From: Roseovarius bejariae
Lineage (GTDB): Bacteria; Pseudomonadota; Alphaproteobacteria; Rhodobacterales; Rhodobacteraceae
Assembly: GCF_009669325.1 (NCBI RefSeq)
Contig: NZ_SZWE01000001.1
Span: forward strand, 558,402 to 622,401
DNA: 64,000 nucleotides
Direction of reading: 5' to 3'
The first letter of the stretch is position 1. Every line of letters starts with the position of its first letter. A model generated the notes under the pieces. That model did not search any database, was not told where the DNA came from, and saw only the letters and a program-made list of their open reading frames with translations. Made by a program: the position numbers and the translations under genes. Below, in pieces: positions 1 through 64,000 of the stretch.

Positions 1-329
1 TCCGCTGCTGATTTCGCCGCGTCTGTCGTGGCGCTTGTCGCCTCCGAGGCTTTCTCGGCAACCGCGGCGCCTGCGTTCGAGGCCGCGGCGGCAACACTCG
101 CCCCGGCGCAGGATACAGCGCCCGAAACATCGCTCGTGCTGCCACTTTCACTGGCGCAGATTAACCGCGTCAGGACCAACCCAAGGAACACCGCCAAAGC
201 CGCCGCCGCCATCAGCGCGGCAAAAAAACCGACACCGCCTGAGATGCTGAACAACAGCACGATCCCGGCCAGAACAGAAACGCCCCAGCAAACGATACGG
301 CAGATATTTCCCGTTGCAGTATTCGACAT
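1..329 (-). CDS. Small membrane protein in the nuo operon (3' part outside window)
   Basis: This is the N-terminal 109 codons of a protein that continues past the left edge. It starts at ATG 327-329, 7 nt after an AGGGGG ribosome binding site. Residues about 9-55 form two closely spaced hydrophobic segments, followed by an Ala/Ser/Gly-rich low-complexity stretch containing two cysteines. It follows nuoE on the same strand after 34 bases, so it lies where Rhodobacteraceae nuo operons carry an extra gene between nuoE and nuoF. No enzymatic motif is visible. A role as an accessory or structural protein of complex I is inferred from position only, and the missing C-terminus could hold a further domain. 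Confidence 0.7.
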   Translation of the reverse strand, partial: MSNTATGNICRIVCWGVSVLAGIVLLFSISGGVGFFAALMAAAALAVFLGLVLTRLICASESGSTSDVSGAVSCAGASVAAAASNAGAAVAEKASEATSATTDAAKSAA

Positions 330-363
330 GACAAGTACCCCCTGTTATCTCAGACAGACGCCC

Positions 364-1575
364 TTAATAGACGCCTCCTTTCTTGGCCTTGGCCGAGAAC
401 TCCGTCTCTTTGCCATCCGCCAGAAGTTTTGCCTGTTCGACCCAGTTGTCACGGCTGACCCGGCCCTTGAACCCTTCAAGGTTCAGGTCAACCCACTGCA
501 CTTCCTCGTCATTCCACTTCGCCACTTGATCGAAATGGAAGAAACCCAAGCTATGAAGCAATTTCTCAAGCTTCGGCCCGACGCCCTTGATCATCTTCAG
601 ATCATCAGCCCCGGCCTTGCGCGGTGCCTTCATGGTGCGTGGCTTCTTGCCCGGCACCTCCGACTTGGCGGGCTCTGCCGGGGCCTTGACCGGCTTGGCC
701 GCGGATTTTGCCGCAGGCTTGGCCTTAGTTGTCGCTTGCGCCTCTTGCTTGGTGATGCCGGTCTTGTCAGCCTTGGCATTCTTTGCAGGCTTGGGGGCAT
801 CTGCTTTGATCTCGGCGGGCGTCTTGCGCACTTTTACCGCCGGATCGGCAGGTTTGTGCATCGCGCCCTTGTCGCGCCACGGTGCCAAAAGTGGTACCTC
901 GGTCCCGTCAATACGCTTGACGGTATCGCCGATCTCGGTCGCGCGGGCGACACTGGCGTTATACTGCGTCTTGCCGCTGTCGAATTCGGACAGGGATGTC
1001 AGGCCCGATTTGGGCTCCGACGCATAACGCCCGTTTTGCGGCCCCGGCGTCGGAACCTTGCCCGCCGCCAGTTCATCAAGGATCTCGCCCAACCGTTCGG
1101 CCGTCAAATCCTCGTAATAATCCTTGCCGATCTGCGCCATCGGCGCATTGGCACAGGCCCCGAGGCATTCCACCTCTTCCCAGCTGAACTTGCCATCCGC
1201 CGAAACTTCATGGGGGTTTGCCGATATTTTTTCCTTGCAAACACCGATCAGGTCCTCTGCCCCGCAAATCATGCACGATGTCGTGCCGCAAACCTGAATA
1301 TGCGCCACGCTGCCCACCGGCTGAAGCTGGAACATGAAATAGAACGACGCCACTTCAAGGGCCCGGATATAAGCCATACCCAGCATGTCGGCGATGGTTT
1401 CAATCGCTGGACGGGTCAGCCATCCCTCTTGCTCTTGTGCGCGCCACAGAAGCGGGATGATAGCACTTGCTTCACGGCCTTCCGGGTACTTGGCGATCTG
1501 CGCCTCGGCCCAGGCTTGGTTGGCTTGGGTGAAGGCAAAGCTTTCGGGCTGTTCGTGATGGAGACGTCTCAGCAT
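364..1575 (-). CDS. nuoE: NADH-quinone oxidoreductase subunit E with long C-terminal extension
   Basis: This is the 24-kDa-type subunit of complex I, which carries the N1a [2Fe-2S] cluster in the peripheral NADH-oxidising arm. The thioredoxin-like domain covers about residues 15-180, and the cluster ligands are visible as Cys96, Cys101, Cys137 and Cys141 (C-x4-C and C-x3-C). At 403 residues it is more than twice the usual length. The extra part is a Lys/Ala/Pro-rich linker (about 230-320) followed by a helix-hairpin-helix-like module with the motif [12 protein letters not shown]. Such tails occur on NuoE in Rhodobacteraceae; their job is not established. The gene follows the small lipoprotein gene after two bases in the nuo operon. 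Confidence 0.95.
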
Positions 1576-1577
1576 TC

Positions 1578-1859
1578 TTAAGCACAGGCTCCTGTGGTCA
1601 GTTTAACACCGCCCTCGGACAGGCGCTCGGCCTTGCCCGTCGACAGCATGTAAGAGGTGATCGCGGTCGATTGCTCACGTGTCAGGCCTGCCTGAAACTC
1701 GACCGGAAGATAATCGGATTCACCCACAAGTTCACAGCCGATGCTGGCCACGGCCAGTTCATACTCGGCGATATTCTCGGGCGTGGTGCCCTCGGGAGGC
1801 GTGTCACAGGCGGCCAACAACAGAAGGGCCAAACCGCCCAAAACAGAAACAGGTTTCAC
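1578..1859 (-). CDS. Small lipoprotein encoded between nuoD and nuoE
   Basis: This 93-residue protein has a clear type II signal peptide: hydrophobic residues 5-15, then lipobox L-A-A-C with Cys18 as the likely acylation site. The mature part has one more internal cysteine pair (Cys40 and a penultimate Cys) and the segment [16 protein letters not shown], with no catalytic motif recognised. Its start overlaps the nuoD stop by 4 bases (ATGA), so it is translationally coupled inside the complex I operon. Uncharacterised small genes are known between nuo genes in Paracoccus and Rhodobacter relatives. A role in complex I assembly or in the envelope is possible but unsupported by sequence. Confidence 0.75.
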
Positions 1860-3073
1860 CGGTCAATCTCCCCGAACACGACATCCATTGTCCCGATGAT
1901 CGCGGCCACGTCGGCCAACTGATGGCCCCCGGCCACGTAGTCCATCGCCTGAAGGTGCAAATAGCCCGGCGCCCGCAGTTTGGCGCGATAGGGTTTGTTG
2001 GTCCCATCGGCCACGAGGTAAACGCCGAATTCGCCCTTGGGGGCCTCGACGGCGGCATAAACCTCGCCCTCGGGCACATGGAACCCTTCGGTGTAAAGCT
2101 TGAAATGATGGATCAGCGCCTCCATCGAGCGTTTCATCTCACCGCGTTTCGGCGGCGTGACCTTACCGCGGGAAAGGATGTCGCCCTGCCCCTCGGGGGC
2201 GCGCAATTTTTCGATCGCCTGATGGATGATATGCAGCGATTGGCGCATCTCCTCCATTCGGCACAGGTAACGGTCATAGCAATCGCCGTTCTTGCCCACC
2301 GGAATCTGGAACTCGAACTCGTCATAGCATTCATAGGGTTGCGCCCGGCGCAAATCCCACGCCATGCCGCTGCCACGCACCATGACCCCCGAGAAGCCCC
2401 ATTCCTGAATGTCTTGCTCGTTCACCACACCGATATCGCAGTTACGCTGCTTGAAAATCCGGTTCTCGGTCAGAAGCCCGTCAATATCGTCAATGACCCG
2501 CGGGAAATCCTTCGCCCATTCCTCGATATCGTCCAGCAATTCGGGTGGCAGATCCTGGTGCACCCCACCGGGCCGGAAATAGGCCGCGTGAAGGCGCGCG
2601 CCACAGGCCCGCTCATAGAAAACCATCAGCTTTTCACGCTCTTCAAAGCCCCAAAGTGGCGGGGTCAGCGCGCCAACGTCCATCGCCTGCGTGGTCACGT
2701 TCAGCAGGTGGTTCAAAATCCGGCCAATCTCGGAATACAGCACCCGGATCAGGGAAGCACGACGCGGCACCTCGACCCCGGTCAGCTTTTCGATGGCCAG
2801 ACACCAGGCATGTTCCTGGTTCATCGGGGCCACATAATCCAGCCGGTCGAAATACGGCAGGTTTTGCAGGTAGGTGCGGCTTTCCATCAGCTTCTCGGTG
2901 CCGCGATGCAAAAGGCCGATGTGCGGGTCGCACCGCTCGACAATCTCACCGTCCAGCTCAAGCACGAGGCGCAACACGCCATGCGCCGCCGGGTGCTGTG
3001 GCCCGAAGTTGATGTTGAAATTGCGGATCTGCTGCTCGCCCGTCAGGGCGTCGTCAAACTTGGAGCCGTCCAT
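1856..3073 (-). CDS. nuoD: NADH-quinone oxidoreductase subunit D (49-kDa subunit)
   Basis: This 405-residue protein is the 49-kDa-type subunit of the complex I connecting arm. With NuoB it forms the quinone-binding cavity near cluster N2. The N-terminus [14 protein letters not shown] and the segment [15 protein letters not shown] are hallmarks of the family, and the length is normal. The ATG at 3071-3073 shares one base with the stop of the upstream small membrane protein gene (TAATG), which points to coupled translation. As in Paracoccus-type operons, nuoC and nuoD are separate genes rather than the fused nuoCD of enterobacteria. Confidence 0.97.
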
Positions 3074-3276
3074 TACGTCCGCCCTCCATCAATCTTGTCA
3101 CGAAACGCCATGACCCATAGCAGGACTAGCGCCCCGAAAGGAATAATCGCTGCAAGCGCAACCCAGTTCGGGATGCCGAACTTGGGCAACAACCGCCAAA
3201 AGGGCACGACCACCAGTACGGCCATGACGAGCATGAACAAAAGGCCGCCACCGCCCATTCCGTAACCTCCGCCCAT
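3073..3276 (-). CDS. Small two-helix membrane protein between nuoC and nuoD
   Basis: The product is 67 residues with a Gly/Met-rich N-terminus and two hydrophobic segments (about 12-30 and 38-58), so it probably spans the inner membrane twice. The ATG at 3274-3276 overlaps the nuoC stop by one base (TGATG) and is preceded by GGAGG with 7 nt spacing; a GTG one codon upstream is an alternative. The one-base overlap with nuoD on the other side makes it a tightly coupled operon member. It has no recognisable domain. Its position suggests a complex I accessory protein, but this is inference from context only. Confidence 0.7.
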
Positions 3277-3884
3277 CACTTCGCCTCCTCTGTCTTTTCA
3301 TCGCCCGGCAGGATGTATTCGGCACCCTCCCATGGGCTCATGAAATCGAATTGCCGGTATTCCTGAACAAGGCTCACAGGCTCGTAAACCACACGCTTCT
3401 GCACCTCGTCATAGCGCACCTCGGTATAACCCGTGGTCGGGAAATCCTTCCGAAGCGGATAGCCGCGGAAGCCGTAATCGGTCAGGATGCGCCGCAGGTC
3501 GGGATGCCCGGTGAACAGGATGCCGAACATGTCGAAAACTTCCCGCTCGAACCAGTTGGCACTTGGGTGAATATCCGTGATCGAGGGCACCATGTCTTCC
3601 TCGCGGCAGGCCACCCGCAGGCGGATGCGCTGGTTCTGGTACATGCTCAGGAAATGATAGACCACGTCGAACCGCTTGGCCCGCTCGGGGTAATCCACGC
3701 CGGTAATATCCACCAGCGTCGTGAAGCGGCAGGTTGCGTCCGACTTGAGGAAGTCAACCAGCCCGACGATATTGTTCAGAGCCACATTCACGTTCAACTC
3801 ACCGTGGCTCACATCCCAGGTCAGCACACAATCAGGCCGCTTAGCCTCGATATGGGCACCCAATTCCTTCAGTGCGTTGCTCAT
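3276..3884 (-). CDS. nuoC: NADH-quinone oxidoreductase subunit C (30-kDa subunit)
   Basis: This 202-residue subunit belongs to the 30-kDa family of complex I and sits in the peripheral arm next to NuoD and NuoB. The family signature appears as [20 protein letters not shown], with [14 protein letters not shown] just after it. The reading frame extends 14 codons upstream, but the ATG at 3882-3884 was chosen because AAGGAC precedes it at suitable spacing and the resulting N-terminus matches the family. It lies 54 bases after nuoB and overlaps the following small membrane protein gene. Confidence 0.95.
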
Positions 3885-3938
3885 CGTATTCGTCCTTTCG
3901 CGCACCGTTACCATGGCGCGCCGCAAATATTGCGCGCC

Positions 3939-4828
<890 letters not shown>

Positions 4829-4890
4829 GGGGTGGCTCCTTCCATGCGCGCGACTCTGCGCACATCAAAATGGCTGCTTTCACATTCCAC

Positions 4891-4919
4891 GGTTTACCCC
4901 TGCCCCCCGATGGGGTCAA
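4891..4919 (-). promoter_or_regulatory. Candidate sigma-70-type promoter of the nuo operon
   Basis: On the minus strand TTGACC (4914-4919) is followed after exactly 17 bases by TAAACC (4891-4896), about 60 bases upstream of the nuoA GTG. The -35 match is good and the -10 match is weak. The rest of the gap 4829-5093 holds a direct repeat GTATGCA-TTG-GTATGCA at 4969-4985 that could be a regulator site. No gene was seen in this 265-base gap. Confidence 0.4.
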
Positions 4920-5093
4920 CCAACGGCAAACACATTCAAAGACGCGAAAGGGTTGAATTTCGCAAAATGTATGCATTGGTATGCAGATTTGCTCCGGGCT
5001 ACAGATATTCCGCGCCCCCAACCACTGGACACATCTTTCCTGCACCGGGAGGTAGAGCGATTCTCTGGCTTGTCATCCCCTGAAACCGACGGG

Positions 5094-5876
5094 TCAGCTT
5101 GTCCAGCTCGGTTTGCGCTTGTCAAAGAATGCGCCGATTCCCTCGGGCGCTTCCTCCCCGTCCCAACACCGCGCCAACTCCGCGACCGTATGCGCAATCA
5201 ACGCCTCATCGATCCGCGGCCCCATGTGCCGCAACAGGGCCTTGGCACGCGCCACCGCCTCCGGCGCACAATCCAGATATGGCAATACTTCCGCGTCTAC
5301 GGCCTCGTCCAGCGCCTCCACCGGCACAGCACGCGCCAACAGATCGAGGTCAACCGCCTCAGCCGCACCAAAACGCCGCCCCGACATAAAGACCCGCCGC
5401 GCCTTGGCCTCCCCCATCCGCGCACAGACATAAGGCCCGATGGTCGCCGGTATCAGCCCCAGCCGTGTCTCGGTCAGCCCCATGAGAAGGGTATCGGCAC
5501 CGATCGCCACGTCACAGACACTGGCCAGCCCCACGCCGCCGCCAAAGGCATTGCCGTGAATACGCCCGATCAACGGCTTGGGCATGGTATTGAGCGCCTG
5601 CAACATATGCGCCAACTTTGCCGCCTCTTTCGAGCGCACAGCGGGGTCCGCCTCGAACTGCTCACGCATCCATCCCAGATCGCCGCCCGCACAAAAACTC
5701 TTGCCCTCGGCCGCCAGCACAACGACCCGAACGGTATCATCCGCGCCCAAGGACTCTGCCGCAGAATGCAACTCCGCGATCATCTGCGCCGACATGGCAT
5801 TGTGCTTTTCTGAGCGTGCCAACCAAAGGGTGGCGACACCTCGCGCATCGCGCTCAATCCTGATTGTCTCGCTCAT
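5094..5876 (-). CDS. liuC: Enoyl-CoA hydratase family, probable methylglutaconyl-CoA hydratase
   Basis: This 260-residue crotonase-fold protein probably hydrates 3-methylglutaconyl-CoA to HMG-CoA, the step after methylcrotonyl-CoA carboxylase in leucine degradation. The oxyanion-hole segments are visible as EKHNAMSAQMI and GKSFCAGGDL, followed by GRIHGNAFGGGVGLASVCD. Family membership alone does not fix the substrate. The assignment rests on its place as last gene of a leucine-degradation operon, directly after HMG-CoA lyase, with which it shares a TAATG overlap. Confidence 0.85.
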   Translation of the reverse strand: MSETIRIERDARGVATLWLARSEKHNAMSAQMIAELHSAAESLGADDTVRVVVLAAEGKSFCAGGDLGWMREQFEADPAVRSKEAAKLAHMLQALNTMPKPLIGRIHGNAFGGGVGLASVCDVAIGADTLLMGLTETRLGLIPATIGPYVCARMGEAKARRVFMSGRRFGAAEAVDLDLLARAVPVEALDEAVDAEVLPYLDCAPEAVARAKALLRHMGPRIDEALIAHTVAELARCWDGEEAPEGIGAFFDKRKPSWTS

Positions 5877-6739
5877 TACGCCTCTCCTTCGATCCGCATG
5901 GCCCGCGCCATATCCACTGCCTTGTCCAATACATCCCTGTCCAACCCGGTCTCATAGCCCAACACGATCAGCCGGTCATGCACGCTTTCGGTAGCCACAT
6001 TGCCCGCGGCCCCCGGCGCAAAGGGGCACCCGCCCAATCCGCCCACCGCCGCATCAAAGACCCGCACACCACGCGCCAACGAGGCTTCGATGTTTTCAAG
6101 GGCGCGCCCGGCAGTGTCATGGAAGTGCCCGGCCAATTGCTCCGCAGGCACCGCGCCCAAAACCGCCGCCAGCATCGCATCAACGGTCTCGGGCCGCCCC
6201 TGCCCGATGGTGTCGCCAAGGCTCACCTCGTAGCACCCCATCTCGAAAAGTGCCCCGGCCACACGGGCGACCTCGCCCGGCGCCACCGCACCGTCATAGG
6301 GACAATCGGTCACGCACGAGACATAGCCACGCACCGGCATCCCCGCCGCCTTTGCCGCCTCCGCGACCGGCGCGAACCGCTCAAGGCTTTCTTCGATCGT
6401 CGCGTTGATATTGGCCTTGGAAAATCCTTCCGAGGCCGACCCGAAAATTGCCACCTCATCCGCCTTGGCCGCCATAGCCCTTTCGAACCCGCGCATATTC
6501 GGAGTCAAAGCGGCATAGGACACACCCGGCGCACGCGTGATGCCGGCCAGAACCTCGGCACTATCGGCCATCTGCGGCACCCACTTGGGGCTGACGAAAC
6601 TGGCCACTTCGATGCGCGAAAATCCCGCCCCGCTCAGGCAATCCACCAAGGCGATCTTGTCCGCCGTCGGGATTTGCCGTGCTTCGTTCTGCAACCCGTC
6701 GCGCGGGCCAACCTCGAATATCTCGACACGCTCAGCCAT
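5876..6739 (-). CDS. liuE: Hydroxymethylglutaryl-CoA lyase
   Basis: This enzyme (287 residues) cleaves HMG-CoA to acetoacetate and acetyl-CoA, the last step of leucine breakdown. The TIM-barrel signature VGPRDGLQNE stands near the N-terminus and the catalytic cysteine loop is visible as GGLGGCPFAPGA. The ATG at 6737-6739 was preferred to an ATG four codons upstream; it follows AGG by 6 nt and overlaps the end of the upstream glutathione transferase gene by 8 bases, so the genes are coupled. Confidence 0.93.
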   Translation of the reverse strand: MAERVEIFEVGPRDGLQNEARQIPTADKIALVDCLSGAGFSRIEVASFVSPKWVPQMADSAEVLAGITRAPGVSYAALTPNMRGFERAMAAKADEVAIFGSASEGFSKANINATIEESLERFAPVAEAAKAAGMPVRGYVSCVTDCPYDGAVAPGEVARVAGALFEMGCYEVSLGDTIGQGRPETVDAMLAAVLGAVPAEQLAGHFHDTAGRALENIEASLARGVRVFDAAVGGLGGCPFAPGAAGNVATESVHDRLIVLGYETGLDRDVLDKAVDMARAMRIEGEA

Positions 6740-7400
6740 CCCAAACCTCATAGAATTCCTGTTCGTAGATCAAAGCACTGTCCGGTCCCGGCAGGGACTT
6801 GGCAAAGCTCTCCCGCTCGGTGATCCGCGCATACCACGCCTGCACTTCGGGATAGCCGTCCAGTCGCGCAAAGCGTCGCGCCATGTAAACCGCCTGCCCC
6901 ACCGCGATGTCACAAGCCGAAAACCCACTGGTCAAAAGATAATCGCGGTTTTCCACGGGGGTCGAGAGCCGCGCCTCGATCGCCTCGTAACACTTGCGCA
7001 GCCGCGCCACCTCCAGCTTCATGATGATCGGGCTGCGCATCTCGTCTTCGTAAAGCATGATATGCTGTTGCGTCAGGGCCGCGACATGCTGGCTTATGGT
7101 CTCGGCGAAATGCACCCAGACAAGCCACGCCATCCGGTCCATATCCCCCGGCGCACGGCCCAGGCCCCATTCGGGAAACCGCTCGCACAGGTATTCCACC
7201 ATGGCCCCGGATTCGAACATCCGCTCGCCCTCGATCTCCAGCGCGGGCACCCGCCCCGCGGGCGATAGCGTCAGGAATTCAGGCTGCCGCAAGCTCTTGT
7301 CAAAGGCATGTTCCACGACCTGGAAATCAATCTCCAGTTCATGCAGCAACCAAAGCACACGCATCGAGCGGCTTTGCGGCACATGATGAAGCGTGATCAT
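6732..7400 (-). CDS. Glutathione S-transferase family protein
   Basis: This 222-residue protein has the two-domain GST layout. The thioredoxin-like N-terminal domain (about 1-80) includes SRSMRVLWLLHEL and the cis-proline/glutathione-binding segment GRVPALEIEGERMFESGAMVE in adjoining pieces. An all-helical C-terminal domain follows. It lies inside the leucine-degradation operon, coupled to mccA by an ATGA overlap and to HMG-CoA lyase by an 8-base overlap. The substrate is unknown. Detoxification of reactive acyl-CoA intermediates or a dedicated isomerase-type step are possibilities suggested only by the location. Confidence 0.85.
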   Translation of the reverse strand: MITLHHVPQSRSMRVLWLLHELEIDFQVVEHAFDKSLRQPEFLTLSPAGRVPALEIEGERMFESGAMVEYLCERFPEWGLGRAPGDMDRMAWLVWVHFAETISQHVAALTQQHIMLYEDEMRSPIIMKLEVARLRKCYEAIEARLSTPVENRDYLLTSGFSACDIAVGQAVYMARRFARLDGYPEVQAWYARITERESFAKSLPGPDSALIYEQEFYEVWDG

Positions 7401-9346
7401 GCCGCCGCCTCCCCGTCCTCGGCCAATTTGATCAGCGCAGCGCCAGCCTCTACTTGCGCGCCCTCCTCGACCAAAACGGCCTCGACCGTGCCATCGCGCG
7501 CCGCCAAAAGCGAATGTTCCATTTTCATCGCCTCCAACACGGCCAGCTTGTCACCCTCGGAAACCTCCTGTCCCGGCTTGGCCAGAACCGCTTTCAACAA
7601 CCCTGGCATCGGCGCTTCGATCAGGTCCATATCGCCGCCCGCCATGGCATCGCGGGCCAGCGGGTCGATCACCTCGAAGGCCAGCCCGTATTGCGCAAAG
7701 ACCGTGACAAGGTTGCCGTTCACTTCAACCTCGGGAGCGACTTGACCTTCCAGCATCCAACGCCCCCCAACCCGGCGCGCGGCGATCACCGTATCGCCTA
7801 CCTCCACGTCATGAACCTCCGCACCCCGGCTATGCACGTAAACGCTCAGGTCCTCCCCCTCATGGCGCAGCTGCACCGCCCGGCGCAACGGCGCCCACAA
7901 TGCAAACCCGGTCGCCGGGGCCGCCGCCTCCAACAGGCCCAGCGCCGCCAAGCCAGCCAAGGCCACCTCAGGCGCGCCCGCCTGCGGCGCCACCACAAGC
8001 GCATCCAGATCGCGGGCAATCAACCCGGTATCAACATCGCCATTGGCAAAACCCGCATGCCCCGCCAAAGCGCCCAGAAAGGCAAGGTTGGTCACTGTCC
8101 CCGCCACCTCGCAGCGCTCCAGGGCGCGCGACAGTTTGCGCAGGGCCGCCGCCCGGCTTGGCCCATGGGTGATCAGCTTGGCAATCATCGGATCGTAAAA
8201 GGGCGAAATCTCGTCGCCCGTACGCACGCCGCTATCGGCGCGGGCGCCATCGGGAAAGGCCAGATGCGCCAGGCGGCCCGTGGCGGGCAGGAACCCTTTC
8301 GGCACGTCCTCGGCATAAAGCCGCGCTTCAAAGGCGTGGCCGGTGATCTGCAGCTCCTCCTGCCGCTTCGGCAACCCCTCACCGCTGGCCACGCGCAACT
8401 GCCATTCCACGAGATCGACCCCCGTGATCGCCTCGGTCACCGGATGCTCCACCTGCAACCGGGTATTCATCTCCATGAACCAGAACCCATCGGCGCGCAG
8501 GCCTCGGCTCCCGTCCACGATAAACTCCACAGTACCCGCACCCTTGTAGCCAATGGCCTCCGCCGCGCGCACCGCAGCCTCGCCCATGGCGGCACGCATC
8601 TCCTCGGTCATCCCCGGCGCCGGGGCCTCCTCGATTACCTTCTGATGCCGCCGCTGAAGCGAACAATCCCGCTCGAACAGGTGCACGGCGTTCTGCCCAT
8701 CACCGAAAACCTGCACCTCGATATGACGCGGCTGCTGAACGAATTTCTCGATCAAGACATCCGAGTTGCCAAAAGCCGTCGCTGCCTCGCCCTGCGCACT
8801 GGCCAGGGCATCGGCAAACTCCTCCGGGCGCTCCACAAGGCGCATCCCCTTGCCGCCACCGCCGGCCACGGCCTTGATCAGCACCGGATAGCCAATCGCC
8901 TCCGCCGCGCCCGACAAATGCTCGGGGTCCTGGTTCTCCCCGTGATAGCCCGGCACCACCGGCACGCCCGCGTCTTCCATCAAGGCCTTGGCCGCATCCT
9001 TCAGCCCCATGGCGCGAATGGCCTCGGCCGAGGGTCCGATGAATGTCAGATCCGCCGCTTCAACGGCCGCCACGAACTCCGGGTTTTCCGACAAGAACCC
9101 ATAACCCGGATGGATCGCCTGCGCGCCTGTCTGCCGCGCCGCCGCGATAATCGCCTCACCACGCAAATAGCTCTCCGCCGGGGCCGAGCCGCCGATGTGC
9201 ACCGCCACATCTGCCATCTGCACATGCTTGGCACCCCGGTCCGCATCTGAATAGACCGCGACCGTGCGCACCCCCATGGCCCGCGCGGTCTCCATTACCC
9301 GACAGGCGATCTCGCCCCGGTTGGCAATCAGGATCGTGTCAAACAT
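7397..9346 (-). CDS. liuD: Methylcrotonyl-CoA carboxylase biotin-containing alpha subunit
   Basis: This 649-residue subunit combines biotin carboxylase (about 1-450, beginning LIANRGEIACRV and including GGGGKGMRLV) with a C-terminal biotin carboxyl carrier domain. The biotinylated lysine is about Lys608 in EAMKMEH. With the adjacent carboxyltransferase subunit it carboxylates 3-methylcrotonyl-CoA in leucine degradation. The ATG at 9344-9346 was chosen because GGGAG precedes it and the N-terminus MFDTILIANRGE is typical; the frame continues 31 codons further upstream without a good start. Related propionyl-CoA carboxylases look alike, so the specificity comes from the operon. Confidence 0.93.
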   Translation of the reverse strand: MFDTILIANRGEIACRVMETARAMGVRTVAVYSDADRGAKHVQMADVAVHIGGSAPAESYLRGEAIIAAARQTGAQAIHPGYGFLSENPEFVAAVEAADLTFIGPSAEAIRAMGLKDAAKALMEDAGVPVVPGYHGENQDPEHLSGAAEAIGYPVLIKAVAGGGGKGMRLVERPEEFADALASAQGEAATAFGNSDVLIEKFVQQPRHIEVQVFGDGQNAVHLFERDCSLQRRHQKVIEEAPAPGMTEEMRAAMGEAAVRAAEAIGYKGAGTVEFIVDGSRGLRADGFWFMEMNTRLQVEHPVTEAITGVDLVEWQLRVASGEGLPKRQEELQITGHAFEARLYAEDVPKGFLPATGRLAHLAFPDGARADSGVRTGDEISPFYDPMIAKLITHGPSRAAALRKLSRALERCEVAGTVTNLAFLGALAGHAGFANGDVDTGLIARDLDALVVAPQAGAPEVALAGLAALGLLEAAAPATGFALWAPLRRAVQLRHEGEDLSVYVHSRGAEVHDVEVGDTVIAARRVGGRWMLEGQVAPEVEVNGNLVTVFAQYGLAFEVIDPLARDAMAGGDMDLIEAPMPGLLKAVLAKPGQEVSEGDKLAVLEAMKMEHSLLAARDGTVEAVLVEEGAQVEAGAALIKLAEDGEAAA

Positions 9347-9385
9347 CTCGTTTCTCCCATCCGCGAAGGTCATGATCCCCCGCTT

Positions 9386-9415
9386 CATCTTTCCCAAAAT
9401 ACTCCCGCCGGAGGC
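9386..9415 (+). repeat. Partial copy of composite intergenic repeat (copy A)
   Basis: The segment reads CATCTTTCCCAAAATACTCC followed by CGCCGGAGGC. It matches the leading part (TTTCC, AATA, CTCC, GG) of the fuller copies at 16241, 25661 and 37017 but lacks their two hairpins. It lies in the 117-base gap between the nitronate monooxygenase-like gene and liuD. Confidence 0.5.
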
Positions 9416-9463
9416 ATCCTGCGCGCACCAAGGGCGCATCGTCCCCGGTCATAGCGCCACGCT

Positions 9464-10405
9464 CTACCACCGGCCCAGCGCCACCCGCGCCTCTTGCATC
9501 ATCGTTTCAACAATCTCCGCCGCAGGCCGCACATCCTGGATCAACCCCACGGCCTCCCCGGCAATCGCGGGCGCGCCATCTGCATCACCCTTTGCCACGG
9601 CCTCGGCATAGGCATGCCGTGCCTCGGCACTGGCCGGACCACCCGGCACCTTTTCCCAGTCACGAACCCAGGCGTTGCGCAGGGTGCGAATGGTAAAGGG
9701 GGCAGGCCAATCCAAACCGCGGGCGATATCCGGCAGGCTGCTGCGCCGCGTGGCATCGCCCGAGGCCTCGACCGCCGCCTTGTGAAACCCCTCTGCCACC
9801 AAGGCCTCTTCAGCGGCCCAGAACCGCGTACCAACCAGCACCCCGTCGGCCCCCAGCATCAAAGCGGCGGCCAATCCCCGGCCATCGGCAATTCCACCGG
9901 CGGCCAGAACCAGCGCATCGCGGGCCACGGCATCCACCACCTCGGGCACCAGCGTCATGGTCCCCCGCGTGGCGCCATGCCCCCCGGCCTCGGTGCCTTG
10001 CGCGACGATCACATCTGCGCCCGCATCCCGCGCGGCCCGCGCTCCGGTAAGGTCCTGCACCTGCACGAAGCTCGGCACGCCTGCCGTCCGCGCCCGCTCG
10101 ACATACGGCGCGGCCTCGCCAAAGGACAAGAACACCGCTGCAGGCCCCCGTGCCAAAACCGAGTCGAACACCCCCGGGTCCGCCTCGTCCAGCGCCCATG
10201 TGATAAAACCACACCCCACGGGTCGATTGCCCGCCTCGCCGAACTGCGCCGCGATCCAATCGGCATCGCAATAGCCTCCGCCGATGAACCCAAGGCCCCC
10301 GGCGTCGCTCACCGCACCCGCCAGACGCCCACCTGCCGCCATGGCCATGGGCGCGCTGACAATCGGGGCCTTCAGCCCAAAGCGTTCGGTCAACCGAGTC
10401 TTCAC
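9464..10405 (-). CDS. Nitronate monooxygenase-like FMN protein
   Basis: This 313-residue TIM-barrel flavoprotein resembles the nitronate monooxygenase / 2-nitropropane dioxygenase family. Visible features are the N-terminal PIVSAPMAMAAGG, the QGTEAGGHGA segment with the conserved histidine, and the phosphate-binding LAAGGIADGRG. The GTG start at 10403-10405 was chosen because GGAGG lies 7 nt upstream; it begins 14 bases after the stop of liuB. The family also contains enoyl reductases and proteins of unknown substrate. Its position between the two methylcrotonyl-CoA carboxylase subunit genes suggests a role near leucine degradation, but no specific reaction can be read from the sequence. Confidence 0.85.
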   Translation of the reverse strand: MKTRLTERFGLKAPIVSAPMAMAAGGRLAGAVSDAGGLGFIGGGYCDADWIAAQFGEAGNRPVGCGFITWALDEADPGVFDSVLARGPAAVFLSFGEAAPYVERARTAGVPSFVQVQDLTGARAARDAGADVIVAQGTEAGGHGATRGTMTLVPEVVDAVARDALVLAAGGIADGRGLAAALMLGADGVLVGTRFWAAEEALVAEGFHKAAVEASGDATRRSSLPDIARGLDWPAPFTIRTLRNAWVRDWEKVPGGPASAEARHAYAEAVAKGDADGAPAIAGEAVGLIQDVRPAAEIVETMMQEARVALGRW

Positions 10406-10418
10406 GCGACGCCCTCCC

Positions 10419-12023
10419 TTACATCCGGAACACGCCAAACCGCGTGTCTTGAATGGGCGCGTTCAACGCCGCCCGCAGGCTCAGGCTCAGAACCTCGCGG
10501 CTCTTGCGCGGGTCAACGATGCCGTCGTCCCACAGCCGCGCGCTGGCATACAAGGGATGGCTCTGCCGCTCGAACATCTCCACCGTGGGGCGTTTGAACT
10601 CTGCTTCCTCCTCGGCGGACCACGCGCCGCCCTTGCGCTCGATGGCATCTCGCTTGACGGTGGCCAGAACGCCCGCGGCCTGCTCGCCGCCCATCACCGA
10701 AATCCGGCTGTTGGGCCATGTCCACATGAAGCGCGGCTGATAGGCCCGACCGGCCATGCCATAGTTGCCCGCGCCGAAACTGCCGCCCACGACCATCGTG
10801 ACCTTGGGCACATTGGTGGTGGCCACCGCCGTCACCATCTTGGCACCGTGCCGTGCGATCCCCTCGTTCTCATACCGCCGACCCACCATGAATCCGGTGA
10901 TATTCTGCAAGAATACCAAGGGGATATGCCGCTGACTGCACAGTTCCACGAAATGCGCGCCCTTCTGCGCCGCCTCGCTGAACAACACGCCGTTGTTGGC
11001 GATGATCCCCACGGGGCAGCCCTCCACATGGGCGAAACCACAGACCAGCGTTTCACCAAACCGCGCCTTGAACTCGTCAAACCGCGAACCATCCACGACG
11101 CGCGCAATGACCTCTCGAATATCATACGGCGTGCGCAGGTCGGCCGGCACCACACCCAGCAACTCCTCGGGGTCATAGGCCGGGGGCTCGGGGCTCTCGA
11201 ACCGAACACCGGCCACATTGGCGGCCCCAAGGTTGCCCACCGCCCGCCGCGCCAGCGCCAGCGCATGCGCGTCATCCTCGGCCAGGTAATCCGCCACGCC
11301 TGACAGGCGGGTATGCACATCGCCCCCGCCCAGGTCCTCGGCGCTCACCACCTCGCCAGTGGCGGCCTTCACCAAGGGCGGTCCGGCCAAAAAGATCGTC
11401 CCCTGCTCTTTGACGATGATCGTCACATCGCTCATCGCGGGCACATAGGCGCCGCCAGCAGTACACGACCCCATGACAACCGCGATCTGCGGAATGCCCT
11501 TGGCGCTCATCTGCGCCTGATTATAGAAAATTCGCCCGAAATGGTCGCGATCCGGGAAAACCTCGTCCTGGTTGGGCAGGTTTGCCCCGCCGCTATCCAC
11601 CAGATAGACGCAGGGCAAGTGGCATTCCTCGGCGATCTCCTGCGCGCGCAGGTGCTTCTTGACGGTCATCGGGTAATAGGTGCCACCCTTCACCGTGGCG
11701 TCGTTGCACACCACCATCACGTCCCGGCCCTGCACCCGGCCCACACCGGCGATCACCCCGGCACAGGGGGCGGCCCCGTCATACAGCCCATGCGCCGCCG
11801 TGGCGCCGACCTCCAGAAACGGGCTTCCCGGGTCCAAAAGGTTGGCCACCCGCTCGCGCGGCAGCATCTTGCCCCGCCCCACATGCCGCTCGCGCGCGCC
11901 CTCGCCCCCCCCGGCGGCGGCCAAGGCGGCGGCCTCCTCCACAACGCGCAGCGCTTCAAGATGCCCCTCGCGGTTGGCCTTGAACTCATCCGACGCCGGA
12001 ATCGCCTTCGATTGCAGTTTCAT
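10419..12023 (-). CDS. liuB: Methylcrotonyl-CoA carboxylase carboxyltransferase beta subunit
   Basis: This 534-residue crotonase-superfamily carboxyltransferase transfers CO2 from biotin to 3-methylcrotonyl-CoA. The segments [19 protein letters not shown] and [16 protein letters not shown] are characteristic of the methylcrotonyl-type beta subunit and distinguish it from the propionyl-CoA type. The length is normal. It is separated from liuD by the nitronate monooxygenase-like gene. Upstream it faces the divergent ompW gene across a 161-base region with a palindrome and an FnrL-type box, so it may be transcribed from its own promoter there. Confidence 0.94.
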
Positions 12024-12075
12024 CCCGTTCCTCGCTTCTCAAGGCCACCTACGGCCCGCCAATCTGTTGTATTTT

Positions 12076-12090
12076 TGCCGCAATGCGGCA
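12076..12090. promoter_or_regulatory. Palindrome TGCCGCA-A-TGCGGCA between liuB and ompW
   Basis: This is a perfect 7-bp inverted repeat with a single central base, preceded by TTTT, in the divergent intergenic region. It is shaped like a repressor operator. TGC/GCA-rich palindromes are typical of PhaR-type regulators in this group, but that assignment is a guess. Confidence 0.4.
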
Positions 12091-12103
12091 CGACCCGCGC
12101 AAC

Positions 12104-12117
12104 TTGACCCAAATCAA
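12104..12117 (+). promoter_or_regulatory. Candidate FnrL/FixK-type box upstream of ompW
   Basis: The sequence TTGAC-CCAA-ATCAA fits the alphaproteobacterial consensus TTGAY-N4-RTCAA in every specified position and extends to CTTGA..TCAAG. Its end is 67 bases before the ompW ATG, a usual distance for activation. FNR control of ompW is known from enterobacteria. Confidence 0.6.
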
Positions 12118-12184
12118 GGCGACTCGTCCGCCCCAAGCGCAGGGTCCGCCGCGAAGGACGCGCACGAATAGAAAGAAAACGACC

Positions 12185-12787
12185 ATGAAAAGACTCACAG
12201 CTCTCACTCTCGCCACAGCCCTCACTGCTGTCGCCGCCCCGGCCCTCGCTCAGGAAAAAGGCGACATGCTTCTCGGCCTCGGCATCGGCTACATCCAGCC
12301 CACCGACAGCTACAGCGGCACCCCTGGCACCCCACTGCGGGTCGATGGCAACGCCCGCCCCACGCTGACGTTTGAGTATTTCATCGCCGACAACATCGGC
12401 ATCGAGGTTCTGGCCGCCACGCCCTTCGAGCACGACATCGAAACACCCGCAGGCGACATCGGCAAAACCAAGCACCTGCCGCCCACGGTTTCGCTGCAAT
12501 ATCACTTCACCAACAATTCCAGCATGACCCCCTTCATAGGGGCCGGTATCAACTACACCACCTTCTGGGATGACCGCCTCAACAGTGGCGCTCCACTGAA
12601 GCTTGATGATAGCTGGGGCTATGCCCTGCACGCCGGGATCGATTTCGCAGTCAGCGAAAAGGCCGCCATCCGGACCGACCTTCGCTACATCGACATCGAA
12701 ACCGACGCAAGTTCGGGCGGGACGGCACTTGGCAAGGTCAAGATCGACCCGGTCGTCTTCGGTGTCTCCTACGTGATGAAATTCTGA
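12185..12787 (+). CDS. ompW: OmpW family outer membrane protein
   Basis: This 200-residue protein has a Sec signal peptide with a cleavage site after ALA (about residue 22). It then shows an eight-stranded beta-barrel pattern with repeated aromatic-flanked strands and the typical C-terminal phenylalanine (YVMKF) recognised by the BAM complex. Segments such as TLTFEYFIADNIGIEV and FIGAGINYTTFW are characteristic of OmpW. The ATG at 12185 gives the signal peptide directly; the frame is open upstream but not plausible. It probably forms a narrow hydrophobic channel in the outer membrane. It is the only plus-strand gene in a stretch of leucine-degradation genes and ends in a strong terminator. 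Confidence 0.92.
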   Translation: MKRLTALTLATALTAVAAPALAQEKGDMLLGLGIGYIQPTDSYSGTPGTPLRVDGNARPTLTFEYFIADNIGIEVLAATPFEHDIETPAGDIGKTKHLPPTVSLQYHFTNNSSMTPFIGAGINYTTFWDDRLNSGAPLKLDDSWGYALHAGIDFAVSEKAAIRTDLRYIDIETDASSGGTALGKVKIDPVVFGVSYVMKF

Positions 12788-12810
12788 TCCACCACTCAGG
12801 ACAGTGATCG

Positions 12811-12840
12811 AAGGGCCAGCCACCGCGCTGGCCCTTTTTT
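12811..12840 (+). terminator. Rho-independent terminator after ompW
   Basis: An AAGGGCCAGC / GCTGGCCCTT stem with a 6-base loop is followed by a run of T. It stands 24 bases after the ompW stop. Confidence 0.85.
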
Positions 12841-12855
12841 CGTGGGCACAGGCGA

Positions 12856-14412
12856 TCATTGCGCCGCCTCCGCCGCTGCGCGGGCCTTCAACTCCTTGCG
12901 GATCACCTTGCCGGTAACCGTCATCGGCAAGGCCTCAAGAAACTCGATCTCTCGCGGGTACGAATACTGCGCCAGCCGCGCCTTGACATAGTCGCGCAAC
13001 GCCCCGGCCAGGTCCTCGCCAGCCTCGAAACCGTCTTTCAAAACCACATAGGCCTTCACCACCTCGGTGCGCAGCGGGTCGGGCTTGCCGACAACCCCCA
13101 CCGTGGCCACGGCCTCATGGGTCAAAAGACAATCCTCGATCTCGGCAGGGCCAATGCGATAGCCCGCAGAGGTGATCACGTCATCCTCGCGCCCGACAAA
13201 GCGCAAATACCCCTGATCCCACTGCCCGCGATCCCCTGTCAGCATCCAGTCACCCCGGAATTTCTCTGCCGTTTCCCCGGGCTTGTTCCAGTACTCCAAC
13301 ATCATGCTGGCCGCGCCCCGGCGAACGGCGATATCGCCCTCGCCTTCCGTGACCGTTCCAGCCTCATCAAGCACCCCGATCTCGAACCCCGGCACCGGCT
13401 TGCCAATGCAGCCCGGGCGCGGCGCGAAGAGGGCATTGCAACTGCTGGCGACCATGTTGCACTCGGTCTGGCCGTAAAACTCGTTGATCGTCAGGCCAAA
13501 AGCCACGCGTCCCCAGTCCAGCATTTCGGCCCCTAAAGGCTCTCCGCCACTGGCCACACTGCGCAGCCCTGCAACCTCCTGATCGGCCGCCTTCAGCATC
13601 CGCAGGGCCGTGGGCGGGAAAAACACGTTGCGCACCGCGCCCTCGCGGACGATCCGGGCGCAGTCCCCGGGGGTGAACTTCGGCAACCGTGCCGCCACCA
13701 CCGGCACGCCCAGCGCCAGCCCCGGCATCAGCACATCGAACAACCCGCCGATCCACGCCCAATCGGCGGGCGTCCAAAGGCAATCACCGTCTTGTCCCAG
13801 AAAATCGTGGCTCATCTCGACACCCGGCAAATGCCCCATCAGCATCCGGTGCCCATGCAGCGCGCCCTTTGGGCTTCCCGTGGTGCCGCTGGTGTAAATC
13901 AAAACCGCCGGGTCTTCCGGCCCGGTCGGGGCAGGATCAAACGGCGCCTCGTCCAACGTCAGGGGCTCGGGTAACAGCGCCCGCGCCTGCATCCCCTCCA
14001 ACATGCCAGCGCCCTCGGCATCGGTGACAACCCAGACCGCGCCAGCATCGCCAACACGGCTTTCCAAGGCATCGTGCCGGAACAGCTTGAACAGCGGGAT
14101 GGAAATCGCCCCCAGCTTCCAGATCGCGATATGCGCCGCCGCGCACCACGCATCCTGTGACCGCAAAACGCCCACCCGATCACCGCGCGTCACACCCCGC
14201 GCCTGCAAACCCCGGGCCAGGCCATCCGCCATCCGGCGCAACCGGCCATAGCTGATTTCCTCGCGCCCCTCGCTCAGGTCAAGGATAGCGGCCCGATCCG
14301 GGGCACGCGCGGCCCAGTCATCACAAACCTGCACAGCCATATTCAGCCGCGCCGGCAACTCCCAGCGGAACCGGGCACAGATCGCGTCATAGCTTTCACC
14401 CCGGCTCAACAT
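12856..14412 (-). CDS. AMP-forming acyl-CoA synthetase
   Basis: This 518-residue ANL-superfamily ligase activates a carboxylic acid to its CoA thioester through an acyl-AMP. The P-loop YTSGTTGSPKGALHGH, the hinge region TGDRGQW, YRIGPAEIEDCLL and the C-terminal catalytic lysine in TGKVIRKEL are all present. It is closest in character to acetyl-CoA-synthetase-like or medium-chain enzymes. Its place with isovaleryl-CoA dehydrogenase and the other leucine genes suggests activation of isovalerate or acetoacetate. Which one cannot be decided from sequence. Confidence 0.9.
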   Translation of the reverse strand: MLSRGESYDAICARFRWELPARLNMAVQVCDDWAARAPDRAAILDLSEGREEISYGRLRRMADGLARGLQARGVTRGDRVGVLRSQDAWCAAAHIAIWKLGAISIPLFKLFRHDALESRVGDAGAVWVVTDAEGAGMLEGMQARALLPEPLTLDEAPFDPAPTGPEDPAVLIYTSGTTGSPKGALHGHRMLMGHLPGVEMSHDFLGQDGDCLWTPADWAWIGGLFDVLMPGLALGVPVVAARLPKFTPGDCARIVREGAVRNVFFPPTALRMLKAADQEVAGLRSVASGGEPLGAEMLDWGRVAFGLTINEFYGQTECNMVASSCNALFAPRPGCIGKPVPGFEIGVLDEAGTVTEGEGDIAVRRGAASMMLEYWNKPGETAEKFRGDWMLTGDRGQWDQGYLRFVGREDDVITSAGYRIGPAEIEDCLLTHEAVATVGVVGKPDPLRTEVVKAYVVLKDGFEAGEDLAGALRDYVKARLAQYSYPREIEFLEALPMTVTGKVIRKELKARAAAEAAQ

Positions 14413-14428
14413 GACCGCCCCGGTGCAA

Positions 14429-14890
14429 CTATTCGTTCAGACGGTAATAAAACTCCACCGCGCGCTCCGCGGCCATATCGCGGTAACAGGTAGCCGCGAA
14501 AATGACCCGGATCGACCCTTCGCGCCACTTGTCGTACACGCGCGCGCATTCCGCTTCCCGGTCCTCGCTCCAGCGTCGTTGATCGGCCAGCAAGCGGTCC
14601 ACGTCGCCGCTTGTCTTTTGCCGTTCCTTCAAACGTGCCAACCATGCATCGAGCAGGTGGTCCCACGCCGCCGTCTCTCGCATGATGCAGTCGGAAATCT
14701 CGATGGTCGTCTTGCCGCCACAGGCGCTTTTGATGATTCCGACACAACCACCAATCACCCGCTCCTGCGGCGCACCCTTGGCGTAATTCCGAACGCACGC
14801 CTCGATCTGCGCGACATCGGCCGCGCCCTCCGCCTCCGCATGGGAGGCCGCGGGCCAGATCGCGGCAAGCAACAGTAGAATCCAGCGCAT
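14429..14890 (-). CDS. LprI/DUF1311-type periplasmic protein
   Basis: The product is 153 residues with a Sec signal peptide (cleavage about residue 20) and six cysteines in the mature part, enough for three disulfides. The segment QRRWSEDREAECARVY matches the core of the LprI-like (DUF1311) domain, members of which include lysozyme inhibitors. The ATG at 14888-14890 has GGAGG 5 nt upstream and yields a clean signal peptide. It sits between isovaleryl-CoA dehydrogenase and the acyl-CoA synthetase on the same strand and is probably cotranscribed, although no link to leucine metabolism is evident. Confidence 0.8.
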   Translation of the reverse strand: MRWILLLLAAIWPAASHAEAEGAADVAQIEACVRNYAKGAPQERVIGGCVGIIKSACGGKTTIEISDCIMRETAAWDHLLDAWLARLKERQKTSGDVDRLLADQRRWSEDREAECARVYDKWREGSIRVIFAATCYRDMAAERAVEFYYRLNE

Positions 14891-14971
14891 GGCGCCCTCC
14901 ATGGCAGCTCGGCACAACACGTGCCAGCCTACCACGGATCGCGCCTGACGCACAGATGCGGCGGGACTGGG

Positions 14972-16135
14972 TCACCCCATGGCCCCCATCAATTCGCGGC
15001 CCACCAACATGCGGCGAATTTCGCTCGTGCCCGCGCCGATCTCCATCAGCTTGGCATCGCGGAAAATCCGTGCCACCGGCGCATCGTTCAGGAACCCGGC
15101 GCCGCCCATGGCCTGCACCGCCTGATGCGCCTGCACCATGGCCTGTTCACTGGCATAAAGACAGCAGGCCGCGGCATCCTGCCGGGTCACGTCGCCCCGG
15201 TCACAGGCCTTGGCCACCTCGTAAACATAGGCCCGCGCGCTGTTCATCGCCGTGTACATATCGGCGATCTTGCCCTGCATAAGCTGGAAATTCCCGATCG
15301 GCTGCCCGAACTGCTTGCGCTCGGCCAGATAGGGCATGATCTCGTCCAGACAGGCTGCCATGATCCCGGTGCCGATCCCGGCCAGAACGACGCGCTCGTA
15401 ATCGAGGCCCGACATCAGAACGCGAACGCCCTTGCCTTCCTCGCCCAGCACATTCTCGAACGGCACTTCCACATCGTCGAAAATCAACTCGGCGGTGTTG
15501 CTGCCCCGCATCCCCAACTTGTCGAAATGCGGACTGGTCGAAAACCCGGTCATCTCCTTCTCGATGATAAAGGCCGTGATCCCCTTGGCCCCGGCCTCCG
15601 GGTCGGTCTTGGCATAAACCACCAGTGTGTCGGCATCCGGCCCGTTGGTGATCCAGTACTTGTTGCCGTTCAGCTTGTAATGATCGTTGCGCTTTTCCGC
15701 GCGCAGCTTCATCGAAACCACGTCGCTCCCCGCGCCCGCTTCGGACATGGCCAAGGCGCCCACATGCTCGCCACTCAGCAGCTTGGGCAGGTACTTGGCC
15801 TTCTGCGCCTCGTTGCCATTCAGCTTGATCTGGTTGACGCAAAGGTTCGAATGCGCCCCGTAAGACAAGGACACACTGGCCGAGGCCCGCGCAATCTCCT
15901 CCACCGCGATGACATGCGCAAGGTATGACATATCCGCGCCGCCATATTCCTCGGGCGTGGTGATCCCCAGAAGGCCCAGCTCCCCCATCTCTTTCCACAA
16001 CTCGTTGGGAAATGCGTTGGACGCGTCGATCCCGGCGGCCATGGGCTTCACCCGCTCCTGCGCCCACCGATGAACCATCTCCCGCAGGGCATTCACGTCC
16101 TCGCCCAGATCATATTGCATCACCGCGTTGAACAT
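14972..16135 (-). CDS. liuA: Isovaleryl-CoA dehydrogenase
   Basis: This 387-residue acyl-CoA dehydrogenase oxidises isovaleryl-CoA to 3-methylcrotonyl-CoA with FAD, passing electrons to electron-transfer flavoprotein. The catalytic base is Glu247 in [11 protein letters not shown], the position specific for isovaleryl-CoA dehydrogenases; most other acyl-CoA dehydrogenases use a C-terminal glutamate. FAD and substrate segments such as [13 protein letters not shown] and [10 protein letters not shown] are present. The ATG at 16133-16135 was chosen over one 15 codons upstream because GGGAGG lies just before it. It is the first gene of the leucine operon, with a palindromic candidate operator 31 bases upstream. 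Confidence 0.95.
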
Positions 16136-16165
16136 CGCGCCTCGCCTCCCGCTTCCGGCATTTAT

Positions 16166-16179
16166 TGAACACTTGTTCA
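16166..16179. promoter_or_regulatory. Palindromic candidate operator upstream of liuA
   Basis: The sequence TGAACA-CT-TGTTCA is a perfect 6-bp inverted repeat with a 2-bp spacer. It is set in an AT-rich stretch (TATAAA on the minus strand) 31-44 bases upstream of the liuA ATG. The size fits a TetR-type repressor site. No regulator gene is adjacent. Confidence 0.5.
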
Positions 16180-16240
16180 TTTATAGCCACAAAGCCCGAG
16201 TCGGGTCAATCCCGGACTCTGCCGGGCCCTGACACATTCA

Positions 16241-16308
16241 CTTTTCCTGAAATATTCCGGGGGAGGCGTTGAAAATCCCATTTTCAACGTCGGGGGCAGC
16301 GCCCCCAA
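16241..16308 (+). repeat. Composite intergenic repeat with two hairpins (copy B)
   Basis: It starts with CTTTTCCTGAAATATTCCGG. Hairpin 1 follows at 16268-16288 (GTTGAAAAT / ATTTTCAAC) and hairpin 2 at 16292-16306 (GGGGGC-AGC-GCCCCC). It ends 4 bases before the stop of the minus-strand aminotransferase gene and may act as its transcription end. Confidence 0.7.
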
Positions 16309-16311
16309 TCC

Positions 16312-17511
16312 CTACGCGCCCTGCCCCTGGTAGACCGCGCCCACCTCGGCCCGGATAATCCGCGCAATCTGTGCGCAATCCTCAAGGCTGAAGGTCAGCG
16401 GCAGGCGCATGTCCAGAATGCCGCGCAAAATCCGGTCGCTCTTGGGCATCCGCTCAGACGGGGCATAGCGCCAACTGTCATAGCGGCTGGTGAACCCCGC
16501 AGGCTCGGCCCCGCCGAACCACTTGAGCTCCACACCCCGTTTCAAACAGCGCGAGACCACCTCGCCAATCGCGCTATCTTCCCAATCCAAAAGCAAAAAC
16601 TGGATCGACGACCCCACGAATGTCTCGCTCTCGGGCCGCTCGACGATCTGCAAGCCGGGCGTCCCGCGCAGCCCCTCCTCGACCACGGCATACCGCGCGT
16701 TCCAGGCCGTGCATTGTGCGTCCAGCTTCGCCAATTGAGGCCGCAGGATCGCCGCGCGCAGATGGTCCATCCGCCCGGACACATTGGGCGTTTCATATTT
16801 CACCCGCTCGAACACCTCGTCCGGCGGAACCGTCCCGTTGCGCCCATAGAGCATGTACGAGCCGGACAGGATCGTGGCCCGCGCCGCGATCTCGTCATCG
16901 TCGGTGACCAGCAACCCGCCCTCGCCCGAGTTCATGTGCTTGTAGGTCTGCGTCGAATAGCACCCCACAACACCCCAACGGCCCGACGGCACGCCCTTCC
17001 ACGCCGCCCCCATCGTATGCGCGCAATCCTCGATCACCACGATTCCGGCGCCATCGCAAATTTCCATCAGGCGCTCCATATCGCACAGATGGCCGCGCAT
17101 GTGGCTCAGCATCAAAACCTTGGCCTCGCCCACCTTGTTACCCAGATCGTCAAGGTCGATGGTCAGGCTTTCGGTCACGCCCACGAAAACGGGAACCGCC
17201 CCGACGCTCGCAATCGCCCCCGGCACCGGGGCCAGCGTGAAGGCATTGGTCAGAACCCTGTCGCCGGGTTTTACGCCCACTGCCCGCAGGGCCGTGGCCA
17301 TGGCATAGCCACCCGACGCGACGGCCAGCGCATATTTTGCGCCGGTGTACTCCGCGAATTCACGTTCCAGCAGCCCGGCTTCGCCCACCTCGTCGCCCAC
17401 AAGGTTATAACGGTGCAACCGCCCGCTGCGCATCACCTCCAGCGCGGCTTCGATCCCCTCGTCGGGGATCGGCTCCTGCTGGGTGAAGTTTCCTTTGAAT
17501 ATCTCGCTCAT
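16312..17511 (-). CDS. DegT/DnrJ/EryC1/StrS-type PLP aminotransferase
   Basis: This 399-residue fold-type I PLP enzyme belongs to the sugar aminotransferase family. The Schiff-base lysine is Lys191 in TQTYKHMNSGEGG. EDCAHTMGAAWKG upstream holds the conserved aspartate, and LAVASGGYAM contacts the cofactor phosphate. The ATG at 17509-17511 was chosen because the longer frame gives an unlikely N-terminus. The family usually sits in LPS, O-antigen or antibiotic-sugar clusters, but no sugar-nucleotide genes flank it here, so its substrate is unknown. The next genes (gph, then divergent glmU) are only loosely connected. Confidence 0.87.
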   Translation of the reverse strand: MSEIFKGNFTQQEPIPDEGIEAALEVMRSGRLHRYNLVGDEVGEAGLLEREFAEYTGAKYALAVASGGYAMATALRAVGVKPGDRVLTNAFTLAPVPGAIASVGAVPVFVGVTESLTIDLDDLGNKVGEAKVLMLSHMRGHLCDMERLMEICDGAGIVVIEDCAHTMGAAWKGVPSGRWGVVGCYSTQTYKHMNSGEGGLLVTDDDEIAARATILSGSYMLYGRNGTVPPDEVFERVKYETPNVSGRMDHLRAAILRPQLAKLDAQCTAWNARYAVVEEGLRGTPGLQIVERPESETFVGSSIQFLLLDWEDSAIGEVVSRCLKRGVELKWFGGAEPAGFTSRYDSWRYAPSERMPKSDRILRGILDMRLPLTFSLEDCAQIARIIRAEVGAVYQGQGA

Positions 17512-17613
17512 AAAGTTGTTTTGCGCCGCCGCGGCGCAACCGTCAAACCTTTTCCCCCTCGCCAAGCGCCTCTTCACGAAAACCGAAAATCCCCTGTATC
17601 CTTTCCAAAAGCC

Positions 17614-18279
17614 TCATCCGATCAAGTCTCGCACTACATCGCTCAATTCACCATAATTCGCGATCATCGCCTCGGGTTTCAGGGCGGCCACGCCCTCGCC
17701 ATCCGGCCCGAAAGTCACCAGAACCGAGGGCACCCCCGCCGCGCGGCTGGTCTCGCGGTCGGTCACCGTATCGCCCACCAGAAGGCTGCGCGCCGGATCG
17801 CCGCCCGCGCGCCGCACCGCCTCGCGCAAGGGCTCGGGGTCGGGCTTGCGCACCGGCAGGGTATCGGCCCCGATCAAGGCGCCGAAGGCGTCCAGCACCC
17901 CCAGCCGCGTCATCAATAGCCGCGCCAGCCCTTCGGGCTTGTTGGTACAGATCGCCACCCGGTAACCGGCCTGCCGCAGGGCCTCCACCGCCTGCATCGC
18001 ACCGGGGTATAGCGCCGTGTGCGTATCGATTGCCCCTTCGTAAGCCTCAAGAAGCAAAGGATAATTCCGGTCCACCTCGGCCTGGTCACCGGCGCGGCCC
18101 AACCGCTCCATCCCCAGCGCCAGCATGGCCCGCCCGCCGCGAAAGGCCGTGGCGGCATCGCGCACCGGGTCCAACAGATCGCCCGCGCCCATGCCCCGGA
18201 AACAGGTATTCGCCGCCGCGATCAAATCGCCGCTGGTATCGGCCAATGTCCCGTCCAGATCGAAAACAACCGTCCGCAT
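17614..18279 (-). CDS. gph: Phosphoglycolate phosphatase (HAD superfamily)
   Basis: This 221-residue HAD hydrolase probably removes phosphate from 2-phosphoglycolate. The motifs are in order: DLDGTLADT near the N-terminus (nucleophile Asp), CTNKPEG with motif II, and KPDPEPL and GDTVTDRETSRAAG for motifs III/IV. The cap domain lies between. The ATG at 18277-18279 places the DxDGT motif at residue 7 as usual and has GGGAG upstream; the long upstream extension of the frame was rejected. It is divergent from glmU across 139 bases. Other HAD phosphatases look similar, so substrate specificity is likely but not certain. Confidence 0.85.
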   Translation of the reverse strand: MRTVVFDLDGTLADTSGDLIAAANTCFRGMGAGDLLDPVRDAATAFRGGRAMLALGMERLGRAGDQAEVDRNYPLLLEAYEGAIDTHTALYPGAMQAVEALRQAGYRVAICTNKPEGLARLLMTRLGVLDAFGALIGADTLPVRKPDPEPLREAVRRAGGDPARSLLVGDTVTDRETSRAAGVPSVLVTFGPDGEGVAALKPEAMIANYGELSDVVRDLIG

Positions 18280-18418
18280 GTTCTCACTCTCCCGCCTCAA
18301 ACGGGCGTTTTTCCGCCCATCCCTGTCACAAACCGAAATCTGGTTTGATCCATTGCCACCTTGCACAGCATGGGCAACCCGATAAAACGGGCGGAACAGG
18401 AATACAAAGAGAAACCGT

Positions 18419-19774
18419 ATGAGCACAGCACTGATCCTCCTTGCCGCCGGGCAAGGCTCCCGCATGAAATCCGACCTGCCCAAGGTCCTGCATCAGGTGG
18501 CGGGCGCGCCCCTGCTGGTTCATGCGATGAAGGCGGGGGCGGTGCTCGACCCTGACCATACGGTCGTGGTCGCGGGTCACGGGGCCGAGGCGGTCAGCAA
18601 AGCCGCCCAAGCTCATGACGAGACCGCGCAAATCGCCATCCAGTCCGAGCAGAAAGGCACCGCCCATGCCGTGGCCCAGGCCGCGCCGCTTCTGAACGGC
18701 TATGAGGGCGACGCCATCGTGCTCTATGGCGACACCCCCTTTATCCGCCCCGAAACCCTGGCCCGCATGGCCGAGGCCCGCAAGGCCCATGACGTTGTGG
18801 TTCTGGGGTTCGAGGCCGCCGATCCCGGCCGCTATGGCCGCCTGAAGATGTCCGGCGATGCGTTGCAGGCCATTGTCGAATTCAAGGATGCCGACGAGGA
18901 TGAGCGCGCCATAACCTTCTGCAATTCCGGGGTGATCTGCGCCGCGGCTCCCCTGCTGTTCGACCTGATCTCGAAGGTCGGCAACGACAATGCCAGTGGC
19001 GAATATTATCTGACCGACATCGTGGGCCTCGCCCGGTCACAGGGCCTCTCGGCTACCGCCATCGCCTGCGACGAGGCCGAGACGATGGGTGTCAACTCGC
19101 GCACCGATCTGGCCCGCGCCGAAGCCGCCTTTCAGGCCCGCGCCCGCGCCGCGGCGCTGGACAACGGCGTCACCCTCACCTGCCCCGAGACCGTGCATTT
19201 CGCCCATGACACCCACGTCGGCCGCGACACGGTGATCGAACAAAACGTCGTCTTCGGCCCCGGCGTCACCATCGAATCCGGCGCGCATATCCGCGCCTTT
19301 TCGCATCTTGAGGGCTGCCACGTGGCGCGCGGCGCCACTGTCGGGCCCTACGCCCGCCTGCGCCCGGGCACCGAACTGGCCGAAAACACCCGCATCGGCA
19401 ATTTCGTGGAAACCAAGAACGCGATCATCGACACCGGCGCCAAGGTCAACCACCTCAGCTATATCGGTGACGCCCACCTGGGCGAGGAAACCAATGTCGG
19501 CGCGGGCACCATCACCTGCAATTACGACGGCGTGATGAAGCACCAGACCGAGGTGGGCAAGCGCGTCTTCATCGGCTCCAGCACCATGCTGGTGGCCCCT
19601 GTGAAAGTGGGCGACGAGGCCATGACCGCCTCTGGCTCCGTCATTACAAAAGACGTGGCCGAAGGGGCCCTTGCCATTGCCCGGGGCCCTCAGGTCGAGA
19701 AACCCGGGATGGCGCGAAAATTGTTCGAAATCTTAAAATCCAATAAAGCAAAAAGAGATAAAGGGGTAAAATAA
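18419..19774 (+). CDS. glmU: Bifunctional GlmU (GlcNAc-1-P uridyltransferase / GlcN-1-P acetyltransferase)
   Basis: This 451-residue enzyme makes UDP-GlcNAc for peptidoglycan and lipid A. The N-terminal pyrophosphorylase domain starts with LAAGQGSRMKSDLPKVLH. The C-terminal left-handed beta-helix (about 250-440) shows isoleucine-patch hexapeptide repeats and the acetyltransferase segment GPYARLRPG. The stop overlaps the start of glmS by one base (TAATG), so both enzymes of the pathway are made together. Confidence 0.97.
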   Translation: MSTALILLAAGQGSRMKSDLPKVLHQVAGAPLLVHAMKAGAVLDPDHTVVVAGHGAEAVSKAAQAHDETAQIAIQSEQKGTAHAVAQAAPLLNGYEGDAIVLYGDTPFIRPETLARMAEARKAHDVVVLGFEAADPGRYGRLKMSGDALQAIVEFKDADEDERAITFCNSGVICAAAPLLFDLISKVGNDNASGEYYLTDIVGLARSQGLSATAIACDEAETMGVNSRTDLARAEAAFQARARAAALDNGVTLTCPETVHFAHDTHVGRDTVIEQNVVFGPGVTIESGAHIRAFSHLEGCHVARGATVGPYARLRPGTELAENTRIGNFVETKNAIIDTGAKVNHLSYIGDAHLGEETNVGAGTITCNYDGVMKHQTEVGKRVFIGSSTMLVAPVKVGDEAMTASGSVITKDVAEGALAIARGPQVEKPGMARKLFEILKSNKAKRDKGVK

Positions 19775-21597
19775 TGTGCGGTATTGTAGGCGTCCTAGGC
19801 AAACACGAAGCGTCTCCCATCCTCGTCGAGGCCCTCAAGCGACTGGAATATCGCGGCTATGACAGCGCCGGGATCGCCACGCTGCACGAAGGCCATCTCG
19901 AACGCCGCCGCGCGGTGGGAAAACTGGTCAATCTCTCCGACCTGCTGGTGCACGAGCCGCTGGCCGGCAAGGCCGGTATCGGCCACACCCGCTGGGCCAC
20001 CCACGGCGCGCCGACGCTGGGCAATACACACCCGCATCGCGCCGGGCCGGTGGCCGTGGTGCATAACGGGATCATCGAGAACTACCGCGAATTGCGCGCC
20101 GATCTGGCCGAACGCGGCATCGGGTTCGACACTGACACCGACACCGAAACCGTGGCGCTGCTGACCCATGGCTATCTCGATCAGGGCTATGCCCCCATCG
20201 ACGCGGCGAAGGCCACAATCGACCGGCTGGAAGGGGCCTATGCGCTGGCCTTCCTCTTCGATGGCGAACCCGACCTGATGATCGCCGCCCGAAAGGGCAG
20301 CCCGCTGGCCATCGGCCACGGCGAGGAGGAGATGTACGTCGGCTCCGACGCCATCGCGCTCGCCCCTTTCACCAACCGGATCACCTATCTCGAAGAAGGC
20401 GACATCGCCGTCCTCAGCCGCACGAGCCTGACGATCACCGATGCCAACGGCGAGCTGGCCAACCGCGAGGTCCGCACCATCCGCATCGACAGCACACAGG
20501 TCGACAAGGGCGGGCACAAGCACTTCATGGCCAAGGAGATCGCCGAACAACCCTCCGTCATCGGCGATGCCCTGCGCCATTACCTTTCCGACGATGGCCG
20601 CGACGTGGTGCTGCCCGGCGCAGATCTCGATTTTACCCAGTTCGACCGCATGATCATGGTCGCCTGCGGCACCGCCTATTACGCCTGCCTCACCGCGAAA
20701 TACTGGTTCGAGCAACTGGCCGGAATGCCGGTCGAGGTCGATATCGCCTCGGAATTCCGCTATCGCGAACCGCCCATTCCCGCCCGCACCGGCGCGCTTT
20801 TCGTCAGCCAATCGGGCGAAACCGCCGACACGCTGGCCGCCATGCGCTATTGCGAGGGGCGCGCCGACAAGGTGCTTTCTGTGGTCAATGTCCCCGAAAG
20901 CTCCATCGCCCGCGAGAGCGACATCGCCCTGCCGATCCTTGCCGGCACCGAAATCGGCGTCGCCTCCACCAAGGCGTTCACCTGCCAGCTCACGGTGCTC
21001 TTGCTGCTGGCCCTCAAGGCCGCCCATGATCGCGGGACCCGATCCCCCGAGGAGTTGGCCGATACGCTCTCCAACCTGCGCGGGTTGCCCGCGACCATCA
21101 ACCACGCGCTCGAACTGGACCCGGCCTTCAAAACCGCCGCCCGACAGTTGGCCGAGGCCGACAACGCGCTGTTCCTGGGCCGGGGCCTGATGTACCCCCT
21201 CGCACTGGAAGGTGCCCTGAAACTCAAGGAAATCAGCTACATACACGCCGAAGCTTATGCATCGGGGGAGCTCAAGCACGGCCCGATCGCCCTCATCGAC
21301 AAAACGATGCCGGTGGTGGTCATGGCCCCTTGCGACGCGCTTTTCGACAAGACCGTTTCCAACATGCAGGAGGTCATGGCCCGCGGCGGCAAGGTCATGC
21401 TGATCACCGACCGCGCGGGCGCCGAAGCGGCCAATGATGGCGTCTGGACACAGATCACCCTGCCCGATGTCGACCCCATCCTGTCGCCCATCCTCTATGC
21501 CCTGCCCGCACAACTTCTGGCCTATCACACGGCAGTCGCAAAGGGCACAGACGCGGACCAGCCGCGCAACCTCGCAAAATCCGTGACGGTGGAATAA
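19774..21597 (+). CDS. glmS: Glutamine-fructose-6-phosphate aminotransferase (isomerising)
   Basis: GlmS (607 residues) converts fructose-6-phosphate and glutamine to glucosamine-6-phosphate, the entry to amino-sugar synthesis. The N-terminal nucleophile is Cys2 in MCGIVG, with the glutaminase domain over about 1-220 (HTRWATHG, HNGIIENY). Two SIS isomerase domains follow (SQSGETADTLAA), and the typical C-terminus ending LAKSVTVE is intact. It is translationally coupled to glmU. Confidence 0.97.
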   Translation: MCGIVGVLGKHEASPILVEALKRLEYRGYDSAGIATLHEGHLERRRAVGKLVNLSDLLVHEPLAGKAGIGHTRWATHGAPTLGNTHPHRAGPVAVVHNGIIENYRELRADLAERGIGFDTDTDTETVALLTHGYLDQGYAPIDAAKATIDRLEGAYALAFLFDGEPDLMIAARKGSPLAIGHGEEEMYVGSDAIALAPFTNRITYLEEGDIAVLSRTSLTITDANGELANREVRTIRIDSTQVDKGGHKHFMAKEIAEQPSVIGDALRHYLSDDGRDVVLPGADLDFTQFDRMIMVACGTAYYACLTAKYWFEQLAGMPVEVDIASEFRYREPPIPARTGALFVSQSGETADTLAAMRYCEGRADKVLSVVNVPESSIARESDIALPILAGTEIGVASTKAFTCQLTVLLLLALKAAHDRGTRSPEELADTLSNLRGLPATINHALELDPAFKTAARQLAEADNALFLGRGLMYPLALEGALKLKEISYIHAEAYASGELKHGPIALIDKTMPVVVMAPCDALFDKTVSNMQEVMARGGKVMLITDRAGAEAANDGVWTQITLPDVDPILSPILYALPAQLLAYHTAVAKGTDADQPRNLAKSVTVE

Positions 21598-21606
21598 CCC
21601 CGACGC

Positions 21607-21627
21607 GCCCCGGGCATGCCCCGGGGC
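21607..21627. terminator. Hairpin between convergent glmS and lipoprotein gene
   Basis: A GCCCCGG / CCGGGGC stem with a 7-base loop starts 10 bases after the glmS stop. There is no T-run, so intrinsic termination is uncertain. Confidence 0.4.
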
Positions 21628-21681
21628 CTCACAGGGTTTGCACACAAAGAACCGGGATGGTCACCGCGGGCCGACACGGCC

Positions 21682-22200
21682 TCAGTTCAGCCGGTAAACC
21701 TTCACCTCTGGCAGTTCGGTCAGGCCAACCCCCAACAGGCGCATCGCCGCCAGAGAAAGCTGGCTACCCGCCCCGCGCGGCGCATCCAGCGGCAGAAGGT
21801 CCACCGCAACCTGCGCGCCACTCGCCGGATCCTCCACACGCCCCTTGGCGGGCGCGCTGACAAGCGGTGTCTTCATCCAGATACCGGCCTCCGACGGCGC
21901 GCCCAGCGAGGCAATCGTTGTCCCCAAAAGTTTTGCCCCGGCCCCGCTTTGCGCCGTCTGAACCGCCGCGAGACGCTCTTCTTCGGTGGTGGTATCGAAC
22001 TCTTCAGCGGTGCGCGCGCCCTCGGGCGGGCGCTGGCCCATAGTCACACCGGATGGTCGCACCCTTGGCCGGGTTTGCCCCTCCGCCGGGGTCAGCACCT
22101 CGATATCGCTTTTCGGCCCAGCCCGGTCAAAAAGTCCCTGACCCGGCGTACAACCGGCCAGCGGCATGGCCAGAATGGCAATCGCAAAACCTGTTCTCAT
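21682..22200 (-). CDS. Putative lipoprotein
   Basis: This 172-residue protein has a type II signal peptide with lipobox L-A-G-C at about Cys17, chosen by starting at ATG 22198-22200. The mature part is polar, with a low-complexity Pro/Gly/Thr-rich region and a C-terminal hydrophobic-polar segment ending VYRLN. No known domain was recognised. Similar proteins in Rhodobacteraceae have been labelled D-galactarate dehydratase in automatic annotation; nothing in this sequence supports that enzyme. It is convergent with glmS and divergent from moaA. Confidence 0.65.
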
Positions 22201-22287
22201 AAGAATAGTCGTAAACCCGTACCAACTGCCCTGCAACGACCAAGATCGTACTTGCCCCACCCCGGGCAAAGCCTTACCTTTTCACTC

Positions 22288-23295
22288 ATGACCGCACCTC
22301 TTATTGATCCATTCCAGCGCGCGATCTCCTACCTGCGCGTCTCCGTCACGGACCGCTGCGATTTTCGCTGCGTCTATTGCATGTCCGAGAACATGACTTT
22401 CCTGCCCAAGAAGGAATTGCTGACGCTCGAAGAACTGGACCGCATGTGTTCGACCTTCGTACGCATGGGCGTTGAGAAACTTCGCATCACGGGCGGGGAA
22501 CCCTTGGTGCGCAAGGGCATCATGACGTTTTTCAACTCCATGACCCGGCATTTGGACTCCGGCGACCTCAAGGAACTGACCCTCACCACCAACGGCAGTC
22601 AGCTTGAGCGTTTCGCCGATGATCTCTACGCCGCCGGGGTGCGCCGGGTGAATATCTCGCTCGATACGCTCGACGAGAAAAAATTCGCCGACATCACCCG
22701 CTGGGGCCGTCTGCCCCAGGTCATCAAGGGGATCGACGCGGCACAACGCGCAGGCCTGCGCGTCAAGATCAACACCGTGGCCCTCAAGGGGTTCAACGAA
22801 GAAGAGCTGTTCACCCTCGTCGAGTGGTGCAAGAACCGCGACATGGACCTGACGTTCATCGAGGTCATGCCGATGGGCGACATCGGCAATGAAGACCGCC
22901 TCGACCAATACTGGAAACTCACGGACCTGCGCGAACGGCTGGCCGAAAATTACACCCTGACCGACCTGCCCGAGCGCACAGGTGGCCCCGCCCGCTATGT
23001 CCGGCTTGAAGAAACTCAACAAAAAATTGGATTCATCACCCCGCTAAGCCATAATTTCTGTGAATCTTGCAACCGCGTCCGCCTCACCTGCACCGGGGAG
23101 CTTTACATGTGCCTCGGTCAGGAAGACATGGCCGACCTGCGCGCGCCCCTGCGCAACAACCCGGGCAATGACGCGCCTTTGGAAGAGGCCATTCGCGCCG
23201 CCATCGCGCTCAAGCCCAAGGGGCATGACTTCGATTACTCCCGCCAGTCGGTCGATGGCCGCATGACGCGGCACATGAGCCACACCGGCGGCTGA
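22288..23295 (+). CDS. moaA: GTP 3',8-cyclase MoaA
   Basis: This radical-SAM enzyme (335 residues) converts GTP to the cyclised precursor in the first step of molybdenum cofactor synthesis. The SAM cluster motif is CDFRCVYC near the N-terminus. The second [4Fe-4S] cluster cysteines lie in [12 protein letters not shown] plus a downstream cysteine. The C-terminus ends in the conserved Gly-Gly needed for activity. The ATG at 22288 gives the usual N-terminus, although no strong ribosome binding site is visible. The stop overlaps the waaA start by one base. Confidence 0.95.
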
Positions 23296-24581
23296 TGTCC
23301 GGGCCTGCCGCGCCCCTGCCGGTCCGCCTCTACGGCGTGGCCGCCAACCTGATCGCGCCACTGGCCTACCGCCGCGTGCGCGCCAAGCTCGAGGCACAAG
23401 GCACCCCGGCAGGCCGCGTCAGGGAACGCATGGGCCGCGCCACCGTGGCCCGCACCGAAGGACGGGTCGTCTGGTTCCACGCGGCCTCCGTCGGCGAAAG
23501 CCTTTCGGTCCTGCGCCTCATCGAGGAAATGGGCCTACAGCAACCCGATTTATCCTTTCTCATCACCTCCGGCACGGCCACCTCGGCCCAGATCGTCGGC
23601 AAACGCCTGCCCCCGCGCACACAGCACCAGTTCGCCCCCCTCGATTCCCGCCGCGCCGTGGCGCGGTTTCTCGATCACTGGCGCCCCGAGGCGGCCGTTT
23701 TCGTGGAAAGCGAGCTTTGGCCCAACATGCTGCGGGGGGCCAAGGCGCGCGGCCTGCCATTGGCCCTCGTCAATGCACGCATCTCCGACAGGTCCGCCCG
23801 GAACTGGAAACGTCTCTCCGCCACCGCGCGCCACCTGCTGGATCATTTCACCCTGATCCACTGTCAGGATGCCCGCACCGCCCGCCATTTCCACGACATC
23901 GGCCTTGCCCACGCCGCCCCGGGCGTGAACCTCAAATCCCTCTCCGGCGCGCTGCCTTTCGACAAGGTCGAACTCACCCGCCTGCGCGAGGTGATCGGCG
24001 CGCGCCCCTTCTGGCTCGCCGCCTCCACCCATCCGGGCGAAGACGAAGTGATGATCGAAGCTCACAAAGCCCTCCTCAAGACCCTCCCCGAGGCACTTCT
24101 CCTCCTCGTGCCCCGTCACCCCGAGCGCGCCAACCAGATCGAAGTGCAACTGGCCGAGGCCGGCCTGACCAGTGCCCGGCGCTCAACCGGCATGGCCCTG
24201 ACGCCCGACACCCAATGCTACCTCGCCGACACCCTGGGCGAGATGGGCCTGTGGTACGCGCTTTCGCCCGTCACCTGCCTCTGCGGCTCCTTCGCGCCCG
24301 TGGGCGGCCACAACCCCTATGAACCCGCCCACGCGGGCTCGGCCATTCTTCACGGGCCGCTTTATGCCAATTTTTCCGAGACTTACGCCGATCTCGCAGC
24401 CCAGAACGCCGCTACCGAGGTGACCGATGCAAGGGCGCTTGCCAAGGAACTGACCACGCTTCTGACCAAGCCCGACACCCTCGCCACCCGCCGCGCCGCC
24501 AGCCGCGCCTTCGCCGCCGGTCAGGCCGACGCGCTGCACGACATGGCCGAAACCCTTTCCAAGGCGCTGTCACTGGGCTAA
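23295..24581 (+). CDS. waaA: 3-deoxy-D-manno-octulosonic acid transferase
   Basis: This 428-residue GT30 enzyme attaches Kdo to lipid A at the cytoplasmic face of the inner membrane. The catalytic-base region HAASVGE (Glu68) and the segments SGTATSAQIV, VESELWPNML and FGSFAPVGGHNP-like CGSFAPVGGHNP are present. It starts on the last base of the moaA stop (TGATG). With the next gene it forms an LPS inner-core pair. Whether it adds one or more Kdo residues cannot be read from sequence. Confidence 0.93.
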   Translation: MSGPAAPLPVRLYGVAANLIAPLAYRRVRAKLEAQGTPAGRVRERMGRATVARTEGRVVWFHAASVGESLSVLRLIEEMGLQQPDLSFLITSGTATSAQIVGKRLPPRTQHQFAPLDSRRAVARFLDHWRPEAAVFVESELWPNMLRGAKARGLPLALVNARISDRSARNWKRLSATARHLLDHFTLIHCQDARTARHFHDIGLAHAAPGVNLKSLSGALPFDKVELTRLREVIGARPFWLAASTHPGEDEVMIEAHKALLKTLPEALLLLVPRHPERANQIEVQLAEAGLTSARRSTGMALTPDTQCYLADTLGEMGLWYALSPVTCLCGSFAPVGGHNPYEPAHAGSAILHGPLYANFSETYADLAAQNAATEVTDARALAKELTTLLTKPDTLATRRAASRAFAAGQADALHDMAETLSKALSLG

Positions 24582-24612
24582 GCAATCGGCACACAATACC
24601 AAGGCCCACCCC

Positions 24613-25653
24613 GTGCCCGAGCTGATCGTCACCAATTTCAACCGCAATTTCACCGGGGTCTCGGCCACCGCCGCCGGCGTAATCCACCAACAGATGCAGT
24701 ACTACGACCTCGCCCTCGCGGGCCACGCCCTGCCCGGTTGTCCCGATCCGATCACCAAGCGCGAGGCCCTCCGCCTCTCGCGCACACCACCGCAAAACCG
24801 CCCCTTCACCATCTGGCACGTGCGCCGCAACACGGAAATGCGCACCGCCCTCTGGGCGCGCGACATCCTGCGCCTGCCCGTGAAGATCGTCTTCACCTCC
24901 GCCGCCCAGCGCCGCCATTCGGCCTTCCCGCGCTGGCTCATCTCGCGGATGGACGCGGTGATCGCCACCACCGAGCGCGCTGCGGACTTCGTCCCCCATG
25001 TTCGCGCGGTCGTCCCCCATGGCGTCGATTGTACCCGTTTCACCCCGGCCACGAACCGCACTGCCGCATGGGCCGCCACCGGCTATCCCGGCACCCGCGG
25101 CATTGCCACCATCGGGCGTATCCGCCCCGAAAAAGGCACCGACCGTTTCGTCGAGGCGATGCTCGCCTACCTGCCGACCGCCCCCGATGTCACCGCCCTC
25201 GTCATCGGCCGCGCCGCCAAATCCGACGCGGGCTTTCTGTCTGATCTGCAACAGAAAATCGCCAAGGCCGGCCTCACCGACCGAATCCTGTTTCCCGGCG
25301 AAATCCCCCCCGGCGATCTTCCCGGGCTCACCCGGGCGCTCTCGGCCATCGTGCAACTGCCCCGCTACGAAGGCTACGGCATGACACCGCTCGAAGGCAT
25401 GGCCAGCGGCGTGCCCTTCGTGGCCACCGACGCAGGCTACTACCGGCATTTCACGCAAAACGGCACCACCGGGTTCATCACCCCCGAGGATGATGCCAAG
25501 GCCACCGCAGAGGCCCTGACGACGCTGCTATCCGAAAGCACCCACGAAAAAATGGCCCAAGCCGCCCGCCACGCCGCCGAATCCCTCTTCAGCATCGAGG
25601 CCGAAGCGCAGGGCATCTCACAAGTGTACGAGGCCCTCTGGAGCGCCTCATAA
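24613..25653 (+). CDS. LpcC-like LPS core glycosyltransferase (GT4)
   Basis: This 346-residue protein is a GT-B glycosyltransferase of family 4. The C-terminal domain has IGRIRPEKGTDRFVEA and the nucleotide-sugar motif RYEGYGMTPLEGMASG with the E-x7-E glutamates. The N-terminal segment TNFNRNFTGVSATA resembles that of the rhizobial mannosyltransferase LpcC, which adds mannose to Kdo. It begins at GTG 24613, 31 bases after waaA, so a role in extending the inner core right after Kdo transfer is likely. The donor sugar is inferred. Confidence 0.82.
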   Translation: MPELIVTNFNRNFTGVSATAAGVIHQQMQYYDLALAGHALPGCPDPITKREALRLSRTPPQNRPFTIWHVRRNTEMRTALWARDILRLPVKIVFTSAAQRRHSAFPRWLISRMDAVIATTERAADFVPHVRAVVPHGVDCTRFTPATNRTAAWAATGYPGTRGIATIGRIRPEKGTDRFVEAMLAYLPTAPDVTALVIGRAAKSDAGFLSDLQQKIAKAGLTDRILFPGEIPPGDLPGLTRALSAIVQLPRYEGYGMTPLEGMASGVPFVATDAGYYRHFTQNGTTGFITPEDDAKATAEALTTLLSESTHEKMAQAARHAAESLFSIEAEAQGISQVYEALWSAS

Positions 25654-25660
25654 CCCTTCA

Positions 25661-25717
25661 TCTTTCCTGAGAATACTCCGGGGGAATCGCCCGCAGGGCG
25701 ATGGGGGCAGCGCCCCC
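25661..25717 (+). repeat. Composite intergenic repeat with two hairpins (copy C)
   Basis: TCTTTCCTGAGAATACTCCG is followed by hairpin 1 at 25686-25702 (ATCGCCC-GCA-GGGCGAT) and hairpin 2 at 25703-25717 (GGGGGC-AGC-GCCCCC). It lies between the convergent glycosyltransferase and M20 genes and may terminate both. Confidence 0.7.
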
Positions 25718-25722
25718 AAAGC

Positions 25723-26889
25723 TTACCCGCCCAGGGGCATCCGCTGCTCGGCGATCCCCGCCCACCAGCTACAGCCGGCCGGGATCGCATCGTCGTTAAA
25801 GTTATACTCCGGGTGATGCACCATGGCCGTGTCGCCATTGCCCACAAGGATATAGGCCCCGGGCCGCGCCTCCAGCATGAAGGCGAAATCCTCCCCGCCC
25901 ATGACAAGCGGCGCCTCGTCGCACTGCCCGCTGACCGATTTGGCCACCTCTGCGGCAAAGTCGGTCTGCGCGTCATGGTTCACCATCACCGGGTAATTGC
26001 GCTGGTACTCAAGGGTGATCTTCCCCCCCATGGCCGTGCCCAGATGCTCACAGATCGCCCCCATACGCTCTTCGGCCAGATCGCGCATCTCCGGGCTCAG
26101 GGTCCGCACCGTTCCCATCAGGTCCACGCCCTGCGGGATCACGTTGAAGGCCTTCGAGGTGGTCTCCATCGAGGTGACCGAAACAACCAATTGCTCCGTC
26201 GGGTCGGCATTGCGGCTGGCAATGCTTTGCAAGGCGCTGACCAGTTGCGCGGTCATCACCACCGGGTCCACCGTGTCATGCGGTTTGGCCGCATGGCCGC
26301 CTCGTCCGCGCACCTCGATCTTGAACAGGTCGGTCGCGGCGAAAAACGGCCCCGGACGGATCGCGAAGCTGCCCTCCGGCATACCGGGCCAATTGTGCAT
26401 CCCGTACACCTCCTGCACGCCGAACCGTTCCATCAACCCGTCCTCGCACATCTCGCGGCCGCCCCCGCCGCCCTCTTCGGCGGGCTGGAAGATCACCACG
26501 ACGGTGCCGTCGAAATTGCGGGTCTCGGCAAGGTATCGCGCCGCGCCCAGCAGCATCGCGGTATGGCCGTCATGGCCGCAGGCATGCATCGCACCGGGCG
26601 TTTCGCTGGCATAATCCACCCCCGTTGCCTCGTGAATCGGCAAGGCGTCCATGTCGGCCCGCAACCCGATCACCTTGCCCGATCCCGTTTCGCGCCCCTT
26701 GATCACGCCGACGACCCCGGTGCGCCCGATGCCGGTTTCCACCGTGTCACAGCCGAAGTCCCGCAGCTTCTCAGCCACCAGCGCACTGGTGCGGTGCGTC
26801 TCGAACAGGATTTCGGGGTGGCGGTGAATATCCCGCCGCCACGCGGTGATCTCGTCATGCAGTTCGGCAAAGCGGTTCTTCACGGGCAT
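25723..26889 (-). CDS. M20 family amidohydrolase (hippurate hydrolase type)
   Basis: This 388-residue metal-dependent hydrolase shows the M20D pattern. DMDALPI and HACGHDGHTAML hold the first metal ligands, the catalytic Glu-Glu pair is in PAEEGGGGG, and a C-terminal histidine lies in VHHPEYNFND. A dimerisation domain is inserted around RGRGGHAAKPH. Members cleave N-acyl amino acids or amino-acid conjugates. The ATG at 26887-26889 has GAGGA upstream and was preferred to the longer frame. It is divergent from a dipeptide-type ABC importer, which could supply its substrate; this is inference. Confidence 0.88.
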   Translation of the reverse strand: MPVKNRFAELHDEITAWRRDIHRHPEILFETHRTSALVAEKLRDFGCDTVETGIGRTGVVGVIKGRETGSGKVIGLRADMDALPIHEATGVDYASETPGAMHACGHDGHTAMLLGAARYLAETRNFDGTVVVIFQPAEEGGGGGREMCEDGLMERFGVQEVYGMHNWPGMPEGSFAIRPGPFFAATDLFKIEVRGRGGHAAKPHDTVDPVVMTAQLVSALQSIASRNADPTEQLVVSVTSMETTSKAFNVIPQGVDLMGTVRTLSPEMRDLAEERMGAICEHLGTAMGGKITLEYQRNYPVMVNHDAQTDFAAEVAKSVSGQCDEAPLVMGGEDFAFMLEARPGAYILVGNGDTAMVHHPEYNFNDDAIPAGCSWWAGIAEQRMPLGG

Positions 26890-27145
26890 CTCGTCGGTCC
26901 TCGGGTTGGGGAAGTTACCTTTCAACCTGACGGCTTTGGCCGGGATTTCAACGGCAATCTGTCGGCAGGTTGTGCAAAAACAGCACAGGGACAAAACCAA
27001 AGGTTGCACGGGCCCGCCCTTTTCGCGCAATTAGATCATCGAATTGTGGAGGGTGCCACCTGCCGCGCAGAGGCGTGAGCGGTGACAGCAATAACGGCAG
27101 AACCGGCCCGGCAGACCCGGCCAATGCCATGTAACAGGAGGAGCC

Positions 27146-28894
27146 ATGCCCATTTTCGGCCATAGCGCCCAGCGCAAGGCGCGCCGACGGTCTAGCGGGC
27201 TCGCGGGCCTGCTCGTGGCTCTCGTGAATTTCGCGGTTCTCATGGCCCTTGTGGCGCCCCGGACCGCACAGGCCGATACCCTGCGCTTGCGGAACTGGCA
27301 GGCTCCCTCGACGCTCAATCCCTATCTCTCCGCCGGGGCCAAGGATGTCGAAGCCGCCAGCCTCGTGCTCGAACCGCTGGCCCTGACCGACCCGGACGGC
27401 GCCTTGATCCCAAGGCTGGCCGCAAGGATACCCACCCGCGAAAACGGCGGCATCAGCCCGGATGGCATGGCGATGACATGGAGGTTGCGCGACGGTCTCA
27501 CGTGGTCCGACGGCTCGCCGCTGACCTCGGCAGATGTGAAATTCACATGGGCCTATTGCATGACCCCCGGCGCGGGCTGCGCACAGACCATGAAATTCGC
27601 CGGAATCACCCGCATCGACACCCCCGATGCCCTGACGGCCACCCTGCATTTCGACGCCCCCCGCCCCATGCCCTACCAGGCTTTCGTCGGGCCACGGGCG
27701 CCGGTTCTGCAAAAGGCGCAGTTCGCGGGTTGCCTCGGCCCCAAGGCCCAGCAATGCGGACAGGAAAACGCCGCCCCCATCGGCACCGGCCCTTTCGTGG
27801 TGCGCCTGTTTCAACCCGGCAACCTGGCCGAGTTCACCGCCAATCCCGCCTATCGCACCCCTCGCCAGCCAGCGTTTGACCGGGTGGTCCTGCAAGGCGG
27901 CGGCGAGGCCGCGGGCGCCGCCCGCGCCGTGCTGCAAACCGGCGAGGCGGATTTCGCCACCAACCTGCAACTGCCACCCGAGGTGCTGCGCACCATGCAG
28001 GCCACAGGGCGAGGTCGGCTTCTCACCGCCTTCGGCCCGTTGCTCGAACGCCTCGTCTTCAACCTGACCGATCCCGACCCGGCCCTCCGGTCCGGGCGGT
28101 CCACCACCAGCCACCCGCATCCTGTTCTCTCGGATGCGCGCGTCCGCGAAGCACTCAGCCTCGCCCTCGATCGCGCGGCGCTGGTCGAGCTGGGCTATGG
28201 CCCGGCAGGTCGGGTGGCCTGCGCGCTCATCCCCGCCCCCGCACGCTTTGCCCCGCCGCGGCCCGACGGCTGCGCCGACCAGAACCTCGCCCGCGCCCGC
28301 GCCCTGCTGGACCAGGCGGGGTGGAGCGACACCGATGGCGACGGCCTGCGCGACAAGAACGGCAGGCCCCTCCGCCTGACGTTCCAGACCTCGGTCAATC
28401 CCGTCCGGCAGGATTTCCAGGTGGTGATACAGGGGTGGTGGCGGCAAATCGGCGTCGAGACCGGCTTGCGCGCCATCGACGCCAGCATCTTCTTCGGCTC
28501 CGACCCGGGCAACCCCGACACCTACCAGAAATTCAACGCCGACGTGCAAATGTTCGCCTCGGCCTTCGATGGCACCGATCCCGGCCCCTTCCTCGCCAAT
28601 TGGCGCTGTGAAAACATCCCCTCGCCCGCCAACAGCTGGCAAGGGTCCAACATTGCCCGCATCTGTGACCCCGCCTTCGATGCGCTCTCGGCACAACTGG
28701 CCCAAACCGCCGCTCCAAAGGCCCGCGCGCAACTGGTCCAACGCATGTCCCAACGCCTCACCGACAGCCACGCACTTGTCCCGCTGGTCCACCGCGGACG
28801 GGTGGCCGCCAGCGCCAAGGACCTGCTCGGCCCCAAGCTCAACCCGTGGGGCAGCCCCTATTGGAACATCGCCACATGGCGCCGCGCCCGCTGA
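27146..28894 (+). CDS. Peptide-type ABC transporter substrate-binding protein (SBP family 5)
   Basis: This 582-residue periplasmic binding protein has an N-terminal signal segment (hydrophobic 18-36, cleavage after AQA about residue 43). The body shows the family 5 layout, with DGLTWSDGSPLTSADVKFTW as its signature. The start ATG at 27146 has AGGAGG directly upstream. It captures oligopeptides, nickel or other polar solutes in the family; the ligand here is unknown. It overlaps the first permease gene by 19 bases and heads a three-gene operon without ATPase genes. Confidence 0.9.
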   Translation: MPIFGHSAQRKARRRSSGLAGLLVALVNFAVLMALVAPRTAQADTLRLRNWQAPSTLNPYLSAGAKDVEAASLVLEPLALTDPDGALIPRLAARIPTRENGGISPDGMAMTWRLRDGLTWSDGSPLTSADVKFTWAYCMTPGAGCAQTMKFAGITRIDTPDALTATLHFDAPRPMPYQAFVGPRAPVLQKAQFAGCLGPKAQQCGQENAAPIGTGPFVVRLFQPGNLAEFTANPAYRTPRQPAFDRVVLQGGGEAAGAARAVLQTGEADFATNLQLPPEVLRTMQATGRGRLLTAFGPLLERLVFNLTDPDPALRSGRSTTSHPHPVLSDARVREALSLALDRAALVELGYGPAGRVACALIPAPARFAPPRPDGCADQNLARARALLDQAGWSDTDGDGLRDKNGRPLRLTFQTSVNPVRQDFQVVIQGWWRQIGVETGLRAIDASIFFGSDPGNPDTYQKFNADVQMFASAFDGTDPGPFLANWRCENIPSPANSWQGSNIARICDPAFDALSAQLAQTAAPKARAQLVQRMSQRLTDSHALVPLVHRGRVAASAKDLLGPKLNPWGSPYWNIATWRRAR

Positions 28895-29892
28895 TCGACG
28901 TCGCCCGCCGCGGCCTTGCCCTCGGCCTCAGCCTCCTGCTGATTGCCCTCGCGATCTTCGGCCTGCTCTCGCTCGCCCCCGGCGATCCGCTGGCGCATAT
29001 GCCGCTGACCCTTCCGCCCGAGGTGCGCGCCGCCATGCGTGAGGCCATGGGCCTCGACGCCCCATGGCCCGCGCGCCTTGCCCTCTGGCTCCGGCAGGTC
29101 CTGGTGATCGAACCGCTGGCGCTTTGCGATGCCCTCCTCGGCACCGCATGGGCCGAGGGGCTGCCGCGCCTGATTAGCTGGCACAGCCATACCCCGGTGA
29201 CAGGGCTTATCGCCGACCGCCTGCCGCAAACCCTGCGCCTCATGGGGCTGGCCTATCTGCTTGGCCTCGCCTGTGCCCTGCCATTGGGCCTCTGGCAGGC
29301 CCATACCCATCGAAGCCCCGGCGACCACGCCGCAAGCGCGCTGACGATGACGGCCTATGCCCTGCCGCCCTTCGTCACGGCGCTGCTGCTGATCTGGCTG
29401 TTTTCCATCACGCTGGGCTGGCTGCCCTCGGGCTACGACCCAAGCCACCGGATCACCGATGCCCAAAGCCTCTGGATCGAGGCCCGGCAACTCCTCCTGC
29501 CGGTCATCGTCCTCAGCCTGCAAATCACCGCGCAACTCGCCCGTCACCTGCGCGCCAGCGCGATCGAGGTCCTCCACGCCGACCACATCCGCACGGCCCG
29601 CGCCAAGGGCCTCGGCCCCCGTGCGCTCCTGACGGGCCACGTCATGCGCCACGCCATGGTCCCGGTCATCACCCTCATGGCACTTGGCCTGCCACAGGTC
29701 TTCGGGGGCGCCATCATCACCGAGCAGGTCTTCGCCATCAACGGCATCGGTCATCTGCTGATCTCCTCGATCCACGCGGGCGACCTGCCGGTGGTGCAAA
29801 CCATCACCCTGCTGATCGCCGTGCTGGTGGTGCTGGCCAACCTGCTGGCCGATGCCGCCTATCGCTGGCTCGACCCGAGGATCGCGGCATGA
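28876..29892 (+). CDS. ABC transporter permease (DppB type)
   Basis: This 338-residue inner-membrane permease has about six transmembrane helices and the EAA-type loop EVLHADHIRTARAKGLG that contacts the ATPase. The C-terminal part GGAIITEQVFAINGIG is typical of the DppB/OppB subunit. The ATG at 28876 overlaps the upstream binding-protein gene by 19 bases. The periplasmic loop after helix 1 is shaped as in dipeptide importers. Its stop overlaps the next permease start (ATGA). Confidence 0.92.
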   Translation: MAPRPLIDVARRGLALGLSLLLIALAIFGLLSLAPGDPLAHMPLTLPPEVRAAMREAMGLDAPWPARLALWLRQVLVIEPLALCDALLGTAWAEGLPRLISWHSHTPVTGLIADRLPQTLRLMGLAYLLGLACALPLGLWQAHTHRSPGDHAASALTMTAYALPPFVTALLLIWLFSITLGWLPSGYDPSHRITDAQSLWIEARQLLLPVIVLSLQITAQLARHLRASAIEVLHADHIRTARAKGLGPRALLTGHVMRHAMVPVITLMALGLPQVFGGAIITEQVFAINGIGHLLISSIHAGDLPVVQTITLLIAVLVVLANLLADAAYRWLDPRIAA

Positions 29893-30713
29893 CCCGCCAC
29901 CGCCTCCTCCTCGGGGGCCTCGGCCTCATGGCCTTCACCCTTCTGGCCGCGCCCATACTCTGGCCGGGCGAGGCCACCGCGCCCGACCTTGCCGCAAGAC
30001 AGCTCGACCCATCCCTCGCCCATCCCATGGGAACCGACAGGCTGGGCCGGGACCGGCTGGCGCGGCTCCTGTTGGGCGGGCAAATCTCGGCCGTCACCGG
30101 GCTTGCGGGCATGGCGCTCACCCTCCTGCTCGGCTGCGGCATCGGGCTTGTGGCGGGGATGTCCCGCCGCCTCGACCCATGGCTGATGCGATTGACCGAC
30201 CTGTGCCTCGCCTTGCCCACGCTGCCGATGATGCTGCTGATGGTCATGCTCTTCCGTGCGCCCCTCAGCGGCCTGTTCGGCGCCACCCTTGGCGCCTTTG
30301 TCCTTGTGACCACGGTCATCGCGGTGACAAGCTGGATGCAGACCGCCCGCCTGATCCGGGCCGAGGTGCTGCGCCTGCAAGGCATGGAATTCACCCGCGC
30401 CGCCCGCGCCATGGGGACCCCGCCGTTACAGGTGGTGACCCGGCATATCCTGCCCAGTTGCATGGCCCCTCTGGCAACCTCGGCCACGCTGGCCATGGCA
30501 CAGGCGATGATCGCCGAATCCGCCCTGTCCTTTCTGGGCCTCGGCTTCCCGCCCGGCACCCCCAGCCTCGGGGGGCTCCTGCACGAGGCGCTGCCCTATC
30601 TGGGGCTTGAGCCGACCCGCGCCCTCGCGCCGGGGCTTCTGCTGTCGCTGATCGTGCTGACGGTGACATGGGCGGGCGAAGACCTGCGCAACCGCTACGA
30701 CCCCAAGGCGTGA
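29889..30713 (+). CDS. ABC transporter permease (DppC type)
   Basis: This 274-residue permease is the second membrane subunit. Features are the N-terminal HPMGTDRLGRDRLARLL, found in DppC-type subunits, and the coupling loop EFTRAARAMGTPPLQV, followed by SFLGLGFPPGTPSLGG. It overlaps the DppB-type gene by 4 bases. No nucleotide-binding subunit follows; the next gene downstream is an unrelated YeeE-type transporter, so the ATPases must come from elsewhere if the importer is functional. Confidence 0.92.
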   Translation: MTRHRLLLGGLGLMAFTLLAAPILWPGEATAPDLAARQLDPSLAHPMGTDRLGRDRLARLLLGGQISAVTGLAGMALTLLLGCGIGLVAGMSRRLDPWLMRLTDLCLALPTLPMMLLMVMLFRAPLSGLFGATLGAFVLVTTVIAVTSWMQTARLIRAEVLRLQGMEFTRAARAMGTPPLQVVTRHILPSCMAPLATSATLAMAQAMIAESALSFLGLGFPPGTPSLGGLLHEALPYLGLEPTRALAPGLLLSLIVLTVTWAGEDLRNRYDPKA

Positions 30714-30924
30714 TCTGGATGGGGGATGCCCCATTGCGACAGGCAACCAAACCCGTCGGGCATCATCTGCCAAGACCACAGCAAAAAAGAACCGCGTCGC
30801 AGGAAGGCCCCAAGCCCCGGATCAGATACAGCCCGCACCCCACCAAGGCGGAACCCTGTTCCACGCACAACCCGATACCGGAACAATATTTTCCTTACGC
30901 AGCCATCGGCGGCATTCATAAGGG

Positions 30925-30938
30925 TTGATTCAAATCAG
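30925..30938 (+). promoter_or_regulatory. Candidate FnrL/FixK-type box upstream of the YeeE gene
   Basis: The sequence TTGAT-TCAA-ATCAG matches 9 of 10 positions of TTGAT-N4-ATCAA and ends 45 bases before the ATG at 30984. The rest of the gap 30714-30983 (270 bases) shows no gene. Confidence 0.5.
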
Positions 30939-30983
30939 AACCCCCGCCATCTGGAACAAAATTCCGCATTCGGGAGAAAAACC

Positions 30984-32027
30984 ATGTTCGAATCCCTCGG
31001 GTTTGAGACCCTCACCGCACCCCAGGCTGCCGTCTGGTTCGCCTTGGCCATTGGCCTCGCCTTCGGCGTTCTGGCCCAGATCACCCGCTTCTGCCTGCGC
31101 CGCGCCGTGGTCGGTGAAGATCGCAAACAGGCGGCAGGGGTCTGGCTCACGGCGCTGGCCGTCGCCATGCTGGGCACGCAATACGCCGTGGCGCAGGGCG
31201 TGATCTCCTTCGCCGATCACCGCTTCATGGCCGCTGATCTGCCGGTTCTGGCCATCGTGGCGGGTGGCCTGATGTTCGGCATCGGCATGGTCCTGACCCG
31301 TGGCTGCATCTCGCGGCTGACGGTGCTGACCGGCGCGGGCAACCTGCGCGCCGCGCTAGTGCTGATCGTCTTCGCCATCACTGCCCATGCCGCGCTCAAG
31401 GGTGTGCTGGCGCCCCTGCGCACTTCGCTGGGCAGCGTCACCCTGCCGCTCGACTCCGCCGCCCTGCCCGGCAACCCGCTGATCTGGACGGCGCTGATCG
31501 CCGCGGCGGCCCTGCTGTTCGCCCTGCGCTCGGGCAACAAACCCGGCACACTCGCGCTGGCCGCCCTGATCGGCGCACTTGTGCCCGTGGCATGGGTCGG
31601 CACCGGCTTTGTCCTGTACGATGATTTCGATCCCATCGCGATGCAGTCGCTCTCCTTCACCTCGCCTGCCGCGGACTCGATTTTCTACACCGTGGCCTCC
31701 ACCGCCGTGCCCGCCAACTTCGGCGCTGGCCTTCTGGGCGGTGTTGTGATCGGGGCCCTGCTGGCCGCCCTCCTGTCGGGTGGCTTCGAATGGCAAAGCT
31801 TCGACTCCCCCCGCCAGACGGGCCGCTACCTGACCGGCGCCGTTCTGATGGGGCTGGGTGGTGTTCTGGCCGGCGGCTGCACCGTCGGGGCCGGCCTTGC
31901 CGGTATCCCCACCCTGTCGCTGGCCGCGGTCCTCGCGCTGGCGTCGATCATCGCCGGTGGCCTTCTGGCACAACGCGCCCTGCGTTCGGGCGCGGCCACC
32001 GCCGGGGTCCTGCACCCCGCCGAATAA
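30984..32027 (+). CDS. YeeE/YedE family transporter
   Basis: This 347-residue membrane protein has about nine hydrophobic helices. It has the cysteine motifs of the YeeE/YedE thiosulfate-type uptake family: ITRFCLRRAV near the N-terminus, MVLTRGCISRL, and LAGGCTVGAGL near the C-terminus. In characterised members such cysteines pass thiosulfate along the pore. The ATG at 30984 was chosen because GGGAG stands upstream and the first helix begins soon after. Sulfur-metabolism genes are not adjacent, so the transported ion (thiosulfate or another sulfur compound) is inferred from the family. Confidence 0.85.
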   Translation: MFESLGFETLTAPQAAVWFALAIGLAFGVLAQITRFCLRRAVVGEDRKQAAGVWLTALAVAMLGTQYAVAQGVISFADHRFMAADLPVLAIVAGGLMFGIGMVLTRGCISRLTVLTGAGNLRAALVLIVFAITAHAALKGVLAPLRTSLGSVTLPLDSAALPGNPLIWTALIAAAALLFALRSGNKPGTLALAALIGALVPVAWVGTGFVLYDDFDPIAMQSLSFTSPAADSIFYTVASTAVPANFGAGLLGGVVIGALLAALLSGGFEWQSFDSPRQTGRYLTGAVLMGLGGVLAGGCTVGAGLAGIPTLSLAAVLALASIIAGGLLAQRALRSGAATAGVLHPAE

Positions 32028-32032
32028 GCGAT

Positions 32033-32115
32033 TTTCGTACGACTCGTACGACAATAGGAACACCCCCCCGGAATTTCGTACGAAACCGGGGGGTTTTTCG
32101 TACGACTCGTACGCT
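32033..32115. repeat. Terminator hairpin flanked by direct CGTACGACTCGTACG palindromes
   Basis: Two copies of TTTCGTACGACTCGTACG (about 32033-32050 and 32096-32113) flank a hairpin at 32063-32094. The hairpin stem is C6GG / CCG6 and its loop is the palindrome TTTCGTACGAAA. A T-run follows. It lies directly after the YeeE gene and probably terminates it. Each flanking palindrome carries GACTC, a GANTC site, at its centre. Confidence 0.75.
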
Positions 32116-32182
32116 GTCATCCCCCTTGCGCTAGCCGACCAAACCTCTAGGATACGGCGCGCATTTCAGAAGGGACCATTTC

Positions 32183-32548
32183 ATGACAACCTACGAATAT
32201 CGCGTGATCCCCGCCCCCACCAAGGGCCGCAAGGCCCAGGGTGTGAAAGGGGCCGAGGCGCGATTTGCCCATACCCTACAGGACGTCATGAACGAACAGG
32301 CCGCCGAGGGTTGGGAATACCAGCGCTCCGACATCCTGCCCTCCGAGGAACGGCAGGGCCTGACCTCCTCGCATACCGTCTATCGTAGCGTTCTCGTCTT
32401 CCGCCGCGCCGCCGATGACCTTGACGAAAGCGAAAAGACGGCACCCAACACCGAGGGTGAGATCGAAGAAAACGGTGACTTGTCAGAGCCTTACAAAGAA
32501 AACGCCGACGAATCCGCCGCCGAAAACAGCCCACCAGAACGCCCCTGA
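32183..32548 (+). CDS. DUF4177 domain protein
   Basis: This 121-residue protein begins with the small DUF4177 fold: YEYRVIPAPTKGRK, then DVMNEQAAEGWEYQRSDILP and a C-terminal strand YRSVLVFRR. The last 40 residues are an acidic, probably disordered tail rich in Glu, Asp and Asn. No signal peptide is seen. The function of the family is not known. It is followed after 108 bases by the J-domain protein gene on the same strand. Confidence 0.75.
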   Translation: MTTYEYRVIPAPTKGRKAQGVKGAEARFAHTLQDVMNEQAAEGWEYQRSDILPSEERQGLTSSHTVYRSVLVFRRAADDLDESEKTAPNTEGEIEENGDLSEPYKENADESAAENSPPERP

Positions 32549-32656
32549 CAGGCAACAAGCGACACTCCGCCACCCTCCTGAAATTTTCCGATTTTGCCCC
32601 TTCAATTCACCGCGTTTTAGCCTAAAATCACCGCTCCGAGTCGAAAAGGTAGCCCC

Positions 32657-33280
32657 ATGTCCAAGTCAGACCCCTTCGGTTTCGACATGTCCGTCTCTTC
32701 CGCGAAGAAGAAAAACCCCCGCGGCCGCCGTGGCATGTCCGGAGCCTCCGAAACCTCCACCCGCATCTGCGAACACGAGGGCTGCAAAGAGGCGGGCAAG
32801 TACCGCGCGCCCAAGGCTCCCGACGTGTTGGATGAATTCTACTGGTTCTGCAAAGACCACGTGCGCGAATACAATCTCAAATGGAACTTCTTCCACGGCA
32901 CCACCGAGGCCGAGATGAACGCGCAGATGTCCAAGGATAAGGTCTGGGAAAGACAGACAAAATCCTTCTCCGACCCCGAGGCGCGGGCCTGGGCCCGGCT
33001 GGGCATCGAGGACCCGCATCAGGTGCTTGGCGAAAACGCCACGCAGAACCCCGGCAAGAAAAGCGGCGGCGGGCGCAAGCTCCCCCCGACCGAGCGCAAG
33101 GCGATCGAAATTCTCGAAGCCGAGGACAGCTGGACCAAGGTGGAAATCCGCAAGGCCTATAAAAAACTCATCAAGGTTCTGCACCCCGACATCAACGGCG
33201 GCGACCGCAGCCAGGAAGAGCAACTGCAACAGGTCGTCTGGGCCTGGGACCAGATCAAGGACAGCCGGCACTTCAAGTAA
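32657..33280 (+). CDS. C-terminal J-domain protein (CobS-associated type)
   Basis: This 207-residue cytoplasmic protein has its J domain at the C-terminus rather than the N-terminus. Residues about 145-205 include the HPD tripeptide at 176-178, which stimulates a DnaK-type Hsp70. The N-terminal half is basic at first and then contains Cys38, Cys43, Cys65 and His68 in a C-x4-C...C-x2-H arrangement that could bind zinc. Orthologues in Rhodobacterales usually precede cobS. Here an msrB/fasciclin/sigma block lies between. A chaperone role for the cobaltochelatase complex is an inference from that neighbourhood. Confidence 0.85.
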   Translation: MSKSDPFGFDMSVSSAKKKNPRGRRGMSGASETSTRICEHEGCKEAGKYRAPKAPDVLDEFYWFCKDHVREYNLKWNFFHGTTEAEMNAQMSKDKVWERQTKSFSDPEARAWARLGIEDPHQVLGENATQNPGKKSGGGRKLPPTERKAIEILEAEDSWTKVEIRKAYKKLIKVLHPDINGGDRSQEEQLQQVVWAWDQIKDSRHFK

Positions 33281-33300
33281 CCCGCTGATCGTGCTACAAA

Positions 33301-33335
33301 AAACCGCCCCGTGCGCATCTGCGCCGGGGCGGTTT
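33301..33335. terminator. Bidirectional terminator between J-domain gene and msrB
   Basis: A perfect 10-bp stem AAACCGCCCC / GGGGCGGTTT with a 15-base partly self-pairing loop has A-rich sequence before it and T after it. It stands between convergent genes. Confidence 0.85.
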
Positions 33336-33375
33336 CGTGTTCAAGCTGCTGAATTGGCCTTCGCCGTTGCACCCA

Positions 33376-33849
33376 TCAGGCCGGCTTGAACACAAGGCTG
33401 ACACCATTCAGGCAATGCCGCTTGCCGGTGGGTTGCGGGCCATCTTCGAAGATATGGCCAAAGTGGCTCCCGCAGCGGCGGCAATGACATTCGGTGCGCG
33501 GATAAATCAGCTTGAAATCCCGCTTCGTCCCGATCGCATCCGGCAAGGATTGCCAGAAGCTCGGCCAGCCGGTCCCGCTGTCGTATTTGTGTTCACTGGA
33601 ATAGACCGCCAGATCACATCCTCGGCAATGATACAGACCCTCCGAATACTGCTTGTCCAAGGGCGATGAGAACGCGGGTTCCGTCCCCTCTTCACGCATC
33701 ACGCGGTATTGCGCATCGGATAGCATGGCCTTCCACTCGGCCTTGCTGCGCGTGACCTCGAAATCGCCACTGGCCGCCACGCCACGCCCGGCCAATGTCA
33801 GCGCCCCTCCGGCTCCGAGAGCAAAGGCGAAAAAATGACGACGGTTCAT
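33376..33849 (-). CDS. msrB: Exported methionine-R-sulfoxide reductase MsrB
   Basis: MsrB (157 residues) reduces methionine-R-sulfoxide in proteins. It carries a twin-arginine signal (NRRHFFAFALG, cleavage after AAS about residue 27), so it should act folded in the periplasm, unlike most cytosolic MsrB. Zinc ligands Cys75, Cys78, Cys123 and Cys126 and the catalytic Cys146 in RHCLNGVSL are all present. The start has a strong AAGGAGG ribosome binding site. It lies upstream-to-downstream order after fasciclin, anti-sigma and sigma genes on the same strand, which suggests membership of an envelope oxidative-stress response. The electron donor is not evident nearby. Confidence 0.93.
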   Translation of the reverse strand: MNRRHFFAFALGAGGALTLAGRGVAASGDFEVTRSKAEWKAMLSDAQYRVMREEGTEPAFSSPLDKQYSEGLYHCRGCDLAVYSSEHKYDSGTGWPSFWQSLPDAIGTKRDFKLIYPRTECHCRRCGSHFGHIFEDGPQPTGKRHCLNGVSLVFKPA

Positions 33850-33889
33850 GGCAGACCTCCTTATCTGTTACAAGAAACCTGTGCTGTGC

Positions 33890-33915
33890 GGAGCCGCAAC
33901 ACAATGCACGGCTCC
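33890..33915. terminator. Hairpin between fasciclin gene and msrB
   Basis: GGAGCCG / CGGCTCC pair across a 12-base loop, and the stem extends to 11 pairs with one mismatch. There is no T-run on the minus strand, so it may be an attenuator or an mRNA-stability element rather than a full terminator. Confidence 0.4.
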
Positions 33916-33932
33916 ACACAATACGGTGAGCG

Positions 33933-34490
33933 TTACGACTGCGGCGGCAGGATCACGCGATCCACCACGTGGATCACGCCGTTCGACTGATCGACATCGG
34001 CGATCGTCACGTTGATCGTGCGGCCACGTTCGTCTTCCAGCATGATCTTGTCGCCGCTATAGGTCGCCTGCAAGGTGCAGGAGCCAAGCGTCGGGACGGG
34101 ATGTACCCCACCGTCATCGTCCACCATGCCCTTGATCGCCATCGACATCGCCTCGGTGCCCACGACGTGGCACTTCAGGATGTTGGCCAGTTGCGCCTTT
34201 GCGGCCGGTTCCAGCAGGGCCTCGACGGTGCCATCCTTCAGCATACCAAAGGCATCATCGGTGGGTGCAAAGACGGTGAACGGCCCTTCCGAATTCAGAA
34301 CCTCGACAAGGCCCGCCGCCTTGACGGCCGCCACCAGGGTTTCATGGTCCGCCGAGTTCACGGCGTTTTCCACGATGGTCTTGTCCGCATACATCGGCGC
34401 GCCACCCACCATGGGGTTCTCGGCGCTGGCCGGTCCGGCGGCAAGACCCAAGGCAACGGCAGTCGCGGTGAAAAATCCTGTCTTGAACAT
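33933..34490 (-). CDS. Secreted fasciclin (FAS1) domain protein
   Basis: This 185-residue protein has a Sec signal peptide (cleavage after ASA about residue 23) and one FAS1 domain. The H1 motif is EGPFTVFAPTDDAF and the C-terminal H2 region is INGVIHVVDRV-like (NGVIHVVDRVILP). Single-domain FAS1 proteins are periplasmic or extracellular adhesion-like proteins of uncertain function. It lies 88 bases downstream of the anti-sigma factor gene, the usual place for a target or accessory of an ECF sigma system in this group, and upstream of the exported MsrB. Confidence 0.9.
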   Translation of the reverse strand: MFKTGFFTATAVALGLAAGPASAENPMVGGAPMYADKTIVENAVNSADHETLVAAVKAAGLVEVLNSEGPFTVFAPTDDAFGMLKDGTVEALLEPAAKAQLANILKCHVVGTEAMSMAIKGMVDDDGGVHPVPTLGSCTLQATYSGDKIMLEDERGRTINVTIADVDQSNGVIHVVDRVILPPQS

Positions 34491-34578
34491 CTTTCAATCT
34501 CCTCTGTCTGTCCGGGCTGAATTGCCCGAAGCTGACGAAGGCACGCAGGCCCGCCCGACAGAGTTTCAATTCAGGAGA

Positions 34579-35277
34579 TCACGTGTTCGTGATTTCTCCG
34601 ACGGCCAACACATCGCCGGTGGGCGCGCCGGTGGGCGAGCCGCCCGGCGGTTCGTCGGAAATCGCCAGAACCCCGCCATCAAGCTGCGGGCGTAACCCCT
34701 CGGGAACGGCAAGTGCGGCCTGCGCCTCGCCCGGCAACACACCCAAGGACACGGGCGCATTCTCGCCAGCGATCAACCACAGCTCAAGCGCGCGGCCCTC
34801 ACGGGCGTCGCCCTCGCGGCGATCCACGAAAAGTTCGCCAGCGTCGGCATCGTAGGATGCGGCCACCACAAGGCTACCATCCTCGGCAGACACCTCCGCC
34901 ACATAAACCGGATCGGTCGGGGCTTGCGGGCCAGAGGGCACCAAATCCGCACCAAAGATCAGGCCAAGCGCCAATGCGGCCGCCGCCAATCCACCAAGGA
35001 ACCCGGCGACCCATCGCATGAAACTTGTCTTGTGGCCGGTCGATCCGAATAGCTCGGATTCGATCCTCGCGTGAAGCCATGGCGGCGGGGCCACGGGTTC
35101 GATCCGGTCGGTCAACCCGGCCAGATCCTCGCACCATTCCGCGTAAAATGCCCGCAACTCCGGCTCGTTCACCAGACGCGACTCGAAGGCCGCTGCCTCA
35201 TCGGCAGGCAGAAGTCCCAGGGCATACTCCCCGGCCAAAGCCTTGTCGGCGTCGCGGTCTGGCAACTCGTCGCTCAT
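34579..35277 (-). CDS. RskA-type membrane anti-sigma factor
   Basis: This 232-residue protein has an N-terminal cytoplasmic anti-sigma domain (about 1-80, LAGEYALGLLPADEAAAFE). One transmembrane helix follows (about 88-108), then a periplasmic RskA-like domain with ELWLIAGENAPVSLGVL. It lacks the His-x3-Cys-x2-Cys zinc motif, so it is not of the ChrR type. It would hold the adjacent ECF sigma factor inactive until an envelope signal releases it. The ATG at 35275-35277 overlaps the sigma gene stop by 4 bases (ATGA). Confidence 0.9.
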   Translation of the reverse strand: MSDELPDRDADKALAGEYALGLLPADEAAAFESRLVNEPELRAFYAEWCEDLAGLTDRIEPVAPPPWLHARIESELFGSTGHKTSFMRWVAGFLGGLAAAALALGLIFGADLVPSGPQAPTDPVYVAEVSAEDGSLVVAASYDADAGELFVDRREGDAREGRALELWLIAGENAPVSLGVLPGEAQAALAVPEGLRPQLDGGVLAISDEPPGGSPTGAPTGDVLAVGEITNT

Positions 35278-35816
35278 CGCGAGAGGCACTCCTTCAGTTT
35301 CAACAGGCTGCGCCGCAGCCATGTTCGCATCGTATTCAGCGGCACCTCGAAGCGCGCCGCAAGATCGGCGTAGGTCTCGCCGTCAAGATAAGCCCCGCGT
35401 ACCGCTTGCGCGTGCCCCTCGTCCAATTCGTCGAAGCAGGCGTTCAGACGGTCCGCCTCGGAGGCCGCTATCGCCTGCGCTTCGGGTCCCGGTGCAGGAT
35501 CGGGCCGTTCTTCGGCCTGGTCCATGCTGGCGGTGGTGGATCGCCTTTTGCGCAGGCGGTCCACCGCCGTATTCCGCGCGACGGTAATCAGCCATGTCAT
35601 GGGGCTGAGCCCATTGACGCGATACTTTCCGGCATTATGCCAAATCTTGACATAGACGTCGTGAAGAACCTCTTCCGCCTCGGACCGATTATCCAAGACA
35701 CGCAGGCAGATGCCGAAAAGTTTCGCAGATGTCGCAGAATATAGGGCGCCGAAAGCCCGCCTGTCGCCGGTGCTACATGCGGCCAACCATGCCTCGATTT
35801 CGTCGCGCGTTGCCAT
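35274..35816 (-). CDS. ECF-type RNA polymerase sigma factor
   Basis: This 180-residue sigma factor has region 2 (about 10-80, with EAEEVLHDVYVKIWH and LITVARNTAVDRLRKRRS) and region 4 (about 125-175, YADLAARFEVPLNTMRTWLRRSL). There is no region 3. Two ATG codons are possible, at 35828 and 35816; the latter gives the more usual N-terminus MATRDEIEAW, but spacing to AGGGGG is long. It is coupled to its anti-sigma factor and probably controls its own operon, the fasciclin gene and perhaps msrB. It is divergent from cobS. Confidence 0.9.
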   Translation of the reverse strand: MATRDEIEAWLAACSTGDRRAFGALYSATSAKLFGICLRVLDNRSEAEEVLHDVYVKIWHNAGKYRVNGLSPMTWLITVARNTAVDRLRKRRSTTASMDQAEERPDPAPGPEAQAIAASEADRLNACFDELDEGHAQAVRGAYLDGETYADLAARFEVPLNTMRTWLRRSLLKLKECLSR

Positions 35817-35963
35817 GTGGTTCAACATCCCCCTGCCGTGCCAACCTAACGTGGTTTGCCGCGAGGCCAATGCAAAACTTCCCCTTTCCCTTGCCCTTCC
35901 GCGCGATATGTTGCACGACGTAGGCGAATTGAAGAATGACCCGTGAAGCGAAGGATTGCGCCC

Positions 35964-36950
35964 ATGGCCGACGGCAGCATCGACATGAATGCGAAACCGA
36001 CCGAAGAGATCTCGGTCCGCGACGTGTTCGGCATTGATTCAGACATGGTGGTCAAAGGGTTTGCCGACCGTACCGACCGTGTCCCCGAGCTCGACAGCAC
36101 CTATAAATTCGATCCCGATACCACGCTGGCCATCCTTGCAGGCTTTTCGCACAATCGCCGCGTGATGATTCAAGGCTATCACGGCACCGGTAAATCGACT
36201 CATATCGAACAGGTGGCCAGCCGCCTCAACTGGCCCTGCGTGCGCGTCAACCTTGATAGCCACATCAGCCGGATCGACCTCATTGGCAAGGACGCCATCA
36301 AACTGCGCGACGGCGTGCAGGTGACGGAATTCCACGAAGGCATCCTGCCCTGGGCGCTGCGCAACCCCACGGCCATCGTCTTTGACGAATACGACGCGGG
36401 CCGCGCCGACGTGATGTTCGTGATCCAGCGGGTGCTGGAAGCCGACGGCAAGCTGACGCTGCTGGACCAGAACGAGGTGATCACGCCGAACCCCTATTTC
36501 CGCCTTTTCGCCACGGCCAATACCGTGGGCCTGGGCGACACCACGGGCCTTTACCACGGCACCCAGCAGATCAACCAGGGCCAGATGGACCGCTGGAGCC
36601 TTGTCGCCACGCTGAACTACCTCAGCCACGATGCCGAAACCAATATCGTGCTGGCCAAGAACCCGGTCTACAACACCGCCGAAGGCCGCAAGATCGTCAG
36701 CCAGATGGTCACCGTGGCCGACCTTTCGCGCACCGCCTTCATGAACGGCGAGTTGTCGACGGTGATGAGCCCCCGGACGGTGATCGCATGGGCGCAGAAC
36801 GCCACCATCTTCCGCGACGTGGGCTATGCCTTCCGGCTGTCGTTCCTCAACAAATGCGACGAACTTGAACGCCAGACCGTGGCCGAGTTCTATCAGCGCT
36901 GCTTTGACGAGGAACTGCCGGAAAGTGCTGCCAGCATGAGCTTGGGGTGA
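35964..36950 (+). CDS. cobS: Aerobic cobaltochelatase subunit CobS
   Basis: CobS is the AAA+ motor subunit of the aerobic cobaltochelatase, which with CobT and CobN inserts cobalt into hydrogenobyrinic acid a,c-diamide in cobalamin synthesis. Walker [10 protein letters not shown] is at residues 71-79 and Walker B AIVFDEYD at about 137-144, and the 328-residue length is normal. The ATG at 35964 has AAGGA at 8 nt and gives the family N-terminus. cobT follows 172 bases downstream. cobN is not in the window. Confidence 0.96.
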
Positions 36951-36969
36951 CGGCGGGTGACCTTGCGGC

Positions 36970-36986
36970 CTGCGCCATCGGCGCAG
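36970..36986 (+). terminator. Hairpin after cobS
   Basis: A CTGCGCC-ATC-GGCGCAG perfect 7-bp stem lies 19 bases after the cobS stop. There is no T-run, so it may reduce rather than end transcription into cobT. Confidence 0.35.
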
Positions 36987-37016
36987 ACTGGGGGAGCGCG
37001 CTTGCGCGCGCCATGA

Positions 37017-37077
37017 GGGGCTTTGCCCCTTCGTTGAAAATGAGATTTTCAACATACCCCAGGATATTTGGAAAAAG
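37017..37077 (-). repeat. Composite intergenic repeat with two hairpins (copy D, inverted)
   Basis: On the minus strand it starts TTTTTCCAAATATCCTGGGG, then carries GTTGAAAAT / ATTTTCAAC (37033-37053) and GGGGC-AAA-GCCCC (37017-37029). It has the same order as copy B and lies between cobS and cobT. Confidence 0.7.
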
Positions 37078-37122
37078 AAGAAGGGAGAGGCCCGCTTGAG
37101 GGTCTGAAACAGGAGGCTGGCG

Positions 37123-39000
37123 ATGGTTCAGAACAGCGACAATCCCGCAGATCCCTTCAAGAAGGCGCTGGCCGAGGCCACCAAGGTCATGGCCGATGAC
37201 CCCGATCTGTCGGTGAGTTACTCGGTCGATCCGGCGGGCCTGTCGGGCGAGTCCATGCGCCTGCCGCAGGTCAGCCGCCGGATGACCCGCGAGGAAGTCT
37301 TGCAGGCGCGCGGCACCGCCGATGCGCTGGCCCTCAAGCACAAGTATCACGATGGCGGGTTGCATGCGCGGTATGCGCCTGCGGGCGAAATGGCGCGTGA
37401 TTTGTACGAGGCGATGGAAACTGCCCGTTGCGAGGCCATCGGCGCGCGCGAGATGCCCGGCACGGCGGGTAATATCGACGCCAAGATCGGCGCCGAGGCA
37501 CAGCGCATGGGCTATGACCAGATCAGTGACCGGGCCGATGCGCCCTTGGCGACCGCCGCCGGGTATCTGGTGCGGCATCTGGCGACGGGGCGGGAACTTC
37601 CCCAAGGCGCACAGAACGTGATGGAGTTGTGGCGCGATTATATCGAGGCCGAGGCCGGTGGCACGCTGGAAGGCCTGGAAGACACGCTTGCCGATCAGGC
37701 CGCCTTTGCCCGCTTTGCCCGCAAGATGATCGAGGATCTGGGGTATGGCGATCAACTGGGCGATGACCCGGACGCGCCCGAGGATGACGCCGAGGACGAG
37801 GCCGAGGAAAGCCAGGAGGACGAGGAACAGCCCGACAGCAGCGGCGAGGACGACAGCGACGACTCAGAGAGTGACGCCGAGGCCGAACGCAGCCAGGAGG
37901 AACAGCAGGACGCCAGTCAGGCCCAAGTCCAGATGGACGAGATGGCCGACGAGGAGATGGGCGAGGAAACCGAACTGCCCGAGGGCGAGGCCCCGATGGA
38001 GCCCCCCGCGCCGCAGCCCATTTCCGAAGCCGACCCGGATTACGAGGTTTATTCCACCGATTTCGACGAGGAAATCCGTGCCGAAGATCTGGCCGAGCCG
38101 GTCGAACTGGAACGCCTGCGCGCCTATCTGGACCAACAGCTCGATCCGCTGAAAGGCGCCGTCAGCCGCTTGGCGAACAAGCTGCAACGCCGCCTTCAGG
38201 CACAGCAGAACCGCTCGTGGGAGTTCGACAAGGAAGAAGGTGTACTCGATGCAGGCCGCCTCGCCCGCGTCGTGGCCAACCCCACCACGCCGCTGAGCTT
38301 CAAGGTGGAAAAGGATACCGAGTTCCGCGATACCGTGGTGACGCTTCTGCTGGACAATTCCGGCTCCATGCGCGGGCGGCCCATTTCCATCGCCGCGATC
38401 TGTGCCGATGTTCTGGCACGCACGCTGGAACGGTGCAACGTCAAGGTCGAGGTGCTGGGCTTCACCACGCGCGCGTGGAAAGGCGGGCAAAGCCGCGAGG
38501 CATGGTTGAACGAAGGCCGCCCGCAACTGCCCGGGCGCCTCAATGACCTGCGTCACATCATCTATAAATCCGCCGATGCGCCGATGCGGCGCACCCGTGA
38601 CAACCTCGGACTGATGATGAAGGAAGGGTTGCTCAAGGAGAACATCGACGGCGAGGCGCTGGAATGGGCGCACAAGCGCCTGGTCAACCGCCACGAGGCG
38701 CGCAAGATCCTGATGGTGATCTCGGACGGCGCCCCGGTGGATGACAGCACCCTGTCGGTGAACCCGGCCAATTACCTTGAGAAACACCTGCGCGACGTGA
38801 TCGACATGGTCGAGCGCCGCAAACAGGTGGAGCTTCTGGCCATCGGCATCGGCCATGACGTCACCCGCTATTACGACCGCGCGGTGACGATCACCGATGT
38901 CGATCAATTAGCCGGCGCCATGACCGAGCAACTGGCGGCACTGTTTGACAGCGATCCAAGGGCGCGGGCGCGCGTGATGGGGATCAGGAAGGTGAGCTAA
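37123..39000 (+). CDS. cobT: Aerobic cobaltochelatase subunit CobT
   Basis: CobT (625 residues) is the second AAA-complex subunit of the aerobic cobaltochelatase. An N-terminal domain is followed by a very acidic, low-complexity region (about 215-320, rich in Glu, Asp and Ser) and a C-terminal von Willebrand A domain. The metal-ion-dependent adhesion motif DNSGSM lies at about 411-416, with later SDGAPVDDS. The length and order are normal for the family. The acidic stretch is expected; it links the AAA-like and VWA parts and may carry metal. Confidence 0.96.
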
Positions 39001-39029
39001 CCCGCCGGTTTGCGCCATCGCTCACCGCG

Positions 39030-41060
39030 TTACGACCGCCTTGGTTTTGCGTTGCCAGCCTTGTCGATCTTCTTGGCCGCCGCGCGCGCCCGGTTTTTCT
39101 TGCTGTTGGGCTTGCCCTTGGGGGGCGGCGGCCCTTTGCGCTTGCCCTCTTGCCCCGCAGGCTTGCCCGAGGGCTTCCTCTGCCCCGGTTTCGCACCATC
39201 GCCCTGTCTGCGCTCAGCGCCCTTTGCCCCATGCCGCTTTTTGCCAAACTCCGCATGGACCGCCGGGTCGCGCTCCTCTGTCTTGCGCTCCCGCTTGGGG
39301 GCAGCGTCATTTGACTTGCCATGCCGTGGCTTTCGGCGTGGCTCCGGCGTATCACCGTCCTTGGGCTTTCGCTCATATTTGGCGGGCGCGGGTCTGGCCT
39401 TGGGCGCTGGCCCGGATTTACCGGGCCGGTGGCTAGGCAGATCGGGCGCTTTGTCGAGGCGTCGAAGCTGCTTCTTGCCTTCGATCACCATGCCCTCGCC
39501 GATCGCCGCCAAGAATCCCGGAACACTCGCCTCGCGAATTTCGATATAGGACAGATCATCGGCGATACGGATGGCGCCGATGTCATCCTTTGACAGCCCG
39601 CCCGCCTTGCAGATCATCGGCAACAGGTGACGCGGTGAGGCCGCCTGATTGCGCCCCTCCGACAGCGAGAACCAGACGCTGGGGCCAAAATCCGCGCGGG
39701 GCTTTTTCTGCTCGGCTTTACCGGCAGCGACGGCGCCCAACTCTTCCGGGGCGGAATGGCGCAGCTTGTACTGCCGCAGATAGGCCGCCGCGATTTGCTC
39801 GGGCGTGAAGTTTTCAACCAGTTGATCGACCGCAGCGCGCTCACCTTGGGTGATCTCGGCCTGCCAATCGTCGCTGTTCAACATACGCTGCTGATCACGT
39901 GCCTCGATGTCTTCTGCCGAGGGCGCAAGCCCCCACTCCGCCGTCAGCTTGGCAAATTTCAAGATCCGCTCGGCCTTCTTGCGCGCCGACGGTACGACCA
40001 CCAAGGCGCTCACCCCTTTTCGCCCTGCCCGGCCGGTCCGGCCCGAACGGTGCAAAAGCGTCTCGTGGCTGCTTGGCAATTCGGCATGGACCACCAGTTC
40101 CAGCTTGGGCAGGTCGATGCCACGGGCGGCCACATCGGTGGCCACGCAAACCCGCGCGCGCCCGTCCCGCATAGCCTGTAGCGCATTGGAGCGTTCGCCT
40201 TGCGTCAACTCCCCCGACAAGGCCACAACCGAAAACCCCCGGTTCGAAAGCCGCGTTGTCAACCGCGCCACCATGGCCCGGGTATTGCAGAACACGATGG
40301 CATTGGGCGCCTCGTAGTACCGCAAGACATTGATAACGGCCTTCTCACTGTCATGCGGCGCCACGGTCAGGGCGCGATATTCAATATCGGCATGTTGCGT
40401 CTGCTCGCCCACGGTCGAAATCCGCTCGGCCTCACGCTGGTAGCTTTGGGCCAGCTTGGCGATGGCATTCGGCACCGTGGCGGAAAACAACAGCGTTTGA
40501 CGCGTGGGCGGGGTCTCATCCAGGATAAACTCCAGATCCTCGCGAAACCCGAGGTCCAACATCTCGTCGGCCTCATCCAGAACCACCGCCCGCACCTCGG
40601 TCAGGTCGATGGACCCACGCATGATGTGATCCCGCAACCGCCCCGGCGTGGCCACCACGATATGCGCCCCGCGCGCCAGCGCCTGGCGCTCATCGCGGAT
40701 ATTCATCCCCCCAACGCAGGAGGCCAGAACCGCCCCCGCCTTGCCATAAAGCCAGCCAAGCTCGCGCTTGACCTGCATCGCCAATTCGCGCGTCGGCGCA
40801 ATGACCAAGCCCAAGGGGGCCGCTGCCGGGCCAAATGTCTCCCCCTCGCCCAAGACCGTCGGCGCAATCGCCAAGCCAAAGGCAATGGTCTTGCCCGATC
40901 CGGTTTGCGCCGAAACCAAAAGGTCCCGTCCATCCAGGTCGGGTTGGGTCACGGCCTGCTGAACAGGCGTCAAGACATCATAGCCTTTACCGGCCAGCGC
41001 CTCTGCAATGGTGTTTTTCAATGGTCTGGGTCTTTTTATTGAGGACAGCATGGACCGCAT
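39030..41060 (-). CDS. DEAD-box RNA helicase with DbpA-type RNA-binding domain
   Basis: This 676-residue helicase has all core motifs in order: TPVQQAV (Q), AQTGSGKT (I), PTRELA (Ia), TPGR (Ib), DEAD (II), SAT (III), ATDVAARGID (V) and HRSGRTGRAG (VI). After the core comes a DbpA-type RNA-binding fold (SLSKDDIGAIRIADDLSYIEI in pieces). A C-terminal tail of about 130 residues follows, very rich in Lys, Arg, Gly and Pro, which should bind RNA unspecifically. Likely roles are ribosome assembly or RNA decay in the cold. The ATG at 41058-41060 has AGG upstream; one three codons later is possible. Confidence 0.92.
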   Translation of the reverse strand: MRSMLSSIKRPRPLKNTIAEALAGKGYDVLTPVQQAVTQPDLDGRDLLVSAQTGSGKTIAFGLAIAPTVLGEGETFGPAAAPLGLVIAPTRELAMQVKRELGWLYGKAGAVLASCVGGMNIRDERQALARGAHIVVATPGRLRDHIMRGSIDLTEVRAVVLDEADEMLDLGFREDLEFILDETPPTRQTLLFSATVPNAIAKLAQSYQREAERISTVGEQTQHADIEYRALTVAPHDSEKAVINVLRYYEAPNAIVFCNTRAMVARLTTRLSNRGFSVVALSGELTQGERSNALQAMRDGRARVCVATDVAARGIDLPKLELVVHAELPSSHETLLHRSGRTGRAGRKGVSALVVVPSARKKAERILKFAKLTAEWGLAPSAEDIEARDQQRMLNSDDWQAEITQGERAAVDQLVENFTPEQIAAAYLRQYKLRHSAPEELGAVAAGKAEQKKPRADFGPSVWFSLSEGRNQAASPRHLLPMICKAGGLSKDDIGAIRIADDLSYIEIREASVPGFLAAIGEGMVIEGKKQLRRLDKAPDLPSHRPGKSGPAPKARPAPAKYERKPKDGDTPEPRRKPRHGKSNDAAPKRERKTEERDPAVHAEFGKKRHGAKGAERRQGDGAKPGQRKPSGKPAGQEGKRKGPPPPKGKPNSKKNRARAAAKKIDKAGNAKPRRS

Positions 41061-41240
41061 GACACCTGAAGCCACGCGGAAGCGTTGCGCATATCGGCTT
41101 GAGGTGGCCTTGTATAGTCACATAAAGGCCTTTTCCGACAATGGCGTCATTTCGTCCATCCCCGGATCGCCCCGCCACATTGAGCCTAATGGCAATCCGG
41201 GTCTAAGCTGCGACTATCCCAATGACCGAAAGGAACGTCC

Positions 41241-41582
41241 ATGATCATCGCCCTTGTCCAAATCCCGCTTGATGGCCCCAAGCGCCCGCATCAGGACGTG
41301 ATTGACCAATCTCTGGAGTCCACCAAAATATTTCACAAGGTCAAAGGCTTGCGCCGCAAGTATTACCTCAATTCCGAGGCGGGCGGCGGCGGTGTTTACG
41401 AATTCGACACGCGCGAAAACGCCGAAGACTGGTTCAACGACGGTTGGGCCGACTGGATGGAGGGCCGCTTTGGCGTGCGGCCCAGGCTCACGATCTTCGA
41501 CACCCCGGTGGTTCTGGACAACGAAGCCGGCGAGGTGCGCGTCGATGGCCACCCCGTTCCCGCCCCATGGCAGGGCGATTGA
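41241..41582 (+). CDS. YdhR-like small dimeric alpha-beta barrel protein
   Basis: This 113-residue protein has the ferredoxin-like layout of the YdhR/putative monooxygenase group: an N-terminal strand MIIALVQIPLD, a helix with ESTKIFHKVKGLRRKYYL, then GGGGVYEFDTRENAEDWF. Cofactor-binding residues cannot be assigned, and most relatives have no proven reaction. It precedes the aminopeptidase P gene by 56 bases on the same strand, perhaps in one transcript. Confidence 0.7.
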   Translation: MIIALVQIPLDGPKRPHQDVIDQSLESTKIFHKVKGLRRKYYLNSEAGGGGVYEFDTRENAEDWFNDGWADWMEGRFGVRPRLTIFDTPVVLDNEAGEVRVDGHPVPAPWQGD

Positions 41583-41638
41583 TCTTCCGCCCCCCACCCA
41601 TTAGCACTGTCTGACCCGCAAAGTGCAGGAGAGCCGCG

Positions 41639-43441
41639 ATGTTCCAGTCCTTCGACGAATCCGCCAGCCCCGAACAGGGCCCGCCGCGCCTTGCCGCCCT
41701 GCGCGACGTCATGGGGGCCCATGGCGTCACCGGTTTCATGGTGCCCCGCGCGGATGCCCACCAGGGCGAATACGTCGCCCCGCGCGATGACCGTCTGGCG
41801 TGGCTCACCGGCTTTACCGGCTCGGCGGGGTTCTGCATCGTGCTTCCGCATGTGGCCGGGGTTTTCGTCGATGGCCGCTACCGGGTGCAGGTGAAATCAC
41901 AGGTCGCGACCGATCATTTCACCCCCGTCGACTGGCCCGAGACCTCCCCCGCCGCATGGCTGCAAGAACACCTGCCCAAGGGTGGCACCGTGGGCTTCGA
42001 CCCGTGGCTCTATACCCCCGATCAGATCTCGGCCATCCAAGAGGGCCTCAAGGAAAGCGCCATCACCCTGCGCCCCACCGAGAACCTGATTGATGCCATC
42101 TGGCCCGACCAACCCGGCGTTCCCATGGGCGCCATCCGCATCTACCCCGAGGACCTGGCCGGTGAATCGCACCATGACAAGCGCCGCCGCCTCGCCGCCG
42201 CCCTGCGCAACGCGGGCCACGCCGCCGCCGTGATCACCCTGCCCGACTCCATCGCGTGGCTTCTGAACATCCGGGGAAGCGACATCCCCCGCAACCCGAT
42301 CCCCCATGCCTTCGCCGTGCTGCATGACGATGCGCACCTGACGCTCTTCGTCGACGCCGAAAAACTCTCGGACGAGATCCGCACGCATCTGGGCGACGAG
42401 GTGACCATCCGCCCGCCCCATGCCTTCGGTCCGGGCCTGCGCAGCCTCACCGGCACCGTGCGCGTCGATCACGCAAGCGCCCCGCTTTGGGTGCTGCACC
42501 AACTGGACGAGGCGAACGTCACCCACGCCAAGGGAGATGATCCCTGCGTGCTGCCCAAGGCCTGCAAAACCAAGGCCGAGATCGCCGCCACGCGCGAGGC
42601 CCACCTGCGCGACGCCGCCGCCATGTGCGAATTCCTCACGTGGTTCGACGAGCAAGCGCCGGGAAGCATTACCGAAATCGACGTCGCCACAAAGCTTGAA
42701 GAATGTCGCCAAGCCACCGGCAAGCTCTTGGACATCAGTTTCGACACCATCGCAGGCTCCGGCCCCAACGGCGCGCTGGCCCATTACCGCGTCAACCGCC
42801 AAAGCAACCGCACCCTGCAAGCTGGTGACCTGCTGGTGCTCGACAGCGGCGGGCAATACCTCGACGGCACCACCGACATCACCCGCACCCTGCCCGTGGG
42901 CGAGGTGGGCCAGGATGAGCGCACCGCCTTCACTCGCGTGCTGCAAGGCATGATCGCCATGAGCCGCGCCCGCTGGCCCCGCGGCCTTGCGGGCCGCGAC
43001 CTTGACGCCATCGCGCGCTACCCCCTGTGGCTGGCCGATCAGGACTATGGCCACGGTACAGGCCACGGTATCGGCGTGCATCTATGCGTCCACGAAGGCC
43101 CGCAGCGCCTGTCGAAAACCAGTACCGTTCCCCTGCAAGAGGGCATGATCGTCTCGAACGAGCCGGGATATTACCGCGAAGGTGCCTTCGGAATCCGCAT
43201 CGAAAACATTGTCGTGGTGCAAGAGGCCGAAGCCCTGCCCACCGGCGACGCCCATGGCAAGCTTTGCTTCGAAACGCTCAACTACGTCCCCATCGACCGC
43301 CGCCTGATCCTCCCCGAGATGCTAAGCCAAGGCGAACGCGACTGGCTCAACGCCTACCACGCCCTCTGCCGCGACAAAATCAGTCCTCGGATCACCGGCC
43401 CGGCTCGTCTATGGTTGGACCAAGCGACCAAGCCACTGTGA
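41639..43441 (+). CDS. M24 family Xaa-Pro aminopeptidase
   Basis: This 600-residue enzyme is an aminopeptidase P of the long type, with two N-terminal creatinase-like domains (about 1-300) and a C-terminal pita-bread metallopeptidase domain. The dinuclear metal ligands are visible: two Asp in LDSGGQYLDGTTDITRT, the His in GHGTGHGIG, and Glu in NEPGYY and GIRIENIV. It removes the N-terminal residue before proline. The start at 41639 has AGGAGAG upstream. Confidence 0.93.
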   Translation: MFQSFDESASPEQGPPRLAALRDVMGAHGVTGFMVPRADAHQGEYVAPRDDRLAWLTGFTGSAGFCIVLPHVAGVFVDGRYRVQVKSQVATDHFTPVDWPETSPAAWLQEHLPKGGTVGFDPWLYTPDQISAIQEGLKESAITLRPTENLIDAIWPDQPGVPMGAIRIYPEDLAGESHHDKRRRLAAALRNAGHAAAVITLPDSIAWLLNIRGSDIPRNPIPHAFAVLHDDAHLTLFVDAEKLSDEIRTHLGDEVTIRPPHAFGPGLRSLTGTVRVDHASAPLWVLHQLDEANVTHAKGDDPCVLPKACKTKAEIAATREAHLRDAAAMCEFLTWFDEQAPGSITEIDVATKLEECRQATGKLLDISFDTIAGSGPNGALAHYRVNRQSNRTLQAGDLLVLDSGGQYLDGTTDITRTLPVGEVGQDERTAFTRVLQGMIAMSRARWPRGLAGRDLDAIARYPLWLADQDYGHGTGHGIGVHLCVHEGPQRLSKTSTVPLQEGMIVSNEPGYYREGAFGIRIENIVVVQEAEALPTGDAHGKLCFETLNYVPIDRRLILPEMLSQGERDWLNAYHALCRDKISPRITGPARLWLDQATKPL

Positions 43442-43509
43442 CACACGGGTGTAACAATTCCCCGGCACAGCAAGGCATGACCACCCGAAATGACGTAGAA
43501 GGAAACAGC

Positions 43510-43851
43510 ATGACCGATATCAAAATCCGGAAAGCAGAAGGCACATGGGTTGTCCGCGCAGGCGGTGCCGTTCTGGCCGAATCCAAGAACGCGCTGGAAT
43601 TGTCCGAGGATGGCTACCCCAATGTCATCTACTTCCCGCAAGAGGATATCGCCATGGCCTTCCTCGACGAAAGCGACCACCGCACCACCTGCCCCCACAA
43701 GGGCGAGGCGCGCTATTACTCCATCGTCACCAAAAGCCAGACTCTGAAAAACGCCGCCTGGAGTTATGATGACCCCAAAGCAAGCGTCGACCGCATCAAG
43801 AACCACCTTGCCTTTTATCCCGGTGAAACACTGGCAGTAGAGCGCGTATAA
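43510..43851 (+). CDS. DUF427 domain protein
   Basis: This 113-residue protein matches the DUF427 family, with AEGTWVVRAGGAVLAES, GYPNVIYFPQEDI, a CPHKGEARYYSI motif and a C-terminal YDDPKASVDRIKNHLAFYP. Such small beta-rich proteins have no established function. The ATG at 43510 follows AAGGAAA at good spacing; the frame extends upstream without support. It lies 68 bases after the aminopeptidase gene. The gap 43852-43978 to the convergent apbE gene shows no clear terminator. Confidence 0.8.
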   Translation: MTDIKIRKAEGTWVVRAGGAVLAESKNALELSEDGYPNVIYFPQEDIAMAFLDESDHRTTCPHKGEARYYSIVTKSQTLKNAAWSYDDPKASVDRIKNHLAFYPGETLAVERV

Positions 43852-43978
43852 CCGAACCGGATGGCATGAACAGCGGCGGTCAGACCACAAGGCCCAGGTG
43901 AAGGCCGGGTATGGCCCGCCGCGGAATGTCCTTCTCGATATGGTCGGTTTTCACTGTTTCCATTCAGGTCACACGCCA

Positions 43979-44950
43979 TCAGGCGCGAGCGGTCGCCGCT
44001 GACGCTTCGGAAAACAGCGGCCCGGCTCCCACGCCCCTTGCGCGTCCTTCGTCATCACGCAGGAGGAACAGCGCGTCCAGTCCGCGTTGCCTTGCCAATG
44101 CCAGGCCCGCCTCAGAACCAAGAACCATAAGCGCCGTCGCCCAGGCATCGGCCTCGGTACAACTGCGGGCGACAACGGTCACCGACGCTGGCGACGCAAT
44201 CAGGGGGGCCCCGCGCCTTGGGTCCATCGTGTGCGACAAGCGTCGCCCCTGCACCTCGACCCAGTGGCGGTAATCACCGGAAGTCGCCACGCCAGCGTCC
44301 TCAAGCGTAAGGACCGAATGAGGTGTCCGGCACGACGCATCCGGCGCCTCGACCGCGATGGTCCATGCCTCTCCATCCGGTCGAAGGCCCATCGCGTGCA
44401 TCTCGCCGTCAATCCCGACAAGAGCATCGGTGATCCCGTGCTCCCTCAGTGTCTCGGCCAGACAATCGACTCCATACCCCTTGGCAATGCCGTTTAGATC
44501 AATGGTGATCGGTTCGATCTTGCGCACATGGGGGCCAGACATTTCCAACACCTCATGCGCCGGGTGCCGTGTGGCGGCCATTGCCGTACGGATATCCGCA
44601 GGCGCGGCAGCCTCTGGGCCGAACCCCCATGCCGTCACCGCATCGCCCATACCGATGTCAAAGGCGCCATCCGTGGCGCGCCCGATCTCAAGACCCAGAC
44701 GCAGGACATGCTCAAGGCGCTCAGGAATCGCCACCCAGTCGCCCACCGCTGCCGCATTGAGCCGCATCAGGTCGCTGTCAGGCTTCCATGTCGACATCTG
44801 TGCATCCACCTCATCGACAGCAGCCTGAAGCGCGACCTTAATTGCGTCCCTGTCAAATCCGGGGTCCCGGAAAAACAGCGCGGACCACCGCGTGCCCATG
44901 GTCGGGCCGTTCAGGGCAACGCGCATCATCTCAGTAGACATCTTCGACAT
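43979..44950 (-). CDS. apbE: FAD:protein FMN transferase ApbE
   Basis: ApbE transfers FMN from FAD to a Ser/Thr of target proteins. This 323-residue member has the expected motifs NGPTMGTRWS near the N-terminus, DLNGIAKGYGVD (FAD site) and SCTEADAWATAL (metal-binding Asp and Thr). It lacks the signal peptide or lipobox of periplasmic ApbE proteins, so it may act in the cytoplasm. The ATG at 44948-44950 has GGAGG 6 nt upstream and overlaps the reductase gene by 20 bases, so it is the last gene of the PepSY/DUF2271/reductase operon. Confidence 0.92.
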   Translation of the reverse strand: MSKMSTEMMRVALNGPTMGTRWSALFFRDPGFDRDAIKVALQAAVDEVDAQMSTWKPDSDLMRLNAAAVGDWVAIPERLEHVLRLGLEIGRATDGAFDIGMGDAVTAWGFGPEAAAPADIRTAMAATRHPAHEVLEMSGPHVRKIEPITIDLNGIAKGYGVDCLAETLREHGITDALVGIDGEMHAMGLRPDGEAWTIAVEAPDASCRTPHSVLTLEDAGVATSGDYRHWVEVQGRRLSHTMDPRRGAPLIASPASVTVVARSCTEADAWATALMVLGSEAGLALARQRGLDALFLLRDDEGRARGVGAGPLFSEASAATARA

Positions 44951-47138
44951 ACCGCCCCTCCGCTTTCAAAACAGCAGGCGAAAGCCCACAGGGCGCAAGA
45001 ATCTCGGCCATCGTATCGGCCACGCCGGTCGCCATGTCGCGACCGCCACAGACCATCACGCGCGCGCCACCACGGATAAGCCGGGAAACCTCGGCGGCAT
45101 CACGACGCAGCGCATCTTGCACATAATGGGGCCGCGCCCCACGTGAGACAGCCGTGACCAGCCGGGTCAGACGACCCTCCCCCTTCCAGACGGGCATCTC
45201 TTCTTCATAAAAGAAGTCGCTGTCATGATGGCGCATCCCGAAGAAAAGATGAACAGGCCGCTTTCGTGCATTTCCACGCACGAAGCCTGCAAGCGGCCCA
45301 ATCCCGGTTCCGGCCCCGATCAGGATCAGCGGCGCGCGCCCCCTGCCCGGACGGAAGCCGGGGTTGCGACGCAAAAAGGCCGTCACACTATCGCCGGGCT
45401 CCAGTGCCATAAGCTGCCCCGAGCAAAGCCCCCCCGAGTGCTTTTTCACAACGATTTCGATACTCCCATCTCGGTGTCCAGTGGCCAGCGAATAGAACCG
45501 TGGAACGGTACTGCCCTCAGGCAGAACGCCGATCAGGTCTCCGGCCTTGAACCGGGAAAACCCCGCACCGGTCAACCGCTGCCAAAAGGTGACGCGCGGC
45601 ATGGCGAAACGAAGGATCGCCGTCGGGGCCTGCACCTCAGCGCCATAGTCCCGGCGTGAGACAAGGGTCAACCTCTGCGTCACGGGCAAGACGGGCCTAT
45701 GCGACAGTTCAAGGTCAACCCCGAGGACCGCTCCAAGCGCCCGCCCCCACCGCGCGAAATCCTGCGGGGATTGACGATCAACCGTGTCGAGCGGCAGAAG
45801 TTCAGGCCAGCCCTTTGCCTTCGTCTCCGCGGCGACGGTCTCGGCAAAGGCACAGTAGGCCGGAAAGCTACGGTCGCCAAAGCCGAGCACGGCCAAAGGA
45901 ATATCGCGCGCCTGCTCAGTCGCGCGCAAACGGTCGAGGAACCCCTTGCCCGAGGCGGGCGCGTCCCCGTCACCATACGTCGCGGCAAGCACGATGATCC
46001 GGTCGGCATTTTGGTAGCGCGCCGGTGCAAAGCCCGACATCGGGCCGACATGCACACTCTGACCGGCCTCTGTCAGCGCGGCGTGAAGCGTCGCGGCAAA
46101 GCCCCATGTGCTCCCCCCCTCGCTGCCGACAAGAAGGATCGTCTGGGCGCGCGCAGCGGCCTGATTGCCACGAATACGCGGGCGCCCCCGCCGTCCGGCA
46201 AGCCAGATAAGAAAGCCGCTCACCCCCATGACCGGAACGCCCAGGGCCATGACCCCGAGCACAAGACCGAGTACCGCAGCACCCTGCCCCGTGTGCAACA
46301 TATAAATGGTTTCAGACAGACGCGCCCATCCGGTCAGGTCGGCCCATGCCAACAGCGCACCTGTCCCCTGATCGAGATACCCGGTTCCCCGGTCTGTCTT
46401 CAGCGTAAAGACATCCGTGGCATCCCCCGGATAGGGAAAGCTCAATTCGCGCAGGTCGGTGACGGGCGTCTGCCGCAAGGTGGTCATCTTATCGGGAACG
46501 GCTCCCGTTTGCCCACTAATGTTTGCCGGCAAGGCAGGCAAGGCACTGCCGTCGGGAAGCAGATCGAAGGTCGAAGCCGTCATCCAGAGGGCCGTGATCG
46601 ACGAAAGAACAAGGCCAATCACCGCGACCCGGGCGACCTCGACATGCAATCGGCCGGCAATCGGTCCACGCAGAGAGGTGAACCAGTGCCGCCAACCACC
46701 TACCCGCCGCGCGACAAGCGCCGCACCCGAAATCGACAGGGCCAGCATCGCCGCAGCCCCCGCCGCCATGGCGATACGCCCGCCATCTCCAAGGAACAAT
46801 GACCGATGCAACTTGGTCAGCCAGCGTTCGGTCTTGTTCGGGTCAGCCGAAGCCACACCTTGCCCGGTCGCGGGGTCGATCACGGCGGCCCCCGGTGTCC
46901 CCTGGTCGAACCAATAAGCCGTGATCCGGCCCGAGGGCGAGCGGCGGATCTGCTCTACCCCCGGATAAACAGCCTGAACGCGCCCCACCAGTGAGGCAAC
47001 CGTCAGACCGGCCTCCGCCTGCGGCGCGGCAATGCGCTCCGCCGCAGGAAAGACCGACAACGCCGCGCCGCTCAGGGCAAGCAGACTGACAAGCACGAGG
47101 GCCAAAAGACCCGGCCAACGATGGAAGGAACGGATCAT
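44931..47138 (-). CDS. PepSY-transmembrane / flavodoxin / NADPH-flavin reductase fusion
   Basis: This 735-residue inner-membrane protein joins three parts. Residues 1-330 are a PepSY-associated membrane domain with four helices and conserved histidines (SFHRWPGL, LHRSLFLG, GRLHVEVA, YMLHTGQG), likely heme ligands. Residues about 340-490 are a flavodoxin domain (VGSEGGSTWG, AATYGDGDAP, GFGDRSFPAY) for FMN. The rest is a cytochrome-P450-reductase-like FAD/NADPH module (RFYSLATG, GGLCSGQL, IGAGTGIGP, VMVCGGRDM). It should carry electrons from cytoplasmic NADPH across the membrane. The ATG at 47136-47138 has AGGAGG 7 nt upstream, 11 bases after the DUF2271 gene. Periplasmic acceptor unknown; iron or the DUF2271 protein are candidates. 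Confidence 0.88.
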   Translation of the reverse strand: MIRSFHRWPGLLALVLVSLLALSGAALSVFPAAERIAAPQAEAGLTVASLVGRVQAVYPGVEQIRRSPSGRITAYWFDQGTPGAAVIDPATGQGVASADPNKTERWLTKLHRSLFLGDGGRIAMAAGAAAMLALSISGAALVARRVGGWRHWFTSLRGPIAGRLHVEVARVAVIGLVLSSITALWMTASTFDLLPDGSALPALPANISGQTGAVPDKMTTLRQTPVTDLRELSFPYPGDATDVFTLKTDRGTGYLDQGTGALLAWADLTGWARLSETIYMLHTGQGAAVLGLVLGVMALGVPVMGVSGFLIWLAGRRGRPRIRGNQAAARAQTILLVGSEGGSTWGFAATLHAALTEAGQSVHVGPMSGFAPARYQNADRIIVLAATYGDGDAPASGKGFLDRLRATEQARDIPLAVLGFGDRSFPAYCAFAETVAAETKAKGWPELLPLDTVDRQSPQDFARWGRALGAVLGVDLELSHRPVLPVTQRLTLVSRRDYGAEVQAPTAILRFAMPRVTFWQRLTGAGFSRFKAGDLIGVLPEGSTVPRFYSLATGHRDGSIEIVVKKHSGGLCSGQLMALEPGDSVTAFLRRNPGFRPGRGRAPLILIGAGTGIGPLAGFVRGNARKRPVHLFFGMRHHDSDFFYEEEMPVWKGEGRLTRLVTAVSRGARPHYVQDALRRDAAEVSRLIRGGARVMVCGGRDMATGVADTMAEILAPCGLSPAVLKAEGRYVEDVY

Positions 47139-47149
47139 GGCCTGCCTCC

Positions 47150-47620
47150 TCACATGTCGTAGGCGAAGCTGGCGATGTAACGGCGCCCACGTGCTGGCAC
47201 ACCCGCGCCATCGGTCGTGAGCGGCACCGCCACCTCGTTCGGGCTATCGCGCATATCCTCGACCGCAGCATCGATATGGAGCGTATACCCCGCATCGAAC
47301 AGCGCGTCGGCCAGATCAAGCGTGATCTCAAGCGTCCGGCCCGCACCGACGCTGGCGCCGGTGATTCCATTGACCTGCCCCGTGTCTCCGCCCGTGGCGC
47401 GGCTCCAGTCGCTCAGATGCTCATAGTATTTCGACTTGCCACCAGCCATCCAAAGACTGCCGACATAGGCCCCCGAAGCATCGGTGACATACAGCGCCAG
47501 ATAGGCCCCGTCGCCACCATAATTGTTCAACTTGGTGGTCAATGTGACCGGCTTGGCCAATGCAAGACCGGGAAGCGTGAGCGCCGTGGTAAGCGCAAGC
47601 GATGCAAGTAGCGATTTCAT
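47150..47620 (-). CDS. Periplasmic DUF2271 protein with flavinylation-like TGAS motif
   Basis: This 156-residue protein has a Sec signal peptide (cleavage after ALA, residue 22) and a DUF2271 beta-sandwich: LTTKLNNYGGDGAYLALYV, then LWMAGGKSKYYEHLSDW. The segment NGITGASVGAG contains T87-G88-A89-S90, which resembles the ApbE target pattern [S/T]GA[S/T], although the usual Ser/Thr two residues later is Gly92. The ATG at 47618-47620 was chosen because AAGGA lies 8 nt upstream. It sits between a PepSY gene and the reductase fusion. It may be a covalent flavoprotein that receives electrons outside the membrane; this is inference. Confidence 0.8.
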   Translation of the reverse strand: MKSLLASLALTTALTLPGLALAKPVTLTTKLNNYGGDGAYLALYVTDASGAYVGSLWMAGGKSKYYEHLSDWSRATGGDTGQVNGITGASVGAGRTLEITLDLADALFDAGYTLHIDAAVEDMRDSPNEVAVPLTTDGAGVPARGRRYIASFAYDM

Positions 47621-47657
47621 CGGATTCATCCTTTTCGACAATTGACTGTGAAGCGGC

Positions 47658-48038
47658 TCAGTTCACTTGAACCTTGGGAGGCGCGCCATCGCCAAACAGA
47701 CCGTTCTGCGGCGGGGCAACGGTACCGGCGGGCGCCGGGTTGCGGGCACCGCCCTCGTCGTCGTCGTCATCCTCGTATTCCATCTCGACAACCCGGAGCG
47801 TCGCCGGATCGAGTTTCACCTCGACCCTCCGGTTGCTGCTGTCGCGGCCCTCGATCTCATAGCATCCATCGTCGACCTCGAAGTCACGCACGGTCCAGCC
47901 GTTCTTCTCGGCCACCTGCATCGCAGCCTCCCGCGATTGCCACGTATCGCGGGGGGCATAGCACTCATCATCATCCGCAAGCACGGCGCCCGCGGGCAGG
48001 GTTGCTAATAGGGAAAAGGCAATCAGGGTCTTTCTCAT
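47658..48038 (-). CDS. Small secreted PepSY protein with acidic tail (paralogue B)
   Basis: This 126-residue protein has a Sec signal peptide (cleavage after VLA about residue 21) and one PepSY domain. Features are DTWQSREAAMQVAEKNGWTV, DDGCYEIEGRD and a strand RRVEVKLDPATLRVVEMEYE. A five-Asp run and a Pro/Gly-rich tail follow. Two cysteines (about 27 and 59) could form a disulfide. It is about half identical by eye to the neighbour at 48218-48535. The ATG at 48036-48038 has AAAGGAG at 8 nt. It heads the operon with the DUF2271, reductase and apbE genes, with a shared regulatory element 75 bases upstream. Confidence 0.85.
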   Translation of the reverse strand: MRKTLIAFSLLATLPAGAVLADDDECYAPRDTWQSREAAMQVAEKNGWTVRDFEVDDGCYEIEGRDSSNRRVEVKLDPATLRVVEMEYEDDDDDEGGARNPAPAGTVAPPQNGLFGDGAPPKVQVN

Positions 48039-48112
48039 GGCAGGGTCTCCTTTCATCTGCTGGGTACAATCTGAAGACCCGACCTGAGGGCTTCCTGACG
48101 ATCCGACGAATT

Positions 48113-48132
48113 CCTCTTCAGCTTGCCGTCAG
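48113..48132 (-). promoter_or_regulatory. Candidate response-regulator site upstream of PepSY paralogue B
   Basis: CCTCTTCAGCTTGCCGTCAG contains the direct repeat TTCAG-N6-GTCAG with an 11-bp period, as expected for an OmpR/PhoB-type dimer. It matches the element at 48614-48633 in 18 of 20 positions and lies 75 bases from the start codon. Confidence 0.6.
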
Positions 48133-48141
48133 AAAGAAAAA

Positions 48142-48164
48142 GGCCCCGCCGGGGAAGCGGGGCC
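48142..48164 (-). terminator. Rho-independent terminator after PepSY paralogue A
   Basis: A GGCCCCGC / GCGGGGCC stem with a 7-base loop is followed on the minus strand by TTTTTCTTTCT. It separates the transcript of the gene at 48218-48535 from the next PepSY operon. Confidence 0.8.
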
Positions 48165-48217
48165 AGTTGCAGCCGAAGGGACGATCGGCCTTGCAGGGAG
48201 GTATCACTCATCCTCCC

Positions 48218-48535
48218 TTAGTCACGGTCGCGACGGTCATCATCATCGTCGTCATCATCATCATCGTCGTCCTCGTATTCGAACTCGATCATCTGAAGCG
48301 TGGAAGGATGAACAGTCACCTCGATTCTGCGCCCATTCGCATCGCGACCGTCGATTTCATAACACCCATCGTCGATCTTGATCCGCCGCACCGTCCATCC
48401 ATTCTCCGCGGCCAGCCGGGCAACGGCGTCTCGCGGCTGCCAGTCAGCCATCGGCACGAAACAATCATCGTCCGCCAATGCCCCACCGGCCGGAAAAACC
48501 GCAAGAATGCCGAGAATTGTCAATGTCGTCTTCAT
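48218..48535 (-). CDS. Small secreted PepSY protein with poly-aspartate tail (paralogue A)
   Basis: This 105-residue protein has a Sec signal peptide (cleavage after ALA about residue 21) and one PepSY domain. Its features ADWQPRDAVARLAAENGWTV and DDGCYEIDGRD run parallel to those of the gene at 47658-48038. The C-terminus is a run of 12 aspartates followed by RRDRD, encoded by GAT/GAC repeats that could change in length. Two cysteines are conserved with the paralogue. The acidic tail could bind divalent metal ions in the periplasm. It is divergent from the two-component system and has its own terminator. Confidence 0.85.
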   Translation of the reverse strand: MKTTLTILGILAVFPAGGALADDDCFVPMADWQPRDAVARLAAENGWTVRRIKIDDGCYEIDGRDANGRRIEVTVHPSTLQMIEFEYEDDDDDDDDDDDDRRDRD

Positions 48536-48613
48536 GGGCCAAACTCCTCATGGCTCGCCTCTTGATGCGTTGATGCACTGCCAAGCTTACAACAGCCTGA
48601 AGGGGCCTGCCCC

Positions 48614-48633
48614 CCCTCTTCAGCTTCACGTCA
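48614..48633. promoter_or_regulatory. Candidate response-regulator site between PepSY A and the two-component genes
   Basis: CCTCTTCAGCTTCACGTCAG contains the direct repeat TTCAG-N6-GTCAG with an 11-bp period. It lies 79 bases upstream of the PepSY gene and 47 bases upstream of the response-regulator gene. The near-identical copy at 48113-48132 makes a common regulator likely. Confidence 0.6.
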
Positions 48634-48679
48634 GCCAGACAGGTCAAGCAAGGGGCACCGAAACAGGACAGGAACGACC

Positions 48680-49339
48680 ATGCGCATTCTGCTGATTGAA
48701 GACGATACGACACTCGGGGCCGCGGTGCGTGATCAAATCGATGCCGATGGACACTCGGTGGACTGGGTGACGCGGCTGGATGCCTCCGCCGACGCGCTAA
48801 GCGCCACATCCTATGACCTGATCCTGCTCGACCTCATGCTACCGGATGGGCGTGGTGTCGTTTTCCTCAAGGACTTGCGCGCGCGGGGCGATGTGACGCC
48901 GGTCATCATCCTGACAGCCCTCGATCAGGTCTCGGACCGGATCGAGGGGTTGAACGCAGGGGCCGACGACTATCTGGTGAAACCCTACGATCTGGCCGAA
49001 CTGTCCGCCCGGATCGGATCGGTCGCCCGACGTTACAGCGGCAACCCGAACCCGATCGTCAGCCATGGATCACTGGACATCGACCTCGCCGCGCGCAGCA
49101 TTCACCGCGATGGCAAGCCCGTCCCGCTGACTGCCCGCGAGTGGGCACTGTTCGAAGCCTTCCTGTCTCGCCCCGGGCAACTCCTGTCCAAGCCCCAACT
49201 GGAAGAAAAGCTCTACGCCTTCGACTCGGACATCGAAAGCAACACAATCGAAGTCCACATCAGCCGCCTTCGCAAGAAGCTCGGAAGCGCCGTCATCGAA
49301 ACCGAGCGCGGCATGGGCTACAGGCTGGGCAGGCCATGA
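48680..49339 (+). CDS. OmpR-family response regulator
   Basis: This 219-residue regulator has a receiver domain with the acidic pair Glu7/Asp8-Asp9, phosphoacceptor Asp51 in LLDLMLPDG and a Lys in VKPYDL. Its winged-helix DNA-binding domain (about 125-217) includes SNTIEVHISRLRKKL. It is close in type to QseB/PmrA/BqsR regulators, which bind direct repeats with 11-bp spacing. It is coupled to the sensor kinase by an ATGA overlap and faces the PepSY gene. Its likely targets are the two PepSY promoters. Confidence 0.93.
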   Translation: MRILLIEDDTTLGAAVRDQIDADGHSVDWVTRLDASADALSATSYDLILLDLMLPDGRGVVFLKDLRARGDVTPVIILTALDQVSDRIEGLNAGADDYLVKPYDLAELSARIGSVARRYSGNPNPIVSHGSLDIDLAARSIHRDGKPVPLTAREWALFEAFLSRPGQLLSKPQLEEKLYAFDSDIESNTIEVHISRLRKKLGSAVIETERGMGYRLGRP

Positions 49340-50679
49340 AGTGGCCGGCAAGCCTTCAGGCACGGCTCGGGCTGTCGCTCGGCCTTGTGCTGGCGATTGT
49401 CTGGCTTCTGGCCGCAACGGTCACAGCCGTGATCGTCCGGGGCGAAATGGACGAGGTCTTCGACAGCGCCCTGCGCGAGACGGCCGAACGCATCCTGCCG
49501 CTGGCCGTGACCGACATCGTTGGACGGGAAGATCAGGGCGTGACTCAGCGGCTTGCATCGGTCCGGGAGCACGACGAATTTTTCACTTATCTGGTCCGCG
49601 ATGCTGAGGGCCGCATCCTTCTGCAATCCCACGCGGCAGACACCACAGTCTTCCCGCCCTATGAGGCGCCGGGGTTTCGACAGACCGCCACCCATCGCCT
49701 CTACAGTGACGCGGCGCTACAAGGGTCGATCCGTATCACCGTGGCCGAACCCCTGGCACATCGCGCGTCGGTCGCGCGGGAAATCCAGATGGGCCTTGGC
49801 TTGCCGTTGCTGATTGTGCTGCCCATCGCTCTTGTCGCCATCATCCTCGCCGTCCGCTTCAGCCTCGCTCCCCTGCGCCGTTTTCGGACGCGGCTTGAGG
49901 CCCGTGGCGCCCACGACCTGTCACAAGTGCCTGCCGACGACTTGCCAACGGAAATCGGCCCGCTGTCCGAAACCCTGAACAGCCTTCTGGCCCGGTTACG
50001 TGACGCATTCGAGGCCGAGCGCAGCTTTGCCGCAAGCGCCGCGCATGAACTGAGGACACCACTGGCAGGTGCCATCGCGCAGGCACAGCGGCTTCGCTCC
50101 GAGACACAAGATCCAACCACTGACGCACGCGCCGCTGAAATCGAGGCCACACTCAAGCGGCTCACACGGCTGTCGGAACGCCTGATGCAGCTTGCCCGAG
50201 CAGAAGGTGGACGCCTGCGGAAAGACGAATGCGCGGATTTACGCGCCATCGCGCAGGTCGTGGTGGATGAGATCAGACGCACCGACGCGCCGGACCGGAT
50301 CACGCTGACTCTGCCGGGCACGCCCGTCATGTCAGACATTGACCCCGATGCCTTCGCCATTCTCTGCCGAAACCTCGTTGAAAACGCCCTGCGGCACGGG
50401 ACAAAGACCGCACCAGTCGACGTAACCTTGACGGCGGATGGCCGGCTGATCGTGGCAAACGACGGCCCCGTTCTCCCGCGTGACACCCTTGACCGCCTGA
50501 CAGCGCGCTTCGAACGGGCGAATTCAAACACCGAAGGCAGCGGTCTCGGCCTCGCCATCGTTTCCGCCATCGCGGACCGCATCGGAAGCCCTCTTCGTCT
50601 GGAGTCACCGCGTCAGGGGGCATCATCCGGGTTTCAGGCTTCGATCAGGTTACCGGTCGGTCCCCCGGACGGGTCATGA
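49336..50679 (+). CDS. Sensor histidine kinase with RExxE motifs in the periplasmic domain
   Basis: This 447-residue kinase has two membrane helices (about 12-34 and 153-173) enclosing a periplasmic domain. A HAMP segment follows, then the H-box AASAAHELRTPL with His237 and an ATPase domain (NLVENALRHG, SGLGLAIV). The periplasmic part contains RETAE (47-51) and REHDE (77-81). The RExxE pattern is required for ferrous-iron sensing in the Pseudomonas kinase BqsS, so iron or another metal is a possible signal here. The ATG at 49336 overlaps the regulator gene by 4 bases. Confidence 0.92.
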   Translation: MKWPASLQARLGLSLGLVLAIVWLLAATVTAVIVRGEMDEVFDSALRETAERILPLAVTDIVGREDQGVTQRLASVREHDEFFTYLVRDAEGRILLQSHAADTTVFPPYEAPGFRQTATHRLYSDAALQGSIRITVAEPLAHRASVAREIQMGLGLPLLIVLPIALVAIILAVRFSLAPLRRFRTRLEARGAHDLSQVPADDLPTEIGPLSETLNSLLARLRDAFEAERSFAASAAHELRTPLAGAIAQAQRLRSETQDPTTDARAAEIEATLKRLTRLSERLMQLARAEGGRLRKDECADLRAIAQVVVDEIRRTDAPDRITLTLPGTPVMSDIDPDAFAILCRNLVENALRHGTKTAPVDVTLTADGRLIVANDGPVLPRDTLDRLTARFERANSNTEGSGLGLAIVSAIADRIGSPLRLESPRQGASSGFQASIRLPVGPPDGS

Positions 50680-50765
50680 AACGTCAAGGCCAAAACCGTT
50701 GCGCCCGCCATCATTAACCATGTCTGAGGGCTGCGCCCCCCTGTCACGCTGTGGCCCGCCAAAAC

Positions 50766-50791
50766 GTACGAAACGCACGTACGTTTCGTAC
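50766..50791. repeat. Inverted repeat GTACGAAACG-N6-CGTTTCGTAC
   Basis: Perfect 10-bp arms surround CACGTA in the 242-base gap between the convergent kinase and chloride-channel genes. The arms share TTTCGTAC with the element at 32033-32115. There is no T-run. The rest of the gap 50680-50921 holds no gene. Confidence 0.5.
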
Positions 50792-50921
50792 AAAACTCAC
50801 CGCACGCCCTGTTCATTCCGGGGGGTACGCGGAAAAATACCGATGCGATTCCGACGTTTGACCGACGCGATGCAGCATGGATTTTTCATTGTTTACCATT
50901 GCCTTAGCGCTGATTCGGGCG

Positions 50922-52610
50922 TCAACTGTGCTCTTCCTCGGAGACCGCCGCCAAAGCCCGGTTGTAAGCCTTGAGCGCATCCACGTGGAAAAGCGCCCCC
51001 TTCAACTCCGGCGGCTCCCCCTCTCCACTCAGCACGACCACCGGAATGAAAGGCACAGCCGAGCGGTCGAACAGCGGCATCGCCGCCTCCAGTGTGCCGT
51101 TCATCCCGATATAAACGCCATCCTCGATCATCTCCCAACAGGCGTCCTCGCTGGCGCCCCGCGGGTGATCCGGCGGGCGCATCAATGGCTCCACCCGGAA
51201 CATCGCCAGCAAATACGCCTGCGGCCCGGCGGCCAGTTGCGTCCCCCGCCGATCCAATTGTGTGAGGAAAAACGAGCGTTTAACAAGCTTTGAGCCCAGC
51301 GCGGTGGACATCGACACCGCCACCATCACGGCCAGCCCCGTCTGCCAGTCGCCCGTAAGCTCGAACACGATCAGCGTCGTGGAAATCGGCGCGCCCAGCA
51401 CCGCCGCCGCCACGGCGCCCATGCCCGCCAGCGCGTAAAGCGTGGCCTTGCCGGAGACATCCGGGAAGACCCCCGTCGCGATCAGGCCGAAAGCCAACCC
51501 CGTCAGGGCCCCCACCATGAGCGAGGGCGAAAACACCCCGCCGCCCATGCGTCCGCCAATGGTTATCGAGACCGCAATGACCTTTAATATAGCGAAAACA
51601 ATGGCTTCGTGAAGGACAAGCTGTCCGGTCAAAGCCGCCGAGGTGGTCTCGTATCCGACCCCGATGATATGCGGAAATCCAATCGCCAAGCCCCCGACCA
51701 TGGCCCCGGCAATCATGGGCCGCAGCCAGCGGGGAACGCGCGTGCGCTTTTGCAGGTAACTGGCCATGTCCTCGGCAAAGAGAAGCGAATGCATCAGAAC
51801 CGTCGCCACCATGCCGCACACAAGGCCCAGCAACAGGAAGGCCGGAAGTTCGACATAGAATTCCAACGCTGTCGTGGTGGGCAGGGCAAACTCGGTAATA
51901 TCCCCGAATTCCAAGCGGTTGATGATCGTACCGGCCACGCTGGCAATGACGATGGGCGCAAAGGCGTGTACGGCAAAGTGACGCAAGACCACCTCAAGGG
52001 CGAACAGGGCCCCGGCAATCGGCGCATTGAAACTGGCCGATACGGCCGCCGCCACCGCGCAGCCCAGCAAATCACGCCCCGTGATCCCGTCGGCATTGAT
52101 CCGGTCACTCACCCAGCTTGCGATAACACCGGCCATATGCACCACCGGCCCCTCTCGCCCCGAGGAGCCCCCGGTGCCCAGCGTGATCATCGACGCCAGC
52201 GCCGAGGCCACCCCCTCGCGTCGCTCGACACGCCCATCGTTCAGGGCGGCCCCCTCAATCACGTCCGAAACCGACCGCACCCGCGCATCATCGGTGAAGT
52301 GGTGCAGGATCAACCCGACCACCAGCCCACCAAGGATCGGCACGATCAGCACCCAGTACCACGGCAGGGTTTCGGCCACGGAATGCACCCGGGCCATGTC
52401 CTCGGTCCCGTAGACGAGGCCCTGAAGTACGATGATCCCCTTACGAAACAACAGGGCGGCAAAACCTGCGGCGATCCCGATGATAAGGGCGATGAACCAG
52501 AACTGGATCTGGCTGGGCCCACGATGCAGCATGACAGACCAGCCATTGCGCAGCGCCGCAATAGCCGCAGCCGCCTTTTTCTTCAGGATGGAATTATCCC
52601 TGTCCGTCAT
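50922..52610 (-). CDS. ClC-family chloride channel
   Basis: This 562-residue protein of the ClC family has the anion-selectivity motif GSSGREGPVVHMA with the gating glutamate Glu153, and FNAPIAGALFALEVV. In E. coli ClC two consecutive glutamates follow this motif, and the second (Glu203) is the internal proton site; here the pair is Glu206-Val207. Valine at this place is typical of ClC channels rather than proton-coupled exchangers. A C-terminal cytoplasmic region of about 110 residues may be a degenerate CBS domain. It is divergent from the FAD oxidase gene. Confidence 0.9.
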   Translation of the reverse strand: MTDRDNSILKKKAAAAIAALRNGWSVMLHRGPSQIQFWFIALIIGIAAGFAALLFRKGIIVLQGLVYGTEDMARVHSVAETLPWYWVLIVPILGGLVVGLILHHFTDDARVRSVSDVIEGAALNDGRVERREGVASALASMITLGTGGSSGREGPVVHMAGVIASWVSDRINADGITGRDLLGCAVAAAVSASFNAPIAGALFALEVVLRHFAVHAFAPIVIASVAGTIINRLEFGDITEFALPTTTALEFYVELPAFLLLGLVCGMVATVLMHSLLFAEDMASYLQKRTRVPRWLRPMIAGAMVGGLAIGFPHIIGVGYETTSAALTGQLVLHEAIVFAILKVIAVSITIGGRMGGGVFSPSLMVGALTGLAFGLIATGVFPDVSGKATLYALAGMGAVAAAVLGAPISTTLIVFELTGDWQTGLAVMVAVSMSTALGSKLVKRSFFLTQLDRRGTQLAAGPQAYLLAMFRVEPLMRPPDHPRGASEDACWEMIEDGVYIGMNGTLEAAMPLFDRSAVPFIPVVVLSGEGEPPELKGALFHVDALKAYNRALAAVSEEEHS

Positions 52611-52693
52611 GACCCCTGTACCGTCTTATGCGGTCTTTTCATGCCCGCCCCCTTATCCTACTTTGCGCCGAAATCGTTAAGAGGGGCAAGGCC

Positions 52694-54070
52694 ATGCACC
52701 ATTCCGCCGCATTCACCGAAATTTCCAACCTTCTAGGTGACCGGCTCACACAGTCCAAGTCCGATCTCGACCTGCACGGTCGCAGCGAAAGCCACTTCCC
52801 CCCGATGCCGCCCGAGGCCGTGGCCTATCCCGAAACCACAGACGAGGTGGCGCAGATCATGCGCATCTGCGCCAGCCATGATTGCCCCGTTGTTGGCTGG
52901 GGGACCGGCACATCGCTCGAAGGGCAGGCACAGGCGCCGCACGGCGGGCTTTGCGTTGATTTTTCCCGTATGAACAAGGTGTTATCCATCCACCCCGAGG
53001 ATATGGACGTCACCCTGCAACCGGGTGTCACGCGCGAAGCACTGAACACCGAATTGCGCGCGACGGGCCTCTTCTTCCCGGTCGATCCGGGGGCCAATGC
53101 CTCGCTTGGCGGGATGGCCGCAACCCGCGCCAGCGGCACAACCGCCGTGCGCTATGGGACCATGCGCGACAACGTGTTGGGGCTTGAGGTCGTCACCGCG
53201 ACCGGCGAGGTGATCCGCACCGGCACGCGGGCGCGCAAATCTTCGTCCGGGTATGACCTGACCGGGCTTTTCGTGGGGGCCGAGGGCACGCTTGGCCTGA
53301 TCACCGAACTTACCCTGCGCCTACAGGGACAACCCGAGGCGATCTCAAGCGCGGTCTGCGCCTTCCCCGATGTCGGCAGCGCCGTGGCCTGCGTGATCGA
53401 CACCATCCAGATGGGCCTGCCCATGGCCCGGATCGAACTGATGGACCCGGCCAGCGTCGCCGCCGTCAATGCCCACTCGGACATGGACCTGCCGGAAACC
53501 ACTCATCTTTTGCTGGAATTCCACGGCTCTGACTCGGGCGTCACGGAACAGGCCGAAACCTTCGGCGAAATCGCAGCGGAACACGGTGCCAGCGGCTTTG
53601 ACTGGGCCACCCGACCCGAGGATCGTACCCGCCTCTGGACCATGCGCCACAACGCCTATCACGCCATCCTCGCCAGCCGCCCGGGAAGCCGCGCCGTGGT
53701 GACCGACCTTTGCGTGCCGATCTCGAAACTGGCGCAAGCCATCGAGGAAACCCGGACCGACCTGGCCCAAGCCGCCCTCCCCGGCCCGATCCTCGGCCAT
53801 GTTGGCGACGGCAATTTCCACGCCATCCTGCTGTTCGACGAGGGCGATACGGCAGCTACCGAGCGCGCAAAGGAAGTGCACCACCGCATGGTGCAACGCG
53901 CCCTCGCCCTTGGCGGCACCGCCACCGGCGAACATGGCGTGGGCATCGGAAAACGCCCCTATATGAACGAGGAACACGGGGGCAGTTGGGGCCTCATGGG
54001 CCAGATAAAACAGGCCCTCGACCCGCAAAACATCCTCAACCCCGGCAAGCTGGTACCGCCAAGGAATTGA
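52694..54070 (+). CDS. FAD-linked oxidase of the D-lactate/glycolate dehydrogenase type
   Basis: This 458-residue flavoprotein has the PCMH-type FAD domain (GWGTGTSLEGQAQ, DPGANASLGGMAATRASG, GAEGTLGLITELTLRL). A C-terminal FAD-oxidase domain follows with GHVGDGNFHAILLF and GEHGVGIGKRPYM. It most resembles cytochrome-linked D-lactate dehydrogenases and GlcD. The absence of glcE and glcF next to it argues for D-lactate dehydrogenase. The ATG at 52694 has GGGGCAAGG upstream and a normal family N-terminus. Confidence 0.88.
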   Translation: MHHSAAFTEISNLLGDRLTQSKSDLDLHGRSESHFPPMPPEAVAYPETTDEVAQIMRICASHDCPVVGWGTGTSLEGQAQAPHGGLCVDFSRMNKVLSIHPEDMDVTLQPGVTREALNTELRATGLFFPVDPGANASLGGMAATRASGTTAVRYGTMRDNVLGLEVVTATGEVIRTGTRARKSSSGYDLTGLFVGAEGTLGLITELTLRLQGQPEAISSAVCAFPDVGSAVACVIDTIQMGLPMARIELMDPASVAAVNAHSDMDLPETTHLLLEFHGSDSGVTEQAETFGEIAAEHGASGFDWATRPEDRTRLWTMRHNAYHAILASRPGSRAVVTDLCVPISKLAQAIEETRTDLAQAALPGPILGHVGDGNFHAILLFDEGDTAATERAKEVHHRMVQRALALGGTATGEHGVGIGKRPYMNEEHGGSWGLMGQIKQALDPQNILNPGKLVPPRN

Positions 54071-54075
54071 CGTAG

Positions 54076-54972
54076 TCACGCGGGCGGCGCGGCCCGACGC
54101 CACAAAGGCGCAGGGCCGCGCCAGAACATCACCAGATTTCCGAATAGCGCCACAACCACGCCGATACCGGCCAATGGCGTCCATTCAAAGCCCTCAAGCA
54201 AGGTGGACGCCGCCATCGCCACCACAGGGAACAAAACCGTAGCATAACCTGCTTTGGCCGATCCAATCCGCCAAACCAGAACCAGATAGGTTGTGAATCC
54301 GATGACGGAGGCAAAAACCGCCAGATAGAGCAGCCCCGCCCAATAAACCGCGCCTTGCGGTAGAACCAAGACCTCTCCTTTGACGGCGAGCATCCCCAAC
54401 AGTGCCAAGGCCCCGATGGCAAGACCCCATGCATTGGCCAAAAGGGGCGGCACGCCCGAACTGCTGTTGACGCGCGAGGCCATGTTTCCCCACGAAAATA
54501 TCATGGCGCCCAGCAAGGCCCAGCCGATGCCTGTCATGGTCTCCACCTCGCGCGCCACGGCCAGATCGCGCCAGAACATCAGGCTCACCCCCACGACGCC
54601 CAAGACACCGGCAAGACCGACCTGCGCCGTGATCCGCTCGCCAAAGAATACCCGCGCATTGATCGCGTTGAAAATCGACGCCAGCGAGAAAATCACCGCC
54701 ACCATGCCCGACGGGATCAAGGCTGCCGCATGGTAGAAGGCCACGAAATTGAAGCTGAACAAACACAGCGCCTGCACGACCACGAAACGCCAGCGTGCGG
54801 GGCGTCGCAACCGCCCCGTCACCGCCAACCCCGCCAACAAGATCAAAGCGGCAAGTGCCATGCGATAGAACACCGACACATCCAAGGGCACCGGCCCGAT
54901 CTGTAGCTTGATCGCGTACCAACTCGTCCCCCAGATCAGGACAGTCACGATGAATAAGACGGGTGTGGGCAA
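54076..54972 (-). CDS. EamA-family (DMT) transporter
   Basis: This 298-residue inner-membrane protein has ten hydrophobic helices in two EamA repeats: WGTSWYAIKLQIG in the first and ALLGAMIFSWGNMASR in the second. A TTG at 54970-54972 was chosen as start because GGAGG lies 7 nt upstream; the ATG 13 codons further up lacks a site. Members export amino acids or metabolites; the substrate is unknown. The divergent AraC-type gene 122 bases away probably regulates it. Confidence 0.87.
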   Translation of the reverse strand: MPTPVLFIVTVLIWGTSWYAIKLQIGPVPLDVSVFYRMALAALILLAGLAVTGRLRRPARWRFVVVQALCLFSFNFVAFYHAAALIPSGMVAVIFSLASIFNAINARVFFGERITAQVGLAGVLGVVGVSLMFWRDLAVAREVETMTGIGWALLGAMIFSWGNMASRVNSSSGVPPLLANAWGLAIGALALLGMLAVKGEVLVLPQGAVYWAGLLYLAVFASVIGFTTYLVLVWRIGSAKAGYATVLFPVVAMAASTLLEGFEWTPLAGIGVVVALFGNLVMFWRGPAPLWRRAAPPA

Positions 54973-55094
54973 GACAGTTCCTCCATGTAGGCCCCTTTCC
55001 CCTACCCCCAATCACCACAGGAGGATTGCACGATCTTGCGGTGAAATGCGCCGCGGCCTTTTGCAGGGGCTCCAGACAGGTTAAACTTTCCCAC

Positions 55095-55937
55095 ATGCAA
55101 CAGCGCGTTCCAGATTTCCTTGCCCAAGCGCCAGATGCCCACGCCATCGCGGGTCTTGATCTGGGGCGTGGCTTCAAGGTTGCCATCTGGGAAAACAGCA
55201 GCGGCCATATCACCTATGACGGGCCACGGGGCCATACCTTCAGCCTTTACTTGCAGGGTGGCAGCGGCACCAAGCGGTTGGACGCCGGGGCCGTGGCGGG
55301 CTTTCCCGGCGCAATCTGCGTCATGCCCGAAGGGCACCGTTCTGAATGGCAGATCACCGCGCCTTTCCGCTTCGTGCACCTCTACGCCCCCGATGATCAC
55401 CTGCGCGCGGGCTTTGCCCGGATGACAGAGCAAGACGCGCGCCGCCTGTCGGTGCAAGAGGCCACATTCGTCATGTCTCCTAGGCTGGCCGTACCCCTGA
55501 TGCAAATGGCGCAGGCGGCCACGGCGGGGGATATTCTTTTGGCCGACAGCGCCCTGATCGAGATGCTCGGGCAATTGCCGGACGACACGCGCCCTCTGCA
55601 CGGTGGCCTTGCGCCCCGCACCCTGCGCCACATCGACGACTGGATCGCGGCCCACCTCGATCAAACCATTCGTCTGGCCGATCTCGCCCGCGTCGCAGAC
55701 CTGTCAGAGTTTCATTTTCACCGGATGTTTCGCAGCACACGCGGGGTGTCGCCGCACAAATGGATCACCGCCCGTCGCGTTGAATTCGCCAAGGCACGGT
55801 TGGCCGGTACCGACAGCCTTTGCCAGATCGCGCAAGACTGCGGGTTTTCCTGTCAGAGCCATCTATCACGGGTGTTTCGTTCAGAAACCGGCCTGACACC
55901 GGGGGCCTTCCGCAAACTTGTGCGCACCCACCACTAG
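55095..55937 (+). CDS. AraC-family transcriptional regulator
   Basis: This 280-residue regulator has a C-terminal AraC domain with two helix-turn-helix units (about 180-275): IRLADLARVADLSEFHFHRMF and CQIAQDCGFSCQSHLSRVF in pieces, and the final GLTPGAFRK. The N-terminal 150 residues form a probable effector domain. It is divergent from the EamA transporter, the usual arrangement for a regulator and its target. It overlaps the convergent recN gene by 4 bases. Confidence 0.9.
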   Translation: MQQRVPDFLAQAPDAHAIAGLDLGRGFKVAIWENSSGHITYDGPRGHTFSLYLQGGSGTKRLDAGAVAGFPGAICVMPEGHRSEWQITAPFRFVHLYAPDDHLRAGFARMTEQDARRLSVQEATFVMSPRLAVPLMQMAQAATAGDILLADSALIEMLGQLPDDTRPLHGGLAPRTLRHIDDWIAAHLDQTIRLADLARVADLSEFHFHRMFRSTRGVSPHKWITARRVEFAKARLAGTDSLCQIAQDCGFSCQSHLSRVFRSETGLTPGAFRKLVRTHH

Positions 55938-57580
55938 CCCATCAGGGCTTGCGCCGCCGCACGGGCCTCTTGCGTGATGGTATCGCCCGAAAGCATCCGT
56001 GCGATTTCGTCCACCCTATCGCTGTCCGGCAAGGGCGTGACCGTCGACAGTGTTTGCTCCTCCACCACCTTCTTTTCCACCCGCCAATGATGCGCCCCTT
56101 GTGCGGCCACCTGTGGCGAGTGCGTCACCACCAGAACCTGCCCACCCTCGGCCAGTTGCCTGAGCCTGCGGCCCACGGCATCCGCCGTGGCCCCGCCGAC
56201 GCCGCGGTCGATCTCGTCAAAGATCATGGTCAACCCGCTGTCCGTCCCGGTCAGGCAGACCTTCAGGGCCAATAAGAAGCGGCTCAATTCCCCGCCCGAG
56301 GCGATCTTGTTCAAGGGCCCCGCCGGTGCGCCGGGGTTGGTCGCGACAGTGAAGGTCACCGCATCGCGCCCCTCCGGCCCCGGTTCGGCCTCTTCCATCA
56401 CCGTGGAAAACACCGCGCGCTCCATCTTGAGCGGGGCAAGTTCTTCCATCACGGCCTTGTCCAAAGCCTTGGCCGCCTTGGCCCGTGCCGCACTCAGATC
56501 TCCGGCGGCGGCTTCATAGGCGGCCTCGGCCTCCTGCAACGCGCCCTCAAGCGCCTTCAGGTCGGCATCCCCTTGGTCCAAAGCCGCCAGTTTCCCGCGC
56601 AAACCCTCGGCGAACGCGCCCAATTCGTCGGGCATCACCCCATGCTTGCGCGCCATGGCCCGAATGGCAAAGAGGCGCTCCTCGCATTCTTCCAGTTCCA
56701 GCGGATTGAACGTCAGCCCCTCAAGGCATTGCGTCACACCCTGCGCCGCCTCATCCAGTTCCACCATGGCCCGGCCAATGGCGGCAATCGGCTCATCCAA
56801 CTGTCCCTCGGCCCGGTCGGCCACACCTTCCAACCAGCGCAGGGCATCCCCCGCCGCGCCCTCGGCCCCGTCCAGCCCAAGCGCAGCCTGGGCGCGGGCA
56901 ATATCTTCGCGGATTTTCTCGGCCTGCTGCATCAGCCGGCGGCGCGCATCAAGGGCTTCGTCCTCGCCCGGCTGTGGGTCGAGAGTATCCAGTTCCCCCA
57001 CCGCATGACGCAGGAATTCTTCCTCGGCGCGCACCTCTTCCAGGGCCGCCTGCGCCTTGTCCAAGGCCTTGCGGGCCTCGGCCATGTTCCGCCATCCGGC
57101 GCGCACCTTGGCCCGCTGCGCCTCAAGCCCGCCATAGGCATCCAGCAAATCGCGATGCCCGCGCGGGTTCAAAAGCCCCCGGTCGTCATGCTGTCCATGC
57201 AGTTCCACCAAAGTGTCCGATAACTGCCGCAGCACCTCACCCGAACAGCGCCGGTCATTGACCCAAGCGGTCTTGCGTCCATCGCGCGTATTGACCCGCC
57301 GCAGGATCAATTCCTCGCCCGCAGGCAGGCCCGCTTCCTCCAGAACGGCGCGCGCCGGATGCTCCTCCGGCAGGTCGAACTCGGCCACGACCTCACCCTG
57401 CTCGGCCCCTTGGCGCACCAGTTCGGCCCGCCCGCGCCAGCCCAGAACGAAGCCAAGACTATCCAGCAAGATGGATTTGCCCGCGCCGGTTTCCCCGGTC
57501 AAAACGTTCAACCCCGGCTGAAACCCCAGCTCGAGGTGGTCAATGATCAGAATGTCCCGAATATCCAGCGCGCGCAGCAT
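55934..57580 (-). CDS. recN: DNA repair protein RecN
   Basis: RecN (548 residues) is an SMC-like ATPase in double-strand-break repair. Walker A GETGAGKSILLDSL lies at about 30-43. A long Ala/Glu/Arg-rich coiled coil fills the middle, and the C-terminus has the ABC signature ASGGELSRFLLALK and Walker B MIFDEIDRGVGG. The ATG at 57578-57580 was preferred to a TTG one codon upstream. No strong ribosome binding site is seen. It follows bamD in the same direction, 40 bases after its stop. Confidence 0.95.
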   Translation of the reverse strand: MLRALDIRDILIIDHLELGFQPGLNVLTGETGAGKSILLDSLGFVLGWRGRAELVRQGAEQGEVVAEFDLPEEHPARAVLEEAGLPAGEELILRRVNTRDGRKTAWVNDRRCSGEVLRQLSDTLVELHGQHDDRGLLNPRGHRDLLDAYGGLEAQRAKVRAGWRNMAEARKALDKAQAALEEVRAEEEFLRHAVGELDTLDPQPGEDEALDARRRLMQQAEKIREDIARAQAALGLDGAEGAAGDALRWLEGVADRAEGQLDEPIAAIGRAMVELDEAAQGVTQCLEGLTFNPLELEECEERLFAIRAMARKHGVMPDELGAFAEGLRGKLAALDQGDADLKALEGALQEAEAAYEAAAGDLSAARAKAAKALDKAVMEELAPLKMERAVFSTVMEEAEPGPEGRDAVTFTVATNPGAPAGPLNKIASGGELSRFLLALKVCLTGTDSGLTMIFDEIDRGVGGATADAVGRRLRQLAEGGQVLVVTHSPQVAAQGAHHWRVEKKVVEEQTLSTVTPLPDSDRVDEIARMLSGDTITQEARAAAQALMG

Positions 57581-57620
57581 CAATGAAACCCGTCAGGCGG
57601 GGCCATGCCCCGCCATGCCC

Positions 57621-58472
57621 TTACAGCCAACGGCCTTGGATCATTTGCCGATACACCTGCCGTAGCCAGTTGTCGCCCGCCGCCTCAAGCGTTAGGCCCT
57701 GCCCGGTCAGCATCTTGTAGCTGTCCTCGTACCATTCCGTCCCACGGAAGTTGTGGCCCAGAATCGCACCGGCGGTCCGCGCCTCGTCGGTCAGGCCAAG
57801 CGACAGGTAGGCCTCCACCAGGCGATGCAGCGCCTCGGCGGTATGCGTGGTGGTCTGGAAATCCTCCACCACGACGCGGAAACGGTTGATCGCGGCGGTA
57901 AAGTGATCACGCTTCAGGTAATAGCGCCCGATCTCCATTTCCTTCGCGGCCAGATGGTTGAAGGCCAGGTCGAACTTCAGGATCGCCGAGCGCGCATATT
58001 CACTGTCCGGGTAGGTCTCGATCACCTTGCGCAGCGATTGCAGCGCCTGAAAGGTCAGTCCCTGGTCGCGCCCGACCTCGTCAATCTGATCGTAATAGCT
58101 CAATGCCAGAAGATACTGTGCATAGGCCGCATCTTCATCGGTCGGATAAAAATCGATGAACCGCTGCGCGGCGGCGCGGCTGTTCTCGTAATCCTTGTCC
58201 TGATGATAGGAATAGGCCTGCATGATCAGGGCACGCTTGGCCCATTCGGAATAGGGGTAAAGCCGCTCGACCTCTCCGAACACTTCGGCGGCAAGATCGG
58301 GATCATTGCGCGCAAGGTCATATTCCCCGCGTTCGAAAATCTGCTTGGCGGTGAAGTTTTCATAGTCAACTTCGCCCCGCTCCACGCGGCCATCCTGGCC
58401 GCTGCACGCGGACAGGATCAGACCCATCGCGACCACACAAACCAGTTTCGCTCCGGACCTGCGCAACGTCAT
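57621..58472 (-). CDS. bamD: Outer membrane assembly lipoprotein BamD
   Basis: BamD (283 residues) is the essential lipoprotein of the BAM complex. The type II signal peptide ends in L-S-A-C with Cys23 as the lipidated residue. Tetratricopeptide-like repeats follow (AAEVFGEVERLYPYSEWAK, AAQRFIDFYPTDEDAAYAQ in pieces, RKVIETYPDSEYA). The ATG at 58470-58472 places the lipobox correctly and has AAGGTGG upstream. It lies between lpxC and recN, an arrangement common in Rhodobacterales. Confidence 0.95.
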   Translation of the reverse strand: MTLRRSGAKLVCVVAMGLILSACSGQDGRVERGEVDYENFTAKQIFERGEYDLARNDPDLAAEVFGEVERLYPYSEWAKRALIMQAYSYHQDKDYENSRAAAQRFIDFYPTDEDAAYAQYLLALSYYDQIDEVGRDQGLTFQALQSLRKVIETYPDSEYARSAILKFDLAFNHLAAKEMEIGRYYLKRDHFTAAINRFRVVVEDFQTTTHTAEALHRLVEAYLSLGLTDEARTAGAILGHNFRGTEWYEDSYKMLTGQGLTLEAAGDNWLRQVYRQMIQGRWL

Positions 58473-58584
58473 GCTGGAATCCACCTTCTTTTCGACATGC
58501 AAAGGGCCAAGCCCCCCTTAACTCGGAACGGTCCTAGCACATAAATTTCCGGTGCAAAATGACTTTGCGCATTTCCTCACGTGG

Positions 58585-59505
58585 TCAGGCCACTTCGGGA
58601 ATTTCGCCCCAATGGACACCAGCACCGGGAAGGCGCTGCGCCATGGACGAGTCGCAGTTCACCCACTCGTAATTCGCAGGGTCGGCAAACAGGGCATGCA
58701 ACAAGTCATTGGTCAGGGCATGGCCCGCGCGCATCCCCTGATAGTGCCCAAGGATTGGCGCCCCGGCCAAAGCCAGATCACCTAGCGCATCCAGCATCTT
58801 GTGACGCACGGCCTCATCGGCATGACGCAAGCCGCCCGGGCTCAACACTTTTTCGCCATCCACGACCACGGCGTTTTCCAAAGTTCCGCCAAGTGCAAGG
58901 CCGTTGGCGCGCATCATGTCCACGTCTGCCTTGCGACAGAATGTGCGGCTGGTGCTCAACTCGCGAATGAAACTTCCGTTCGACATATTGAGCGTCTTTT
59001 TCTGAACCCCGATCGCCGCATCCTCAAACTCGATTCCGAACTCGATCATAAGCGTGTCATGCGGCGACACGCGGGCCCAGGCCTCGCCACGGGCAACAGA
59101 AACCGTTTTCAAAATACGCAGGGCTTTGACCGGACGGTTCAACATCTGAACGCCGCTGGACAGGATCCCACGCACGAATGCATCCGAGCTGCCATCCAAG
59201 ATCGGCACTTCAGGGCCATCCACTTCGATCAGAGCGTTGTGAATGCCACAGCCCATCAAGGCCGCCATGACATGCTCAACCGTGGAAACGGATACCCCGT
59301 CGGCATTCTCGAGGCGCGTGCAAAGCGGCGACTGATGAACCACGTCGAACCGGGCCGCAAGGTCCGCATCCTTGGTCGTGACGTCGACACGCCGAAAGAC
59401 AATCCCGTGATCCACACCCGCAGGACGAATCGTCAAACACGCAGGAAGCCCGCTATGCAGCCCAACGCCTTGAAACGATACCGATGACTGAATGCTTGTC
59501 TGCAC
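58585..59505 (-). CDS. lpxC: UDP-3-O-acyl-N-acetylglucosamine deacetylase LpxC
   Basis: LpxC (306 residues) performs the committed step of lipid A synthesis. Zinc ligands are visible in TVEHVMAALMG and in HKMLDALGDLAL (His and Asp). The usual ligand pair and the second-domain histidine in GHALTNDLLHAL are in place. A GTG at 59503-59505 was chosen as start because AGAGGG precedes it at 7 nt and the resulting QTSIQSSVSFQGVGLHSG matches the family N-terminus. An ATG eight codons upstream (59527-59529) has a poorly spaced site. Confidence 0.93.
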   Translation of the reverse strand: MQTSIQSSVSFQGVGLHSGLPACLTIRPAGVDHGIVFRRVDVTTKDADLAARFDVVHQSPLCTRLENADGVSVSTVEHVMAALMGCGIHNALIEVDGPEVPILDGSSDAFVRGILSSGVQMLNRPVKALRILKTVSVARGEAWARVSPHDTLMIEFGIEFEDAAIGVQKKTLNMSNGSFIRELSTSRTFCRKADVDMMRANGLALGGTLENAVVVDGEKVLSPGGLRHADEAVRHKMLDALGDLALAGAPILGHYQGMRAGHALTNDLLHALFADPANYEWVNCDSSMAQRLPGAGVHWGEIPEVA

Positions 59506-59719
59506 GTTCGCCCTCTGAAGCTTATTCATCCTTCAGCGCGTGACCCGTTTGCATGTTGTGCAGGGATTACGCCTGATTAAGGTTAGCAAAGGGTTTAGTG
59601 GTCACATCCCTTTGGCTCAACTCAATCTTTGCAACGATATGAAACATGCCATGCACCCGCAGCGGCGGTTTTTCGCCGACCCTGCTGAATCTTCCCACAA
59701 CTCGTTGATCTAAAACAGA

Positions 59720-59743
59720 AAAGGCCGCCCAAAGGCGGCCTTT
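59720..59743 (-). terminator. Rho-independent terminator after ftsZ
   Basis: An AAAGGCCGCC / GGCGGCCTTT perfect 10-bp stem with a 4-base loop has T-rich sequence after it on the minus strand, 23 bases downstream of ftsZ. The remaining gap to the lpxC start should hold the lpxC promoter; none was recognised with confidence. Confidence 0.85.
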
Positions 59744-59765
59744 AAAAAAACTCAAGATACGCGCG

Positions 59766-61397
59766 TTAATTCGCCTGCCGACGCAGGAATGCGGGAATTT
59801 CGATCTGTTCGTCTTCTTCTTCCTGTGCCGATTGTTGCGGCTGCGGGGCCTGCATTGTCGGCTGCTGACGCACCGGGCGCGGAGCGGATTCGGCTTCGTG
59901 GCTGTGGCCCGTCATCCGGTTGATGAGCGAATTGATACCAAAGCGCGATTTTTCATGCGTTTGCTCTTCACTCGGCTGCTGCGCCTGTGGTTGCGGTTGT
60001 TGCGCCGCCGCCGGACGCTGGCCCGGGGCTTTGCTGACAGCATGTTGCAACCGGGCCATGGCCTCGGGCGAGGGGGTGCCGGGGGCCGGAGCCTTCGGCG
60101 CGACAAAGGCATCAAGCTGTGCGTCGTCGTCCACTTCGGCCTCGGCCCGGGCAACCGGATCGAACTGTTCCACGCGCGGGGAATAGGCCGGCGGCGGAAG
60201 ATCGTCCTGCGCGTCTTGCACCGGGGCCTCTTCAAAGATGTCTTCCATCTGGTCCTCGGCGGCGGCACGCTGCGCATCCAGATCATTGAACATGCTGGGC
60301 TGTTCTTCGACGCTGCGGGCGGCCACAGGTGCCGGGGCCTCGTCTTCGACCGGGGCCTCTTCCTGCACCTCTGCGGGTCTCAGCGGCTCGGCCAGGCTGC
60401 GGCGCGGCACGGGAATGTCGTGGCTGACGTCGCTGGCGTCGATGCCGGTGGCAACAACGCTTACGCGCATGGTGCCGTCCATCGAGGTATCAAGCGTGGA
60501 GCCCACGATGATGTTGGCATCGGCATCCACTTCCTCGCGAATGCGGTTCGCGGCCTCGTCCAGCTCGAACAGGGTCAGGTCGTGGCTGCCGGTGATGTTG
60601 ATCAACACGCCCTTGGCGCCTTTCAGGCTGATCTCGTCCAGCAGCGGGTTGGCGATGGCCTTTTCGGCGGCCTGAACCGCGCGATCTTCGCCCGCGTCCT
60701 CGCCGGTGCCCATCATCGCCTTGCCCATCTCGTCCATCACGGCGCGCACATCGGCAAAGTCGAGGTTGATCAGGCCCGGGCGTACCATCAGGTCGGTTAC
60801 CCCCTTCACACCTTGATACAGCACATCGTCGGCCATGCTGAAGGCTTCGGTGAAGGTTGTCTTTTCGTTGGCCAGACGGAACAGGTTCTGGTTGGGGATG
60901 ATGATCAGCGTATCGACCATCTTCTGCAGCGCCTCAACACCGTCCTCGGCTTGGCGCATCCGCTTGGCCCCCTCGAACTGGAACGGCTTGGTCACAACGC
61001 CCACGGTCAGAACGCCCAGCTCACGCGCGGCCTGCGCGATGATCGGGGCCGCCCCGGTGCCGGTACCGCCACCCATGCCCGCGGTGATGAAACACATATG
61101 CGCCCCGGCAAGATGATCGACGATCTGCTCGATGCTTTCTTCGGCCGCGGCCGCCCCGATCGTGGCCTTGGCGCCTGCGCCCAGCCCCTCGGTGACTTTC
61201 ACACCCAATTGAACGCGATGTTCCGCGTTGCTCTGGGAAAGGGCCTGTGCGTCCGTGTTCGCCACGACGAAATCAACACCCTCGAGGTTCTTCTCGATCA
61301 TGTTGTTGACGGCATTGCCGCCTGCGCCGCCCACACCGAAAACGGTGATCCGGGGCTTGAGTTCGTCATGTCCGGGCATCGTGAGGTTCAATGTCAT
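59766..61397 (-). CDS. ftsZ: Cell division protein FtsZ
   Basis: FtsZ (543 residues) is the tubulin-like GTPase forming the division ring. The GTP-binding signature [10 protein letters not shown], the N-terminal [12 protein letters not shown] and the T7-loop [11 protein letters not shown] are present. The globular part ends near residue 330. A long disordered linker follows, rich in Glu, Ala, Pro and Gln (about 335-525), then the conserved C-terminal peptide EIPAFLRRQ that binds FtsA and other partners. Long linkers are usual in alphaproteobacteria. Its leader contains a short tandem repeat. Confidence 0.97.
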
Positions 61398-61412
61398 TGC
61401 TCTGTCCGCCTG

Positions 61413-61437
61413 CTGTTGTGCCTGTTGCGCCTGTTGT
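61413..61437 (-). repeat. Short tandem repeat in the ftsZ leader
   Basis: On the minus strand three units follow each other with a 9-base period (CAACAG with GGC- or GCA-type spacers), ending 16 bases before the ATG. The ribosome binding site near the ATG is weak (GGACAG). Confidence 0.4.
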
Positions 61438-61585
61438 CCCGACAGGCCGTAAAATCCGCGTATATTGGCCTATTCTTACCGATCGTTAACTGCCACGTCA
61501 CCTAAAAAACACCATAAAACCACAAAATATGGCAAGGTTTTTGCGCTAACACGCGGGATTTCGCCGAAATCACCATATCTTGCGA

Positions 61586-62920
61586 TCACCAGTTGTCCTT
61601 AAACCATTTCACGGCCCGCTTCAGAGAGCGCGCCGGATAGCGGTCGACGGGAATCTCGAAATCCCACCATTCGTCCTGTGGATTCGCCGCGAATAGGCAC
61701 ATCCCCACCGCACTGGCAAAGCCCGCTCCGGTCGCCGCCTGCGGCAGCCCATGCACCCGCAAGGGGCGCCCAAGTCGCACTTGCTGACCCAGGATCTTGC
61801 TGGCCAATCCGTCCAGTCCGGGAATCTGGCTTCCCCCACCGGTCAGCACGATCTGCTGGCTCGGAAGGTGATCGAACCCGGCGGCATCCAGCCGCGCGCG
61901 CACCTCTTCGAGGATTTCCTCGACCCGGGGCCGCATGATGCCGATCAATTCGGCACGGCTGACGGTGCGGCGGTCATGCTCCCAATCGCCGGTCTCGCCC
62001 CCGATCTCGATCATCTCGCGGTCATCCATGCCTGTCGCCACGACACCGCCATAGAAGGTCTTGATCCGCTCGGCGGTCGCCTGCGGCACCTGAAGTCCCA
62101 TGGAAATATCGCCAGTCACATGGTCGCCGCCCATGCGTACACTGTCCGCGTAAATCATGTGCTTCTTGATAAAGATCGAAATGCCCGCACTGCCGCCGCC
62201 AAGGTCGATACAGGCTGCACCCAGCTCCTGCTCATCCTCGACCAAGGCCGACACGCCGCTGACATAGGCAGAGCTTGCCAAGCCCGCCAACTCCAGATCG
62301 CAACGCTTCACGCAATGCGCAAGGTTCTGGATCGCCGCGCCATCGACCGTCAGCATATGCATATCGGTCGAAAGCTCCTGCCCCATCTGACCGCGCGGAT
62401 CGCTCAGGCCCGTGCGATGATCCAAGGCGAAATTCACCGGCTGGGCGTGCAGCACCTCGCGCCCCTCGCCGTAATCCGGCACATCGCAGGCACTCAGCAC
62501 CCGGCTGATGTCCTGCTCGCTGACGGTATGGCCTTCCAGTTCCACCTGCCCGGCAAGCCCATAAGACCGCGGGCTCGCGCCCGAGAAACAGGCGATCACG
62601 TGATCCACCCGGATATTGGCCATCTTCTGCGCCGCCTGAACGGCGGTCCGAATGGCGCGCTCGGTCTCGGTCATGGTGTCGATCTCGCCGAAACGCACCC
62701 CGCGCGAGCGCGTGGTCGCCGCCCCGATCACCCGGAACCCGGCCTGCCCCGCCATGGCCCCGATACCGTCGGCCTCACGAAGCCGCTCGGTGCCGTCAAA
62801 CCGCAACACCAAACAGGCGATCTTGGAGGTGCCGACATCCAGAACCGCCACGACACCGCGCTGCATCGCCGCCTTGCGCATGTTGCGCATCGCACGTTGG
62901 GATTCATAAAGCTCGATCAT
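61586..62920 (-). CDS. ftsA: Cell division protein FtsA
   Basis: FtsA (444 residues) is the actin-like ATPase that anchors FtsZ to the membrane. The phosphate-1 motif VAVLDVGTSKIACL starts at about residue 24. The 1C domain and the adenosine motif LTGGGSQIPGLDG follow. The C-terminal amphipathic helix SLKRAVKWFKDNW is the membrane-targeting sequence. The start at 62918-62920 lies 4 bases after the stop of ftsQ. ftsZ follows after 188 bases that may contain an additional ftsZ promoter. Confidence 0.95.
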   Translation of the reverse strand: MIELYESQRAMRNMRKAAMQRGVVAVLDVGTSKIACLVLRFDGTERLREADGIGAMAGQAGFRVIGAATTRSRGVRFGEIDTMTETERAIRTAVQAAQKMANIRVDHVIACFSGASPRSYGLAGQVELEGHTVSEQDISRVLSACDVPDYGEGREVLHAQPVNFALDHRTGLSDPRGQMGQELSTDMHMLTVDGAAIQNLAHCVKRCDLELAGLASSAYVSGVSALVEDEQELGAACIDLGGGSAGISIFIKKHMIYADSVRMGGDHVTGDISMGLQVPQATAERIKTFYGGVVATGMDDREMIEIGGETGDWEHDRRTVSRAELIGIMRPRVEEILEEVRARLDAAGFDHLPSQQIVLTGGGSQIPGLDGLASKILGQQVRLGRPLRVHGLPQAATGAGFASAVGMCLFAANPQDEWWDFEIPVDRYPARSLKRAVKWFKDNW

Positions 62921-62924
62921 GTTC

Positions 62925-63791
62925 TCATTCTGCCCCTGAGCTTATCTTTGTTATCCGCCACCACTCTTCGGTGGCTGCTTCGTTCATTCTTATGGTGGGT
63001 CGCGCCGCAAGGCGCATGTCCACCGCCATCAGGTCGCGCGCCAGCATGTCCTGCACCTCGTTCAGCACGATCACCCGTTCCAGCGCGCGCACCGGCTCGG
63101 ACTCGGGCAACATGATCCGCTGCCCGCGCTGCATCACCACATCCCAGCGCCGCTCGCCCATGCGCACAAGCCCACGCATGTCGTCGGCCAAAGGCGCCGC
63201 TGCCTGCAAAATCCTCAGCGCCTCGGTCACCGCCTTGTCGGCCCCCTCGCCCGCGATCACCGGCAAATCGGCCCGGTCCGAGCGATGGCGCAGGTCCGCA
63301 AGACTCACGCCCTCGGCATCGACCACGACCAAACCATCGCGGGTCCGCCAGACCGCCACCGGCTCACGCTCCGTGACCTCGGCCACCAGAACCCCGCCTT
63401 GCCGCAAACGCACATCGGCATCCGCAACCGCCGGAAGGCCCACGATCATCTCGCGAACCTGCTCCAGCTCCAGCTCGAAGGAACTGACCGGAAGGTCGAA
63501 GGGAAATATCTCGCGAATATCCTCTTCCACGCCGGTACTCGCCCCGTCCACGGCCAAAAGCTGAACCATGAATTCGGGGCGGGTTTCGATCTCGTGCCGC
63601 AGCTCGGCCACCTTCAAGGCCAGCGCATCGCGCCGCGCCTCGTCAGAGAGGTAAATGGCCCCCGCCGCGACACACAATGCCAGCGGCACACCAACCCGCA
63701 ACACCTTGCGAAACAGCGGCGTCAGCATCAGCCGCTCGAAGCGATAGGCCCAGCGCGAGGGGGCGGGATCAGGGCGGTTCACCTGTTGCAC
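62925..63791 (-). CDS. ftsQ: Cell division protein FtsQ
   Basis: FtsQ (288 residues) is a bitopic divisome protein. One transmembrane helix (about 32-50, [19 protein letters not shown]) follows a short cytoplasmic N-terminus. The periplasmic POTRA domain begins around [23 protein letters not shown], and the FtsQ/DivIB domain follows with [22 protein letters not shown] at 63789-63791 was chosen because GGAGG lies 7 nt upstream; it overlaps ddl by 13 bases. The longer frame starting at 63818 has no good site. Confidence 0.92.
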
Positions 63792-64000
63792 GAGGCATCC
63801 TCCACCATCCATGCGCAAAGCTCGGGGAACGACATCCCCACCGCCTGCGCCTGCTCGGGCGTCAGCGAGGTGGGCGTCATCCCCGGCTGCGTATTGGTTT
63901 CAAGCAACACCAAACCATCAAGGCCCCGCGCCTCGTCCCAGCGGAAATCGGTCCGGCTCACCCCGCGACAACCCAGAACGTCGTGCGCGCGCCGCGCGTA
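63779..64000 (-). CDS. ddl: D-alanine-D-alanine ligase, C-terminal fragment (5' part outside window)
   Basis: The last 73 residues of Ddl are present. The segment SRTDFRW and the signature [13 protein letters not shown], which holds metal and substrate ligands, identify the ATP-grasp enzyme that makes the D-Ala-D-Ala end of peptidoglycan precursors. The frame is open to the right edge, so the start lies outside. The stop overlaps the ftsQ start region by 13 bases, the expected order in the division cluster. Confidence 0.93.

Follow-up and report, generated by a model that had tools for sequence, protein, structure and literature searches.

A gene cluster of Roseovarius bejariae that probably encodes a self-regulated transmembrane metal reductase

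The seven genes at positions 43979 to 50679 of the window, the 64,000-nucleotide stretch of the Roseovarius bejariae genome that was analysed, probably encode a self-regulated transmembrane metal reductase, which would carry electrons from NADPH to the periplasm and whose substrate is most likely iron. Judging from sequence, we give this reading a probability of about 0.55. NADPH electrons would pass through FAD to FMN in a flavodoxin-like domain and cross the membrane by way of two bis-histidine b-haems, H11/H170 on the inside and H116/H287 on the outside (740-aa numbering). The outer haem would reduce the FMN that an exported DUF2271 protein carries in covalent linkage at its TGAS site. From there electrons would go to a metal ion in the periplasm, which the acidic PepSY and tail proteins may hold. 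A soluble PepSY protein is the likely periplasmic partner of the kinase; the kinase would activate the regulator, and the latter is predicted to bind direct CTGA[AC] repeats with an 11-bp period before its own operon and before the reductase operon.

The path from NADPH through FAD, FMN and membrane haem to a periplasmic flavoprotein had been put forward in a preliminary description of this DNA. It is well supported by the domains, the invariant histidines, the flavinylation motif and the homology to FoxB; we infer the order of the carriers and the pairing and sidedness of the haems. The locus brings together two modules described in recent years, flavin-based transmembrane electron transfer and PepSY-partnered sensing, in a mobile unit that regulates itself and has a candidate operator, and both modules can be tested together in one locus.

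Gene content and conservation of the locus

All seven genes of the preliminary description were found in their places, and profile matches confirmed its domains: ApbE, the fusion of PepSY_TM, flavodoxin and NAD(P)-binding modules, DUF2271, the PepSY pair, the regulator and the kinase. Translation probably begins at 47138 in the reductase, at 48038 in the second PepSY_2 protein and at 49336 in the kinase. No RNA element was found at gathering score.

For the family set, two of 92 loci (L053 and L130) were left out, having no DUF2271 profile match of at least 60 bits. Among the 67 family loci with full flanks the reductase was present in 67, ApbE in 66, the regulator and the kinase in 59 each and a soluble PepSY protein in 54; reductase, ApbE, regulator and kinase stood together in 58. 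This synteny, which the preliminary description had proposed to look for in relatives, is far beyond chance, and the cluster is one conserved unit. The preliminary description had called the combination unusual. This is not supported, and a strain-specific combination was rejected on the synteny among relatives; DUF2271 was present in 86 of the 394 genomes sampled from the family.

Nor does the cluster lack a described function. Its core was described as the PepSY-like flavinylation system by Meheust et al. 2021 (eLife, PMC8238504); according to the sections available, this cluster type was found in 3,040 genomes, with iron reduction proposed as its role and 1,077 PepSY_TM genes carrying a NAD-binding domain. 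ApbE, DUF2271 with [ST]GA[ST] and PepSY_TM are common to both. PepSY-like systems are defined there by PepSY_TM (PF03929/PF16357) within a flavinylation-associated cluster, the arrangement found here; of the export signals that may stand on ApbE, FMN-binding, DUF3570 or DUF2271 genes, at least one being required, the locus has that on DUF2271, as predicted by a hydropathy rule. Many PepSY-like systems in our phylum sample differed in being ordered DUF2271-ApbE-reductase without a divergent two-component system, and their DUF2271 scored low with the R. bejariae subtype profile. In the sections available, Meheust et al. 2021 make no mention of two-component control, an operator, a tail protein or a signal-less ApbE. 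While the core is already described, the regulation with its candidate repeat operator, the signal-less ApbE and the conserved tail peptide look new. None of the operator, the missing ApbE signal and the tail peptide, nor the carriage on plasmids and the metal-related partner genes of relatives, is mentioned in the preliminary description.

The membrane reductase

The reductase gene (44931..47138, complementary strand) encodes 735 amino acids from the ATG at 47138, as in P0001; the open frame reaches 47153. PepSY_TM (PF03929), Flavodoxin_1 and NAD_binding_1 matched in one protein, and FAD_binding_6 only below its cut-off. The membrane domain is predicted to hold two haems: the membrane-flanking histidines 11, 116, 170 and 287 were invariant in 85 of 85 reductases, and were kept in 130 of 130 sequences with 41-84% identity to the R. 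bejariae reductase.

When the PepSY_TM profile was compared with the PDB, the ferric-siderophore reductase FoxB (7ABW), whose haems have been demonstrated, was the sole good match (E 3.3e-10; the runner-up had 0.21). H11, H116 and H287 align with FoxB histidines, while the fourth invariant histidine, H170, lies outside the FoxB alignment. The LHR of the third FoxB helix matched the first helix of the profile with 3.3 bits, and the other two stretches were weak singly (i-E 0.012 and 0.018). Unlike the R. bejariae protein, FoxB is a 382-residue chain without flavodoxin and FAD/NADPH modules, and the sections available make no mention of a partner carrying flavin covalently.

The order of flavodoxin and FAD/NADPH modules is that of the diflavin reductases CysJ and cytochrome P450 reductase, here fused to a PepSY_TM membrane domain. 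The NADPH domain is CysJ/P450-reductase-like, yet the match lies far below the CysJ cut-off (126 vs 668 bits). Flavinylation of the reductase itself was rejected, as its cytosolic part has no conserved [ST]GA[ST].

DUF2271 and an ApbE without export signal

The DUF2271 gene (47150..47641, complementary strand; PF10029, E 3.7e-34) has its likely start at ATG 47629 or 47620 and encodes a predicted Sec-exported flavin carrier. The flavinylation motif [ST]GA[ST] is present as TGAS in R. bejariae and is kept in 89 of the 90 homologues from the other family loci; covalent FMN on a DUF2271 protein has been shown in Amantichitinum ursilacus (Meheust et al. 2021, PMC8238504). By the hydropathy rule (not SignalP) DUF2271 was predicted to be exported in 88 of 91 family loci at a cut-off of 1.5, and in 29 of 91 at 1.9. 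The PDB held no credible sequence match for it.

The apbE gene (43979..44950, complementary strand), which encodes a 323-aa FAD:protein FMN transferase (PF02424, E 6.5e-79), shares 20 bases with the end of the reductase gene. Its product had 13 solved matches in the PDB, nearly all named FMN transferase or ApbE. None of the 87 ApbEs of the family set, including the R. bejariae copy, had a hydrophobic N-terminal stretch by the hydropathy rule, either at the cut-off of 1.9 or at the 1.5 common to the DUF2271 test. A signal peptide hidden upstream was rejected: 69 of the 87 have an open stretch shorter than 25 residues ahead of the first ApbE motif, and no hydrophobic stretch was seen in the remaining 18. 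The start MSKMST was rejected as a functional motif, its conservation being due to the overlap of the same codons with the conserved VEDVY end of the reductase.

The control set comprised 30 loci among the listed ApbE places and three from the R. bejariae genome, with the fragment L328 left out; L003 and L004 returned the same frame, and the second ApbE from the own genome was counted from a separate signal check. Grouped by ApbE profile score (above 350 bits, cluster module), an export signal was found in 0 of 12 cluster ApbEs versus 20 of 20 others. A motif of the Tat or lipobox type was present in 19 of these 20; L319 had a hydrophobic stretch alone. With the original grouping, by neighbourhood, 15 ApbEs near FNR, flavodoxin or DUF2271 were without a hydrophobic stretch versus 2 with it; elsewhere, 3 were without and 13 with. 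Five signal-bearing ApbEs (L319, L320, L322, L324, L330) adjoin an FNR-like frame, with no DUF2271 match in the DNA examined.

The phylum set covered 48 of 60 loci, 14 of them without an ApbE match and up to 11 of those with ApbE represented by a wrong DUF2271 frame. In this set 27 of 28 unfused ApbEs were without signal, L151 having a lipobox, and four fusions (L174, L176, L178, L179) carried a signal. The script had called L143 and L175 fusions, but inspection showed two separate frames each; L143 is without signal and L175 borderline. Other DUF2271 clusters across the phylum show the same pairing with a signal-less ApbE.

An ApbE without export signal breaks the usual picture of periplasmic flavinylation, and with an exported partner as its substrate it calls into question whether flavoproteins destined for export receive their flavin outside the cytosol. 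We tentatively suggest, at somewhat less than even odds for the combination as a whole, that the signal-less ApbE loads DUF2271 in the cytosol before Sec export, that the tail peptide docks, and that the cluster is a plasmid-mobile two-component regulon. FMN may come from cytosolic FAD, and either holo-DUF2271 or an unfolded FMN-bearing chain may be exported.

Alternatively, the ApbE of the cluster might modify a cytosolic protein, and an exported ApbE from another locus would load DUF2271 in the periplasm. The three other ApbEs of the R. bejariae genome, all with Tat-type signals, could supply such an enzyme. According to the sections available of a review (PMC12052999), a cytosolic ApbE is known in Klebsiella, where it serves a soluble fumarate reductase, and the Salmonella-type ApbE worked only when periplasmic. 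We nevertheless regard this alternative as rather unlikely: apbE overlaps the reductase gene in the window and belongs to the operon of DUF2271 in 66 of 67 loci, the reductase has no conserved [ST]GA[ST] in its cytosolic part, and the signal-less pairing recurs in the phylum. Loading of DUF2271 by the ApbE of its own cluster is what we infer.

Accessory genes and the metal

Operon partners in relatives included a Ferric_reduct protein (14/91), cytochrome b561 (32/91, some weak or partial), VIT1 (21/63) and a full P1B-ATPase (14/63); these counts rest on phmmer cut-offs or a regular expression, weak or partial matches included. VIT1 was absent next to the cluster in 42 of 63 family loci, and no VIT1, P1B-ATPase or extra reductase adjoins the R. 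bejariae copy. Support for the metal link of the preliminary description comes from the VIT1, P1B-ATPase and ferric-reductase partners, but in part of the relatives only, and there partly on conjugative plasmids.

VIT1 belongs to an iron/manganese family. All 14 full P1B-ATPases have TPC in a membrane motif, the mark of class P1B-5. According to the sections available of the respective papers, the one characterised P1B-5 member moves Ni and Fe (PMC4932525), and Meheust et al. 2021 call VIT1 a ferrous iron transporter and find it in 167 clusters (PMC8238504). In favour of iron, DUF2271/DUF4198 genes of Alteromonas are reported as induced under iron limitation (PMC7190382); against it, a DUF2271 gene changes in a Caulobacter zur (zinc) mutant (PMC4176598).

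With the electron path unchanged, the substrate could be copper or another toxic metal and the cluster a plasmid-borne metal-resistance or cofactor-supply cassette. CrpH of Bordetella pertussis, a PepSY_TM protein with conserved heme-type histidines as here, supports haem-copper oxidases (PMC13038864, sections available); it is copper-linked, unlike the present system, and the text of that paper has 0 occurrences of DUF2271 and flavodoxin. A toxic metal would also fit the plasmid-borne P1B-ATPase adjoining ApbE, which scores above the Cd-family threshold of NCBIfam (466.6 vs 313.5 bits) and has two listed carriers from oil-contaminated sites, and the match of the regulator to the heavy-metal subfamily of NCBIfam, weaker than required at 159 bits against a cut-off of 279. 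The adjoining VIT1, the TPC motif in 14 of 14 full ATPases with a Ni/Fe-moving relative, and the Ferric_reduct partner in 14 of 91 loci argue against it, and we consider it improbable.

The two-component pair and the predicted operator repeat

The genes of an OmpR/PmrA-family response regulator (48680..49339, forward strand) and of a QseC-like sensor histidine kinase (49336..50679, forward strand; 2CSK_N, HAMP, HisKA, HATPase) were assigned by domain profiles, and their best solved matches were PmrA/BasR and QseC. Both fell below the NCBIfam equivalog cut-offs, the regulator that of PmrA (204 vs 330 bits) and the kinase that of QseC (192 vs 475 bits). Metal sensing by the kinase, proposed in the preliminary description, is putative. 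The kinase reads RETAER (E49xxE52) at a place like that of the periplasmic ExxE of the Fe(II) sensor BqsS, but both glutamates were present in only 4 of 21 aligned kinases (BqsS outside the alignment).

The repeat CTGA[AC]-N6-CTGA[AC] was found in 80 of 81 divergent promoter regions, the same regions from which the motif was derived. With spacings of 3-5 and 7-12 the repeat occurred in at most 5 of 81, and mononucleotide shuffles gave 0.08 matches on average. Three sites are predicted at the R. bejariae locus: CTGACGGCAAGCTGAA (48117..48132, complementary strand), facing the tail-protein/DUF2271/reductase/apbE operon; CTGACGTGAAGCTGAA (48619..48634, complementary strand), facing the first PepSY_2 gene; and a degenerate copy, CTTACAACAGCCTGAA (48586..48601, forward strand), which is oriented towards the regulator gene and lies 33 bp away from its neighbour site. 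Where opposed pairs of exact sites occur, their distance is 33 or 34 bp in 56 of 59. Binding of the regulator to these repeats is predicted.

The R. bejariae genome has 10 exact CTGAC-N6-CTGAA matches, two of them at this locus; a backwards-pattern control gave 0, and about 7 are expected by chance from base counts. Of the other eight, judged by eye from open frames, five look in-gene, two (L279 and L281) fall in gaps between probable genes, and L278 may be either, which leaves room for further regulon members. No sigma-70-type promoter was found within 47600-48750. A terminator-like hairpin with a T run lies behind the first PepSY_2 gene (48142..48164, complementary strand; 2 overlapping sites against a shuffle mean of 1.1, weak by itself).

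An envelope-stress system, in which a QseC/PmrB/DbfS-like kinase senses damage and DUF2271 feeds a periplasmic repair enzyme or quinone, would fit the best scores of kinase and regulator with QseC and PmrA models, below cut-off, and the response of DbfQRS to membrane integrity but not to added iron (PMC12714742, sections available), yet it is unlikely, since the R. bejariae operon encodes no repair enzyme and the additional genes recognised in relatives encode metal transporters, reductases or cytochromes.

PepSY_2 proteins and the tail peptide

A small secreted PepSY protein beside kinase and regulator, as found here, is also the gene content of DbfQRS of Vibrio cholerae and BqsPQRS of Pseudomonas aeruginosa (PMC12714742, PMC12666569), the latter likewise with two PepSY proteins. 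Unlike in those systems, the R. bejariae genes lie in divergent orientation and are linked to a reductase operon. Binding between PepSY protein and kinase has been shown for DbfQ-DbfS. DbfRS did not respond to iron (PMC12714742, sections available), which speaks against an iron signal. The promoter-proximal PepSY_2 protein (48218..48535, complementary strand), divergent from the regulator gene, is a candidate DbfQ-like kinase partner, the partnership being putative.

Both soluble PepSY proteins of R. bejariae matched PepSY_2 (PF13670; E 2.2e-27 and 2.9e-26, the latter for 48218..48535). The preliminary description had given acidic tails to both; the secreted pair was confirmed, but only the protein at 48218..48535 ends in an acidic (Asp) run. 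In the protein at 47658..48038 (complementary strand) an acidic stretch precedes a conserved peptide at the C-terminus, NPAPAGTVAPPQNGLFGDGAPPKVQVN, which is less acidic. PepSY_2 protein B had no credible sequence match in the PDB. LanP and UipA are metal-binding secreted PepSY proteins, LanP binding via Glu/Asp according to the sections available of a review; metal binding by the R. bejariae PepSY_2 proteins is putative.

The C-terminal peptide may dock the acidic or PepSY tail protein to DUF2271 or to the reductase, making it a metal-loaded electron acceptor, and it offers a handle for finding a missing periplasmic partner. A tail protein, with a PepSY_2 or Asp-rich body, was found in 65 of 91 family loci, R. 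bejariae included, as counted by a regular expression with weak or partial matches included.

Gene organization and conservation of the cluster

The core of the cluster is already known; the combination of its genes is conserved and partly new. All seven genes that the preliminary description placed at 43979-50679 were found there, and their domains were assigned by profile search. From a divergent promoter, the minus strand encodes PepSY_2 protein A (48218..48535), PepSY_2 protein B (47658..48038), a DUF2271 protein (47150..47641), the membrane reductase (44931..47138) and ApbE (43979..44950), in this order. The plus strand carries a response regulator gene (48680..49339), whose stop is overlapped by the start of the histidine kinase gene at 49336. 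The gene for protein A is followed by a terminator-like hairpin and T run (48142-48164), a weak signal as shuffles give 1.1 by chance. Because of this hairpin and an operator copy before protein B, protein A may have a transcript separate from the B-DUF2271-reductase-ApbE operon. A CLC-type chloride channel gene (50922-52610) adjoins the kinase gene in convergent orientation.

DUF2271 was found in 86 of 394 Rhodobacteraceae genomes. We took 92 stretches covering the DUF2271 matches outside the window's genome; 90 had a DUF2271 profile match of at least 60 bits, and 67 of those were fully flanked. In the fully flanked loci the genes grouped by the preliminary description do co-occur: the reductase is present in 67/67, ApbE in 66/67, the regulator and the kinase each in 59/67, and all four in 58/67. 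Soluble PepSY and tail proteins are encoded in 54 and 49 of the 67 loci, respectively. Among 60 loci sampled across Pseudomonadota, ten had the DUF2271 subtype of the window; seven of these ten had regulator and kinase, and five of the ten had these two plus reductase and ApbE. The remaining 50 loci, where the profiles missed some DUF2271 frames, mostly lacked a regulator and kinase of the window's kind beside DUF2271, L145 being a possible exception. The cluster thus represents a distinct subtype that is widely shared.

Four family loci (L102, L114, L120, L121) contain a second cluster type with a more distant DUF2271 and reductase, no neighbouring two-component system of the window's kind, and an ApbE, again seemingly signal-less, at a distance of about 4.4 kb. 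A third PepSY_2 gene of the window's genome (L132, contig C2) has no regulator, kinase or reductase of the window's type detectable by profiles within 12 kb. The locus also occurs, with 94% DUF2271 identity, in an assembly titled Enemella evansiae (L223), an actinobacterium; this assembly is perhaps mislabelled or contaminated.

Proposed electron transfer and flavinylation

The reductase combines PepSY_TM, flavodoxin and a CysJ/P450-reductase-like FAD/NADPH part in one protein. Its residues H11, H116, H170 and H287 (740-aa numbering) are invariant in 85/85 sequences, are kept in 130/130 sequences 41-84% identical to the window, and sit close to the ends of predicted membrane helices. When a profile of the membrane part, built from 29 sequences, was run against solved structures, only FoxB (7ABW) gave a good E-value (3.3e-10; next best 0.21). 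Histidines of FoxB align with H11, H116 and H287, whereas H170 fell outside the aligned stretches and the LHR of the third FoxB helix weakly matched the first helix of the profile. The invariant histidines and the FoxB match support two bis-His haems, whose pairing and sidedness we infer. The DUF2271 protein has the [ST]GA[ST] motif in 89/90 family loci (TGGS in L085). An electron-transfer function of the cluster is likely.

None of the 87 ApbEs of this cluster type had a hydrophobic N-terminal stretch, which the same cut-off detected in 88/91 DUF2271 proteins; 69 of the 87 had fewer than 25 open residues ahead of the first ApbE motif. As a control within the family, an export signal was absent from 12/12 module ApbEs (profile score >350 bits), and 20 other distinct ApbEs had a Tat- or lipobox-like motif (19) or a hydrophobic stretch (one). 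Of 28 unfused ApbEs next to DUF2271 in the phylum sample, where gene starts are less sure, 27 lacked an export signal; four ApbE-DUF2271 fusions do carry one. According to the available text of PMC12052999 most ApbEs are secreted, and cytosolic ones are named, the bacterial one among them serving a soluble fumarate reductase. Meheust et al., in the part available, used joint expression of signal-truncated proteins in E. coli, an assay that is silent on the compartment of flavinylation. In the accessible portions of the literature searched, no discussion was found of an ApbE that lacks a signal while its substrate is exported. Flavinylation inside the cell would be a bold, testable part of the reading.

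A second bold, testable part concerns docking by the tail. In 65/91 family loci (64 by script plus L082, mis-binned by the script's overlap rule) a protein encoded upstream of DUF2271 ends in a peptide like NPAPAGTVAPPQNGLFGNGAPPQVQVN. Its body is PepSY_2 in the window and others and an Asp-rich segment elsewhere; the one Asp-rich protein searched had no Pfam match. That two unlike bodies share one tail suggests a putative docking or targeting peptide. In the window's genome a codon pattern for the tail centre has a single occurrence, inside the tail gene. The pattern is present in 13 of the 60 genomes examined, all of the same genus and with the window's genome counted; one occurrence was obtained with the backwards control.

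Candidate operator repeat and kinase

Of 81 loci (the window, 73 from the family and 7 from the phylum sample), 80, all but L124, have the repeat CTGA[AC]-N6-CTGA[AC] upstream of the regulator on at least one strand, and 59 have it on both. Other spacings were seen in at most 5/81 loci, and mononucleotide shuffles gave 0.08 matches on average; since the motif was derived from the regions tested, the spacing control carries more weight. Opposed copies are 33 or 34 bp apart in 56/59 pairs, and a same-strand copy lies close to the tail-gene 5′ end in 57/69. In the window, exact copies lie at 48117-48132, before protein B, and at 48619-48634; the copy at 48586-48601 is degenerate. PmrA-type direct repeats have an 11-bp period, as has this predicted operator. 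L040, L054 and L070 kept operator copies although no two-component system adjoins.

The kinase is QseC-like and the regulator PmrA-like, yet both score below the NCBIfam cut-offs for those proteins. For DbfQRS the available text describes a PepSY protein that attaches to the sensor domain of the kinase and promotes phosphatase activity; two such PepSY genes lie by BqsS of P. aeruginosa (PMC12714742). The gene layout here thus resembles that of DbfQRS. BqsS is reported, in the part available, to bind Fe(II) via Glu48 of an ExxE motif (PMC12666569). The window's kinase carries an ExxE within the region of its first periplasmic helix, but only 4 of the 21 kinases aligned have one.

Metal-related neighbours and plasmid copies

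Between DUF2271 and regulator, 14/91 loci encode a Ferric_reduct (PF01794) protein and 32/91 a cytochrome b561 (PF01292), some matches being weak or partial; 45/91, the window included, have neither. VIT1 lies downstream of ApbE or beside the kinase in 21/63 loci, a full P1B-ATPase behind ApbE in 14/63 (with 9 further weak or partial matches), and 34/63 have none of these; the window's genome encodes a VIT1 outside the cluster. TPC, the mark of class P1B-5, stands in a membrane motif of each of the 14 full ATPases. The single characterised P1B-5 pump has Ni and Fe as substrates, according to the accessible part of PMC4932525. Metal reduction by the cluster is probable, with iron the favoured metal. 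Short P1B-ATPase-like pieces behind apbE in L044, L073, L074 and L085 look as if the ATPase had been lost repeatedly.

The locus is on 52 plasmid records at ≥80% coverage and 60-80% identity, and 62 of 94 matching plasmid records are predicted conjugative. Three plasmid copies were examined: two conjugative ones carry ATPase and VIT1, a non-mobilizable one the ATPase, and no TonB receptor is annotated in their locus stretches. Matches on two Cereibacter sphaeroides plasmids (H38, H39) span regulator, kinase and PepSY gene and omit reductase and apbE, so the regulatory and reductase/apbE halves may be separable. On a Defluviimonas plasmid (L298:22977-26279) the module has as neighbours a gene for a polyhaem cytochrome c and another two-component pair.
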